Below, piece after piece: positions 1-36,619 of a DNA stretch of 36,619 bases. The notes under the pieces were generated by a model, which saw only the letters and a program-made list of their open reading frames with translations, did not search any database and was not told the DNA's origin. How positions within the stretch are numbered: position 1 is the first letter of the stretch; the number at the start of each line of letters is the position of its first letter. Source of the DNA: a virus; IMG/VR virus record IMGVR_UViG_3300042505_000272, positions 1-36,619 of that record; one strand, 5' to 3'. The position numbers and the translations under genes are program-made.

Positions 1-1
1 A

Positions 2-376
2 TTACTTCTTTTTAGCTACTGGTGTTTTAGGTGCCACTGGCTTAGACTTAGCAACCTGAGCTGGTTTAACAGCATTATTACCACCTTTAGTTTTGCCTTC
101 TGTTACTGCCGGTTTAACGCTACCTGCGTTAACCTTGTTGCCACGATAAGGACGACGTTTTTTGTTAGCTGGTTTTGGAGCCGTAGCTGCCTTAACTGCG
201 TCGGGGTTAGGGTCAGTAATAGCCCGTACCTTATTAATAGGTTTAGCTGGCGGAATGTAAATAGCCTCCGGCGCTTTTGCTTTACTTGGTGGTGTTAAAA
301 TTTCTTTAACAGTTTCTTTTGGCGTGTTAGATTCTGTAGAACCAAAGCCTAACAAGTTTTTGATAAATTTAATCAT
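2..376 (-). CDS. Small basic Lys/Pro/Ala-rich protein, unknown function
   Basis: A 124-residue protein that I do not recognise. The start is the ATG complementary to 374-376, because GAAGGAGA lies just upstream of it; the in-frame ATG 30 nt further upstream has no such site. The N-terminus (MIKFIKNLLGFGS) could form a short amphipathic helix. The rest is low-complexity and rich in K, P, A and T, with an RRPYRGNK patch and a KKK end, so it is strongly basic and probably disordered. Nucleic-acid or membrane binding is possible but is only inferred from composition. It lies downstream of the glycosyltransferase-like gene on the same strand, and a GTTAAATAAT late-type motif sits 19-28 nt upstream of its start. 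Confidence 0.7.
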   Translation of the reverse strand: MIKFIKNLLGFGSTESNTPKETVKEILTPPSKAKAPEAIYIPPAKPINKVRAITDPNPDAVKAATAPKPANKKRRPYRGNKVNAGSVKPAVTEGKTKGGNNAVKPAQVAKSKPVAPKTPVAKKK

Positions 377-394
377 TGAAAATCTCCTTCTATA

Positions 395-404
395 ATTATT
401 TAAC
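395..404 (-). promoter_or_regulatory. Candidate late promoter (GTTAAATAAT)
   Basis: Read on the minus strand this is GTTAAATAAT, 19-28 nt before the start at 376. It resembles the ATAAATA motif found upstream of many genes here and the T4 late consensus TATAAATA. It is the weakest match in the set. Confidence 0.35.
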
Positions 405-436
405 AACAGATCAGTATACTAGTAGCAGATCTGATA

Positions 437-1675
437 TTAAGCAGTTAATACTTTGTATATAGTATTATAGTTTATGTGACTATCGGAATAGTCCAATTCC
501 TTAAACAGTTTTTGTACGTTAGTCAATAACTCTTGTGTGATAGTGTGTTTAAACGTGGTATAAAAGTGATTAAAATTATATTCAATAATTGGTTCAAGCT
601 GTTTAATTATTTGTTGTTTACGATCACCACTTAAGTTACAGTACCAATTGAGTTGTTCAACTACTGCCTTGGTACGTAGGTCATTATCTTGTATAAGGTC
701 GTAGCCTTCATCTATCACACTGTCAAAGGTTTTAAATCCATAACTTCGTAAGTAGGCTAAATTACCTGGAGCCGCTAACAGCATAAATGGTTGTTTGCTG
801 ACAATAGGTTTAAATATCTTTTCGGTTAAGTGTAGCTTATCGTAATAGAACACAGTTTCTGTTACTATATGCCAAAACGCATCGGGCTCTCTTGGGATAT
901 CTGCGCTGGCACTGCCATGAATGTCAGCACGGTCTATTACTAGTTTATTAATACCAGTTAGGTGTTGTTCAATATGTAATTTAGCCGACTCACTTAACTT
1001 GCTGTCAACGTCACTTGTTTCATCTTGCCAGTTACTTTCATAGTCAGTGACACCAAAACTAACCTGTCCATAGTTGAGTAATCCTAGTTCATTAAGCAAA
1101 CTAACAAAATAAATCCTATAACTACGATCATTGTCAATGATTCTATTATAGCTAACATAGTCATATTCATAAGTCTTATCTACGACTTTGCTGTAGTTCA
1201 ATGCGTAGTACCCGCGATACCAATCTAAGGCTGCGTAGCCGTGGAAGAAGTAATATAACAACGTTAGGTTATTATTGCTGGCAAAATTAGTAAGGTATTC
1301 TGAATGTTCACTAGTTGATAATATACTCTGTTTATTATAAGTAGTAGGATCGTTAACAAACGATGCTACCTGTAACGGGTTAATGTACATTCCGTACGGA
1401 ATCTTACCTCGCTCATTTAATGATATTGTTCGCTCTAACGATACATTATTTTGCCAAGTAAACATACCGGTATAGGGTGTGTGTAATTTTGGCACAAAAG
1501 GCTCTTGATCGTAGAAGAATATTTTTTTAGTGTAGCTGTGTGCTGGCGTAAATACTGATACATCATTGATGTCGACGTTGTCTGTTTTAACAACTCCGTT
1601 TTTACAAGACCAGAACTCAAAATCATAAAACAATTCTTTGTGTAAAAATTCGTAAACGTGATCAATTTGGAGCAT
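437..1675 (-). CDS. Glycosyltransferase-like protein (GT10/fucosyltransferase-like C-terminus)
   Basis: 412 residues. The C-terminal third contains FWHIVTETVFYYDKLHLTEK, then IFKPIVSKQPFMLLAAPGN and LRSYGFKTF. This pattern (E..., LTEKIFKPI, QPF, LR..GFkTF) is the nucleotide-sugar-binding half of GT10/fucosyltransferase-like enzymes and of related phage proteins. The N-terminal two thirds are rich in Y, N and D and are not recognised. It probably transfers a sugar to a surface glycan, virion protein or DNA; the acceptor cannot be told. Its start codon is separated by 1 nt from the start codon of the divergent dehydrogenase gene, which suggests a shared sugar-related role. No Shine-Dalgarno is visible before the ATG. 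Confidence 0.6.
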   Translation of the reverse strand: MLQIDHVYEFLHKELFYDFEFWSCKNGVVKTDNVDINDVSVFTPAHSYTKKIFFYDQEPFVPKLHTPYTGMFTWQNNVSLERTISLNERGKIPYGMYINPLQVASFVNDPTTYNKQSILSTSEHSEYLTNFASNNNLTLLYYFFHGYAALDWYRGYYALNYSKVVDKTYEYDYVSYNRIIDNDRSYRIYFVSLLNELGLLNYGQVSFGVTDYESNWQDETSDVDSKLSESAKLHIEQHLTGINKLVIDRADIHGSASADIPREPDAFWHIVTETVFYYDKLHLTEKIFKPIVSKQPFMLLAAPGNLAYLRSYGFKTFDSVIDEGYDLIQDNDLRTKAVVEQLNWYCNLSGDRKQQIIKQLEPIIEYNFNHFYTTFKHTITQELLTNVQKLFKELDYSDSHINYNTIYKVLTA

Positions 1676-1676
1676 T

Positions 1677-2915
1677 ATGAGTAATCAATTAAAAACAGTA
1701 GGTTTCATAGGTATTGGCAAACTAGGTCTTCCTTGTGCTGAAGTAATGGCAGAAAAATATGCTGTTACCGGCTATGATATTTACCCACGTACTAGTAGTA
1801 AGATCGTAATATCTGATACGTTAGAAGGCGCAGTCAAAGACAAAGATGTTATCTTTGTAGCAGTACAAACTCCACATGATCCCATCTATGATGGTAGCCA
1901 ACCTATTACTCACTTGGCAAACAAAGACTTTGACTACACTATTGTCAATCAAGTATTAGCTGACATTAATCAATACGTCACACAGGACCAACTTGTAGTT
2001 TTAATTAGTACTGTACTACCAGGTACAACACGTAGAGAACTACGCCGGCATATTACTAACGCACGCTTTATCTACAATCCATATTTGATTGCCATGGGCA
2101 GTGTTGCTTGGGATATGGTCAATCCAGAGATGGTTATCATAGGTACAGAAGACGGTAGCCTAACTGGTGATGCTGGTTTACTACAAGATTTCTACAGACC
2201 ACTTATGGCAAACAATCCACGCTATGCCATTGGTACCTGGGACGAAGCAGAATGTATTAAAATATTTTATAATACATTCATCAGTGCTAAAGTTGGTCTG
2301 GTTAATATGATACAAGACGTGGCCATGCGCCAAGGTAATATCAATGTTGACATAGTTACAGATGCTCTAGTTAATAGTACCATTCGAATTATCAGCGGCA
2401 AGTATATGACAGCAGGCATGGGTGATGCTGGACCTTGTCATCCTAGAGATAACATTGCTCTACGTTATCTAGCACAGGAATTAAATCTAGGCTACGACAT
2501 TTTTGATACTATTATGAATGCTCGTGAAAAACAAGCAGATAACCTAGCTATGTATCTAACAGACCTATCCGACGATTACCAATTACCTATTGTGATTCAC
2601 GGTAAGGCTTACAAGCCTGACATAGATATGTTAGATGGTAGTTACAGTTTATTAATCGGTCACTATCTAGAAGATGTAAGAGTTACCTATATGTATGCTG
2701 ACCCACTAACAGGTGACCATGTAGCAGATGGTACAGACGCTATTATATTACTAGCACACAACAGACAAGTTACCTATGGATACACAGGCAATAACGCCGC
2801 ATCAGAAATGTATTTTAAACCCGGGCCAAACAGTATTATTGTAGACCCTTGGCGATCATTCAATGACCTAAACTACAAGGTCATCCACTACGGAAACACT
2901 CGTGGACAGATTTAA
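1677..2915 (+). CDS. UDP-glucose/GDP-mannose 6-dehydrogenase family protein
   Basis: 412 residues, matching the family's usual 390-450. The N-terminal Rossmann motif is GFIGIGKLGLP (residues 9-19). FIYNPYLIAMGSVAWDM (131-147) corresponds to the family's central substrate-binding stretch. Lys205 in YNTFISAKVGLVN and Cys254 in GPCHPRDN match the catalytic Lys and Cys of NAD-dependent nucleotide-sugar 6-dehydrogenases, which oxidise a UDP- or GDP-hexose to the uronic acid. The C-terminal domain has HGKAYKPDIDMLDGS, equivalent to the family's G.ayKp.t.d.R.S. GGAG lies just before the ATG, inside the opposing gene's start. It is probably co-expressed with the downstream oxygenase, whose GTG start overlaps it by 14 nt. 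Confidence 0.85.
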   Translation: MSNQLKTVGFIGIGKLGLPCAEVMAEKYAVTGYDIYPRTSSKIVISDTLEGAVKDKDVIFVAVQTPHDPIYDGSQPITHLANKDFDYTIVNQVLADINQYVTQDQLVVLISTVLPGTTRRELRRHITNARFIYNPYLIAMGSVAWDMVNPEMVIIGTEDGSLTGDAGLLQDFYRPLMANNPRYAIGTWDEAECIKIFYNTFISAKVGLVNMIQDVAMRQGNINVDIVTDALVNSTIRIISGKYMTAGMGDAGPCHPRDNIALRYLAQELNLGYDIFDTIMNAREKQADNLAMYLTDLSDDYQLPIVIHGKAYKPDIDMLDGSYSLLIGHYLEDVRVTYMYADPLTGDHVADGTDAIILLAHNRQVTYGYTGNNAASEMYFKPGPNSIIVDPWRSFNDLNYKVIHYGNTRGQI

Positions 2916-3405
2916 CATAGAGCCGTTTTGGGATGATAGCTTTAAGCAGTTGGATTATGCTGTAGAAGCATTTAATAATCCTAATGATATAGCACAGTGG
3001 ATGGAGCAGGGATATCCAGGTAAGTTCACTGGTGCTATGTGCGATATGCGCAGACCTCAACCAGTTTGGAACGCAATGTTTGTTAAATACTTTAAGCGGC
3101 TTGGCTGGCAGGACATAGGCACAAGTTACTATCGTATGAGCAGTGGTACCATATTACCAGTTCACCAAGATACCTACAAACGATACATAGAGTTGTTTGA
3201 CCTTAAGGGTCGAGAACATACTGTACATCGTGCTATAGTTTTTCTAGAGGATTGGGCCAGTGGGCACTATTTAGAAATAGACAATGAACCTGTTACCAAA
3301 TGGAAAGCAGGCGATGTGGTAGTATGGTGTTACGATACCCCGCATATGGCAGCAAACATGGGATTGACTCCCAGATATACATTACAAATTACTGGTCATT
3401 TGTAG
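2902..3405 (+). CDS. 2OG-Fe(II) oxygenase-like / beta-hydroxylase-like protein
   Basis: 167 residues with a GTG start that overlaps the dehydrogenase end by 14 nt, so translation is probably coupled. The double-stranded beta-helix metal motif is visible: His88 and Asp90 in LPVHQDTY, His148 in DTPHMAANMG and Arg158 in RYTLQITG. That gives the HxD...H triad plus a 2-oxoglutarate-binding Arg. WKAGDVVVW (134-142) precedes the distal His, as in aspartyl/asparaginyl hydroxylase-type folds. Proteins of this kind hydroxylate protein side chains, nucleobases or small molecules; the substrate here is unknown. The 3' end overlaps the convergent GIY-YIG gene by 17 nt. Confidence 0.65.
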   Translation: MDRFNIEPFWDDSFKQLDYAVEAFNNPNDIAQWMEQGYPGKFTGAMCDMRRPQPVWNAMFVKYFKRLGWQDIGTSYYRMSSGTILPVHQDTYKRYIELFDLKGREHTVHRAIVFLEDWASGHYLEIDNEPVTKWKAGDVVVWCYDTPHMAANMGLTPRYTLQITGHL

Positions 3406-3919
3406 GATGAGTTTTAGCCCAGGTTGCTTTGTTTGATGCTCGTATTTTAGCTTTAGTTTCTTCAGACAAAACCCTGCCAATATTTTTACCTTGATTTGCG
3501 GCTTTAATATTTGTTCGGCCTTGCTCCGAACATTTCTTTTGTTTTTTGCCTTTCTTAACATCACTTAATTTTTTTCGAGTTTCTTCGCTTAATGTTCTGC
3601 CAGACAAAGTTTTACTTATTTTAGCTCTTCCTACTTTTCCTGGGTCGCCACCATCGCCTGATTCTTCTTTAAGATTTGCCCACTCGTTGCTAGCAACAAC
3701 ATTCCATAGTTTGCTATAGTATTCTCCCCAGTACTTAAACTCATCAATGTTTTGACATTCTTTAAGAATTTCTGTTGAATAATTATATCCATGAACTTTT
3801 AGGTGTGATTTCCAGTAAATACCGCTTCCAGGATAAGCGTGAGGGTTCTTTGCTGTAGTTTTTCCTAGGTATTTTAATCCAGTTTTAAGATGGGTCTTTA
3901 CATACAAATAAATACACAT
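3389..3919 (-). CDS. GIY-YIG homing endonuclease with NUMOD3-type repeats
   Basis: 176 residues. The nuclease domain starts at the N-terminus with IYLYVKTHLKTGLKYLGKT, a YLY...YLG form of GIY-YIG. It continues with YPGSGIYWKSHLKVHG and a Glu-containing helix KYWGEYYSKLWN (63-74). The C-terminal half has two SEETKAKI-type repeats (111-120 and 152-161), the NUMOD3 DNA-binding motif of phage homing nucleases. It is free-standing, on the strand opposite its neighbours, between the oxygenase and amidinotransferase genes. An AAGGAA element lies about 11 nt before the ATG, and a minus-strand GATAAATA motif lies about 60 nt upstream. It is probably a selfish mobile gene inserted in an accessory cluster. 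Confidence 0.85.
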   Translation of the reverse strand: MCIYLYVKTHLKTGLKYLGKTTAKNPHAYPGSGIYWKSHLKVHGYNYSTEILKECQNIDEFKYWGEYYSKLWNVVASNEWANLKEESGDGGDPGKVGRAKISKTLSGRTLSEETRKKLSDVKKGKKQKKCSEQGRTNIKAANQGKNIGRVLSEETKAKIRASNKATWAKTHPTNDQ

Positions 3920-3979
3920 GCTGACATAGTTCCTTTATGTTAGGGCCAGTGGATACGCCAATATCGCGACTGGTACTAT

Positions 3980-3987
3980 TATTTATC
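3980..3987 (-). promoter_or_regulatory. Candidate late promoter for the GIY-YIG gene (GATAAATA)
   Basis: Read on the minus strand this is GATAAATA followed by AT, about 60 nt upstream of the endonuclease start. It matches the late-type motif seen elsewhere in the window and is oriented towards the minus-strand gene. A chance match in AT-rich DNA cannot be excluded. Confidence 0.35.
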
Positions 3988-3997
3988 AAAGAGACAT

Positions 3998-4912
3998 ATG
4001 AAATTAAGTAGTAATAATGAATGGGGCAAATTAAAAAGCGTAGTAGTAGGTTCAGCAACACATGCCAATTGGCCCAGCAATGATCCTGTATTCAGTCAAG
4101 AACATTTAAAGACCTTATGGAAAGAAACACCGGTACCTAGTGGAGCAGTACCACAGTGGATTGTTGATGAAGCCAACGAAGACCTAGATGAGCTTGCTGG
4201 CGTACTGACTAAATTAGGTATAGAAGTATTCCGCCCAAATGCTATGAACTTTGTTGAGCTCAATGGTATGTATAACTATTGCCCACGTGATAGATTATTA
4301 ATCGCAGGTGATAGAGTAATTGATCCTGCTATGATGTATCCTTGCCGCGATCAAGAAATCGCTACATTAGACTATGTGTTAGATGCCGCACGTGTAGTAC
4401 ACAATATGCCACGTGGGCAGGGTATGACTATGGATGCTGCTAATGTATGCCGATTAGGCAATACTTGGTTATACCTAGAAAGCGATAGCGGTAACCGTGC
4501 CGCCTACGATTGGTTGTGTAAGCAACTACCTGACATTACTATTGAACTAGTAAACTTCTATGCTGGTGTACATATTGACAGTACTATCTGCCCATTGCGC
4601 GATGGGTTTGTAGTATTAAATGCTAGTCGTGTTACACCAACAAACTGCCCAAAATCCTTTGATGGCTGGACTAAGCTATGGGTTACTGATGTAGAAGCAC
4701 AAAGTTTTCATGAGTATCCTTATGCTAGTAAGTGGATTGGCATGAATATGTTAAGTGTTGATCCTAAAACAGTTATTGTTGATAGACAACAATATACACT
4801 AATAGAAGACCTAGAACGTGCTGGATTTACTGTTATACCCCTACAGATGCGCCATAGTAGAACGCTGGGCGGTGGATTCCACTGTGTTACTTTAGACCTA
4901 ATTAGAGAATAA
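3998..4912 (+). CDS. Amidinotransferase (glycine/inosamine amidinotransferase-like)
   Basis: 304 residues, PF02274-type fold. The catalytic set is visible: Asp146 in MTMDAANV, His192 in GVHIDSTICPL, and Cys296 in GGGFHCVTLD near the C-terminus, where the nucleophilic Cys of amidinotransferases sits. N-terminal NEWGKLKSVVVG and YCPRDRLLIAGD are also typical. Such enzymes move an amidino group from arginine to an amine such as glycine or an inosamine; some relatives are arginine deiminases. The acceptor is unknown. The gene has its own start after AAAGAGA and is separated from the oxygenase by the inserted endonuclease. Homologues are known among marine phages, but their role there is unclear. 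Confidence 0.8.
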   Translation: MKLSSNNEWGKLKSVVVGSATHANWPSNDPVFSQEHLKTLWKETPVPSGAVPQWIVDEANEDLDELAGVLTKLGIEVFRPNAMNFVELNGMYNYCPRDRLLIAGDRVIDPAMMYPCRDQEIATLDYVLDAARVVHNMPRGQGMTMDAANVCRLGNTWLYLESDSGNRAAYDWLCKQLPDITIELVNFYAGVHIDSTICPLRDGFVVLNASRVTPTNCPKSFDGWTKLWVTDVEAQSFHEYPYASKWIGMNMLSVDPKTVIVDRQQYTLIEDLERAGFTVIPLQMRHSRTLGGGFHCVTLDLIRE

Positions 4913-4915
4913 TCG

Positions 4916-4923
4916 CTAAATAT
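4916..4923 (+). promoter_or_regulatory. Candidate late promoter (CTAAATAT)
   Basis: CTAAATAT lies 20 nt before the ATG at 4944, in the short gap after the amidinotransferase gene. It is a one-mismatch form of the ATAAATA motif repeated before virion genes. Confidence 0.35.
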
Positions 4924-4943
4924 TTGTAACAATTGGATACCAT

Positions 4944-5675
4944 ATGGCGCAAGACTTTACTAGATACACAGAAGCATCAGTGACCGCATTAACGTTCAAC
5001 CCAAAAAGCCAAGAAGTGATTGAGCGCAAGCAAGAGATTCTTAAATCAATTGCCCAGCACTATAACTCAACACCTGCTAATGTGTTGTTCTACGGTTTTA
5101 GTCCATTAATACAAGCCAGTTCATTTAAGCAAATATCAGTTACAGCTATTTCAGATCCAATAAAAAAATATCTAACAGATCTAGGCATTAAATACACATA
5201 TATTGATAAAGACGATCTTGGACAGTATACTAAACAGTTTGATTGGGTAGTGGCAGTGGATGAATATTTTACCTTTGTTAGCTCAGAAAGCGAGCAACTA
5301 GCCAACATACAAAAATTATCTAATCTTGCTCGTACTGCCATAGTCACTACACTACGTGACTATAAGAATCAAGATTTTAAAGATAGAGAATTTAGTCAGC
5401 CACTGGCTATACGCCGTGGCAAAGATAGTAGGTTATTTGTAGAATATCACGATCATGACTACGCAGACAGAAATGTTTGGAAAACTACCTTATACGAGTT
5501 AGAAGGAGCTAATTGTATAACCTACGGTCCCTACAACAGACGTAATATGTTTTTTAAACAAATGGCTAAATTTAGTATCGATGCTGGTGCTAAAGAATTT
5601 TACGTACATAAAAATTTAATGTACAAGAGTTTAATTAAGAAAAATTATGAACATGTGATTTCAATTAGCTTTTAA
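4944..5675 (+). CDS. Unknown 243-residue protein, Rossmann-like pattern
   Basis: I do not recognise a family with confidence. Segments such as ANVLFYGFSP (55-64), QISVTAISDPIKKYLTDLGI and FDWVVAVDEYFTFV alternate strand and helix in the order of a Rossmann or methyltransferase-like fold. However, no GxGxG S-adenosylmethionine motif is present. It starts 31 nt after the amidinotransferase, behind a late-type motif, and a fibre-like gene follows after 24 nt, so it may be expressed late. Possible roles are a degenerate methyltransferase or a virion-associated protein; neither is demonstrated. Confidence 0.6.
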   Translation: MAQDFTRYTEASVTALTFNPKSQEVIERKQEILKSIAQHYNSTPANVLFYGFSPLIQASSFKQISVTAISDPIKKYLTDLGIKYTYIDKDDLGQYTKQFDWVVAVDEYFTFVSSESEQLANIQKLSNLARTAIVTTLRDYKNQDFKDREFSQPLAIRRGKDSRLFVEYHDHDYADRNVWKTTLYELEGANCITYGPYNRRNMFFKQMAKFSIDAGAKEFYVHKNLMYKSLIKKNYEHVISISF

Positions 5676-5699
5676 TCTAAGCTAAACATTCGAGAATTT

Positions 5700-6968
5700 A
5701 TGGATATCAATCAACAACTACAACCAATCGTGGCCTCCCTAATAGACGGCATTAAAGCATCTATTGAAGATGACCTACGAACTAAATTGTCTAACGAAGT
5801 AGTTAGTAAACTAGCTAGCGAAGAATTTAACACCATAGTTAAAGGACTGGTAACACAGTATATAGACAAAAACATAGCACAGTACAACTTCCAAGGTGTA
5901 GCACAGGCTCACATTGATCGTGTAGTTAAAGATCTAGCTGATCAATTGGGCAAAACGTTAGTAGTTACAGCAAACAATCAAATCTCAACAGAAATTAGTC
6001 GACAGATAGCCAGTGTAGATGTGCGTACTGTAGTTGGATCAGTGATAGAAAGTAAACTGGTAGGATTAGTAACGTCAGGCGCATTTCCAGTAGCAAGTAT
6101 TCCACACGGTAGTATAAACTTTGCGGGTTTTGGCCTAAGCGGAGACAATGTCAAAGGTGGTATCATTGAAAACTTTGGTAGTACCGGTATTGAAGACCGT
6201 GCTACCTTTGTTCAAATGACTATACTAGATCACGGTGTAGCATTTGAAACTGCTTTATTTGCGCCAAGCGCAAGTATTAAAGGCACATTGACTGTAGACG
6301 GTGACCTTGTGGTCAAAGGTGATATCCCCACAGACAGTGCTGTATTTGGCAAGCTAGTGGCCTACAGTACAGAAAAGGTGCGTGAAAGTCTAAATGCTGA
6401 ACTGTTTGAAGGTTTTAGTTCTACTGTACATCAAAAGATTAGAGAAACAGGCATTGACCTAGATCGATTAACTCAAGGCGGCAAGGAAATACTCAAAGGC
6501 AGTCAGTTAGGTTATCACATTACAGACAGTAACCTACAACGATTGGGTATAGTACGAGATCTAACCACAACGGGTGAAACGTTATTAGTTGACACTTTGT
6601 ATGTGACCAGCAATCGTGTCGGTGTTAATACTATGGATCCTAGTGCTACATTTGTAGTATGGGATGAAGAAGTTGAAATGCTAGTAACCAAACGACGTCA
6701 AGACGTTGGATATATAGGTACCAGCAGAAATCAATCACTTATACTGGGCAGTAACAACAAAGAAAACGTTGTGTTAAACACAGACGGCTCGACTAAGATA
6801 CAAAAACTATCAATTGGTGAAGTACCTATGTCTTCAACACGCGGTGTACCCAATACCGAAGGCCAACTTGGTCAGATTTATTGGAATGAATCGCCACAAC
6901 CTGGCGCATTTATAGGTTGGGTATGTCTAGGCGGAACTCGTTGGTCGGGATTTGGCAAGATAGAATAA
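5700..6968 (+). CDS. Fibre-like virion structural protein
   Basis: 422 residues. The N-terminal ~110 residues are charged and helical (QPIVASLIDGIKASIEDDLR, then repeated V/I-rich heptad-like stretches), suggesting a coiled-coil trimerisation shaft. The middle has short beta repeats with glycines (GTLTVDGDLVVKGDIPTDSA), as in phage fibres. The C-terminus has LLVDTLYVTSNRVGVNTMDP and a DVGYIGTSRNQSLILGSNN block typical of tail-fibre tips, and it ends with a WVCLGGTRWSGFGKIE module. It is probably a tail or neck fibre. It sits between an unknown late-type gene and the early-promoter-driven UvsE gene, so it ends a late block. Confidence 0.7.
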   Translation: MDINQQLQPIVASLIDGIKASIEDDLRTKLSNEVVSKLASEEFNTIVKGLVTQYIDKNIAQYNFQGVAQAHIDRVVKDLADQLGKTLVVTANNQISTEISRQIASVDVRTVVGSVIESKLVGLVTSGAFPVASIPHGSINFAGFGLSGDNVKGGIIENFGSTGIEDRATFVQMTILDHGVAFETALFAPSASIKGTLTVDGDLVVKGDIPTDSAVFGKLVAYSTEKVRESLNAELFEGFSSTVHQKIRETGIDLDRLTQGGKEILKGSQLGYHITDSNLQRLGIVRDLTTTGETLLVDTLYVTSNRVGVNTMDPSATFVVWDEEVEMLVTKRRQDVGYIGTSRNQSLILGSNNKENVVLNTDGSTKIQKLSIGEVPMSSTRGVPNTEGQLGQIYWNESPQPGAFIGWVCLGGTRWSGFGKIE

Positions 6969-6971
6969 CGG

Positions 6972-7000
6972 TTGACAAACTAGCCGTTTGGTAGTATAAT
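6972..7000 (+). promoter_or_regulatory. Sigma70-type promoter for uvsE
   Basis: TTGACA (6972-6977), 17 nt, TATAAT (6995-7000): both hexamers are perfect. The usual +1 position, 7 nt after the -10, falls on the A of the uvsE ATG at 7007, predicting a leaderless mRNA. Confidence 0.9.
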
Positions 7001-7006
7001 AGTTTT

Positions 7007-8038
7007 ATGAATACTAAACGCATAGGCTTTGCCTGTAAGTGGATCGATAGCCCAGATCAGGTTAATGGTATCAAACCGCTTGATGATGCTAAACAGTATA
7101 ACACTGGCAGTACAACAGTAGCATGGCTTAACCGTCAAACTAAGGAAGTTGCCGAAGAAAAACTATGGGACCTAATGGTAGGTAACATAGAATCGACCCG
7201 TAAGTTAATTGAAAGAATTGGAACATTAGATGGCAACCTTAGGATGGTTCGTATCAGCTCTGATATATTACCAGTATACACTCAGTCTGATTGGAGTTAT
7301 TTTTGGCGCAAGCCTGATGTCGTTAGTTATTGCGAGCAGGCCCTGGGTAAGGTGGGCGAGCTTGCTCGTAACAGTGATGTGCGCTTATCTTTTCATCCAG
7401 GTCAATTCACAGTACTTGCGAGTGATAATGACGACATTGTTCACAGAAGTATAGCAGAGTTCGAGTACCATGCGGACATGATCCGTTGGATGGGCTACGG
7501 ACAACGATTCCAAGACTTTAAATGTAACGTACACATCGCAGGTCGACGTGGCGCACAGGGTATACGCGATGTATATCCTAAACTTTCAGTCGAAGCACGT
7601 AATACTATTACTATCGAAAATGAGGAGATGAAACATGGACTTGTGGATTGCCTTGAGCTTTATGATCTTGTGCCAATTGTGCTTGATATACATCATCATT
7701 GGGTCCGAGAGGGAGAATATATCTCAAGTAATGACCCAAGAGTTGCGAAGGTTATTGAAAGTTGGCGTGGCGTGCGTCCTGCTTGTCATTACAGCGTATC
7801 TCGTGAGGACGTATTGGTTGGGCATGCTACTGACGTTGCCCCTAACTACCAACAGCTATTAGAGACTGGCTACAAGAAAAGTAAAATGCGAGCACACAGT
7901 GACTTCTATTGGAACACTGTGGTTAACGATTGGGCATTAGAACACTTAGCATGGGCTGATATTATGTGCGAGGCTAAGGGTAAGAATCTAGCAAGTTTTA
8001 GTTTACATCAACGAGCAGTAGAGAGAGGATTAGTATGA
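7007..8038 (+). CDS. uvsE: UV damage endonuclease UvsE/UVDE
   Basis: 343 residues, the full length of the UVDE family. It is a TIM-barrel metal-dependent endonuclease that nicks DNA 5' of UV photoproducts to start alternative excision repair. Diagnostic stretches are MNTKRIGFACKWI at the start, LRMVRISSDILPVYTQSDW, LSFHPGQFTVLAS, TIENEE and PIVLDIHHHWV. The last three carry the metal-binding His, Glu and Asp residues. The promoter -10 ends 6 nt before the ATG and there is no Shine-Dalgarno, so translation is probably leaderless. The stop overlaps the ATG of a 32-codon lipoprotein gene (ATGA). It would protect phage DNA in sunlit water. Confidence 0.93.
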   Translation: MNTKRIGFACKWIDSPDQVNGIKPLDDAKQYNTGSTTVAWLNRQTKEVAEEKLWDLMVGNIESTRKLIERIGTLDGNLRMVRISSDILPVYTQSDWSYFWRKPDVVSYCEQALGKVGELARNSDVRLSFHPGQFTVLASDNDDIVHRSIAEFEYHADMIRWMGYGQRFQDFKCNVHIAGRRGAQGIRDVYPKLSVEARNTITIENEEMKHGLVDCLELYDLVPIVLDIHHHWVREGEYISSNDPRVAKVIESWRGVRPACHYSVSREDVLVGHATDVAPNYQQLLETGYKKSKMRAHSDFYWNTVVNDWALEHLAWADIMCEAKGKNLASFSLHQRAVERGLV

Positions 8039-8133
8039 AAGTAATAATCTTAACTGTGACATTATTAGTATCTGGATGCGCACACTATGACTACACGTTT
8101 AATAACCACAACTTAAAAACGGCGGCCAAATGA
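8035..8133 (+). CDS. Tiny lipoprotein (32 aa)
   Basis: Starts at an ATGA overlap with the uvsE stop. The sequence begins MKVIILTVTLLVSGCAHYDY and ends LKTAAK. The first 14 residues form a signal peptide, and LVSGC is a good lipobox, so the mature lipoprotein would be about 18 residues starting at Cys15. Very short phage lipoproteins include Rz1-type spanins and superinfection-exclusion lipoproteins. No Rz-like partner is seen next to it, so the role is open. The clean lipobox and coupled start argue that it is real. Confidence 0.6.
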   Translation: MKVIILTVTLLVSGCAHYDYTFNNHNLKTAAK

Positions 8134-8177
8134 TTGATTGTATGATTATTGGTGATAGTATTCACGCCACTAAGTGA
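8130..8177 (+). CDS. 15-codon ORF resembling an SGNH/GDSL hydrolase N-terminus
   Basis: It begins at an ATGA overlap with the lipoprotein stop and encodes MIDCMIIGDSIHATK. A hydrophobic strand followed by GDS is how SGNH/GDSL hydrolases begin. The frame then closes, and its TGA overlaps the ATG of the next gene. It may be a remnant of a broken hydrolase gene or a coupling mini-ORF. Confidence 0.3.
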   Translation: MIDCMIIGDSIHATK

Positions 8178-8401
8178 TGGGAACCGGTTACACAAATTAT
8201 TGGGGAAGTATGTGGGACAGTAATTGGCAATGGACTCTAAAGTTTGCTTGGTTGCCTGCTAAACTAGATAACGGTGATTTTGTTTGGTGGCGTGAATACT
8301 ATCACGGTGTCAGGATTATTCATGGACCCGGCACTCCGGTTGTACTATACCAGTATATGACCGCTGAAGAATATACCTGGAAGGCGTTACAAGAGTCGTA
8401 A
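8177..8401 (+). CDS. Unknown small Trp/Tyr-rich protein
   Basis: 74 residues from the ATG at 8177, which overlaps the preceding TGA; a GTG one codon earlier is possible. It is strikingly aromatic (GYTNYWGSMWDSNWQWTLKF, then FVWWREYYHGVRI), with 7 Trp. No family is recognised. The C-terminus (TAEEYTWKALQES) looks like a surface helix. It is followed at once by a strong terminator, so it ends the uvsE operon. Confidence 0.55.
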   Translation: MGTGYTNYWGSMWDSNWQWTLKFAWLPAKLDNGDFVWWREYYHGVRIIHGPGTPVVLYQYMTAEEYTWKALQES

Positions 8402-8428
8402 AATAACACCGCAAGGTGTTATTTTTTT
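8402..8428 (+). terminator. Rho-independent terminator after the uvsE operon
   Basis: AATAACACC (8402-8410), loop GCAA, GGTGTTATT (8415-8423), then a T run to 8428: a 9-bp stem with a GNRA-type tetraloop. It overlaps the TAA of the preceding gene by none and abuts it. Confidence 0.92.
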
Positions 8429-8440
8429 GGAAGATTTTGG

Positions 8441-8469
8441 TTGACATTTTGGTTTTTTGGCTGTATAAT
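8441..8469 (+). promoter_or_regulatory. Sigma70-type promoter
   Basis: TTGACA (8441-8446), 17 nt, TATAAT (8464-8469), 12 nt after the terminator. It drives the small-gene operon starting at 8502. The context GGTTGACA is shared with the other promoters of this class. Confidence 0.9.
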
Positions 8470-8501
8470 GCAACACATAAACTAACAACACGGAGCAAAA
8501 T

Positions 8502-8780
8502 ATGACAACTTCAATTAAAACACAAGCTGATTTAGATTGGGAAATTCAATGCTACGGTATGACAGAAGGTTCTGTTAAACACCTTGTAGAATCACAGGCT
8601 TTTCCAGGTACAGAGTTAATGTTTGCCGCTGGTATATTAAGTGATGCTCAAGAAATACTTTCAGCAGAATGGAACCCAAACGGCGTAGATGCTCATCATG
8701 CTAACCGCGCTCGCCAGATGATTAACTGCGCCAAATACATCATGTTCAATCAAATGCGTGAAGAAAGAGCAGCAGCTTAA
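8502..8780 (+). CDS. Unknown small protein (92 aa)
   Basis: ATG preceded by CGGAG at about 6 nt. 92 residues, mostly helical (VESQAFPGTELMFAAGILSD, then AHHANRARQMINCAKYIMFN). No family is recognised. It is the first gene of an operon under a perfect sigma70-type promoter and is joined to the next gene by a TAATG overlap. Its position among small genes suggests an early host-interaction or regulatory role, which is inference only. Confidence 0.7.
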   Translation: MTTSIKTQADLDWEIQCYGMTEGSVKHLVESQAFPGTELMFAAGILSDAQEILSAEWNPNGVDAHHANRARQMINCAKYIMFNQMREERAAA

Positions 8781-8977
8781 TGATAGATGGATTTGATCAT
8801 GTAGGTGACGATCATAAGTGTAGTGTTTGCTCTTGCGAATTCACTGAAGACGAGGGCGGCCTACTAGGATACTTTGGTATGTTGCCAGTGGCGTTTTGTC
8901 CGTTTTGTTTTAGTTCGATGTGTGACATGGTTAGTCAATTATCAACGGATGAAGATCTTGAAGAGGAGAGTGATTAA
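8780..8977 (+). CDS. Small Cys-rich, probable zinc-binding protein
   Basis: 65 residues. The cysteines are arranged CSVCSC (residues 14-19) and FCPFCFSSMC (39-48), giving two CxxC knuckles about 20 residues apart, a likely zinc ribbon. The C-terminal tail is acidic (STDEDLEEESD). It overlaps both neighbours by 1 nt (TAATG), so it is translated as part of a tight operon. Zinc ribbons of this size in phages often bind nucleic acid or RNA polymerase; no target can be named. Confidence 0.65.
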   Translation: MIDGFDHVGDDHKCSVCSCEFTEDEGGLLGYFGMLPVAFCPFCFSSMCDMVSQLSTDEDLEEESD

Positions 8978-9405
8978 TGGGCTTAGACATGTATGCGTAT
9001 GCCGCCGCTAGAGACGGACAACAAAAAGAATTTTGGGCCGATGGTGAATTTGATCCAGAAACTGGTGACTACGTTAACGATAAAGTAACCAAACCTATTG
9101 AAATTGCCTATTGGCGCAAACACCCAAACCTACATGGTTGGATGGAAGAACTTTGGCGCAGTAAAGGTTCACCTGCAGATGTCGACGATGACACAATGTT
9201 CAACGGTATTGAACTTGAACTAACATGGGAAGATATAGACATGTTAGAGGAAGACATCAATCAAGGCGCACTACCCGGTACCAGTGGTTTCTTCTTTGGT
9301 GATCCAGCAGATGACTACTACCGTGAAGATGACTTAAAGTTTATTCGAGAAGCACGTAGTCAGTTGTTCTTAGGTTTACGTGTTTTTTATAATTCAAGTT
9401 GGTAG
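8977..9405 (+). CDS. Conserved phage protein (MGLDMYAY family), unknown function
   Basis: 142 residues. The opening MGLDMYAYAAARDG and the block IEIAYWRKHPNLHGWMEELW match a protein type I know from many phages, with no established function; some database entries carry misleading enzyme names. The rest is acidic (DVDDDTMFNGIELELTWEDI). It follows the zinc-ribbon gene by a TAATG overlap. The next promoter's poor -35 region begins at its stop codon. Confidence 0.7.
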   Translation: MGLDMYAYAAARDGQQKEFWADGEFDPETGDYVNDKVTKPIEIAYWRKHPNLHGWMEELWRSKGSPADVDDDTMFNGIELELTWEDIDMLEEDINQGALPGTSGFFFGDPADDYYREDDLKFIREARSQLFLGLRVFYNSSW

Positions 9406-9429
9406 ATTTTGGTTAAATGAGTCTATAAT
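9399..9429 (+). promoter_or_regulatory. Sigma70-type promoter with a degenerate -35
   Basis: TATAAT at 9424-9429 in the context GAGTCTATAATAG is identical to the promoter at 10109. The -35 is poor: TTGGTA (9399-9404) at 19 nt, or GGTAGA at 17 nt. It sits across the stop codon of the upstream gene. It may need an activator or be a weakened copy. Confidence 0.6.
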
Positions 9430-9458
9430 AGCATTTAACAGTTAGATAAGGAGCCAAT

Positions 9459-9695
9459 ATGTTTGTATACCTAAAAGCAGATGAAGGCAAAATTGTAGTT
9501 AGTATAGACGATTCTGTAGTAGGTTCTGTTAACTCAGCCCAAGAACTTGCAGAGCTATTTAGAACCCACGGTGTTACTCTAGAGTCAGAAATTTACAATA
9601 GTAGTAGTATTGATTTTGCTGATGAATACGGATTTGAGTCCGAGGGTGATGCGCACGAAATTATTGAACAAGCATTGGAATTAATCGGAGAATAG
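9459..9695 (+). CDS. Unknown small acidic protein (78 aa)
   Basis: A strong Shine-Dalgarno (AAGGAG) lies 6 nt before the ATG. 78 residues, acidic, with the pattern KIVVSIDDSVVGSVNSAQEL at the start and DAHEIIEQALELIGE at the end: short strands then a helix. No family is recognised. It is the first gene of a three-gene set, and the next gene starts 1 nt after its stop. Confidence 0.65.
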   Translation: MFVYLKADEGKIVVSIDDSVVGSVNSAQELAELFRTHGVTLESEIYNSSSIDFADEYGFESEGDAHEIIEQALELIGE

Positions 9696-9696
9696 T

Positions 9697-9879
9697 ATGG
9701 ATAAGGCAATTAAAGTAATTAAAGGTATTGGCGAAGTTGGTATTGACACAAATGCTAGCCCGGGCGCAGGTCCTTACTATGTTAAGCACTATCGCACAGG
9801 CTATGACGTGTGTGGCTTTGACTCAGTAGAAGAAGCACTAATGGAGTTAGAATTTGTTGAAGACGGAGCACTAGCCTAG
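9697..9879 (+). CDS. Unknown small protein (60 aa)
   Basis: 60 residues: KAIKVIKGIGEVGIDTNASP, then YYVKHYRTGYDVCGFDSVEE, ending in an acidic tail. The beta-strand/helix pattern resembles small one-domain phage proteins, but no family is recognised. A GGAG motif lies within the end of the previous gene. Its TAG overlaps the GTG start of the membrane protein downstream. Confidence 0.6.
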   Translation: MDKAIKVIKGIGEVGIDTNASPGAGPYYVKHYRTGYDVCGFDSVEEALMELEFVEDGALA

Positions 9880-10112
9880 TGACCAAAGACCAAATAACCA
9901 TTTGGTTAGAATGGGTTGGTACTGTTATTCTAATCTTAGGTACCGCAGTCAACAGTATGGGGTACTATCCCGTTGGTCCGATAATATTATGTGTGGGCGG
10001 TGCGTTCTGGCTAGCGGTTAGTATACGCTGGAATAAACCTAGTCTAGTTGTGGTTAACATTGTTATGATGATGACATCAATTGGTGGCATGCTTTGGAAA
10101 TATTTTGGTTGA
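9879..10112 (+). CDS. Small membrane protein (77 aa)
   Basis: The GTG start overlaps the previous stop by 1 nt. 77 residues with two or three hydrophobic segments: WVGTVILILGTAVNSMGYY (11-29), VGPIILCVGGAFWLAVSI (31-48) and LVVVNIVMMMTSIGGMLW (55-72). It is very probably an inner-membrane protein. Its last codons GGT TGA form part of the -35 box of the next promoter. Function is unknown; holin-like or superinfection roles are possible but not supported by further evidence. Confidence 0.65.
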   Translation: MTKDQITIWLEWVGTVILILGTAVNSMGYYPVGPIILCVGGAFWLAVSIRWNKPSLVVVNIVMMMTSIGGMLWKYFG

Positions 10113-10137
10113 CTTTTTGATTAAATGAGTCTATAAT
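10109..10137 (+). promoter_or_regulatory. Sigma70-type promoter overlapping a stop codon
   Basis: TTGACT (10109-10114), 17 nt, TATAAT (10132-10137). The TGA inside the -35 is the stop codon of the upstream membrane protein. It drives the zinc-finger gene at 10168. Confidence 0.88.
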
Positions 10138-10167
10138 AGTATTTGAAATTAATTAACAAGGAACACC

Positions 10168-10419
10168 ATGAAAGAACTACAGTTAAACGACGACTTCGCA
10201 TATAACAACGAAGAAGAAGCCGAAATGGGACAGCTACATGCTATTCATAATAACATGAATGCCATTGCTAATGTCCGTCGTCAACTTGAACAACAAGCCG
10301 CACAGCCGAGTCTAGAAGAGTGCGAGGAGTGTGGTGACGAGATTCCGGAAGCACGTAGGTTAGCTATGCCAGGTTGTAAACTTTGTATTTTTTGTAAAGA
10401 GAAACAAGAACGTCATTAA
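10168..10419 (+). CDS. DksA/TraR-type zinc-finger protein
   Basis: 83 residues. The C-terminal half reads CEECGDEIPEARRLAMPG then CKLCIFCKEKQERH. The pattern C..CG..IP..R...P....C..C is the C4 zinc finger of the DksA/TraR family, whose members bind RNA polymerase through the secondary channel and change promoter choice. The N-terminal half is a short helical region (NNMNAIANVRRQLEQQAAQP), as in short TraR-like proteins. It has its own near-perfect promoter, consistent with an early transcription-modulating role, though family members in phages are not all proven to act this way. Confidence 0.8.
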   Translation: MKELQLNDDFAYNNEEEAEMGQLHAIHNNMNAIANVRRQLEQQAAQPSLEECEECGDEIPEARRLAMPGCKLCIFCKEKQERH

Positions 10420-10423
10420 ATAT
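10416..10423 (+). promoter_or_regulatory. Candidate late promoter (TTAAATAT)
   Basis: TTAAATAT overlaps the stop codon of the zinc-finger gene and lies 4 nt before the ATG at 10428. The same octamer precedes the large virion gene at 22888. Confidence 0.35.
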
Positions 10424-10427
10424 AGTG

Positions 10428-11321
10428 ATGCTCACACAAGTTCAAATTGAATATGCTAACCCTCAACAATTAGATGATACCTATACAGTCTCATTCAATT
10501 TAAGATCAAACTCGGTTGTTGGCCGTTGGGTCAAACAGGTACAGATAGCACAGACTAAATGGACAATTGATGATCCTAATAGATTTTATAGTTTTAGTCC
10601 ATTTAGTCAGCAGGTCACAACAGCCCTATCAAAGATTAATAGCACTATAGATGTTATTAATGAATTTGAGCCAATCATAGATCGACGCCTGTCAGATATA
10701 CACGATCAAGATACATTAAATTATCTACATCATATATTTGAAGTCTATCACGGACTGTTAGACCAGCAGACATCCGAGTTTTGGCAACGTAGCACACCCG
10801 AGGTACATCGTGCCCTGGCTGATCTAAACATTCAAGTACACGAGTGTGAAGTTGTTGGGCGATATAATGTTGATGTCAGCAAACCATTCCATATTGTAAC
10901 TTGGTATAAAATGCCCAAGTTTGATGTGTTGGCTGACAGCGATTATTCACTATTCGAAGATCGCAGTCAAGCAGGTACTATCTATCTACTCTATACAGAA
11001 ATTGGCAAAACGTTTGAAGACCTTGCCATCGATGCCGATCAATATATACATGACGAAGCATTTCGCCCGTTTAGGCATTGTAGTGCTGATTTTTTTGTCA
11101 ACTATTATACCGAAGACACTAGACTAATAGAAGAGAAACGTGTTAAACTAAAACAATACTATGATAGAAACCAAGAGTTTTTTGTTGCTCGAGGGTTAGA
11201 ATGGAATCACCCGTATCTAACCTCAGGTAGATTGCCCTTGGCAGATATTGATAATTTTTCTACAGATGTAGTAGCAGAGTTAGCAACAAGACAGCAGATA
11301 AAATCAATTAAATTTATATAA
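10428..11321 (+). CDS. Unknown 297-residue protein
   Basis: I do not recognise the family. I chose the ATG at 10428; a GTG directly before it is an alternative. Features seen: [20 protein letters not shown] near the start, an acidic helical middle ([20 protein letters not shown]), [18 protein letters not shown], and a C-terminal part with [20 protein letters not shown]. It has no signal peptide and no membrane segment. It sits behind a late-type motif and directly before clpP, whose AAGGAAATATA leader begins after its stop, so it is probably co-transcribed with clpP. Confidence 0.6.
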
Positions 11322-11331
11322 AGGAAATATA

Positions 11332-11952
11332 ATGTCAACCTTAGTACCAATAGTAGTAGAACGCACCGCACAAGGTGAACGTAGTTATGACATTTATTCG
11401 CGTTTACTTAAAGATCGTATTGTTATGTTAGATACTGATGTCAACGAGCATACAGCCAGTTTGGTTGTAGCACAGATGCTGTTCTTAGAAGCAGAAAATT
11501 CAGAGCAGGATATCATGTTCTATATTAATAGTCCGGGTGGTAGTGTTACTGCTGGCCTAGCAATTTATGATACCATGCAGTTTATTCGTCCTGATATTCG
11601 TACTATTGTTATTGGACAGGCCTGTTCAATGGGCAGTTTCTTAGCACAAGCAGGTACAGCAGGTAAGCGTTTTGTTCTGCCAGAAAGCCGCACAATGATT
11701 CACCGTGTTAGCTCAGGTACTCCGGGTACACGTGGTAGCGTACACGTACAGGAACTACAGTTCGAAGATGCTATACGTAGCATGGGAGAAAGTAAACGCT
11801 TAAATGAACGCCTAACACAGTTGTATGTCAAGCACAACACTGCTGGTAAAACCTATGAAGAACTATACGAAACTATGAAGTTTGACACGTTCTTATCAGC
11901 AGAAGAAGCAGTGGCCTACGGTCTAGCAGACGAAGTGATTACTAAACGATAA
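11332..11952 (+). CDS. clpP: ATP-dependent Clp protease proteolytic subunit ClpP
   Basis: 206 residues, the normal length. It is the self-compartmentalising serine protease that degrades proteins fed to it by ClpX or ClpA. The triad is intact: Ser99 in GQACSMGSF, His124 in [10 protein letters not shown] and Asp185 in [17 protein letters not shown]. The handle and oxyanion region [20 protein letters not shown] is canonical. ACSMG replaces the usual AASMG. No Clp ATPase is encoded in this window, so it would have to use host ClpX/ClpA. A good AAGGAAA site precedes the ATG. Its stop overlaps the next ATG (TAATG). It may work with the phage tmRNA 3.3 kb downstream. Confidence 0.95.
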
Positions 11953-13145
11953 TGTTCTTTCACGTCAGTCACTCACATCAGGATAACTTTCCGCACAACT
12001 TTCAAGTTGACAACTTTGTTGTTAGTATGGACAACGGATGGACTCGTTACGCTGATGGAGTTTGGTTTAAAGGTTATCTCGATAGCGGGCTACTATTAGA
12101 TCATATAGACGATATATGCCAGGAACTTGAACCTAGTCGCACAGGTAACTTCTGTGTAATCAACTGTACAGAAGACGGTGTACGCATACACAGTGACCGT
12201 TTACGCAGTTTTCCTTTGTTTTATAGTCCTACACTAGGGCTTTCGAATTTACACAAGTTTGACGAAACAATTTGGACTGATTGCCTAGTTAGATTAAATC
12301 CGGACCTGTCTTTGAGCCGTGAATACTTTGATCCAATTGGTTCAATCGACACTAGTCCGTTGACCTTAGAACAAGTAGTAGAGCAAGTTGATCTTATATT
12401 AGATCGCAAAGCACAGACATTCTTGTCGCAGTTGTCAGACCCTATACGAGTATATCTAAGTGGCGGCATGGACACTGCCCTGCTGTTTTCCTATATCCAA
12501 AAACACGCAGAATACAAACTAGTGCTAAACAATCATGTAGACTATGATTACTTCTATCTAAAGAATCACGGAAAGATAGGACAGTTTTGGGGATATCATC
12601 AGATACATCATTGGAATGAACCATGTGTGCTGGCCAGTGGTGCGCCGGGTGATGAATTTACTCTACGCAGTCCCGTTACTAGTAATATGCTGTTATTACA
12701 CTATGGTACTAGTATTCCTAAACTGTTGGAAGAGAATACCAACTGTCTACACTATACCTATTTCAACCAACAGAAGTATCTAGATGCTTGGCATAAACAG
12801 CAAGATGAATATACTCACGTAGGACTAGCAGATACAATCAAAGTCTGCGCTAATTATAATGTTAACGATTGGCAACATTGGCATTTTGGTAATACTATTA
12901 CTTGGACACCTTTGCGAGATATCGAGATATTTAAATTAGTAGCTAGACTACAGCCCAATGATTTAATTAAACAGATTATGGACAGCGCACTACATAAACA
13001 ATTGATAGCTAAAAATAATCCAGATATATTGGGTTATTTGTCCGAGCAAAAGAATTCAACTACTTACTTGGAAAATCTAACAGCTCTGACACCTCTGGAC
13101 AATAGTCAACTAGATATGCGTTCTTGGCGCGATCTATTTTTGTAA
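11952..13145 (+). CDS. Asparagine-synthetase-like PP-loop ATPase
   Basis: 397 residues. SGGMDTALLF (170-179) in IRVYLSGGMDTALLFSYI is the adenylating PP-loop of AsnB-type enzymes (SGGxDS), and ASGAPGDEFTLRS corresponds to the second conserved G.GGDE block. Residues 1-120 look like a shortened glutaminase-type domain, with SDRLRSFPLFY as its equivalent of DR.G..PL.y. However, there is no Cys at position 2, so glutamine hydrolysis is unlikely. Such proteins form amides using ATP, including lasso- and graspetide-like or glycan-amidation relatives. The last 86 nt overlap the convergent radical SAM gene. It is coupled to clpP by a 1-nt overlap. Confidence 0.75.
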   Translation: MFFHVSHSHQDNFPHNFQVDNFVVSMDNGWTRYADGVWFKGYLDSGLLLDHIDDICQELEPSRTGNFCVINCTEDGVRIHSDRLRSFPLFYSPTLGLSNLHKFDETIWTDCLVRLNPDLSLSREYFDPIGSIDTSPLTLEQVVEQVDLILDRKAQTFLSQLSDPIRVYLSGGMDTALLFSYIQKHAEYKLVLNNHVDYDYFYLKNHGKIGQFWGYHQIHHWNEPCVLASGAPGDEFTLRSPVTSNMLLLHYGTSIPKLLEENTNCLHYTYFNQQKYLDAWHKQQDEYTHVGLADTIKVCANYNVNDWQHWHFGNTITWTPLRDIEIFKLVARLQPNDLIKQIMDSALHKQLIAKNNPDILGYLSEQKNSTTYLENLTALTPLDNSQLDMRSWRDLFL

Positions 13146-14202
13146 CATAATCCACAAATTTTTCGTGTAGTTCTCTGTTATATTTAACAGTATTAAGATT
13201 ATTAATGATAGCTGTAACAGCATTAACAGCATTGGATTTTTGATCTGATTCTATATTAGCCGAATCAAGCACAGTTAAACATTCCGCTAGTCTAGCAGTT
13301 AGCTTGGGTCGTAGACTTGTGGGAATCACAGCTTCTGTAAAGATATCTTCGGCAGCAATACCAAACGAAACAACCTTAGGCCAATCTTGAGCCAATAGAC
13401 TAACAACATCTAATAGATAGTAGTAATTGTAAACTGATGTAGTTATGTTTACTCTAACTTCAACGTGCGGTAGTTCTTTGCGCACATGATCAAAGTTACT
13501 TTGGACATCGGACCAAATTGTACCAAATCTAATATACTCGGCGGCATGGCCCACAGCATCTAAACTGTAGATCAAGGTAAACTTACGATCAGTATTAGCT
13601 AGTAGATCTGTTCGTAGGACTGACCCATTAGTAAACGCAGACAGGTCTGCTCGAGTGTTGGCTAAACTCCACTGCCAAAACTCCAAGCAACTTGGATCAT
13701 AGAATGGTTCACCACCAAGTACAATAATATTCTTCAGTCTATCTTTAACTGCTAGTAGTGAATCATACGGTGATGATGTATTCTTAACGTAGTCTTTAAA
13801 TGGGTCAGCTAGACCTGCTCGTTTGTAAAAGTCCGCTACTCTAGTACTAGCAGGTGTCCAACAGGTTTGGCAGGCAAAATTACATACATTACCCGGGCGG
13901 ATTTCTAAGGTTATATCATCTAGCGAGTAATTAGCATAGGCGCTAGCACCCCCTAAACGTATGCTGTCTGCTCGCCCTTGTTCTTCCACTACACGGCAAT
14001 CTTCACAGCCCTTAGGCCACACATTATCAGCTAATTGCTGGCGTGCCTGTACTAGATCTGGGTGTTGATGCCAGTTAACTATGCTGACCTTTTGTACGGT
14101 ATGATTGCTACGCCATTGATCGTCGCTACGCCACGTACAGCAGGGCTTTAAAAAGTCATGATATTGTAGGGCTATGCCGTTAGATAAAAATTTACATTCC
14201 AT
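13060..14202 (-). CDS. Radical SAM protein, twitch/SPASM-like
   Basis: 380 residues. The iron-sulfur motif CNFACQTC (Cys107, Cys111, Cys114; CX3CX2C) is followed by VLGGEPFYDP (161-170), the GGE motif for S-adenosylmethionine. Further up, LKPCCTWRSDD (18-28) and GCEDCRVVEEQGRADS (65-80) supply four more Cys, as in SPASM/twitch proteins that carry an auxiliary cluster, here placed at the N-terminus. The substrate could be a peptide or small molecule. The ATG lacks a Shine-Dalgarno, but CATAAGTAT, near the late motif, lies 8-16 nt upstream. It overlaps the PP-loop gene tail-to-tail by 86 nt. Confidence 0.85.
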   Translation of the reverse strand: MECKFLSNGIALQYHDFLKPCCTWRSDDQWRSNHTVQKVSIVNWHQHPDLVQARQQLADNVWPKGCEDCRVVEEQGRADSIRLGGASAYANYSLDDITLEIRPGNVCNFACQTCWTPASTRVADFYKRAGLADPFKDYVKNTSSPYDSLLAVKDRLKNIIVLGGEPFYDPSCLEFWQWSLANTRADLSAFTNGSVLRTDLLANTDRKFTLIYSLDAVGHAAEYIRFGTIWSDVQSNFDHVRKELPHVEVRVNITTSVYNYYYLLDVVSLLAQDWPKVVSFGIAAEDIFTEAVIPTSLRPKLTARLAECLTVLDSANIESDQKSNAVNAVTAIINNLNTVKYNRELHEKFVDYVTKIDRAKNAYLVDYCPEVSELLDFPSK

Positions 14203-14226
14203 ATGAATACTTATGGTAGATTTCGG

Positions 14227-14255
14227 TTGACAGTTTGGTTTTTTGAGTGTATAAT
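14227..14255 (+). promoter_or_regulatory. Sigma70-type promoter
   Basis: TTGACA (14227-14232), 17 nt, TATAAT (14250-14255). The ATG at 14265 lies 9 nt after the -10, so the mRNA would have at most a few nucleotides of leader. It is divergent from the radical SAM gene. Confidence 0.9.
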
Positions 14256-14264
14256 ACTTGTATT

Positions 14265-14474
14265 ATGAAAATTAAAGAGTATTCAGAATTAACAAGAATT
14301 TGTGGTGGGAACATCACTCCGCAGGCACTTAAACTGGTGTTTGTGGATATAGAATTTCAAACTACTGCCGTTAAGCAAGAGTTTTGGGAGTATATGTTTG
14401 AAATGGGCACAAACTTTGGTGATATCCAAAGTTTTGTAATTCAAGATCGTCAACAACAAGAAGGGAATTATTAA
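14265..14474 (+). CDS. Unknown small protein (69 aa)
   Basis: The start is the ATG at 14265 (MKIKEYSELTRICGGNITPQ); a frame continuing upstream would run through the promoter -10 box and is not used. 69 residues, helical, ending FVIQDRQQQEGNY. No family is recognised. There is almost no leader and no Shine-Dalgarno, so it is probably translated leaderless. The stop TAA overlaps the ATG of the next gene, so the two are co-expressed. Confidence 0.65.
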   Translation: MKIKEYSELTRICGGNITPQALKLVFVDIEFQTTAVKQEFWEYMFEMGTNFGDIQSFVIQDRQQQEGNY

Positions 14475-14782
14475 TGTTTACAGTAACTGGTATTTCAACT
14501 ATTAAAGGTCAAACTAAAGTTCGTTTTGCTAATGATTTGGTTAGCCGTGTTAAAATCTTGGTTAAGGATGGGCATCAAGACATTGAACTTATCGAACTTC
14601 CAAACGCATTGTCTAAACAAGATTGTGTCAAGTATCTAATGACCACAGAATTGTATAGTCAATTCAAAGTGGCTATCGACACCGCAGATGAAAAATATAA
14701 CGGCAGTAATACTGTTAAAGTTTCTAAGCCAGCAATCAGTTTGGAAAGTTTAAAGGCACGTGCTGAAGCTGTGCCAGCCTAG
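14474..14782 (+). CDS. Unknown small protein (102 aa)
   Basis: 102 residues starting at a TAATG overlap, with AAGAAGGG upstream as a good ribosome site. The first part is beta-rich (FTVTGISTIKGQTKVRFAND), followed by a Lys-rich region and a helical, Ala-rich tail (SLESLKARAEAVPA). No family is recognised. It is in an early-type operon with the 69-residue gene. Confidence 0.65.
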   Translation: MFTVTGISTIKGQTKVRFANDLVSRVKILVKDGHQDIELIELPNALSKQDCVKYLMTTELYSQFKVAIDTADEKYNGSNTVKVSKPAISLESLKARAEAVPA

Positions 14783-14790
14783 TAGTAAAT

Positions 14791-14800
14791 CATAAATACT
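14791..14800 (+). promoter_or_regulatory. Candidate late promoter (CATAAATACT)
   Basis: CATAAATACT lies 3 nt before the ATG of a 26-codon ORF. It matches GATAAATACT at 27251 in nine of ten positions. A transcript starting about 10 nt downstream would be leaderless or nearly so. Confidence 0.45.
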
Positions 14801-14803
14801 CAC

Positions 14804-14884
14804 ATGAATGGTGAGTTAAGATTAAACCCGGTAACTGGAGAAGTAGAAGTTTACTACGAAGGTTACTGGATGGCAAAGTATTAA
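14804..14884 (+). CDS. 26-residue peptide gene
   Basis: The peptide begins MNGELRLNPVTGEVEVYYEG and ends YWMAKY. The 'NPVTGEVEVYYEGYW' pattern resembles short beta-hairpin repeats of phage proteins. It is placed directly behind a clear late-type motif. Translation would be leaderless, as there is no Shine-Dalgarno. It may be a genuine small late protein; a precursor peptide for the nearby radical SAM or PP-loop enzymes is a speculative alternative. Confidence 0.4.
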   Translation: MNGELRLNPVTGEVEVYYEGYWMAKY

Positions 14885-14896
14885 AGTATGCTATCT

Positions 14897-14920
14897 AGTA
14901 TATGCTGGGTAGCATATACT
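14897..14920. repeat. Perfect 10-bp hairpin/inverted repeat
   Basis: AGTATATGCT (14897-14906), GGGT, AGCATATACT (14911-14920). No T-tract follows, so it is not a standard terminator. It lies between the 26-codon gene and the promoter of the exported protein and could be an operator or an RNA 3'-end stabiliser. Confidence 0.7.
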
Positions 14921-14961
14921 GAGGTCTGTTAACTAGCACACGATTTTCGGCCTCTTCCGTG

Positions 14962-14967
14962 TATAAT
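14962..14967 (+). promoter_or_regulatory. Probable -10 box for the exported protein/tmRNA unit
   Basis: TATAAT in the context CCGTGTATAATTAATAG. No good -35 is found 16-18 nt upstream (CACGAT region). It would drive the exported protein at 14996 and, by read-through, the tmRNA. Confidence 0.5.
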
Positions 14968-14995
14968 TAATAGTATACACAGAGGAGAAAGTGAA

Positions 14996-15238
14996 ATGTT
15001 AGCACGTAGTTTAGTATTCGTAGCACTTTTAGCAGTAGGAGTAGCACAGGCAGATGAACCGAGCAATGTTGTTAATCAACATCAACTAGCTAAACGTTCG
15101 TATGCGGCACCTGTTAAAGAGAAAGAAGTTCTTGAAGGTGCTAGTGTAACAGAAGAAGTAGTGGTTGATAAAAAACATCAGACGTTGCGTTTACACATGT
15201 TAGGTAAACTTCCTTACATGGAAAAGGCAACTGATTAA
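14996..15238 (+). CDS. Small exported protein (80 aa)
   Basis: A strong ribosome site AGAGGAGAAA precedes the ATG. 80 residues with a clear signal peptide: MLARSLVFVALLAVGVAQA, cleavage after AQA, mature part from DEPSNVVNQHQL. The mature protein is about 61 residues, hydrophilic and Lys/Glu-rich. No family is recognised. It would act in the periplasm or envelope. The permuted tmRNA begins immediately after its stop, with no terminator between, so both are probably made from the same transcript. Confidence 0.7.
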   Translation: MLARSLVFVALLAVGVAQADEPSNVVNQHQLAKRSYAAPVKEKEVLEGASVTEEVVVDKKHQTLRLHMLGKLPYMEKATD

Positions 15239-15240
15239 AG

Positions 15241-15306
15241 AAATTGTTGTATAACTCTTAAAGTAAGGCATGTTGGACGGCGGTTCGATTCCGCCCATCT
15301 CCACCA
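15241..15306 (+). ncRNA. ssrA: tmRNA acceptor piece
   Basis: Contains the 3' strand of P2, the T-stem GGCGG/CCGCC with loop TTCGATT, the 3' acceptor strand CATCTCC, discriminator A and an encoded CCA (15304-15306). The mature 5' end is unknown and may lie a little downstream of 15241. Confidence 0.85.
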
Positions 15307-15364
15307 TAAACATATTGAACTCGACCAGGCAATTGAAGCCAAAATCTCGTAGTATGTTTATGCC
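15307..15364 (+). other. Intervening segment of permuted tmRNA with closing stem
   Basis: TAAACATA (15307-15314) directly after the CCA pairs with TATGTTTA (15353-15360), four nt before the coding piece. This 8-bp stem brings the two mature ends together in the precursor and would be removed during processing. Confidence 0.75.
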
Positions 15365-15575
15365 GGGGATGACCAGGTTTCGACAGCGTGAGATAGGATA
15401 AAGGGCAACACGTGGGGTCACGTAAAATACAAAAATCGTAAATGCAAACGCAAATACAAAAGACGTAGTTAAAGTATCTATGGGTCGTGGCTTCCGCTTC
15501 GCTCGTGGTACAGAAGCTGTAGCAGCCTAAAAACTGCTCGTCCGGGGTAGCTATACCTTGTTACCAAAACTAGTA
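15365..15575 (+). ncRNA. ssrA: tmRNA coding piece
   Basis: Starts with the 5' acceptor strand and the D-like segment GACCAGGTTTCGACAG. It then runs through the PK1-like stem, an A-rich single-stranded stretch (AAAATACAAAAATCG), the tag frame (15444-15530) and a downstream stem region (GGTAGCTATACC). The 3' end is placed just before the terminator hairpin and is uncertain. Confidence 0.85.
15444..15530 (+). other. tmRNA tag-peptide reading frame (28 codons + TAA)
   Basis: The resume codon GCA at 15444 is preceded by GTAAAT, keeping U at -5 and A at -4, which are conserved before tmRNA resume codons. The tag begins ANANTKDVVK, contains MGRGFRFARG and ends TEAVAA. The usual tag is about 8-15 residues ending (A/L)LAA, so this one is unusually long and basic. 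The AVAA end is still a plausible ClpXP/ClpAP signal. Confidence 0.7.
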
Positions 15576-15601
15576 GAAAGCACCTTCGGGTGCTTTCTTT
15601 T
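15576..15601 (+). terminator. Rho-independent terminator after tmRNA
   Basis: GAAAGCACC (15576-15584), loop TTCG, GGTGCTTTC (15589-15597), then TTTT: a 9-bp stem with a UUCG tetraloop. Confidence 0.92.
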
Positions 15602-15625
15602 GTCTGGTATTTCTAGCAGTATATT

Positions 15626-15647
15626 CCACACAAGACTGTTTGTGTGG
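15626..15647. repeat. 8-bp inverted repeat upstream of a weak promoter
   Basis: CCACACAA (15626-15633), loop GACTGT, TTGTGTGG (15640-15647). A second GTGGCAC copy follows at 15674-15680, after TATAAT at 15662-15667. The segment 15602-15710 has no ORF that I support and may be an operator region before the next gene. Confidence 0.5.
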
Positions 15648-15710
15648 CACGAGTACTATGCTATAATATTTGCGTGGCACAAACAACAAAATATGTCATA
15701 CAAATTTTAG

Positions 15711-15738
15711 TTGACTTTTTAGTAAAAGAGTGTATAAT
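15711..15738 (+). promoter_or_regulatory. Sigma70-type promoter
   Basis: TTGACT (15711-15716), 16 nt, TATAAT (15733-15738). It drives the ParB-like gene at 15774. A further TATAAT at 15662 upstream has only a poor -35 (TTTGTG). Confidence 0.85.
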
Positions 15739-15773
15739 AGCACTTGTAAGTTAATTATCAACCAAGGAGAAAT

Positions 15774-16982
15774 ATGGCTTTTCCTAATAAAGATCCTAAA
15801 GAAATTTACGGACAAGACTTAATTAAAGTGTTTGGACCACAAGCACAACGTAGACATATTAGTACACTGTCTCCTCAAGAAAAGCAGACTATTTTAAATA
15901 ATGTACCTGATTATGTTGAGACCGACGACTTGGGCGATAGACCTAGCTTTTTTCAAATTACTAATAAAATTTTGTGGATACTACAGCAAACACAGGCTTT
16001 AAATGGCATTGACTTGGATTGGTGTCCATCATTAGCCAATCGAGCTATGTGTAGACATCCAGATCATTACTTCTCAGTAAGTAAGGCATATAAAAATAAT
16101 TCCGTACAACGTGGTATTTGGCTACGTCACTTACTAGGCGATATCCTATTCCAATTTGATCCAAATCATGTACTCATGGGTCTAGCACGTAAACTAAGTG
16201 ATGGTACAGCTAACTTAAATAACGGGCAACATCGTACAGTAGGTTGTATTATTATGGGTATTAGAGAAGTACCCATTGAATGGCAAGAAAGTGATTTAGA
16301 AAGTGTTGATGTAGACTTATATGCTACAGACAATCTGCACACACTTTCGGCTAGTCCGTTTGATGAATATCGCATCCAAGTACGTAGAAATCAAGTGCGT
16401 AAAGCAGAAGGACGTACAGATCTTATCGAAGATGATGTTAAATGTGAACATATTTTTGACATACATGCTCGGTACGGTAGTCGATTTGTAGAGAAAGGCC
16501 AAGAAGAAACTCTACCACGTGAGTGTACAGGTGTTGGTAATATGATCAACTATTACGATACTTACGGAGCAGATATCTATGAACGTGCGGTGAGCATTGT
16601 ATGTTCTGTTTTTTCTAAATCATCATTTGCCACCGGTAATGCTTGGGGATTAATGGAATTTTTACGTGAGCAATCTAATAATGGTAGTTGGGAATCACCG
16701 GCAGAATTAGATTGGGCCGTTCAACAAGCAATACTATACAAATATAGTGATAGCAGAAAGAATGGTATGCATCTTGATATTAAAAAAGCATTTAAAGATT
16801 TCTTAGACCATTCTAATAGAGCAAACGTGTATATGGATTGTCCAGAGCCACGTAGAATTGCCGCAGGAATTCTTAAATTGTGTAAAATAACTAGCCCAGA
16901 ATTAACTTGGGCTCCGATTAACTATCAAGGTAAAGATGTGTTAGACGCACTCAAATCGTTCTTTGTAATGCCTAAGGCCTAA
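15774..16982 (+). CDS. ParB-like nuclease-domain protein
   Basis: 402 residues; AAGGAGAAAT precedes the ATG. The block KLSDGTANLNNGQHRTVGCI (140-159) contains the NGQHR motif of ParB/Srx-like domains, where NG.HR binds nucleotide or acts in DNA cleavage. The following residues (GIREVPIEWQESDLESVDVD) fit the domain's strands. The C-terminal ~200 residues are helical and unassigned, with CEHIFDIHARYGSRFVEKG and a WGLMEFLREQ helix. Phage ParB-like proteins of this kind are common and largely uncharacterised; roles in DNA degradation, modification or regulation are suggested. The HNH gene follows after 1 nt. Confidence 0.7.
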   Translation: MAFPNKDPKEIYGQDLIKVFGPQAQRRHISTLSPQEKQTILNNVPDYVETDDLGDRPSFFQITNKILWILQQTQALNGIDLDWCPSLANRAMCRHPDHYFSVSKAYKNNSVQRGIWLRHLLGDILFQFDPNHVLMGLARKLSDGTANLNNGQHRTVGCIIMGIREVPIEWQESDLESVDVDLYATDNLHTLSASPFDEYRIQVRRNQVRKAEGRTDLIEDDVKCEHIFDIHARYGSRFVEKGQEETLPRECTGVGNMINYYDTYGADIYERAVSIVCSVFSKSSFATGNAWGLMEFLREQSNNGSWESPAELDWAVQQAILYKYSDSRKNGMHLDIKKAFKDFLDHSNRANVYMDCPEPRRIAAGILKLCKITSPELTWAPINYQGKDVLDALKSFFVMPKA

Positions 16983-16983
16983 T

Positions 16984-17505
16984 ATGGTACATACCGAAAT
17001 TAATCAAAAGATACAAGACAGACGATTACATACCGGAAACGATGACGATACCTATTACAACGAGCACTTGTACGGATTTGCTTGTGATAACTTTACAGAT
17101 CCTTATGTGTTATTTAAGATAGCTATTTACGGATACTATCAAAAACATTATAAGTGGACTAACGATGAAACAGAGTGGTTTATTGAAACGCAAAGGGAAA
17201 ATTCGGTAAGTTGGTCTGATGGGAGCCAAACATATTATTATGACTGGGGCAGAGGTAAGAACATAATTACAAAAGATTATCTACATGTTCCAAATTTAGA
17301 TCATATTATTCCGGCTAGTATCGGCGAAAGGACAGATAACAGGCCGCAGAATTTCCGTATCCGTTGCCGCAGATTAAATGAAAATAGGGGCAACACTAAC
17401 TCTAACAAAGAGAGACGTGCTACTATTATCGATATGTTTAACGATATTGATGATACAAACGAAAAACAATCATTATTAAATTATCTATCAAATCTGTTGA
17501 CATAA
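16984..17505 (+). CDS. HNH endonuclease
   Basis: 173 residues. LDHIIPASIGERTDNRPQNF (105-124) and RIRCRRLNENRG (125-136) form the HNH betabeta-alpha metal site: D106-H107, Asn123 and Asn132. The N-terminal region is aromatic and charged (FKIAIYGYYQKHYKWTNDET) and may bind DNA. It has an AAGG element about 8 nt before the ATG and follows the ParB-like gene by one base, so both are under the promoter at 15711. It may be a homing endonuclease or a partner nuclease of the ParB-like protein. Confidence 0.8.
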   Translation: MVHTEINQKIQDRRLHTGNDDDTYYNEHLYGFACDNFTDPYVLFKIAIYGYYQKHYKWTNDETEWFIETQRENSVSWSDGSQTYYYDWGRGKNIITKDYLHVPNLDHIIPASIGERTDNRPQNFRIRCRRLNENRGNTNSNKERRATIIDMFNDIDDTNEKQSLLNYLSNLLT

Positions 17506-17509
17506 ATAT
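17502..17509 (+). promoter_or_regulatory. Candidate late promoter upstream of groES (ATAAATAT)
   Basis: CATAAATATT directly overlaps the end of the HNH gene (stop TAA at 17503-17505) and is oriented towards groES. Placing chaperonins under a late-type signal would match a need for virion folding. Confidence 0.45.
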
Positions 17510-17513
17510 TTTT

Positions 17514-17527
17514 CTAGTATATACTAG
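17514..17527. repeat. 14-bp perfect palindrome
   Basis: CTAGTATATACTAG, 4 nt downstream of the late-type motif and about 70 nt before groES. It would sit at the predicted transcription start and could be an operator, or a chance AT-rich palindrome. Confidence 0.5.
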
Positions 17528-17594
17528 TAGCTTACGTGCCTAATTCAAGGGCGAAAGCGAACAATTTTATTTGCTTAACTAAAGGAGTAAAACA

Positions 17595-17888
17595 ATGAAA
17601 TTAAATCCTCTACACGACCGTGTGGTTGTTAAACGTATCGAAGCCGATACAAAAACAAGCTCAGGTCTTATTATCCCCGACAATGCTGCAGAAAAGCCAG
17701 ACCAAGGTGTTGTTCTAGCTGTAGGCCTAGGCCGCCGCACAGAAGCAGGCACACTTGTACCAATGTCAGTTAAAGAAAACGACCGAGTGTTATTTGGCAA
17801 ACACGCTGGGCAGATTGTTAAGATTAATGGTGAAGAAGTATTGGTCTTAACAGAAGAAGAAATTTATGCAGTTATTGAGGAGAACTAA
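17595..17888 (+). CDS. groES: Co-chaperonin GroES
   Basis: 97 residues, full length. It caps GroEL to form the folding chamber. [16 protein letters not shown] at the start and [16 protein letters not shown] in the mobile loop region are canonical bacterial GroES; the [17 protein letters not shown] wording is close to betaproteobacterial GroES. GAGTAAAA with AAAGGAG lies upstream of the ATG. groEL follows after 3 nt, so this is a normal groESL operon. It differs from the divergent phage co-chaperonins such as T4 gp31, which suggests recent acquisition from a host. Confidence 0.96.
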
Positions 17889-19505
<1,617 letters not shown>

Positions 19506-19531
19506 TTAACTACACAGTTAATTGTTCCTAA

Positions 19532-19559
19532 AATAGCACCTGCGGGTGCTATTTTTTTT
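19532..19559 (+). terminator. Rho-independent terminator after groEL
   Basis: AATAGCACC (19532-19540), loop TGCG, GGTGCTATT (19545-19553), then a T run to 19559. A second small hairpin TTAACT/AGTTAA lies at 19506-19521. Confidence 0.93.
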
Positions 19560-19565
19560 GGCTAG

Positions 19566-19574
19566 CATAAATAA
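19566..19574 (+). promoter_or_regulatory. Candidate late promoter for the fibre operon (CATAAATAA)
   Basis: CATAAATAA starts 6 nt after the groEL terminator and 43 nt before the first fibre ATG, the expected place for the promoter of the 19.6-22.9 kb virion block. Confidence 0.5.
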
Positions 19575-19608
19575 CATAAACAATAGCACATTTGGGAGAT
19601 ATGGAACA

Positions 19609-19998
19609 ATGGCTAATTCAAACTTCGTAGTCCATAACGGACTCACGGTAGGCCCCTTAACAATCGAAGCCTCATCCGGCAATCTAACAACTTCAGGCAG
19701 TGCTAATATCGCAGGTAGATTAGACGTAATTGGTGACTTATCAGTCACTGGTAATATCGCTATCGCAGGTGATCTTGGTGTCGATCAGATCTCTAAAAAC
19801 GATTCAAGTATTAGTATTAATGACACTGGCTCGGGCAGCACTGTTGTTGTAGCAATTGATGGCTCAACCAGAGCAAACATTAGTTCAACAGGATTAGATT
19901 TAACAGGCACAATGTCTGCGACATCGGTAACTATTGATGGCAAAATAGCCGCAACAGTAGATGATGCTACAGCATTATCAATAGCATTAGGTGGTTAA
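19609..19998 (+). CDS. Fibre-like virion protein, short
   Basis: The start at 19609 is chosen because GGGAGAT lies 8 nt upstream; the open frame extends back into the terminator but is not used. 129 residues: MANSNFVVHNGLTVGPLTIE, then short repeats such as NLTTSGSANIAGRLDVIGDL and SVTGNIAIAGDLGV. The glycine-turn beta repeats (GDLSVTGNI type) are those of trimeric phage fibres. It is the first gene of a late fibre operon. Confidence 0.75.
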   Translation: MANSNFVVHNGLTVGPLTIEASSGNLTTSGSANIAGRLDVIGDLSVTGNIAIAGDLGVDQISKNDSSISINDTGSGSTVVVAIDGSTRANISSTGLDLTGTMSATSVTIDGKIAATVDDATALSIALGG

Positions 19999-20010
19999 TA
20001 GGAAAATAAA

Positions 20011-20343
20011 ATGGCAAATACATTTAGAAGAAAAGTAAGTAGAAACGTAGGCAATACTGCGGTATCAGTTGGTAGTTATACAGTTGGGTCAGGCAATACA
20101 GCTATTGTATTAGGACTAACAGTATGTAATGTTACTGGTGCTTCAGTCAATGGTTCCGTTTATATTAATGACGGTTCATTAGACTACTATCTAATTAAAG
20201 ACGCACCAATTCCAGGCGGCGGATCTTTAGTTATTGTTGGTGGAGACCAAAAAGTAGTACTACAAGCCAGTGATAGTATGAGAGTTATCAGTGATGTTAC
20301 TACATCATTGGACGTAGTAATGAGTATCATGGAGATTTCATAA
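20011..20343 (+). CDS. Virion-type protein (110 aa)
   Basis: 110 residues, beta-rich with an N-terminal basic stretch (MANTFRRKVSRNVGNTAVSV). DQKVVLQASDSMRVISDVTT near the end resembles small tail or fibre-associated proteins of T4-like marine phages; this is a resemblance, not a firm family call. A GGAAAA site precedes the ATG. It sits between two fibre genes in the late operon. Confidence 0.65.
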   Translation: MANTFRRKVSRNVGNTAVSVGSYTVGSGNTAIVLGLTVCNVTGASVNGSVYINDGSLDYYLIKDAPIPGGGSLVIVGGDQKVVLQASDSMRVISDVTTSLDVVMSIMEIS

Positions 20344-20344
20344 C

Positions 20345-22033
20345 ATGGCGTATATCGGCTTAACTCCGGTAACCAACTTCCTTGCTACATTCTCTGAAAG
20401 ATTCAGTGGTAATGCTAGTGATGTACAATTCCTCCTTAGTCGAGCAGTGGCAAGATCAGAGGACTTAGAAGTATTCATTGGTACCGCACAACAATTACCT
20501 AGTTTGTTTACTGCGGTGGGCACCGAATTAACATTTATTAGTCCGCCAGCAAGCGGCACTAATAACATTACAGTTATCTATCGTGCTGGTGCGCTACAAA
20601 CATTAGATACCACTGCTACAAGTTTCCCAGCAGGTAGTGCTGCTAGTCCATCAGTTTACTACACATCGGGTACTAACACTGGTATATATTGGCCAAGTGG
20701 TACACAGGTAGCTATTGCTACTCAGGGTGTTAAGCGTCTACAAATAGACGCCGCAACTGATACCACATCAACAACATCGGGTGCCTTACAAGTATCCGGT
20801 GGCTTAGGTGCTACTGGTAACGTATACGCAGGTGGATTAGTTAGATTAACAGACACCACAGAAAGTTCTAGCACATCAACAGGTGGATTAGTAGTAAGTG
20901 GTGGTATGGGACTAGCTAAAAACCTAAACGTAGGTGGTGATATTCAATGTACAGGTGACTTTACAGTTGCTGGTACGTTTACAACCACAGCGTCTGATTC
21001 ACTAGCTATTAATGACCCGTTCTTGTTCTTGGCAACAGGTAACTCGGGCGACTCTGCTGATACTGGTGTCATTGCTGAGTACTTTGATGGGGTTCTTACA
21101 AGATACAACGGAGTTTTCCGTGATGTGACGGATGGTGTGTTTAAAGTATTTTCAAACTTAACCTTAGCACCAAGTACAACTGTTGATACTGCTAACGTAA
21201 GTTTTTCTTTTGCTCCATTCAAAGCTGCAACTATCACAGCCGCAAGTACATTACTTGCTACCAGTACTGAAGCCGCAAGTTCAACAACAACGGGTGCCTT
21301 ACAGGTAACTGGTGGCGTAGGTATCACCGGAGCACTATATATTGGTGGTAACCTAGAAGCAGGTAGTGGCTCTATTAACTCTACAGGTTCGTTGGGTAAT
21401 GTTGCTAGTATTGAAACATCTGGTACGATCCGTACAACAGGTAGAATTTGGGCTAACGCTAACGTAATTTCTGGATCAACTACTACAGGTGCTATTGTTA
21501 TACCTAACAGCGGCGGCCTTGGTGTTGGCGGTAATGTTAATATCGGTGGTAGCTTAATAGTTACTGCTAACATTTTCCCAGCAAGTAATAACGTAAGTAA
21601 CATTGGTAGCCTAACTAGTGTGTTTAACACAGTTCATGCTCGCGCTACAACAGCTAGCTATGCTGACGTTGCTGAGCGATATACATCAGACAGTCAGTAT
21701 GAACCAGGCACAGTATTACACTTTGGTGGCGACTATGAAGTTAGCCAATGTAATGTAGATCATTGCGCACGTATTGCCGGTGTAGTGTCAACTAACCCAG
21801 CTTATTTGATGAACAATACACTAATTAGTGAATACGTAGTTGATGTAGCATTGTTAGGTCGTGTCCCATGTAAGGTTGAAGGAACTATTACCAAAGGTGA
21901 TATGTTAGTATCAGCCGGTAACGGTCGTGCTAGAGCAGAAGCAAACCCACGTGTTGGTAGCGTAGTAGGTAAAGCTCTAGAAAACTTTGAAGGTGAAAGT
22001 GGTGTAATTGAAGTTGTAGTAGGTAAACACTAA
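20345..22033 (+). CDS. Tail-fibre protein with autoproteolytic-type C-terminal domain
   Basis: 562 residues. The N-terminal ~100 residues (MAYIGLTPVTNFLATFSERF) are shared with the next two proteins. Then come glycine-rich beta repeats (TTSGALQVSGGLGATGNVYA and a near copy TTTGALQVTGGVGITGALYI). The C-terminal ~120 residues, from SYADVAERYTSD to VVVGKH, contain VAGVVSTNPAYLMN-like blocks that recur in the fibre at 27281. This is the C-terminal module of many marine-phage fibres, often compared with intramolecular-chaperone/peptidase-G2 domains. A likely role is host recognition. Its stop overlaps the next ATG. Confidence 0.8.
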   Translation: MAYIGLTPVTNFLATFSERFSGNASDVQFLLSRAVARSEDLEVFIGTAQQLPSLFTAVGTELTFISPPASGTNNITVIYRAGALQTLDTTATSFPAGSAASPSVYYTSGTNTGIYWPSGTQVAIATQGVKRLQIDAATDTTSTTSGALQVSGGLGATGNVYAGGLVRLTDTTESSSTSTGGLVVSGGMGLAKNLNVGGDIQCTGDFTVAGTFTTTASDSLAINDPFLFLATGNSGDSADTGVIAEYFDGVLTRYNGVFRDVTDGVFKVFSNLTLAPSTTVDTANVSFSFAPFKAATITAASTLLATSTEAASSTTTGALQVTGGVGITGALYIGGNLEAGSGSINSTGSLGNVASIETSGTIRTTGRIWANANVISGSTTTGAIVIPNSGGLGVGGNVNIGGSLIVTANIFPASNNVSNIGSLTSVFNTVHARATTASYADVAERYTSDSQYEPGTVLHFGGDYEVSQCNVDHCARIAGVVSTNPAYLMNNTLISEYVVDVALLGRVPCKVEGTITKGDMLVSAGNGRARAEANPRVGSVVGKALENFEGESGVIEVVVGKH

Positions 22034-22452
22034 TGTCATACATTGGTAGACAACCGCGTGGTGGTGGAGAATTTAAAGGTGTTGATAGTATTAGCGCATT
22101 TGTGAATAATACTAGAGTAACATTTCCACTCACCGTTACAAGTAATTTGGGTAGCTACACATTGGATGCTATAAGCCCGTTTTCATTACTTGTGATTGTT
22201 GACGGAGCACCATTAGAGCCGACAACACAATATACTGTAGCTAATGGCAATATTACGTTTAATGCGTTAAACACTCCGACTACTATACAGAGTATATCTA
22301 TTAGAGCACTGGCAGAACCAATGGTAATTGGAACTCCGGATGATGGACAAGTTGAAGATGGTCAGTTTGCTGATGGCAGTGTAAATTATAGTAATTTTAC
22401 AACTCAAGCACAGAGTAATATTATTGCTAATATTATAACTTTTGGATTATAG
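22033..22452 (+). CDS. MAYIG-family virion protein, copy 1
   Basis: 139 residues starting MSYIGRQPRGGGEFKGVDSI. It is similar along its length to the next protein: both contain LLVI.DG..LEP...Y.V.G..I followed by a G.P.DG.V block, and both end IITFG(L/I). The N-terminus of the preceding 562-residue fibre is a third relative. This is probably an attachment or adaptor domain of the fibre system. It is coupled to the upstream gene by a TAATG overlap. Confidence 0.7.
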   Translation: MSYIGRQPRGGGEFKGVDSISAFVNNTRVTFPLTVTSNLGSYTLDAISPFSLLVIVDGAPLEPTTQYTVANGNITFNALNTPTTIQSISIRALAEPMVIGTPDDGQVEDGQFADGSVNYSNFTTQAQSNIIANIITFGL

Positions 22453-22455
22453 AAA

Positions 22456-22854
22456 ATGGCGTATTTAGGAAAAGTACCCGAAATCGGTACTATTACAAAA
22501 TTAGATAGTATAGCGGGTCTACAGAATGGTATTACCACAGCTTTCCAGTTATTGGTTAGTAATGTGCCATATACTCCGGATAACGCATATCAATTACTAG
22601 TTATTAAAGATGGTGTTGTATTGGAACCAGGAGCAGACTATTCTGTTAACGGTACATATATCACTATTTCTCCGGCACCACTAAGTAATGAAATTATCTG
22701 GATTACTACATTAGGTAGAGCGAGATTTACAGGTGTACCAAGTGACGGAACAGTTACTAACAGTAAGATAGCAGTATCAACAATCGAATATGAAAAACTT
22801 TCTGGGGATGCTATTGCTACTATCCTTGGAAATATTATCACGTTTGGAATTTAA
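22456..22854 (+). CDS. MAYIG-family virion protein, copy 2
   Basis: 132 residues starting MAYLGKVPEIGTITKLDSIA, a tandem paralogue of the preceding protein (shared LLVIKDGVVLEPGADYSV-type core, GVPSDGTVTNSKI, and ending NIITFGI). Tandem copies of adaptor-like fibre proteins suggest duplication and divergence. Only 3 nt separate it from copy 1. Confidence 0.7.
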   Translation: MAYLGKVPEIGTITKLDSIAGLQNGITTAFQLLVSNVPYTPDNAYQLLVIKDGVVLEPGADYSVNGTYITISPAPLSNEIIWITTLGRARFTGVPSDGTVTNSKIAVSTIEYEKLSGDAIATILGNIITFGI

Positions 22855-22855
22855 A

Positions 22856-22863
22856 TTAAATAT
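22856..22863 (+). promoter_or_regulatory. Candidate late promoter (TTAAATAT)
   Basis: TTAAATAT lies 24 nt before the ATG at 22888 and is followed by the ribosome site AAGGAAAT. It is identical to the octamer at 10416. Confidence 0.4.
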
Positions 22864-22887
22864 AGATATAAACAAGGAAATTAAGAA

Positions 22888-25800
22888 ATGAGAGAGCGTA
22901 TACAGAACTATGTGTTTACACCGGGAGTAGGCGGCGCAGGCACTATAAAGTTACAAGGCTATATTGAAACTGCGGATATTTTAGTTATTACTAACGTAAC
23001 TACTAACACTATTATCTATCAGTTTAGTGATCCAAACAAAGGTGCTACTGTAGCATATAACCCAAGTACTGATGTGGACTATCCACAGTCACAAAACGGT
23101 GTAACTACAATTACTCTAGACTATAATACTAGCCTAATGACTGCTAACGATAAACTACAAATTTATGTAGAAACACGTGAAGTTATTACTCGTCCGTGGC
23201 ACTTTGGTACTGACGCAATTGAGCGTCAACGCTTTGCTCAACCAGAATCACTAATTGACGCTGACTTTGAGTACGGCCTACAAAATACCAAATGGCAGTC
23301 ATTAGCACTAAACAACAACATGCCTGCGATTTATGAAAATCCGGGTGCTGACTTGCCATTAAACACAGTTGGTTATGTTACGCTAGTCAACGGTGTTAAT
23401 ACTATTGCTAATAACGCAGATACAGGTTGGGGTATTCTTAACCAAGGTAGCGGTGCGTATGCGCCTAACTGGGTCACTGATGATTACGCTCTCTTAATCA
23501 ATCAAACCAACGTAGCACCAAGTGCCGGTACAATTACTGCTAACGTAAATGGTAGTCAACAACGTACAATTACATTCTCAGGTAATACCAGTGCTTATAC
23601 TGCTGGCGATTTACTATTGATACTTAAAGTTGAACCTGAAGCTTCAACAGTCACAGTAGCAGGTGATGTTACCAGCACAGGCACAACTACAATTAACCTA
23701 GACGGTGCTAATTCTATTGCTACTGGTGATTTCCTACAAGTAGGAACAGCAGTATCAAATGTATACGAACTAGTAGCGGTAACAGGCGGCGGCGGCACAG
23801 GAAGTATCACAGTAGTACGTCAACGTAACGGTTCAAATCCAACAGGTGCTAACTTACCAGCAGGTGCTGCTATTATTGAATTAGCCAACGTTGAAGTTGC
23901 TAACGTGTTCAGTGTAACTAGCAATACTGAGATGGTTATTAACCGCGGTTGGTACAATACTACTCCGTTGGATTTTATTACTTTAGGTAGCCAAATCCAA
24001 AAACTTAACACAAGTGAAGGAGCAACTGGTAACTTAGAAATTGTTAAACTTACTACCATTGGAACAGCAATGGGTAACACAGTAATAGCTACTCGTTCAG
24101 TATTAGGTACTACTGCTAAGGCATCACCAGCAACATCAGGTTGCCCACTAATTAGATTAGTTGGTGCGTATCAAGCTGGTGCTGGTAACGTAGCGCAGGT
24201 TGGTCTTAACAGCACATCACATGGTGTGTCTGCTAATGCCTACATTAGTACACAAAATCACAGACATCCGGATACAGAAGGTTTATACTTTGTCCATAGC
24301 AGTGAATCAAATAACCTGTTCTACTATCCAAAGAAAGCAAGTGGCCTACCGTCGGGTTACCCATTAAACCAATACGACACAGTATTACGTAAAGCAACAG
24401 CCTACACAGGCGCCGCTATTCCGGTAACTAGTATTGCTAGTGACGCAGCTGCTCCGGTGAGTACTGTTACTGTAACAACTCCGTATGCTCACGGTTTATC
24501 GCCTGGCACACCATTATTGATTCAATTAACATCAGGTGGTAACGTGTCTTATGGTTCAGGTGCGTTCCCAATCTTGTCAGTGCCAAGTTTAACTACATTT
24601 ACATACTCTGCTAAAGGTGGCGCTAAGGTTGATGGTACACTAGCAGGTAACGTTATTATTAAACCAAACAGTTACTTTGTACATAGACCATTTGATGGTG
24701 GTATTGCTATGACCTGCGGTAGTCCGCACCATGGCGCTACAGCAGCACGTCAAACTAAGAAATACTTCCGTTACCAATCTGGTAAAGGTCTATTCTTTAC
24801 ATCAGGTACACTATTTGGCCCAACATTTGATATTGCTAGTTGTTCAGCAGATGGAACAAATTCTAACAGCAATATTACAATTGGTACAGAACAAAATCAT
24901 CAACTTCAAGTTGGTGCTATTGTACGATTCAGTGGTATTGTAACATCTGGTTACGCAGGTGTTACACGTCGCGTTACACAGATCTTAAACGATCGTAGTT
25001 TTGTTGTTGAAGCAGGACAATCGTTAGGTGCTACAACTCCTGTATTTGCTCCTCAACCACGTATTAACGTCACTGGCTGGTACGGCGGTGTTGTACGTGC
25101 TGGTATGTTCGATGACCAAAACGGTGTATTCTGGGAATATGACGGTGAAAAACTTAACGTAGTTAAACGTTCAGCAACTTATCAATGTGCTGGTTTAGTT
25201 AGTGTACAGGCTAATAGTAACCTAGTTACAGGTGACGGTACTGCTAAATTTGTAGATCAATTAACCATTGGTAGTACCGTGGTTATTCGTGGTATGACAC
25301 ATACAGTAACAAGTGTTACTGATCAGAATACTATGACAGTGGTCCCAGAGTATCGTGGACTAACTAACGAAACTCGTGTTAAATTATTATTAGTTCAAGA
25401 CCAACGTATTCCGCAAGATGAATTCAACGTTGACGTTATGGACGGAACTGGTCCAAGCGGATATGTAATTGATCCTGCTAAGATGCAGATGATTATGATT
25501 CAATACACATGGTACGGTGCTGGCTTTATTGAGTATGGAGTACGTGGCCCTAACGGTAAAATGATCCTAGCACATCGTATTAAAAATAATAACGTAAACG
25601 ATGAAGCTTATATGCGTTCTGGTAACTTGCCAGCACGTTACGAAGCATCAAGTTCAGGTGCGTTGACTAAAATGTTTGGCGCAATTGATGACAGTATTAC
25701 ACATTTCCGTGTGTTAGATGGTACATTCTTACCAGGCAACGTAACTGTTGAATATCCGGTATACTTGTCAATTGAAAACGAAATTATCAAGTACACAGGT

Positions 25801-27207
25801 ATTACTAAAAATATGTACGGCAATGGTAATACTGTAGCTAACGTAACTGGTGTAACACGTGCTACTTCATTAACACAGTTTATTGAAGGTTCAAGTAAAA
25901 CATTTACACAAGGTTCAGCAGTTTCGCATGCTAACCAGTCTGGTGTTTATACACTAGGTTGTACAGCAGCTCCAACAATTACCCACTGGGGTTCAGCAGT
26001 TATCATGGACGGTGGTTACCAAAACGATAAGGGCTTTAGTTTTACGTTCAATCGTCAAAACGTTGCGCTTCCAAGTACAATTGGTAGTAAAATTACATTG
26101 TTCTTAATGCGTTTAGCACCAGCAGTATCTAACACAATTATTGGTACACTTGGTACACGTGACTTAGTAAACCGTGCTGCGTTGGACTTGAATAACTTGG
26201 TTGTTAACTTAACTGGCGGACGTTATTTGATTGAAGGTGTTCTAAATCCTACAAATATTAATACAAGTACCACACAGTTCTTAAACTTGAATACACTTGC
26301 GTTTGGTAATCAACCATCATTTACGCAGTTTAGTACTAACATTCAATTCCAGGGAACTACTGTTGGTGGCTTACAAACTGGTTCAGCATTGAGCTTTGAT
26401 GGTCAGCAACCATTCCGTGGTCCAGCAAAAATTGACAGTGCTCAATATTCAGGTACGGCGGCTGCTAAAACTACAGCTAGAGTGACTGCTTATACTAATT
26501 TGACTACTACTAGCTTTGTTGGCGCTGGTGCGGGTGCTACGTTTGACATCACTGTGTCACATCTAGTCACAACAGCAACCTACGCAAGTAGAATTACTTC
26601 AGCAACTGTACGTAGTGGTGGTAGCGGATATGTTGCTACAGACAGTAACGTTAAGATTTTAGGTACAGCGTTGGGTGGTACAAGTACTACTAACGATCTA
26701 TATATTAAAATCAACTCTGTTGGTATTGACCCAATCAGTATAGCCTACACAGAACCTTCAACAGTATCTGGTTCAGGTAGTGGGGCTAATATTTCGTTAG
26801 CCAGTGCTTCACATACCACCAACGTTTCTAGTTATAGTCAACGTTCTATATCTTATTCAATTAATAACCCAGGTGACAACTATTCACCAGGCGATACATT
26901 GAAAGTATTAGGTTATGTATTTGGTGCTAATGCGGCTAACGTAACTAACGACATGACTATTACAGTACAATCTGTATCTGGTTCTGTAACAGGTGGTGAG
27001 CGACTATTTGCTATTCCAATTAGTGGTACTAACTCAGGATTGCTAGATCTAAGTCAAGTTAAACAATTAGGTACTAGTGCTGTTCCAGGTAACGGTGTTT
27101 ACCCAGACGGTCCAGAGGTTCTTGCTATTACAATTACCTGTATCGCAACACAAACTACACAACAGTTTGCTGATGTACAGTTAGCGTTTAGCGAATCACA
27201 AGCGTAA
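22888..27207 (+). CDS. Large virion structural protein (1439 aa)
   Basis: 1439 residues, the longest gene here. The start MRERIQNYVFTPGVGGAGTI is followed by EVITRPWHFGTDAIERQRFA and SLIDADFEYGLQNTKWQSLA, which match the N-terminal part of very large virion structural proteins in T4-like marine phages. The remainder is beta-rich, with repeated G/T/S/N segments (for example GSGYVATDSNVKILGTALGG, and a related NPGDNYSPGDTLKVLGYVFG later). It may form part of the baseplate or a long appendage. It has its own late-type motif upstream and a terminator 15 nt after its stop. Confidence 0.8.
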   Translation: MRERIQNYVFTPGVGGAGTIKLQGYIETADILVITNVTTNTIIYQFSDPNKGATVAYNPSTDVDYPQSQNGVTTITLDYNTSLMTANDKLQIYVETREVITRPWHFGTDAIERQRFAQPESLIDADFEYGLQNTKWQSLALNNNMPAIYENPGADLPLNTVGYVTLVNGVNTIANNADTGWGILNQGSGAYAPNWVTDDYALLINQTNVAPSAGTITANVNGSQQRTITFSGNTSAYTAGDLLLILKVEPEASTVTVAGDVTSTGTTTINLDGANSIATGDFLQVGTAVSNVYELVAVTGGGGTGSITVVRQRNGSNPTGANLPAGAAIIELANVEVANVFSVTSNTEMVINRGWYNTTPLDFITLGSQIQKLNTSEGATGNLEIVKLTTIGTAMGNTVIATRSVLGTTAKASPATSGCPLIRLVGAYQAGAGNVAQVGLNSTSHGVSANAYISTQNHRHPDTEGLYFVHSSESNNLFYYPKKASGLPSGYPLNQYDTVLRKATAYTGAAIPVTSIASDAAAPVSTVTVTTPYAHGLSPGTPLLIQLTSGGNVSYGSGAFPILSVPSLTTFTYSAKGGAKVDGTLAGNVIIKPNSYFVHRPFDGGIAMTCGSPHHGATAARQTKKYFRYQSGKGLFFTSGTLFGPTFDIASCSADGTNSNSNITIGTEQNHQLQVGAIVRFSGIVTSGYAGVTRRVTQILNDRSFVVEAGQSLGATTPVFAPQPRINVTGWYGGVVRAGMFDDQNGVFWEYDGEKLNVVKRSATYQCAGLVSVQANSNLVTGDGTAKFVDQLTIGSTVVIRGMTHTVTSVTDQNTMTVVPEYRGLTNETRVKLLLVQDQRIPQDEFNVDVMDGTGPSGYVIDPAKMQMIMIQYTWYGAGFIEYGVRGPNGKMILAHRIKNNNVNDEAYMRSGNLPARYEASSSGALTKMFGAIDDSITHFRVLDGTFLPGNVTVEYPVYLSIENEIIKYTGITKNMYGNGNTVANVTGVTRATSLTQFIEGSSKTFTQGSAVSHANQSGVYTLGCTAAPTITHWGSAVIMDGGYQNDKGFSFTFNRQNVALPSTIGSKITLFLMRLAPAVSNTIIGTLGTRDLVNRAALDLNNLVVNLTGGRYLIEGVLNPTNINTSTTQFLNLNTLAFGNQPSFTQFSTNIQFQGTTVGGLQTGSALSFDGQQPFRGPAKIDSAQYSGTAAAKTTARVTAYTNLTTTSFVGAGAGATFDITVSHLVTTATYASRITSATVRSGGSGYVATDSNVKILGTALGGTSTTNDLYIKINSVGIDPISIAYTEPSTVSGSGSGANISLASASHTTNVSSYSQRSISYSINNPGDNYSPGDTLKVLGYVFGANAANVTNDMTITVQSVSGSVTGGERLFAIPISGTNSGLLDLSQVKQLGTSAVPGNGVYPDGPEVLAITITCIATQTTQQFADVQLAFSESQA

Positions 27208-27222
27208 TACTTGTTGTATTGG

Positions 27223-27247
27223 AAAAAGGACCTTCGGGTCCTTTTTT
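27223..27247 (+). terminator. Rho-independent terminator
   Basis: AAAAAGGACC (27223-27232), loop TTCG, GGTCCTTTTTT (27237-27247): a UUCG-capped stem that can work in both directions. Confidence 0.92.
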
Positions 27248-27250
27248 CTT

Positions 27251-27260
27251 GATAAATACT
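27251..27260 (+). promoter_or_regulatory. Candidate late promoter (GATAAATACT)
   Basis: GATAAATACT begins 4 nt after the terminator and 30 nt before the ATG of the 760-residue fibre gene, the same arrangement as after groEL. Confidence 0.5.
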
Positions 27261-27280
27261 CTAAATGATGAGAAATTACA

Positions 27281-29563
27281 ATGGCATTAACTAGACCTAG
27301 ATATAGTCAAATTTACGATACTGATTACAAACAAAGTGTGCGTGTAGCAACTACAGCAGACGTTGGTAATCTATTAGCCACCGGCAATATGGTCGATACC
27401 ATTGATGGTAAACTACTAGCAGTCGCTGATCGTATATTAGTTAAAGATCAAGCAGACGCTAAACAAAATGGTATCTATCGAGTTGTAACTGTGGGTACTG
27501 GTGGTAACGGTACATGGATACGCTCTACTGATGCTGATGCTAACGGTGTGGGTAAGGTTACCAGTGGTATGACCACTACTGTTGCCGAAGGCGACATTAA
27601 CGTATCTAAAACATATAAACTTTCTACACCGGATCCAATCACTATTGGGGTTACGGGATTAACCTTTATTAATCCATTTGTGGCGGGCTCGGCCGCAGGC
27701 GCAAATACGCAAGTTCAATTCAATGACGGTGGAGTTGCTGGAGCAAGTGCTGGCTTAACATTTAATAAAACTGGAAACGTACTATCTATTGGTGGTAATA
27801 TTAATGTAACAGGTAGTATATTGCCAACAGCAAATATCACCTACGATCTAGGCAGCCCAACACAACGTTGGCGCGAAGGTTGGTTCAGTGGTAGCACAAT
27901 TCATATTGGTAGTGAATCTATTAGTGTTGACGGTAATGGTAAATGGACATTTACTACAGACGGAGCTGCTGTTGAGTTAGGAAAAAATACCGACTTCAAT
28001 CCACCAAACGCCAATGTCTCAGGTAATGTGACAGCTACTAATTATCTATTTGCTAACGGTACTCCGTTGATGACTCTAGTGAATACTATGATTGATGTTG
28101 CTAATACTGCTATGAAAGGCTATGCTGACAGTGCTGTATTAACGTTAACCAGCAACGCGGCAGTACAAGCAGGTGATATAGCAACTCTTTACGCAAACGC
28201 CGGAGTACAATCGGGCAGTATAGTAACAGCTAATACTGCTATGAAAGGTTATGTTGACGCAGTTACTACTGCGTGGACTGCTAATGCCGGAGCACAAAGC
28301 GGTGCTATTGACAGTGCCACAACAGCTATTACCACAGCTAACACAGCTATGAAAGGGTATGTAGATGGGCAGATTACTAGTCTGGTTAATGGATCCCCGT
28401 CGACATTGGATACGTTAAATGAACTTGCATCTGCGTTAGGCAATGATGCTAATTTGAGTGTGACACTTACCTCGTTAATTGGTAATGTACAAGCAAATGT
28501 TACCTCTGCCAACACAGCAATGAAAGGATATGTTGATGCAATAAACACAACACTAACTTCAAATGCTGCTGTACAGTCTGATGCTATTGCCAGTGCCACA
28601 ACAGCTATTACCACAGCCAACACAGCAATGAAAGGGTATGTTGACAGCGGGCTAACTGCACGTGTTACAAGTGTTTCAGGAACCGCACCAGTTACATCAA
28701 GTGGCGGAACTACACCGGCAATTAGTATGGCAGCCGCAACTGCATCAGCTAATGGTTACATGACCAGCACCTATGCCTCTAAATTAGATGGTATTGCGGC
28801 CGGTGCAACTAATGTAACTAACACCAATCAACTTACCAATGGTGCAGGATTTGTTACAGCATCAGTTACATTAACCACTGCGGCACAGACGAATATTACG
28901 TCTGTGGGAACATTGACTGGTTTGACCTTGTCTGGAACGATTACCGGTAAAACTGGCACAGGCGGTACGGTAGCGGCATCAAATGATTCAGGATCAATGA
29001 GTGTCCGCGGTGACAGCACTAATGCGGCAGTAATTTCATTCCATCGACCGGGCGCATACGCAATTAATATGGGGCTCGATACCGATAATGTGTTTAAGAT
29101 TGGTGGTTGGTCGGACGGTGCAAGTACATATCGTATGCAGGTTACATCTGCAGGAGTTATTACCGGCACAGCAACTACCGCACGTTACGCTGACTTAGCC
29201 GAAGTCTATGCTAGTGATCGTAACTATATACCGGGCACTGTAGTAGTATTTGGTGGTACTAGTGAAGTTACAGTCAGTTTAACTAGCCATGATACCAAAG
29301 TTGCGGGTGTGGTGTCAACTAACCCGGCATATCTAATGAATAGTGAGTTAGAGGGTGTAGCAGTAGCTCTACAAGGTCGTGTACCCTGTCGTGTATTAGG
29401 TCCTGTGGTTAAAGGTGATCGTGTAGTTACTAGTGATGTACGCGGTGTAGCAGAACGTTTAGATATGACCAAATATCAACCAGGTTGTATCATTGGCAAG
29501 GCATTAGACTCTGTGCCAGATGGTGAAATAGCCACAATTGAAGTAGTAGTTGGACGCAATTAA
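27281..29563 (+). CDS. Long tail-fibre protein with repeats and shared C-terminal domain
   Basis: 760 residues. N-terminal ~130 residues: LTRPRYSQIYDTDYKQSVRV and a domain with RILVKDQADAKQNGIYRVVT, as in fibre attachment domains. Middle: five copies of NTAMKGY(V/A)D separated by helical TSNAAVQ-type spacers (about 265-460), a collagen-like or coiled repeat. Then SGTAPVTSSGGTTPAISMAA and STYASKLDGIAAGATN blocks typical of fibre shafts. The last ~120 residues (from ARYADLAEVYASD to VVVGRN) match the C-terminus of the 562-residue fibre. Recombination at the repeats could vary fibre length. It is probably a receptor-binding fibre. Confidence 0.8.
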   Translation: MALTRPRYSQIYDTDYKQSVRVATTADVGNLLATGNMVDTIDGKLLAVADRILVKDQADAKQNGIYRVVTVGTGGNGTWIRSTDADANGVGKVTSGMTTTVAEGDINVSKTYKLSTPDPITIGVTGLTFINPFVAGSAAGANTQVQFNDGGVAGASAGLTFNKTGNVLSIGGNINVTGSILPTANITYDLGSPTQRWREGWFSGSTIHIGSESISVDGNGKWTFTTDGAAVELGKNTDFNPPNANVSGNVTATNYLFANGTPLMTLVNTMIDVANTAMKGYADSAVLTLTSNAAVQAGDIATLYANAGVQSGSIVTANTAMKGYVDAVTTAWTANAGAQSGAIDSATTAITTANTAMKGYVDGQITSLVNGSPSTLDTLNELASALGNDANLSVTLTSLIGNVQANVTSANTAMKGYVDAINTTLTSNAAVQSDAIASATTAITTANTAMKGYVDSGLTARVTSVSGTAPVTSSGGTTPAISMAAATASANGYMTSTYASKLDGIAAGATNVTNTNQLTNGAGFVTASVTLTTAAQTNITSVGTLTGLTLSGTITGKTGTGGTVAASNDSGSMSVRGDSTNAAVISFHRPGAYAINMGLDTDNVFKIGGWSDGASTYRMQVTSAGVITGTATTARYADLAEVYASDRNYIPGTVVVFGGTSEVTVSLTSHDTKVAGVVSTNPAYLMNSELEGVAVALQGRVPCRVLGPVVKGDRVVTSDVRGVAERLDMTKYQPGCIIGKALDSVPDGEIATIEVVVGRN
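28081..28645 (+). repeat. In-gene repeat: NTAMKGY(V/A)D modules
   Basis: Five copies of a module around AACACAGC(A/T)ATGAAAGG(G/A/C)TATG(T/C)TGA-like sequence, encoding NTAMKGY(V/A)D. Two of them share a longer preceding stretch coding for SATTAITTANTAMKGYVD with almost identical DNA, evidence of recent duplication. Confidence 0.8.
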
Positions 29564-29566
29564 CGG

Positions 29567-29595
29567 TTGACAATCAATCAAATTGGTTGTATAAT
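29567..29595 (+). promoter_or_regulatory. Sigma70-type promoter for DNA ligase
   Basis: TTGACA (29567-29572), 17 nt, TATAAT (29590-29595), starting 4 nt after the fibre stop codon. Confidence 0.9.
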
Positions 29596-29624
29596 ATGCT
29601 TTATACTAATTAATAAGGCATGTT

Positions 29625-30935
29625 ATGGACACTCCTTGGCAAGTAATCAAAGATTTAGAACTACACAATCTCCGTACTAATAAAGAACAGATCATTGAAG
29701 CGCAGGCATCTGCTGGCAACGATGAATTCTTTACGGGTTGTCGTCTTGCGTTAGATTCAATGATTACCTTTGGTGTTAAACAAGTTGAACCAAAGACTAG
29801 TGATGGTACTGGATTAAGTTGGGAAACTTTTAAGAAAACAGCAGATGCTCTTGCTACCCGTCAATTAACAGGCAACGCAGCATTAACCGCTGTGAACACA
29901 ATCAGACTTAAAGCCACAGAAGAACAGTGGAACTATTGGTATCGTCGTATATTAATTAAAGATATGCGTGCCGGATTCAGTGAAAAAACAATCAATAAAG
30001 TAGTGGAGAAGAATTATGCGGATTACGTTATTCCTGTGTTTAGTTGCCAACTTGCTCATGATTCTGCCAATCACGAAACTAAGGTGGCAGGAGAAAAACT
30101 CATCGAAGTTAAACTTGATGGAGTACGTGTCATTGCTATTGTGTTTCCAACTGGGACTGTTAATCTTTTTAGCCGGAACGGTAAATCATTAGCAAACTTT
30201 CCATTGGTTGAGCAACAACTAAGTAAACACGCACGTTTCTTTGCTGAGCCCGTAGTACTTGACGGTGAAATTATGTCAGCAAGTTTCCAAGATCTAATGA
30301 AGCAAGTACATCGTAAGAGCGAGGTAAAATCAACTGACGCTGTACTTAATTTATTTGATATTATTACGCTTAAAGAATTCCAAGCAGGTCAAGGCCAGCA
30401 TCGTCAAATTGATCGTAGTGTTACATTAGCCGCATGGTACAGCGAATTTGCTGATCATATGCCTAATGTTACAATGGTTGGACAAGAGTTAGTTGACCTT
30501 AGTGCTCCGCATGGTCAGGCTCGCTTTAAGCAGATTAACGAAGAAGCAGTGGCAGGCGGTTATGAAGGCATTATGATCAAAGATCCTAACGCCATCTATG
30601 AGTGTAAACGTAGTGTAGCATGGCTTAAACTTAAGCCATTTATCGAAGTTAGTCTGGAGGTAACAGATGTTGAAGAAGGTACTGGAAGGAATCAAGGAAG
30701 ACTTGGCGCAGTTGTTTGTTCGGGACTCGACGACGGGAGACAAATTGTGGTCAACGTTGGTAGTGGTTTCACAGATAATGATCGTGATGAGTTTTGGATT
30801 CATCGTGATTCAATTATTGGACAGATTGTAGAGGTTAGGGCAGATGCTGTTACGCAAAATCAAGACGGCACTTACTCGCTTAGATTTCCTAGGTTCTTGC
30901 GTTTTAGGGGGTTTGAAGTTGGCGAAAAACTATAA
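29625..30935 (+). CDS. ATP-dependent DNA ligase
   Basis: 436 residues. It seals nicks in double-stranded DNA with ATP. Nucleotidyltransferase motifs are in order: motif I EVKLDGVR with nucleophile Lys163, motif III FSRNGKS (182-188), motif IV VLDGEI (211-216), motif V EGIMIKD (314-320) and WLKLKP (333-338). The C-terminal OB-fold has GAVVCSGLDDGR and ends FPRFLRFRGFEVGEKL, as in T4/T7-type phage ligases. The N-terminal ~140 residues are a helical DNA-binding part (RRILIKDMRAGFSEKTINKV). It has its own strong promoter and heads a four-gene replication/regulation operon. Confidence 0.93.
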   Translation: MDTPWQVIKDLELHNLRTNKEQIIEAQASAGNDEFFTGCRLALDSMITFGVKQVEPKTSDGTGLSWETFKKTADALATRQLTGNAALTAVNTIRLKATEEQWNYWYRRILIKDMRAGFSEKTINKVVEKNYADYVIPVFSCQLAHDSANHETKVAGEKLIEVKLDGVRVIAIVFPTGTVNLFSRNGKSLANFPLVEQQLSKHARFFAEPVVLDGEIMSASFQDLMKQVHRKSEVKSTDAVLNLFDIITLKEFQAGQGQHRQIDRSVTLAAWYSEFADHMPNVTMVGQELVDLSAPHGQARFKQINEEAVAGGYEGIMIKDPNAIYECKRSVAWLKLKPFIEVSLEVTDVEEGTGRNQGRLGAVVCSGLDDGRQIVVNVGSGFTDNDRDEFWIHRDSIIGQIVEVRADAVTQNQDGTYSLRFPRFLRFRGFEVGEKL

Positions 30936-31176
30936 ACTAGCGCAAGAAGCTAATAAGGGCACTGTCTACGGTGCTATGTTAGAAATTACCAAGAATCCAC
31001 GCCTATGGCGCAGTAGTCCTGTTGGCCGCGAGTATTGCTATCTTACAGAAGAAGGCCGAGAAGTTATTGTAGATCTAATGCAGGACCTACTGCGTACTGT
31101 AGATGTATTGGAACGTAAGGCTGTTGACCAACGTGCGAAAGATATTACATTTGACATTTTGAAAGGTAAAGAATAA
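30919..31176 (+). CDS. Unknown small helical protein (85 aa)
   Basis: I place the start at a TTG (30919) 7 nt after AGGGGG, overlapping the ligase end by 17 nt. An ATG at 30844 in the same frame would overlap by 92 nt and is less likely. From here the protein reads AKNYKLAQEANKGTVYGAML, then WRSSPVGREYCYLTEEGREV, ending in a helix (LLRTVDVLERKAVDQRAKDI). No family is recognised. The stop TAA overlaps the next ATG. Confidence 0.55.
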   Translation: MAKNYKLAQEANKGTVYGAMLEITKNPRLWRSSPVGREYCYLTEEGREVIVDLMQDLLRTVDVLERKAVDQRAKDITFDILKGKE

Positions 31177-31229
31177 TGTTATTAGCCTGGGGAATGGACG
31201 CATTTACTGAATCAATCGAAAGGAATCGT

Positions 31230-31502
31230 ATGAAACTTACTAAAGAAGAATTGTTAGGAAAATTAAGGGATCGTGTATGCGAAGTAACATTTACCAAAGT
31301 AAACGGCGAAACTCGCACTATGCCCTGTACCCTTAGAGCAGACCTTGTGCCTGCGTATGAGCGTAAAACACCGGTTAAAGAGGCTACTGAAAAGGAATCT
31401 GCTACAATTAGCGTTTGGTGTATAGACAAACAGGCATGGCGCAGTTTCCGTGTAGACAGCGTAACTGATTTTAAAATTGAAGTTGAATTACATGGATTTT
31501 AA
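31230..31502 (+). CDS. WYL_2-type Sm-like SH3 beta-barrel protein
   Basis: 90 residues from the ATG at 31230, chosen because AAAGGAA lies 6 nt upstream and relatives start near KLTKEELL. An ATG at 31176 in the same frame is the alternative. TRTMPCTLRADL and ISVWCIDKQAWRSFRVDSV match the phage family formerly called DUF2693 (PF10902, WYL_2), common in T4-like phages of marine bacteria. The fold resembles small ligand- or nucleic-acid-binding SH3 barrels; the function is not established. It lies in the ligase operon, directly before an AbrB-like gene. Confidence 0.7.
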   Translation: MKLTKEELLGKLRDRVCEVTFTKVNGETRTMPCTLRADLVPAYERKTPVKEATEKESATISVWCIDKQAWRSFRVDSVTDFKIEVELHGF

Positions 31503-31670
31503 ATGACTAAACAATGGACTGCGGTATTAGAAGAAGATTTGGCCACAGGTGAACTAATTCTTCCTCTACCAACTGATTTAATAGAACAATTGGGTTGGAA
31601 AGAGGAAGATACGTTGGTGTGGTCGATTAATAAAGAAACTAAAGAAATAAGGTTAACCAAAAGTGGTTGA
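31503..31670 (+). CDS. SpoVT/AbrB-like small protein (55 aa)
   Basis: 55 residues starting MTKQWTAVLEEDLATGELIL and continuing PLPTDLIEQLGWKEEDTLVW. The pattern (ED..G.l.lPlP..l...lGw...D.l.w) is the swapped-hairpin AbrB/SpoVT DNA-binding fold, seen in many phages. ATG lies right after the previous stop. Its own stop TGA is inside the -35 box of the next promoter. It is a possible transcription regulator or an antitoxin-like protein, but no toxin is nearby. Confidence 0.65.
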   Translation: MTKQWTAVLEEDLATGELILPLPTDLIEQLGWKEEDTLVWSINKETKEIRLTKSG

Positions 31671-31695
31671 CAAACTCATTAACAGAGTATATAAT
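31667..31695 (+). promoter_or_regulatory. Sigma70-type promoter overlapping a stop codon
   Basis: TTGACA (31667-31672), 17 nt, TATAAT (31690-31695). The TGA of the AbrB-like gene (31668-31670) lies within the -35. It drives the HTH protein at 31759. Confidence 0.9.
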
Positions 31696-31703
31696 ATATA
31701 CAT

Positions 31704-31718
31704 GCTTAGAAATTAAGC
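31704..31718 (+). promoter_or_regulatory. 5' leader hairpin
   Basis: GCTTA (31704-31708), loop GAAAT, TAAGC (31714-31718), starting about 2 nt after the predicted transcription start and followed by an AT-rich segment and T6 (31731-31736). It may stabilise the mRNA 5' end or act as a weak attenuator. Confidence 0.5.
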
Positions 31719-31758
31719 AACATATATATATTTTTTAATCGTTATGGAGAAGTAAACA

Positions 31759-32007
31759 ATGGCAAATTTAGCTAAAGTAACAAACCAGGTAGCATTCTTA
31801 GAAAAGTATTTACGCGGTACAGGTAAAACATTATCAGCTGCACAGGCATCTGCTAACTACGGTATCAAAAACTTACCAGCTCGTATGTCAGAGTTCCGTA
31901 AATGCGGTCTGAATGTTAAAACTGATGTTAACTCAACAGGTAAAACAGTTTATGCTGTTACTGCCCGTGATGTTAAAGGTTCACGTGCTCGCGTATTTGC
32001 TGCGTAA
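31759..32007 (+). CDS. Small winged-helix/HTH_39-like protein
   Basis: 82 residues; AATGGAGAAG precedes the ATG. TLSAAQASANYGIKNLPARM (24-43) followed by SEFRKCGLNVKTDV fits the phage HTH_39 pattern: a helix-turn-helix with AxxxxGIxxLxARIxxLRxxGxxI, then a beta wing (GKTVYAVTARD). Such small proteins are frequent in phages and probably bind DNA. It has its own strong promoter and terminator, so it is a single-gene unit and may be highly expressed. Confidence 0.75.
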   Translation: MANLAKVTNQVAFLEKYLRGTGKTLSAAQASANYGIKNLPARMSEFRKCGLNVKTDVNSTGKTVYAVTARDVKGSRARVFAA

Positions 32008-32031
32008 TTAAGTAGCAGTCTACGGACCCAT

Positions 32032-32058
32032 AAAAAAGCCGCTTAACGCGGCTTTTTT
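32032..32058. terminator. Bidirectional terminator between convergent genes
   Basis: A6-GCCGC (32032-32042), loop TTAAC, GCGGC-T6 (32048-32058). The A and T tracts serve both strands: it ends the HTH gene (plus) and the gene at 32070-32585 (minus). Confidence 0.93.
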
Positions 32059-32069
32059 GTTTTTGTTAG

Positions 32070-32585
32070 TTATGGTGCTATTTTTAAGAAATCTACTGCG
32101 GTTTCTACACCGTCGACAAATACTTTTTCTTTAATAGTATTACCATACTGTGCTACTTCAGCATTAAGTTTAGCTAACTCTTCGGTATTATTACCGATAG
32201 AAGCGGTTTCGTAATATGCTTTAAGGCTTTCTAAACTATCAAAGGTCCAATATGCTGTGTGAATAGTTACAAATGGATTAAACAGTGGATCTTTGTGACC
32301 TTGGTAAAATGGATGATTGGGGTCTAATACTGTGTCAATTAAGCAATCATCTTCAGTTGGCCATAAGTATTCTACCAAATCTGGTCTAACACTAGCCAAT
32401 TCAGCTTTTCTATCTTTAACTTCTTGTGGTGTTAATAGTTCTTCGTATGTACCAGGAGAAACCAAACCATTTGCTCCTGCATGCTGTTCGCTTAGTGGGC
32501 AAATAAAATTAACTCTTTCTAATTCAAAATAAAATAGATCAGTTAAACTAGGTCTAGTAGTAATAAATTTATAAACAGCAGTCAT
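32070..32585 (-). CDS. Unknown 171-residue protein
   Basis: An AAGGATAT ribosome site precedes the ATG on the minus strand. 171 residues: MTAVYKFITTRPSLTDLFYF, a middle Glu/Asp-rich part (YEELLTPQEVKDRKAELASV), PTEDDCLIDTVLDPNHPFYQ and TIHTAYWTFDSLESLKAYYE. The last segment resembles antibiotic-monooxygenase or ferredoxin-like folds, but I cannot assign a family. It has no signal peptide. A minus-strand GATAAATAAT late-type motif lies 26 nt upstream and a shared terminator lies downstream, so it is a self-contained unit. Confidence 0.65.
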   Translation of the reverse strand: MTAVYKFITTRPSLTDLFYFELERVNFICPLSEQHAGANGLVSPGTYEELLTPQEVKDRKAELASVRPDLVEYLWPTEDDCLIDTVLDPNHPFYQGHKDPLFNPFVTIHTAYWTFDSLESLKAYYETASIGNNTEELAKLNAEVAQYGNTIKEKVFVDGVETAVDFLKIAP

Positions 32586-32610
32586 AGTAAGAATATCCTT
32601 GTTTCTTTTA

Positions 32611-32620
32611 ATTATTTATC
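32611..32620 (-). promoter_or_regulatory. Candidate late promoter (GATAAATAAT)
   Basis: Read on the minus strand, 26-35 nt before the start at 32585. It is back-to-back with the sigma70-type promoter at 32629 on the plus strand, which separates late (minus) from early/middle (plus) transcription. Confidence 0.45.
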
Positions 32621-32628
32621 ATTTTAGG

Positions 32629-32657
32629 TTGACTTTTTTTAAAACTGAGTATATAAT
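32629..32657 (+). promoter_or_regulatory. Sigma70-type promoter for the lytic-hydrolase operon
   Basis: TTGACT (32629-32634), 17 nt, TATAAT (32652-32657), 32 nt before the ATG at 32690. Confidence 0.88.
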
Positions 32658-32689
32658 ACACAGACTTAATAACTTTATGGCAGACCATC

Positions 32690-33268
32690 ATGGAAACTAA
32701 AGTTTACCTAGCAATTGGCATAGCGGTATTTACAGCAAATGCGATTTATTCTTATAATCAAGAATCACGTATTTCAAGCATAGAAGATACCATAGAATCC
32801 ATACATAATGACGTACAAGATATCAAAACAGTTATAGTAGAGCAGTCTGCTACACCAGTTAAGTATAGTAAAAAAGAATTTGATTGTATGGCACGCAACA
32901 TCTACTACGAAGCAGGTATTGAACCGCATGTTGGTAAAGTTGCTGTGGCGCAGGTCACTCTTAATCGTGTTAAGAGTGGTTACTGGGGCAACAATATCTG
33001 TAAAGTAGTCTATGCTAAAGACCAGTTTAGTTGGACTCGAGATAAACGTCGTGCTTGGTTACAGAATAAAGGCTCTAATTGGGAAGAAAGTAAACAGGTA
33101 GCTACACAGGTCTTAAGCTATGGCATGCGTGTTAAGCCATTGAAGAAAGCATTGTTTTATCATGCGGATTATGTTAAGCCAAATTGGCGTGATAACAGTA
33201 AGCGTATTGTTAAAGTAGGACAACACATTTTTTATTCACAAGCGAAAGGTAGCACATTATCACTATGA
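32690..33268 (+). CDS. SleB/CwlJ-type cell-wall hydrolase with N-terminal anchor
   Basis: 192 residues. An N-terminal hydrophobic segment (VYLAIGIAVFTANAIYSY, 5-22) is followed by a coiled-coil-like linker (RISSIEDTIESIHNDVQDIK). The Hydrolase_2 domain starts near residue 64: FDCMARNIYYEAGIEPHVGK with catalytic Glu74, VAVAQVTLNRV, and CKVVYAKDQFSWT. It cleaves peptidoglycan and is the likely endolysin or a virion-independent lysis protein. The uncleaved signal-anchor arrangement resembles SAR endolysins. No clear Shine-Dalgarno precedes the ATG. Its stop overlaps the ATG of the next gene (ATGA). Confidence 0.85.
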   Translation: METKVYLAIGIAVFTANAIYSYNQESRISSIEDTIESIHNDVQDIKTVIVEQSATPVKYSKKEFDCMARNIYYEAGIEPHVGKVAVAQVTLNRVKSGYWGNNICKVVYAKDQFSWTRDKRRAWLQNKGSNWEESKQVATQVLSYGMRVKPLKKALFYHADYVKPNWRDNSKRIVKVGQHIFYSQAKGSTLSL

Positions 33269-33702
33269 AGTATTTTAGTTATGGAATGAACACAAACTTG
33301 GTTCAAATGAATCATCGTTGCCCAAAAGCAGTGAGTTTAGGCGCCGCTGTATTACCAGGGTTCCGATTTGAGTTCAAATCATTTGCTACTGTAGTGGCTG
33401 ATTATCAAAGTGATACAGTTGGTGTAGTATGGGAAATATCAGATGATTGTGAAGATGCCTTAGACGTACTAGAAGGCTATCCTGTATACTATACCAAGCA
33501 AATAGTCACAGTGCTAATTGATGGTGTACCGCATACTGCGATGACCTATTTAATGTACCCAGATGAAGTGCTTAATTTACCAAGTAATAGCTACTACGAT
33601 TTGGTAGCGGACGGATATGAGGACCACGGTATTAGTTTGGACCAATTAGATGATGCTATTGACCGTGTACATATGAATTACAAGGAACCATATTTTGGTT
33701 GA
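33265..33702 (+). CDS. Gamma-glutamylcyclotransferase-like protein
   Basis: 145 residues. YFSYGMNTNL (3-12) is the GGCT substrate loop (YGsn.), and ALDVLEGYPVYYTK carries Glu70 at the catalytic position. PSNSYYDLVADGYEDHGISL also fits the family's C-terminal part. GGCT-like enzymes release 5-oxoproline from gamma-glutamyl amines or peptides, or cleave glutathione-type bonds. It is translationally coupled to the lytic hydrolase, and phages often carry GGCT-like proteins of unknown role. Its GGT TGA end overlaps the next promoter's -35. Confidence 0.78.
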   Translation: MKYFSYGMNTNLVQMNHRCPKAVSLGAAVLPGFRFEFKSFATVVADYQSDTVGVVWEISDDCEDALDVLEGYPVYYTKQIVTVLIDGVPHTAMTYLMYPDEVLNLPSNSYYDLVADGYEDHGISLDQLDDAIDRVHMNYKEPYFG

Positions 33703-33727
33703 CAAATTGTCCAAAAGACTGTATAAT
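33699..33727 (+). promoter_or_regulatory. Sigma70-type promoter overlapping a stop codon
   Basis: TTGACA (33699-33704), 17 nt, TATAAT (33722-33727). The stop TGA of the GGCT-like gene is at 33700-33702. It drives the two exported proteins downstream. Confidence 0.9.
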
Positions 33728-33773
33728 GTTTATTAACGTGATAGATTAATCACTTATTAAGAAGGAAATAGTT

Positions 33774-34472
33774 GTGAATATTACAAAACTTAGTTTAGCA
33801 GTAGCAGGTGCTTTGTTAGTTGTTGGCTGTGCTAGTAACAATGGTGGCATTAAAAATGCTGATCTTAAACCAGATACGGACAGTATCCGTCCTAAACCAG
33901 TGAGTACTGTGTTCCATCGTCCACAAGGTACTATGACTATCACGTTTGATAGTAAAGGTAACTTCCTTGAGATTACTTCAAAAGGCACAGCACCTATCGC
34001 AGGCAACAATGCTTTTTCAATCGAGCAAGCGGCACAGGTAGCCCAACTACGTGCTAAACGTAACATCGCCGAGTTCATCAGTACAGACTTAACAACTACA
34101 CGTTCGTTAAAAGTGTTGAGCACTACGGTACAAAAGAGTTTAGAAAATACCACAAATGGTATGACATCCGAAACTGTAGTTGAAGACAAAGACTTTGATG
34201 CTAGTGGTGATCCAATTATCACAGCCTACAAAGATCCTAGTAAAGAAGTTACTGCTCCGGCTGATGAACGAAGCCCAAATACCAACAGCGAAAAGATCGC
34301 ACAGATTGTACGTGAAAACATCACTACATCAAGTACAGCATTACTACGTGGTGTTGTTATCACTGATGAAAAAATTGACCAATCAGGTCGTACGATCGTA
34401 GTTGAAGTTAAAACAGGTATGACCACTGTGGCAGCCGCTAATGAATTGCGCAAAGCAATGGGCAGTAAATAA
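33774..34472 (+). CDS. Lipoprotein, LPP20-like
   Basis: GTG start after AAGGAAATAGTT. 232 residues. A signal peptide (MNITKLSLAVAGALLVVGC) ends in the lipobox LVVGC, with lipidation at Cys19. The mature part has a helical segment EQAAQVAQLRAKRNIAEFIS (83-102), the pattern of LPP20/FlgT-type domains, and a Thr/Ser-rich region after it. It ends TGMTTVAAANELRKAMGSK. It is probably an outer- or inner-membrane-anchored envelope protein. The next gene starts immediately after its TAA. Confidence 0.7.
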   Translation: MNITKLSLAVAGALLVVGCASNNGGIKNADLKPDTDSIRPKPVSTVFHRPQGTMTITFDSKGNFLEITSKGTAPIAGNNAFSIEQAAQVAQLRAKRNIAEFISTDLTTTRSLKVLSTTVQKSLENTTNGMTSETVVEDKDFDASGDPIITAYKDPSKEVTAPADERSPNTNSEKIAQIVRENITTSSTALLRGVVITDEKIDQSGRTIVVEVKTGMTTVAAANELRKAMGSK

Positions 34473-35546
34473 TTGAAACTAGCAGCCACTTTAGCCTTAT
34501 TATTCAGTAGTGCTGCCCTTGCCGACAATGTACAAGTTGAAGGCATTGGGCGCACATTTGATCAGGCTAAACAATCTGCTTTCAATCGAGCAATCGAGCA
34601 ATCAGTCGGAAGTGTGGTTGTTGGCGAACAAGAGGCCCGTGATGGTAAGTTAGTTCATGATCGTGCTGGTAGCTATAGCGCAGGTTATGTTAACCATTAC
34701 GAAGTACTTGACCAGTACCAAGACGATAAGGGCAATTGGCACGTTGAAATGATAGTAGACGTGGGCAGTAGCAAGATTGCCAATCGTATGTTGGCCAAAC
34801 CCGGAAAAGACATTATTGTACAGGGTGATCAAGTACAGGCTCAATTGGACACACGCTTTGAGGAACGTGCTAACGGTGACATGTTATTGGGCACAGTGTT
34901 GGCCAACTATCCCCAACAGGCCTATGTAATCAACAACGGCCAAACTGAATTTAATATTAATAAACTACGCCAACCATATGTAGAAATTCCTTATACTATT
35001 ACCATGAACAAGGAATGGGTATCTTCGTTTGACGAAGCACTCAAAGCAGTAAGTGTGGATAAAAATAGCTGTTCAACTGCGACTATGGTAACTGCTGACA
35101 TTGTTGCGCATGATCGTACAGGTCATTTGGTTAAAAAAATAGCAGGCAGTATGTGTGGCAATGAGCCCGATATCCGTGTATTTTATAAGACTGGATTTAT
35201 TCCTAGAGCAAATAGCTATTACTTGCCAGACTTGGAAACACTACATGCGATCAACAGTGAGCTACGGTCTGAACAAGGGCAACAACATCTTGGCCTGGTA
35301 GTAGATATGCTAGATGCCAGTGGTAATGTGTTGGATAGTCGGTGCGCAAGAATAAACAACCAGCTATTCATCAATTACACTGCTCCCGCTGGTGTGTATA
35401 ATCTACGTGATAAACAAGCAAATTCACGCCCTAATGTTATGGGGCAGAACAACGTCTTTGGTAAGTTGCGAGTACACATCAACAACACACAGCAACTTCA
35501 AGAGCTGGCAAAAATTAAACTTAACATACAAAGGACCTGTATATGA
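34473..35546 (+). CDS. Exported protein, FlgT-N-like domain
   Basis: TTG start directly after the previous stop. 357 residues with a signal peptide MKLAATLALLFSSAALA, mature from DNVQVEG. Residues 19-100 (VQVEGIGRTFDQAKQSAFNR, then AIEQSVGSVVVGEQEARDGK and GYVNHYEVLDQYQDDKGNWH) closely follow the FlgT N-terminal pattern of flagellar T-ring assembly proteins. The rest is unassigned, with three Cys that could form disulfides. It is paired with the LPP20-like lipoprotein. A periplasmic or outer-membrane role is inferred; why a phage carries it is unclear. Confidence 0.7.
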   Translation: MKLAATLALLFSSAALADNVQVEGIGRTFDQAKQSAFNRAIEQSVGSVVVGEQEARDGKLVHDRAGSYSAGYVNHYEVLDQYQDDKGNWHVEMIVDVGSSKIANRMLAKPGKDIIVQGDQVQAQLDTRFEERANGDMLLGTVLANYPQQAYVINNGQTEFNINKLRQPYVEIPYTITMNKEWVSSFDEALKAVSVDKNSCSTATMVTADIVAHDRTGHLVKKIAGSMCGNEPDIRVFYKTGFIPRANSYYLPDLETLHAINSELRSEQGQQHLGLVVDMLDASGNVLDSRCARINNQLFINYTAPAGVYNLRDKQANSRPNVMGQNNVFGKLRVHINNTQQLQELAKIKLNIQRTCI

Positions 35547-35635
35547 TGTTATGGAATGTACGTAAAGGTGAACGCTTAGCCTATATCAAATGGCGTATAC
35601 AAAAATGGTGGAAAGGATTACGTTATGGCAACTGA
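35543..35635 (+). CDS. Trp-rich cationic 30-residue peptide gene
   Basis: Starts at an ATGA overlap with the FlgT-like gene and ends inside the next gene. The peptide begins MMLWNVRKGERLAYIKWRIQ and ends KWWKGLRYGN: four Trp and nine Lys/Arg with few acidic residues. Helical placement would make it amphipathic. It could be a membrane-active or RNA-binding peptide, or only a coupling ORF. AAGGACC lies 7 nt upstream of its start. Confidence 0.5.
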   Translation: MMLWNVRKGERLAYIKWRIQKWWKGLRYGN

Positions 35636-36350
35636 GCAAGAAAAGGAAGAGCTACTACAAACACTTAAATTCACACCACAGACTTATCGTGTTGAGATTT
35701 GGGGTCGAGGTGGCGAAGTCTATTGGGGCAAGGTTGACCGTAAGATCTACGACTTCTTTAAAGATAAGGCCATTGATATCGAACAGTATGCTGGCAGTTG
35801 GGAAGAACGTATGTGGGATGATGTTCCATTTGACCTACAGCCATTTACACCAGGCAGTCCGTATGAATGTGACGATGTACATACCAGTGGTGCTACATTC
35901 GATGACAGTAGCAACATCACAGTCTATGATGAAACTGGCGCAGAAATTTGGACTAGTCCATTAGGTGGCGCACTAAGCGATCATGGAGCAGAATATGATT
36001 GTGTTGATGAAAAATATATCAGTGATTATCCTGCGGGCACTGTGGTATTCTACGGTGCGCAAGGTGAAAAGGGTACATTCTTCGGCAACGACTTTGAGAT
36101 TAAAGCACCATTTGATCCTAGCAAATTACGAGTACTGTACGAGGACATTGATGGTTGGGAAATTACCACTGGTGTACAATATGATGGTGAAGACATTGAC
36201 GGCAATGATTACGACACCAACGGTAAATGGGGTGAGAACAAGTGGATCATTGTAGGTGGAGAACCAGTTTACCAAGGTGTAGAACGCGATGAAGATGATT
36301 ACAATGATGATGAAGACATCGATGACGTGGCAGGGCTTGGCGAAGAATAA
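35625..36350 (+). CDS. Unknown acidic protein (241 aa)
   Basis: An AAAGGATT site lies 7 nt before the ATG. 241 residues: VEIWGRGGEVYWGKVDRKIY near the N-terminus, WEERMWDDVPFDLQPFTPGS, two related beta units (TVYDETGAEIWTSPLGG, then VVFYGAQGEKGTFFGNDFEI), and a very acidic tail (ERDEDDYNDDEDIDDVAGLG). No family is assigned; similar proteins are known to me only as hypothetical phage proteins. The stop overlaps the start of the final gene. Confidence 0.65.
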   Translation: MATEQEKEELLQTLKFTPQTYRVEIWGRGGEVYWGKVDRKIYDFFKDKAIDIEQYAGSWEERMWDDVPFDLQPFTPGSPYECDDVHTSGATFDDSSNITVYDETGAEIWTSPLGGALSDHGAEYDCVDEKYISDYPAGTVVFYGAQGEKGTFFGNDFEIKAPFDPSKLRVLYEDIDGWEITTGVQYDGEDIDGNDYDTNGKWGENKWIIVGGEPVYQGVERDEDDYNDDEDIDDVAGLGEE

Positions 36351-36619
36351 TGGCAACTGTGTATCCAGGTAATGGCGTAGTACCAACAAGTAATATTACT
36401 ATTGGCGGTGGTGGAGCAGGTACACATACCATTAGCGTAACAGGCGCAGGGGGTGGTGGTGGAATATTAACTACAGCAAGTGGTACTGGTTCTACTTGGG
36501 CAAATAATACTAATGCTAAACTGACTACTAAAGGGCAGATGCACTTAGAAGGTGAAGATGCTGACATTGTTATGAACGGTGTTAGTCTTAAGGAGACCTT
36601 AAATGCTATTACTGATCGT
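36350..36619 (+). CDS. Virion-type protein, 3' end outside the window
   Basis: 90 codons are visible from a TAATG overlap start: MATVYPGNGVVPTSNITIGG, a Gly-rich stretch, then GQMHLEGEDADIVMNGVSLK and ETLNAITDR. LEGEDADI..NG.SL...L resembles a short conserved protein near the virion genes of T4-like marine phages, where it is followed by a coiled-coil-like end. The C-terminus is not in this window. Confidence 0.6.
   Translation, partial: MATVYPGNGVVPTSNITIGGGGAGTHTISVTGAGGGGGILTTASGTGSTWANNTNAKLTTKGQMHLEGEDADIVMNGVSLKETLNAITDR

Follow-up and report, generated by a model that had tools for sequence, protein, structure and literature searches.

A beta-type permuted tmRNA gene in a phage contig with a long tag that carries a conserved core

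The tags added by tmRNAs are usually regarded as short degrons for the Clp proteases of the host. In the tmRNA database of 2025, which lists 79 unique tmRNA sequences from phages, all forms included, the commonest tag length is 10 aa (PMC11915505). Permuted tmRNA genes are already known from phages and are common there; a 2021 survey suggests that 53 of 133 unique phage tmRNAs have a two-piece structure and describes a two-piece tmRNA in the methylophage Melnitz (PMC9004378). The view of the earlier note on the present DNA that a phage copy is unusual cannot be maintained, since such genes have been published in phages and about 209 permuted tmRNA loci were obtained from viral contigs in two scans that were blind to the tag. 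The new part of the locus described here is its long, core-bearing tag.

With the betaproteobacterial permuted tmRNA (RF01850; merged family RF04321), whose RF01850 model is the best match to the locus among the older models, the gene shares the permuted order, the pairing of the tRNA-like domain (TLD), the resume context and the 3′ region, but it is phage-borne, has a tag of 28 aa with a core instead of about 10 aa, and has a longer intervening segment (58 nt). Melnitz, the pelagimyophages and other aquatic phages likewise carry a complete permuted ssrA gene in a large aquatic phage; however, the ssrA gene of Melnitz falls among the tmRNAs of alphaproteobacteria and has a glutamine riboswitch linked to it, whereas the present gene is of the beta type and no riboswitch match was obtained in the contig with Rfam, and a long tag is not reported in the accessible part of the Melnitz paper (PMC9004378). 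The tmRNA and SmpB sets of huge phages (PMC7162821) are similar in that a large phage carries translation-rescue genes, but none of the 25 viral records searched here gave a match to SmpB, which the host would have to supply. A small hydrophobic C-terminal end is shared with the E. coli ssrA tag that is served by ClpXP and ClpAP, and ClpP together with a ClpA-like unfoldase is available in both cases; unlike the E. coli tag, the phage tag, as translated from the gene, lacks the AND segment of standard tags and has the core added, and the unfoldase and the peptidase are encoded by the phage family.

The window, that is, the whole IMG/VR contig of 36,619 bases that was analysed, is a viral record with tail and virion genes, and its features are collected in Table 1. 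The permuted tmRNA that the earlier note had read from the letters is recovered by both Rfam covariance models and by ARAGORN. RF04321 (tmRNA_permuted) matches 15245-15530 with 120.5 bits (E 3.3e-23, gathering score 47) and RF01850 (beta_tmRNA) matches 15200-15600 with 104 bits (E 8.7e-31, gathering score 84), which far exceeds chance, and ARAGORN independently places a permuted tmRNA at 15214-15621 with the tag frame at 15444-15530. The Rfam search that the note had proposed as a check thus gave gathering-level matches that cover both pieces. The T-arm, the 3′ strand of the acceptor stem and the encoded CCA (15279-15306) lie ahead of the 5′ strand (15365-15371), all 7 of the 7 acceptor pairs, including the alanine identity pair G3-U70, can be read from the sequence, P2 is closed across the permutation by GUUG (15246-15249) and CAAC (15406-15409), and the PK1-like stem pairs ACGUG with CACGU; on each of these elements, and on the phage origin of the gene, the earlier note was right. 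The resume context GUAAAUGCAAAC is placed by the RF04321 alignment. In the folded precursor, the hairpin of the intervening segment, the length of which ranges from 26 to 194 nt across relatives, stacks on the acceptor stem. Position 15365 is predicted to be the 5′-end of the mRNA-like piece made by RNase P, and of the two predicted piece ends, 15306 coincides exactly with the end of the CCA and 15365 with the first G of the acceptor stem. The TLD, the permutation, the resume codon, the 28-codon tag frame, the stop codon and the terminator are evident in the sequence; the two-piece state of the RNA is inferred from the gene order, without RNA data.

Table 1. Features of the window that bear on the permuted tmRNA gene and its neighbourhood
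Feature	Position	Strand	Basis
Permuted tmRNA gene (ssrA), beta type	15245..15600	+	RF04321, RF01850, ARAGORN tmRNA*
T-arm GGCGG-TTCGATT-CCGCC	15279..15295	+	Sequence; RF04321 alignment; T-stem variable but still paired in relatives
Acceptor stem 3′ strand CATCTCC, partner of 15365-15371	15296..15302	+	Sequence, covariation, fold
Discriminator A and encoded CCA, predicted 3′ end of acceptor piece	15303..15306	+	Sequence
Intervening segment, 58 nt, hairpin UAAACAUA...UAUGUUUA	15307..15364	+	Fold; expected removal in maturation
Acceptor stem 5′ strand GGGGATG with G3	15365..15371	+	Sequence; RF04321
PK1-like stem ACGUG-GGGU-CACGU	15410..15423	+	Fold; RF04321 alignment
Tag reading frame, resume codon GCA (15444) to TAA (15528-15530)	15444..15530	+	ARAGORN; RF04321
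Conserved tag core KVSMGRGFRF	15471..15500	+	Amino acids fixed, third bases variable
3′ pseudoknot region after the tag	15531..15574	+	RF01850 alignment
Intrinsic terminator, closing the tmRNA gene	15575..15598	+	
80-aa ORF, signal-peptide-like start, directly upstream of the tmRNA	14996..15238	+	
Phage ClpP	11332..11952	+	PF00574 212 bits; NCBIfam NF001368 252 bits against a cut-off of 249
Phage GroES	17595..17888	+	NCBIfam NF001527 130 bits
Phage GroEL	17892..19505	+	NCBIfam GroEL 799-839 bits; PHROG chaperonin

Seven forms of the acceptor 5′ strand (GGGGATG, GGGCCTG, GGGGGTG, GGGCCAG, GTGGCGG, GGGGTCG and GGGCTCG) occur in the 23 resolved long-tag genes, each with a matching 3′ strand and every one with G3-U70, as the earlier note had noticed for the window gene. 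On this comparative evidence, the TLDs of long-tag genes are functional and under selection.

Several relatives have variant tmRNA genes. A close relative of the window phage (L042, positions 1-1086) harbors a tandem permuted tmRNA, in which the first gene is broken just after the 5′ TLD by a GIY-YIG endonuclease-like gene (214-819) and a second full TLD copy, with the tag ANDEVFALAA, follows the endonuclease gene; this looks like the insertion of a homing endonuclease into a tmRNA. In L050, L288, L062, L268 and L272, a small ORF is nested within the intervening segment; it encodes about 34-41 aa, in many cases hydrophobic, and its stop codon frequently extends into the beginning of the mRNA-like piece. 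The T-loop TTCGANT is replaced by GGCAGAA (L051), which is common to four contigs, or by GGCAGCG (L291) in permuted tmRNAs that are otherwise intact. No CCA is encoded after the discriminator in L043, L063, L042, L275 and L291 (ACTG, ACTA, ACCT), so that CCA addition by the host would be needed for some phage tmRNAs.

The most distinctive part of the gene, the tag ANANTKDVVKVSMGRGFRFARGTEAVAA, had not been remarked on in the earlier note. With 28 aa it is about three times as long as usual and fails the criteria of an ordinary ssrA tag (AND...ALAA, about 10 aa), and inside its permuted-tmRNA frame it contains the core KVxxx[RK]GFRF. A strict search with a degenerate VSMGRGFRF pattern gave 25 viral contigs, in 24 of which the match lies within a permuted tmRNA gene, the remaining one being a chance match; with a relaxed core pattern, all 39 matching viral contigs had the match within such a gene. 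The consensus of the core tags, which are 28-33 aa long, is [VA]KVxxx[RK]GFRF[AG], flanked by variable N-terminal (AK/AN..ST..) and C-terminal (AVAA, ALAA, AAFA, ATFA, AVLA) parts. The KVSMGRGFRF pattern had no match in 84,980 bacterial and archaeal species genomes, and the tag was absent from INPHARED phages and PLSDB plasmids.

Because the fixed amino acids of the core were part of the search pattern, it is the silent variation, and not the fixity, that is informative. In 17 distinct core DNA sequences, the codons for K, V, G, F, R and F change at third positions only, so that it is the peptide that has been conserved. No other stretch of the 5′ piece is as well conserved as the core, and the flanks, T-arms and intervening segments of core-tag genes vary freely; silent changes within the core while the rest of the gene diverges demonstrate, at the level of sequence comparison, that the core is under selection as a peptide. 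The possibility that the core is an RNA element was rejected on the basis of the same third-base changes; a contribution of RNA structure to its conservation is not excluded, and the predicted minimum-free-energy fold assigns some of the core to a stem. The idea that the core mimics a phage protein was also rejected, as KVxxx[RK]G[FYW] and [KR]GFRF were found only in tags in about 3 Mb of loci. A core scan with two mismatches allowed, in 17 phage records, likewise found tags only, apart from one unrelated site in two records.

Because these searches had used the core itself, IMG/VR was scanned twice with T-arm sequence alone, giving 106 and 103 permuted tmRNAs; these two scans and a ClpP scan, all blind to the tag, served as the check on ascertainment by motif search. 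Tag length in the T-arm scans is bimodal (8-15 and 23-33 aa), with a gap at 16-22 aa that is interrupted only by two 21-aa calls, probably misreadings of ANDERFALAA by ARAGORN, and most phage permuted tmRNAs have ordinary 10-aa tags. The long tags of the first scan have either the exact KVSMGRGFRF (12 loci) or the core FDFSAMSFTGNTV (4 loci) of a second family, FTGNTV, whose tags of 26-31 aa were found in L073, L108, L151, L441, L442, L444 and about 20 more loci. The second scan adds tags of the TFEYFxV type, a third group of 23-27 aa, and intermediates of the window family, for example VKVTMGKNFRFG (L518). As several long-tag families emerge from tag-blind scans, long tags are, to judge from the genes, a general phenomenon among phages.

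ClpP is encoded in all 17 strict-core records, about 1-5 kb from the tmRNA; of another 21 core-tag records, 12 have it and the rest are pieces of 6-57 kb. A ClpA-like protein of about 770 aa, with Clp_N, AAA, AAA_2 and ClpB_D2-small domains and an IGF loop for docking to ClpP, is present in all seven core-tag records that reach 110 kb or more, and also in G009; in 50 other tmRNA phages, no ClpA of about 770 aa was found and the ClpP matches were weaker (118 bits or less). The tag-blind ClpP scan revealed many ClpP phages, some of them with ClpA, that have short tags or no tmRNA that could be found. ClpAP as an obligatory partner of the core was rejected on this account, and since related phages encode ClpA and ClpP although their tags are short or no tmRNA was found, phage ClpAP does not require the core.

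When 736 ORFs from two core-tag phages were searched, DnaK was the sole family that occurred in four of four core-tag genomes while being absent from all three short-tag ClpP phages. DnaK was found in ten more core-tag records and lies 32-47 kb upstream of the tmRNA in most of them; no core-tag record that extends 35 kb or more upstream of its tmRNA lacks it, and those without it have less than about 35 kb there. Among 27 other records it was found only in G081, whose tag is another long one, and the FTGNTV-tag phages G063, L442 and L487 also have it. In records of at least 80 kb, DnaK is encoded by 13 of 15 with long tags and by none of 12 with short tags (Fisher p 6e-6, kinship ignored); the two long-tag records without it have less than 27 kb of upstream sequence. 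Exceptions are L485, which has a short tag and DnaK, and L246, which has DnaK but showed no tmRNA over 45 kb. The core label requires three changes on a ClpP tree, and the core-tag phages are related to each other; for the core and DnaK the tree offers only two independent contrasts, both in the same direction, so that significance is out of reach, and the link between DnaK and long tags is, at the level of gene content, a lead and not a proof. The jumbo-size phages G010 (329 kb) and G016 (219 kb) and their relatives have DnaK, GroEL/ES, ClpA and ClpP together, which from their annotated genes is nearly the whole bacterial proteostasis set.

In the 36.6 kb of the window itself, no DnaK and no ClpA were found. 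Its ClpP falls below the equivalog cut-off of TIGR00493 and reaches only 83 bits against 120 for the head-protease model, and by these profile scores it belongs to the ClpP family and is not a head maturation protease. A second contig, of 46 kb, contains an identical sequence, and a counterpart of the 80-aa ORF lies upstream of the tmRNA in L041. A Twitch-domain radical SAM protein (NF033640, 186 bits), with weak similarity to the prokaryotic viperin model, is encoded at 13060-14202 on the minus strand. The stretch at 15701-15774, before the gene for a neighbouring 402-aa protein that has no relatives in isolated phages, is repeated at 10102-10159 with about 83% identity and also occurs in relatives, and it represents a repeated, promoter-like family (TTGACT-16-TATAAT) in the window and its relatives. 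The permuted layout is shared by the genomes of six Herbaspirillum and one Duganella (Oxalobacteraceae) and by two other records, of which L425 was called a standard-form tmRNA and L432 a tRNA-Ala; in the Oxalobacteraceae, most tags have about 11 aa with GT as the last residues, and the phage tag differs. The host clue that the earlier note saw in the permutation therefore holds moderately, in that the gene is of the beta type and the matching bacteria are mostly Herbaspirillum and Duganella, but the host is not shown; for this large freshwater phage, a host in the Burkholderiales is likely.

The locus is probably best explained as a working permuted tmRNA that uses the SmpB of the host and adds a tag with a selected recognition site, probably for chaperone or protease machinery of the phage; this can be proposed with reasonable confidence, in the absence of RNA, tagging and binding data. 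From what is known of tmRNAs, host RNase P and 3′ processing would split the transcript into two pieces joined by base pairing, host alanyl-tRNA synthetase would charge the CCA end through G3-U70, host SmpB and EF-Tu would, during infection, carry the tmRNA to ribosomes that have stalled on broken mRNAs, and the nascent chain would be released bearing the tag. It is inferred that the tag is more than a C-terminal Clp degron and that KVxxx[RK]GFRF was added as a recognition site. Its likeliest readers may be phage-encoded, namely the ClpA-like unfoldase with ClpP, phage DnaK, or both, and the phage would then rescue ribosomes and route the released chains to its own chaperone and protease set. 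The -AVAA end can still serve as a Clp signal, and degradation by host Clp may remain the end point. A further-reaching proposal, that trans-translation has been re-coded so that the long-tag core is an address for phage DnaK, GroEL/ES and ClpA-ClpP and not for host machines, with the long-tag families as parallel addresses, is only tentative.

It is also conceivable, though rather unlikely, that the gene is an ordinary phage permuted tmRNA whose tag is a degron for host ClpXP or ClpAP and whose long insert is neutral or clade-specific and has no partner. The C-terminal AVAA or ALAA is indeed retained in many tags, most phage permuted tmRNAs have 10-aa tags, and the core-tag phages are kin; however, the core positions change only silently while the rest of the gene diverges, tag length is bimodal with its gap at 16-22 aa, and some tags end in ATFA, AAFA or AVLA, so that the degron end is more variable than the core. 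A fixed basic and aromatic core followed by a variable tail would also be compatible with a peptide that arrests or slows the ribosome from within, regulating translation or tmRNA turnover without tagging for a partner, and no partner has been shown; this seems improbable, because no likeness to a known arrest motif has been established and a strong arrest would defeat rescue. The view that the locus is no functional tmRNA but a tRNA-like sequence that has decayed or arisen by chance has nothing in its favour beyond the lack of RNA data, and it deserves almost no credence: it is already contradicted by the compensatory changes in the acceptor stem, and gathering-level matches to two models, open tag frames with silent core changes and the terminator speak against it as well.

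More specifically, the recognition site may be an Hsp70 site, through which phage DnaK with GroEL/ES would capture the tagged, unfinished chains and keep them soluble or pass them to ClpAP. DnaK sites tend to be hydrophobic and basic, and the core is both. DnaK is, moreover, the only family that separates the four core-tag from the three short-tag ClpP genomes, its excess in long-tag records of at least 80 kb (uncorrected for kinship) points the same way, and other long-tag phages (FTGNTV; G081) have it too. Against this stand the exceptions L485 and L246, the limitation to two independent contrasts, a pattern that shared ancestry could also yield, and the sequences of the other long-tag families: the FTGNTV and TFEYF tags differ from the core and are neutral or, in some cases, acidic, which strains a single explanation by DnaK binding. 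The Hsp70 form thus remains a possibility that cannot yet be called probable.

For the preferred reading, a working tmRNA whose tag bears a selected recognition site, the results suggest that in core-bearing phages the rescue system has come to send tagged proteins to a new destination. A selected core that is unseen in the searched bacterial genomes, together with phage-encoded ClpA, ClpP, DnaK and GroEL/ES, makes it a testable question whether a virus can redirect the fate of stalled nascent chains. The diversity of virus-encoded tmRNA tags is suggested to be much above that of the bacterial set, and the long phage tags are new candidates for orthogonal degrons or chaperone tags. If the further-reaching proposal of a re-coded trans-translation is true, proteins from stalled ribosomes would be handled by the machines of the phage instead of those of the host.
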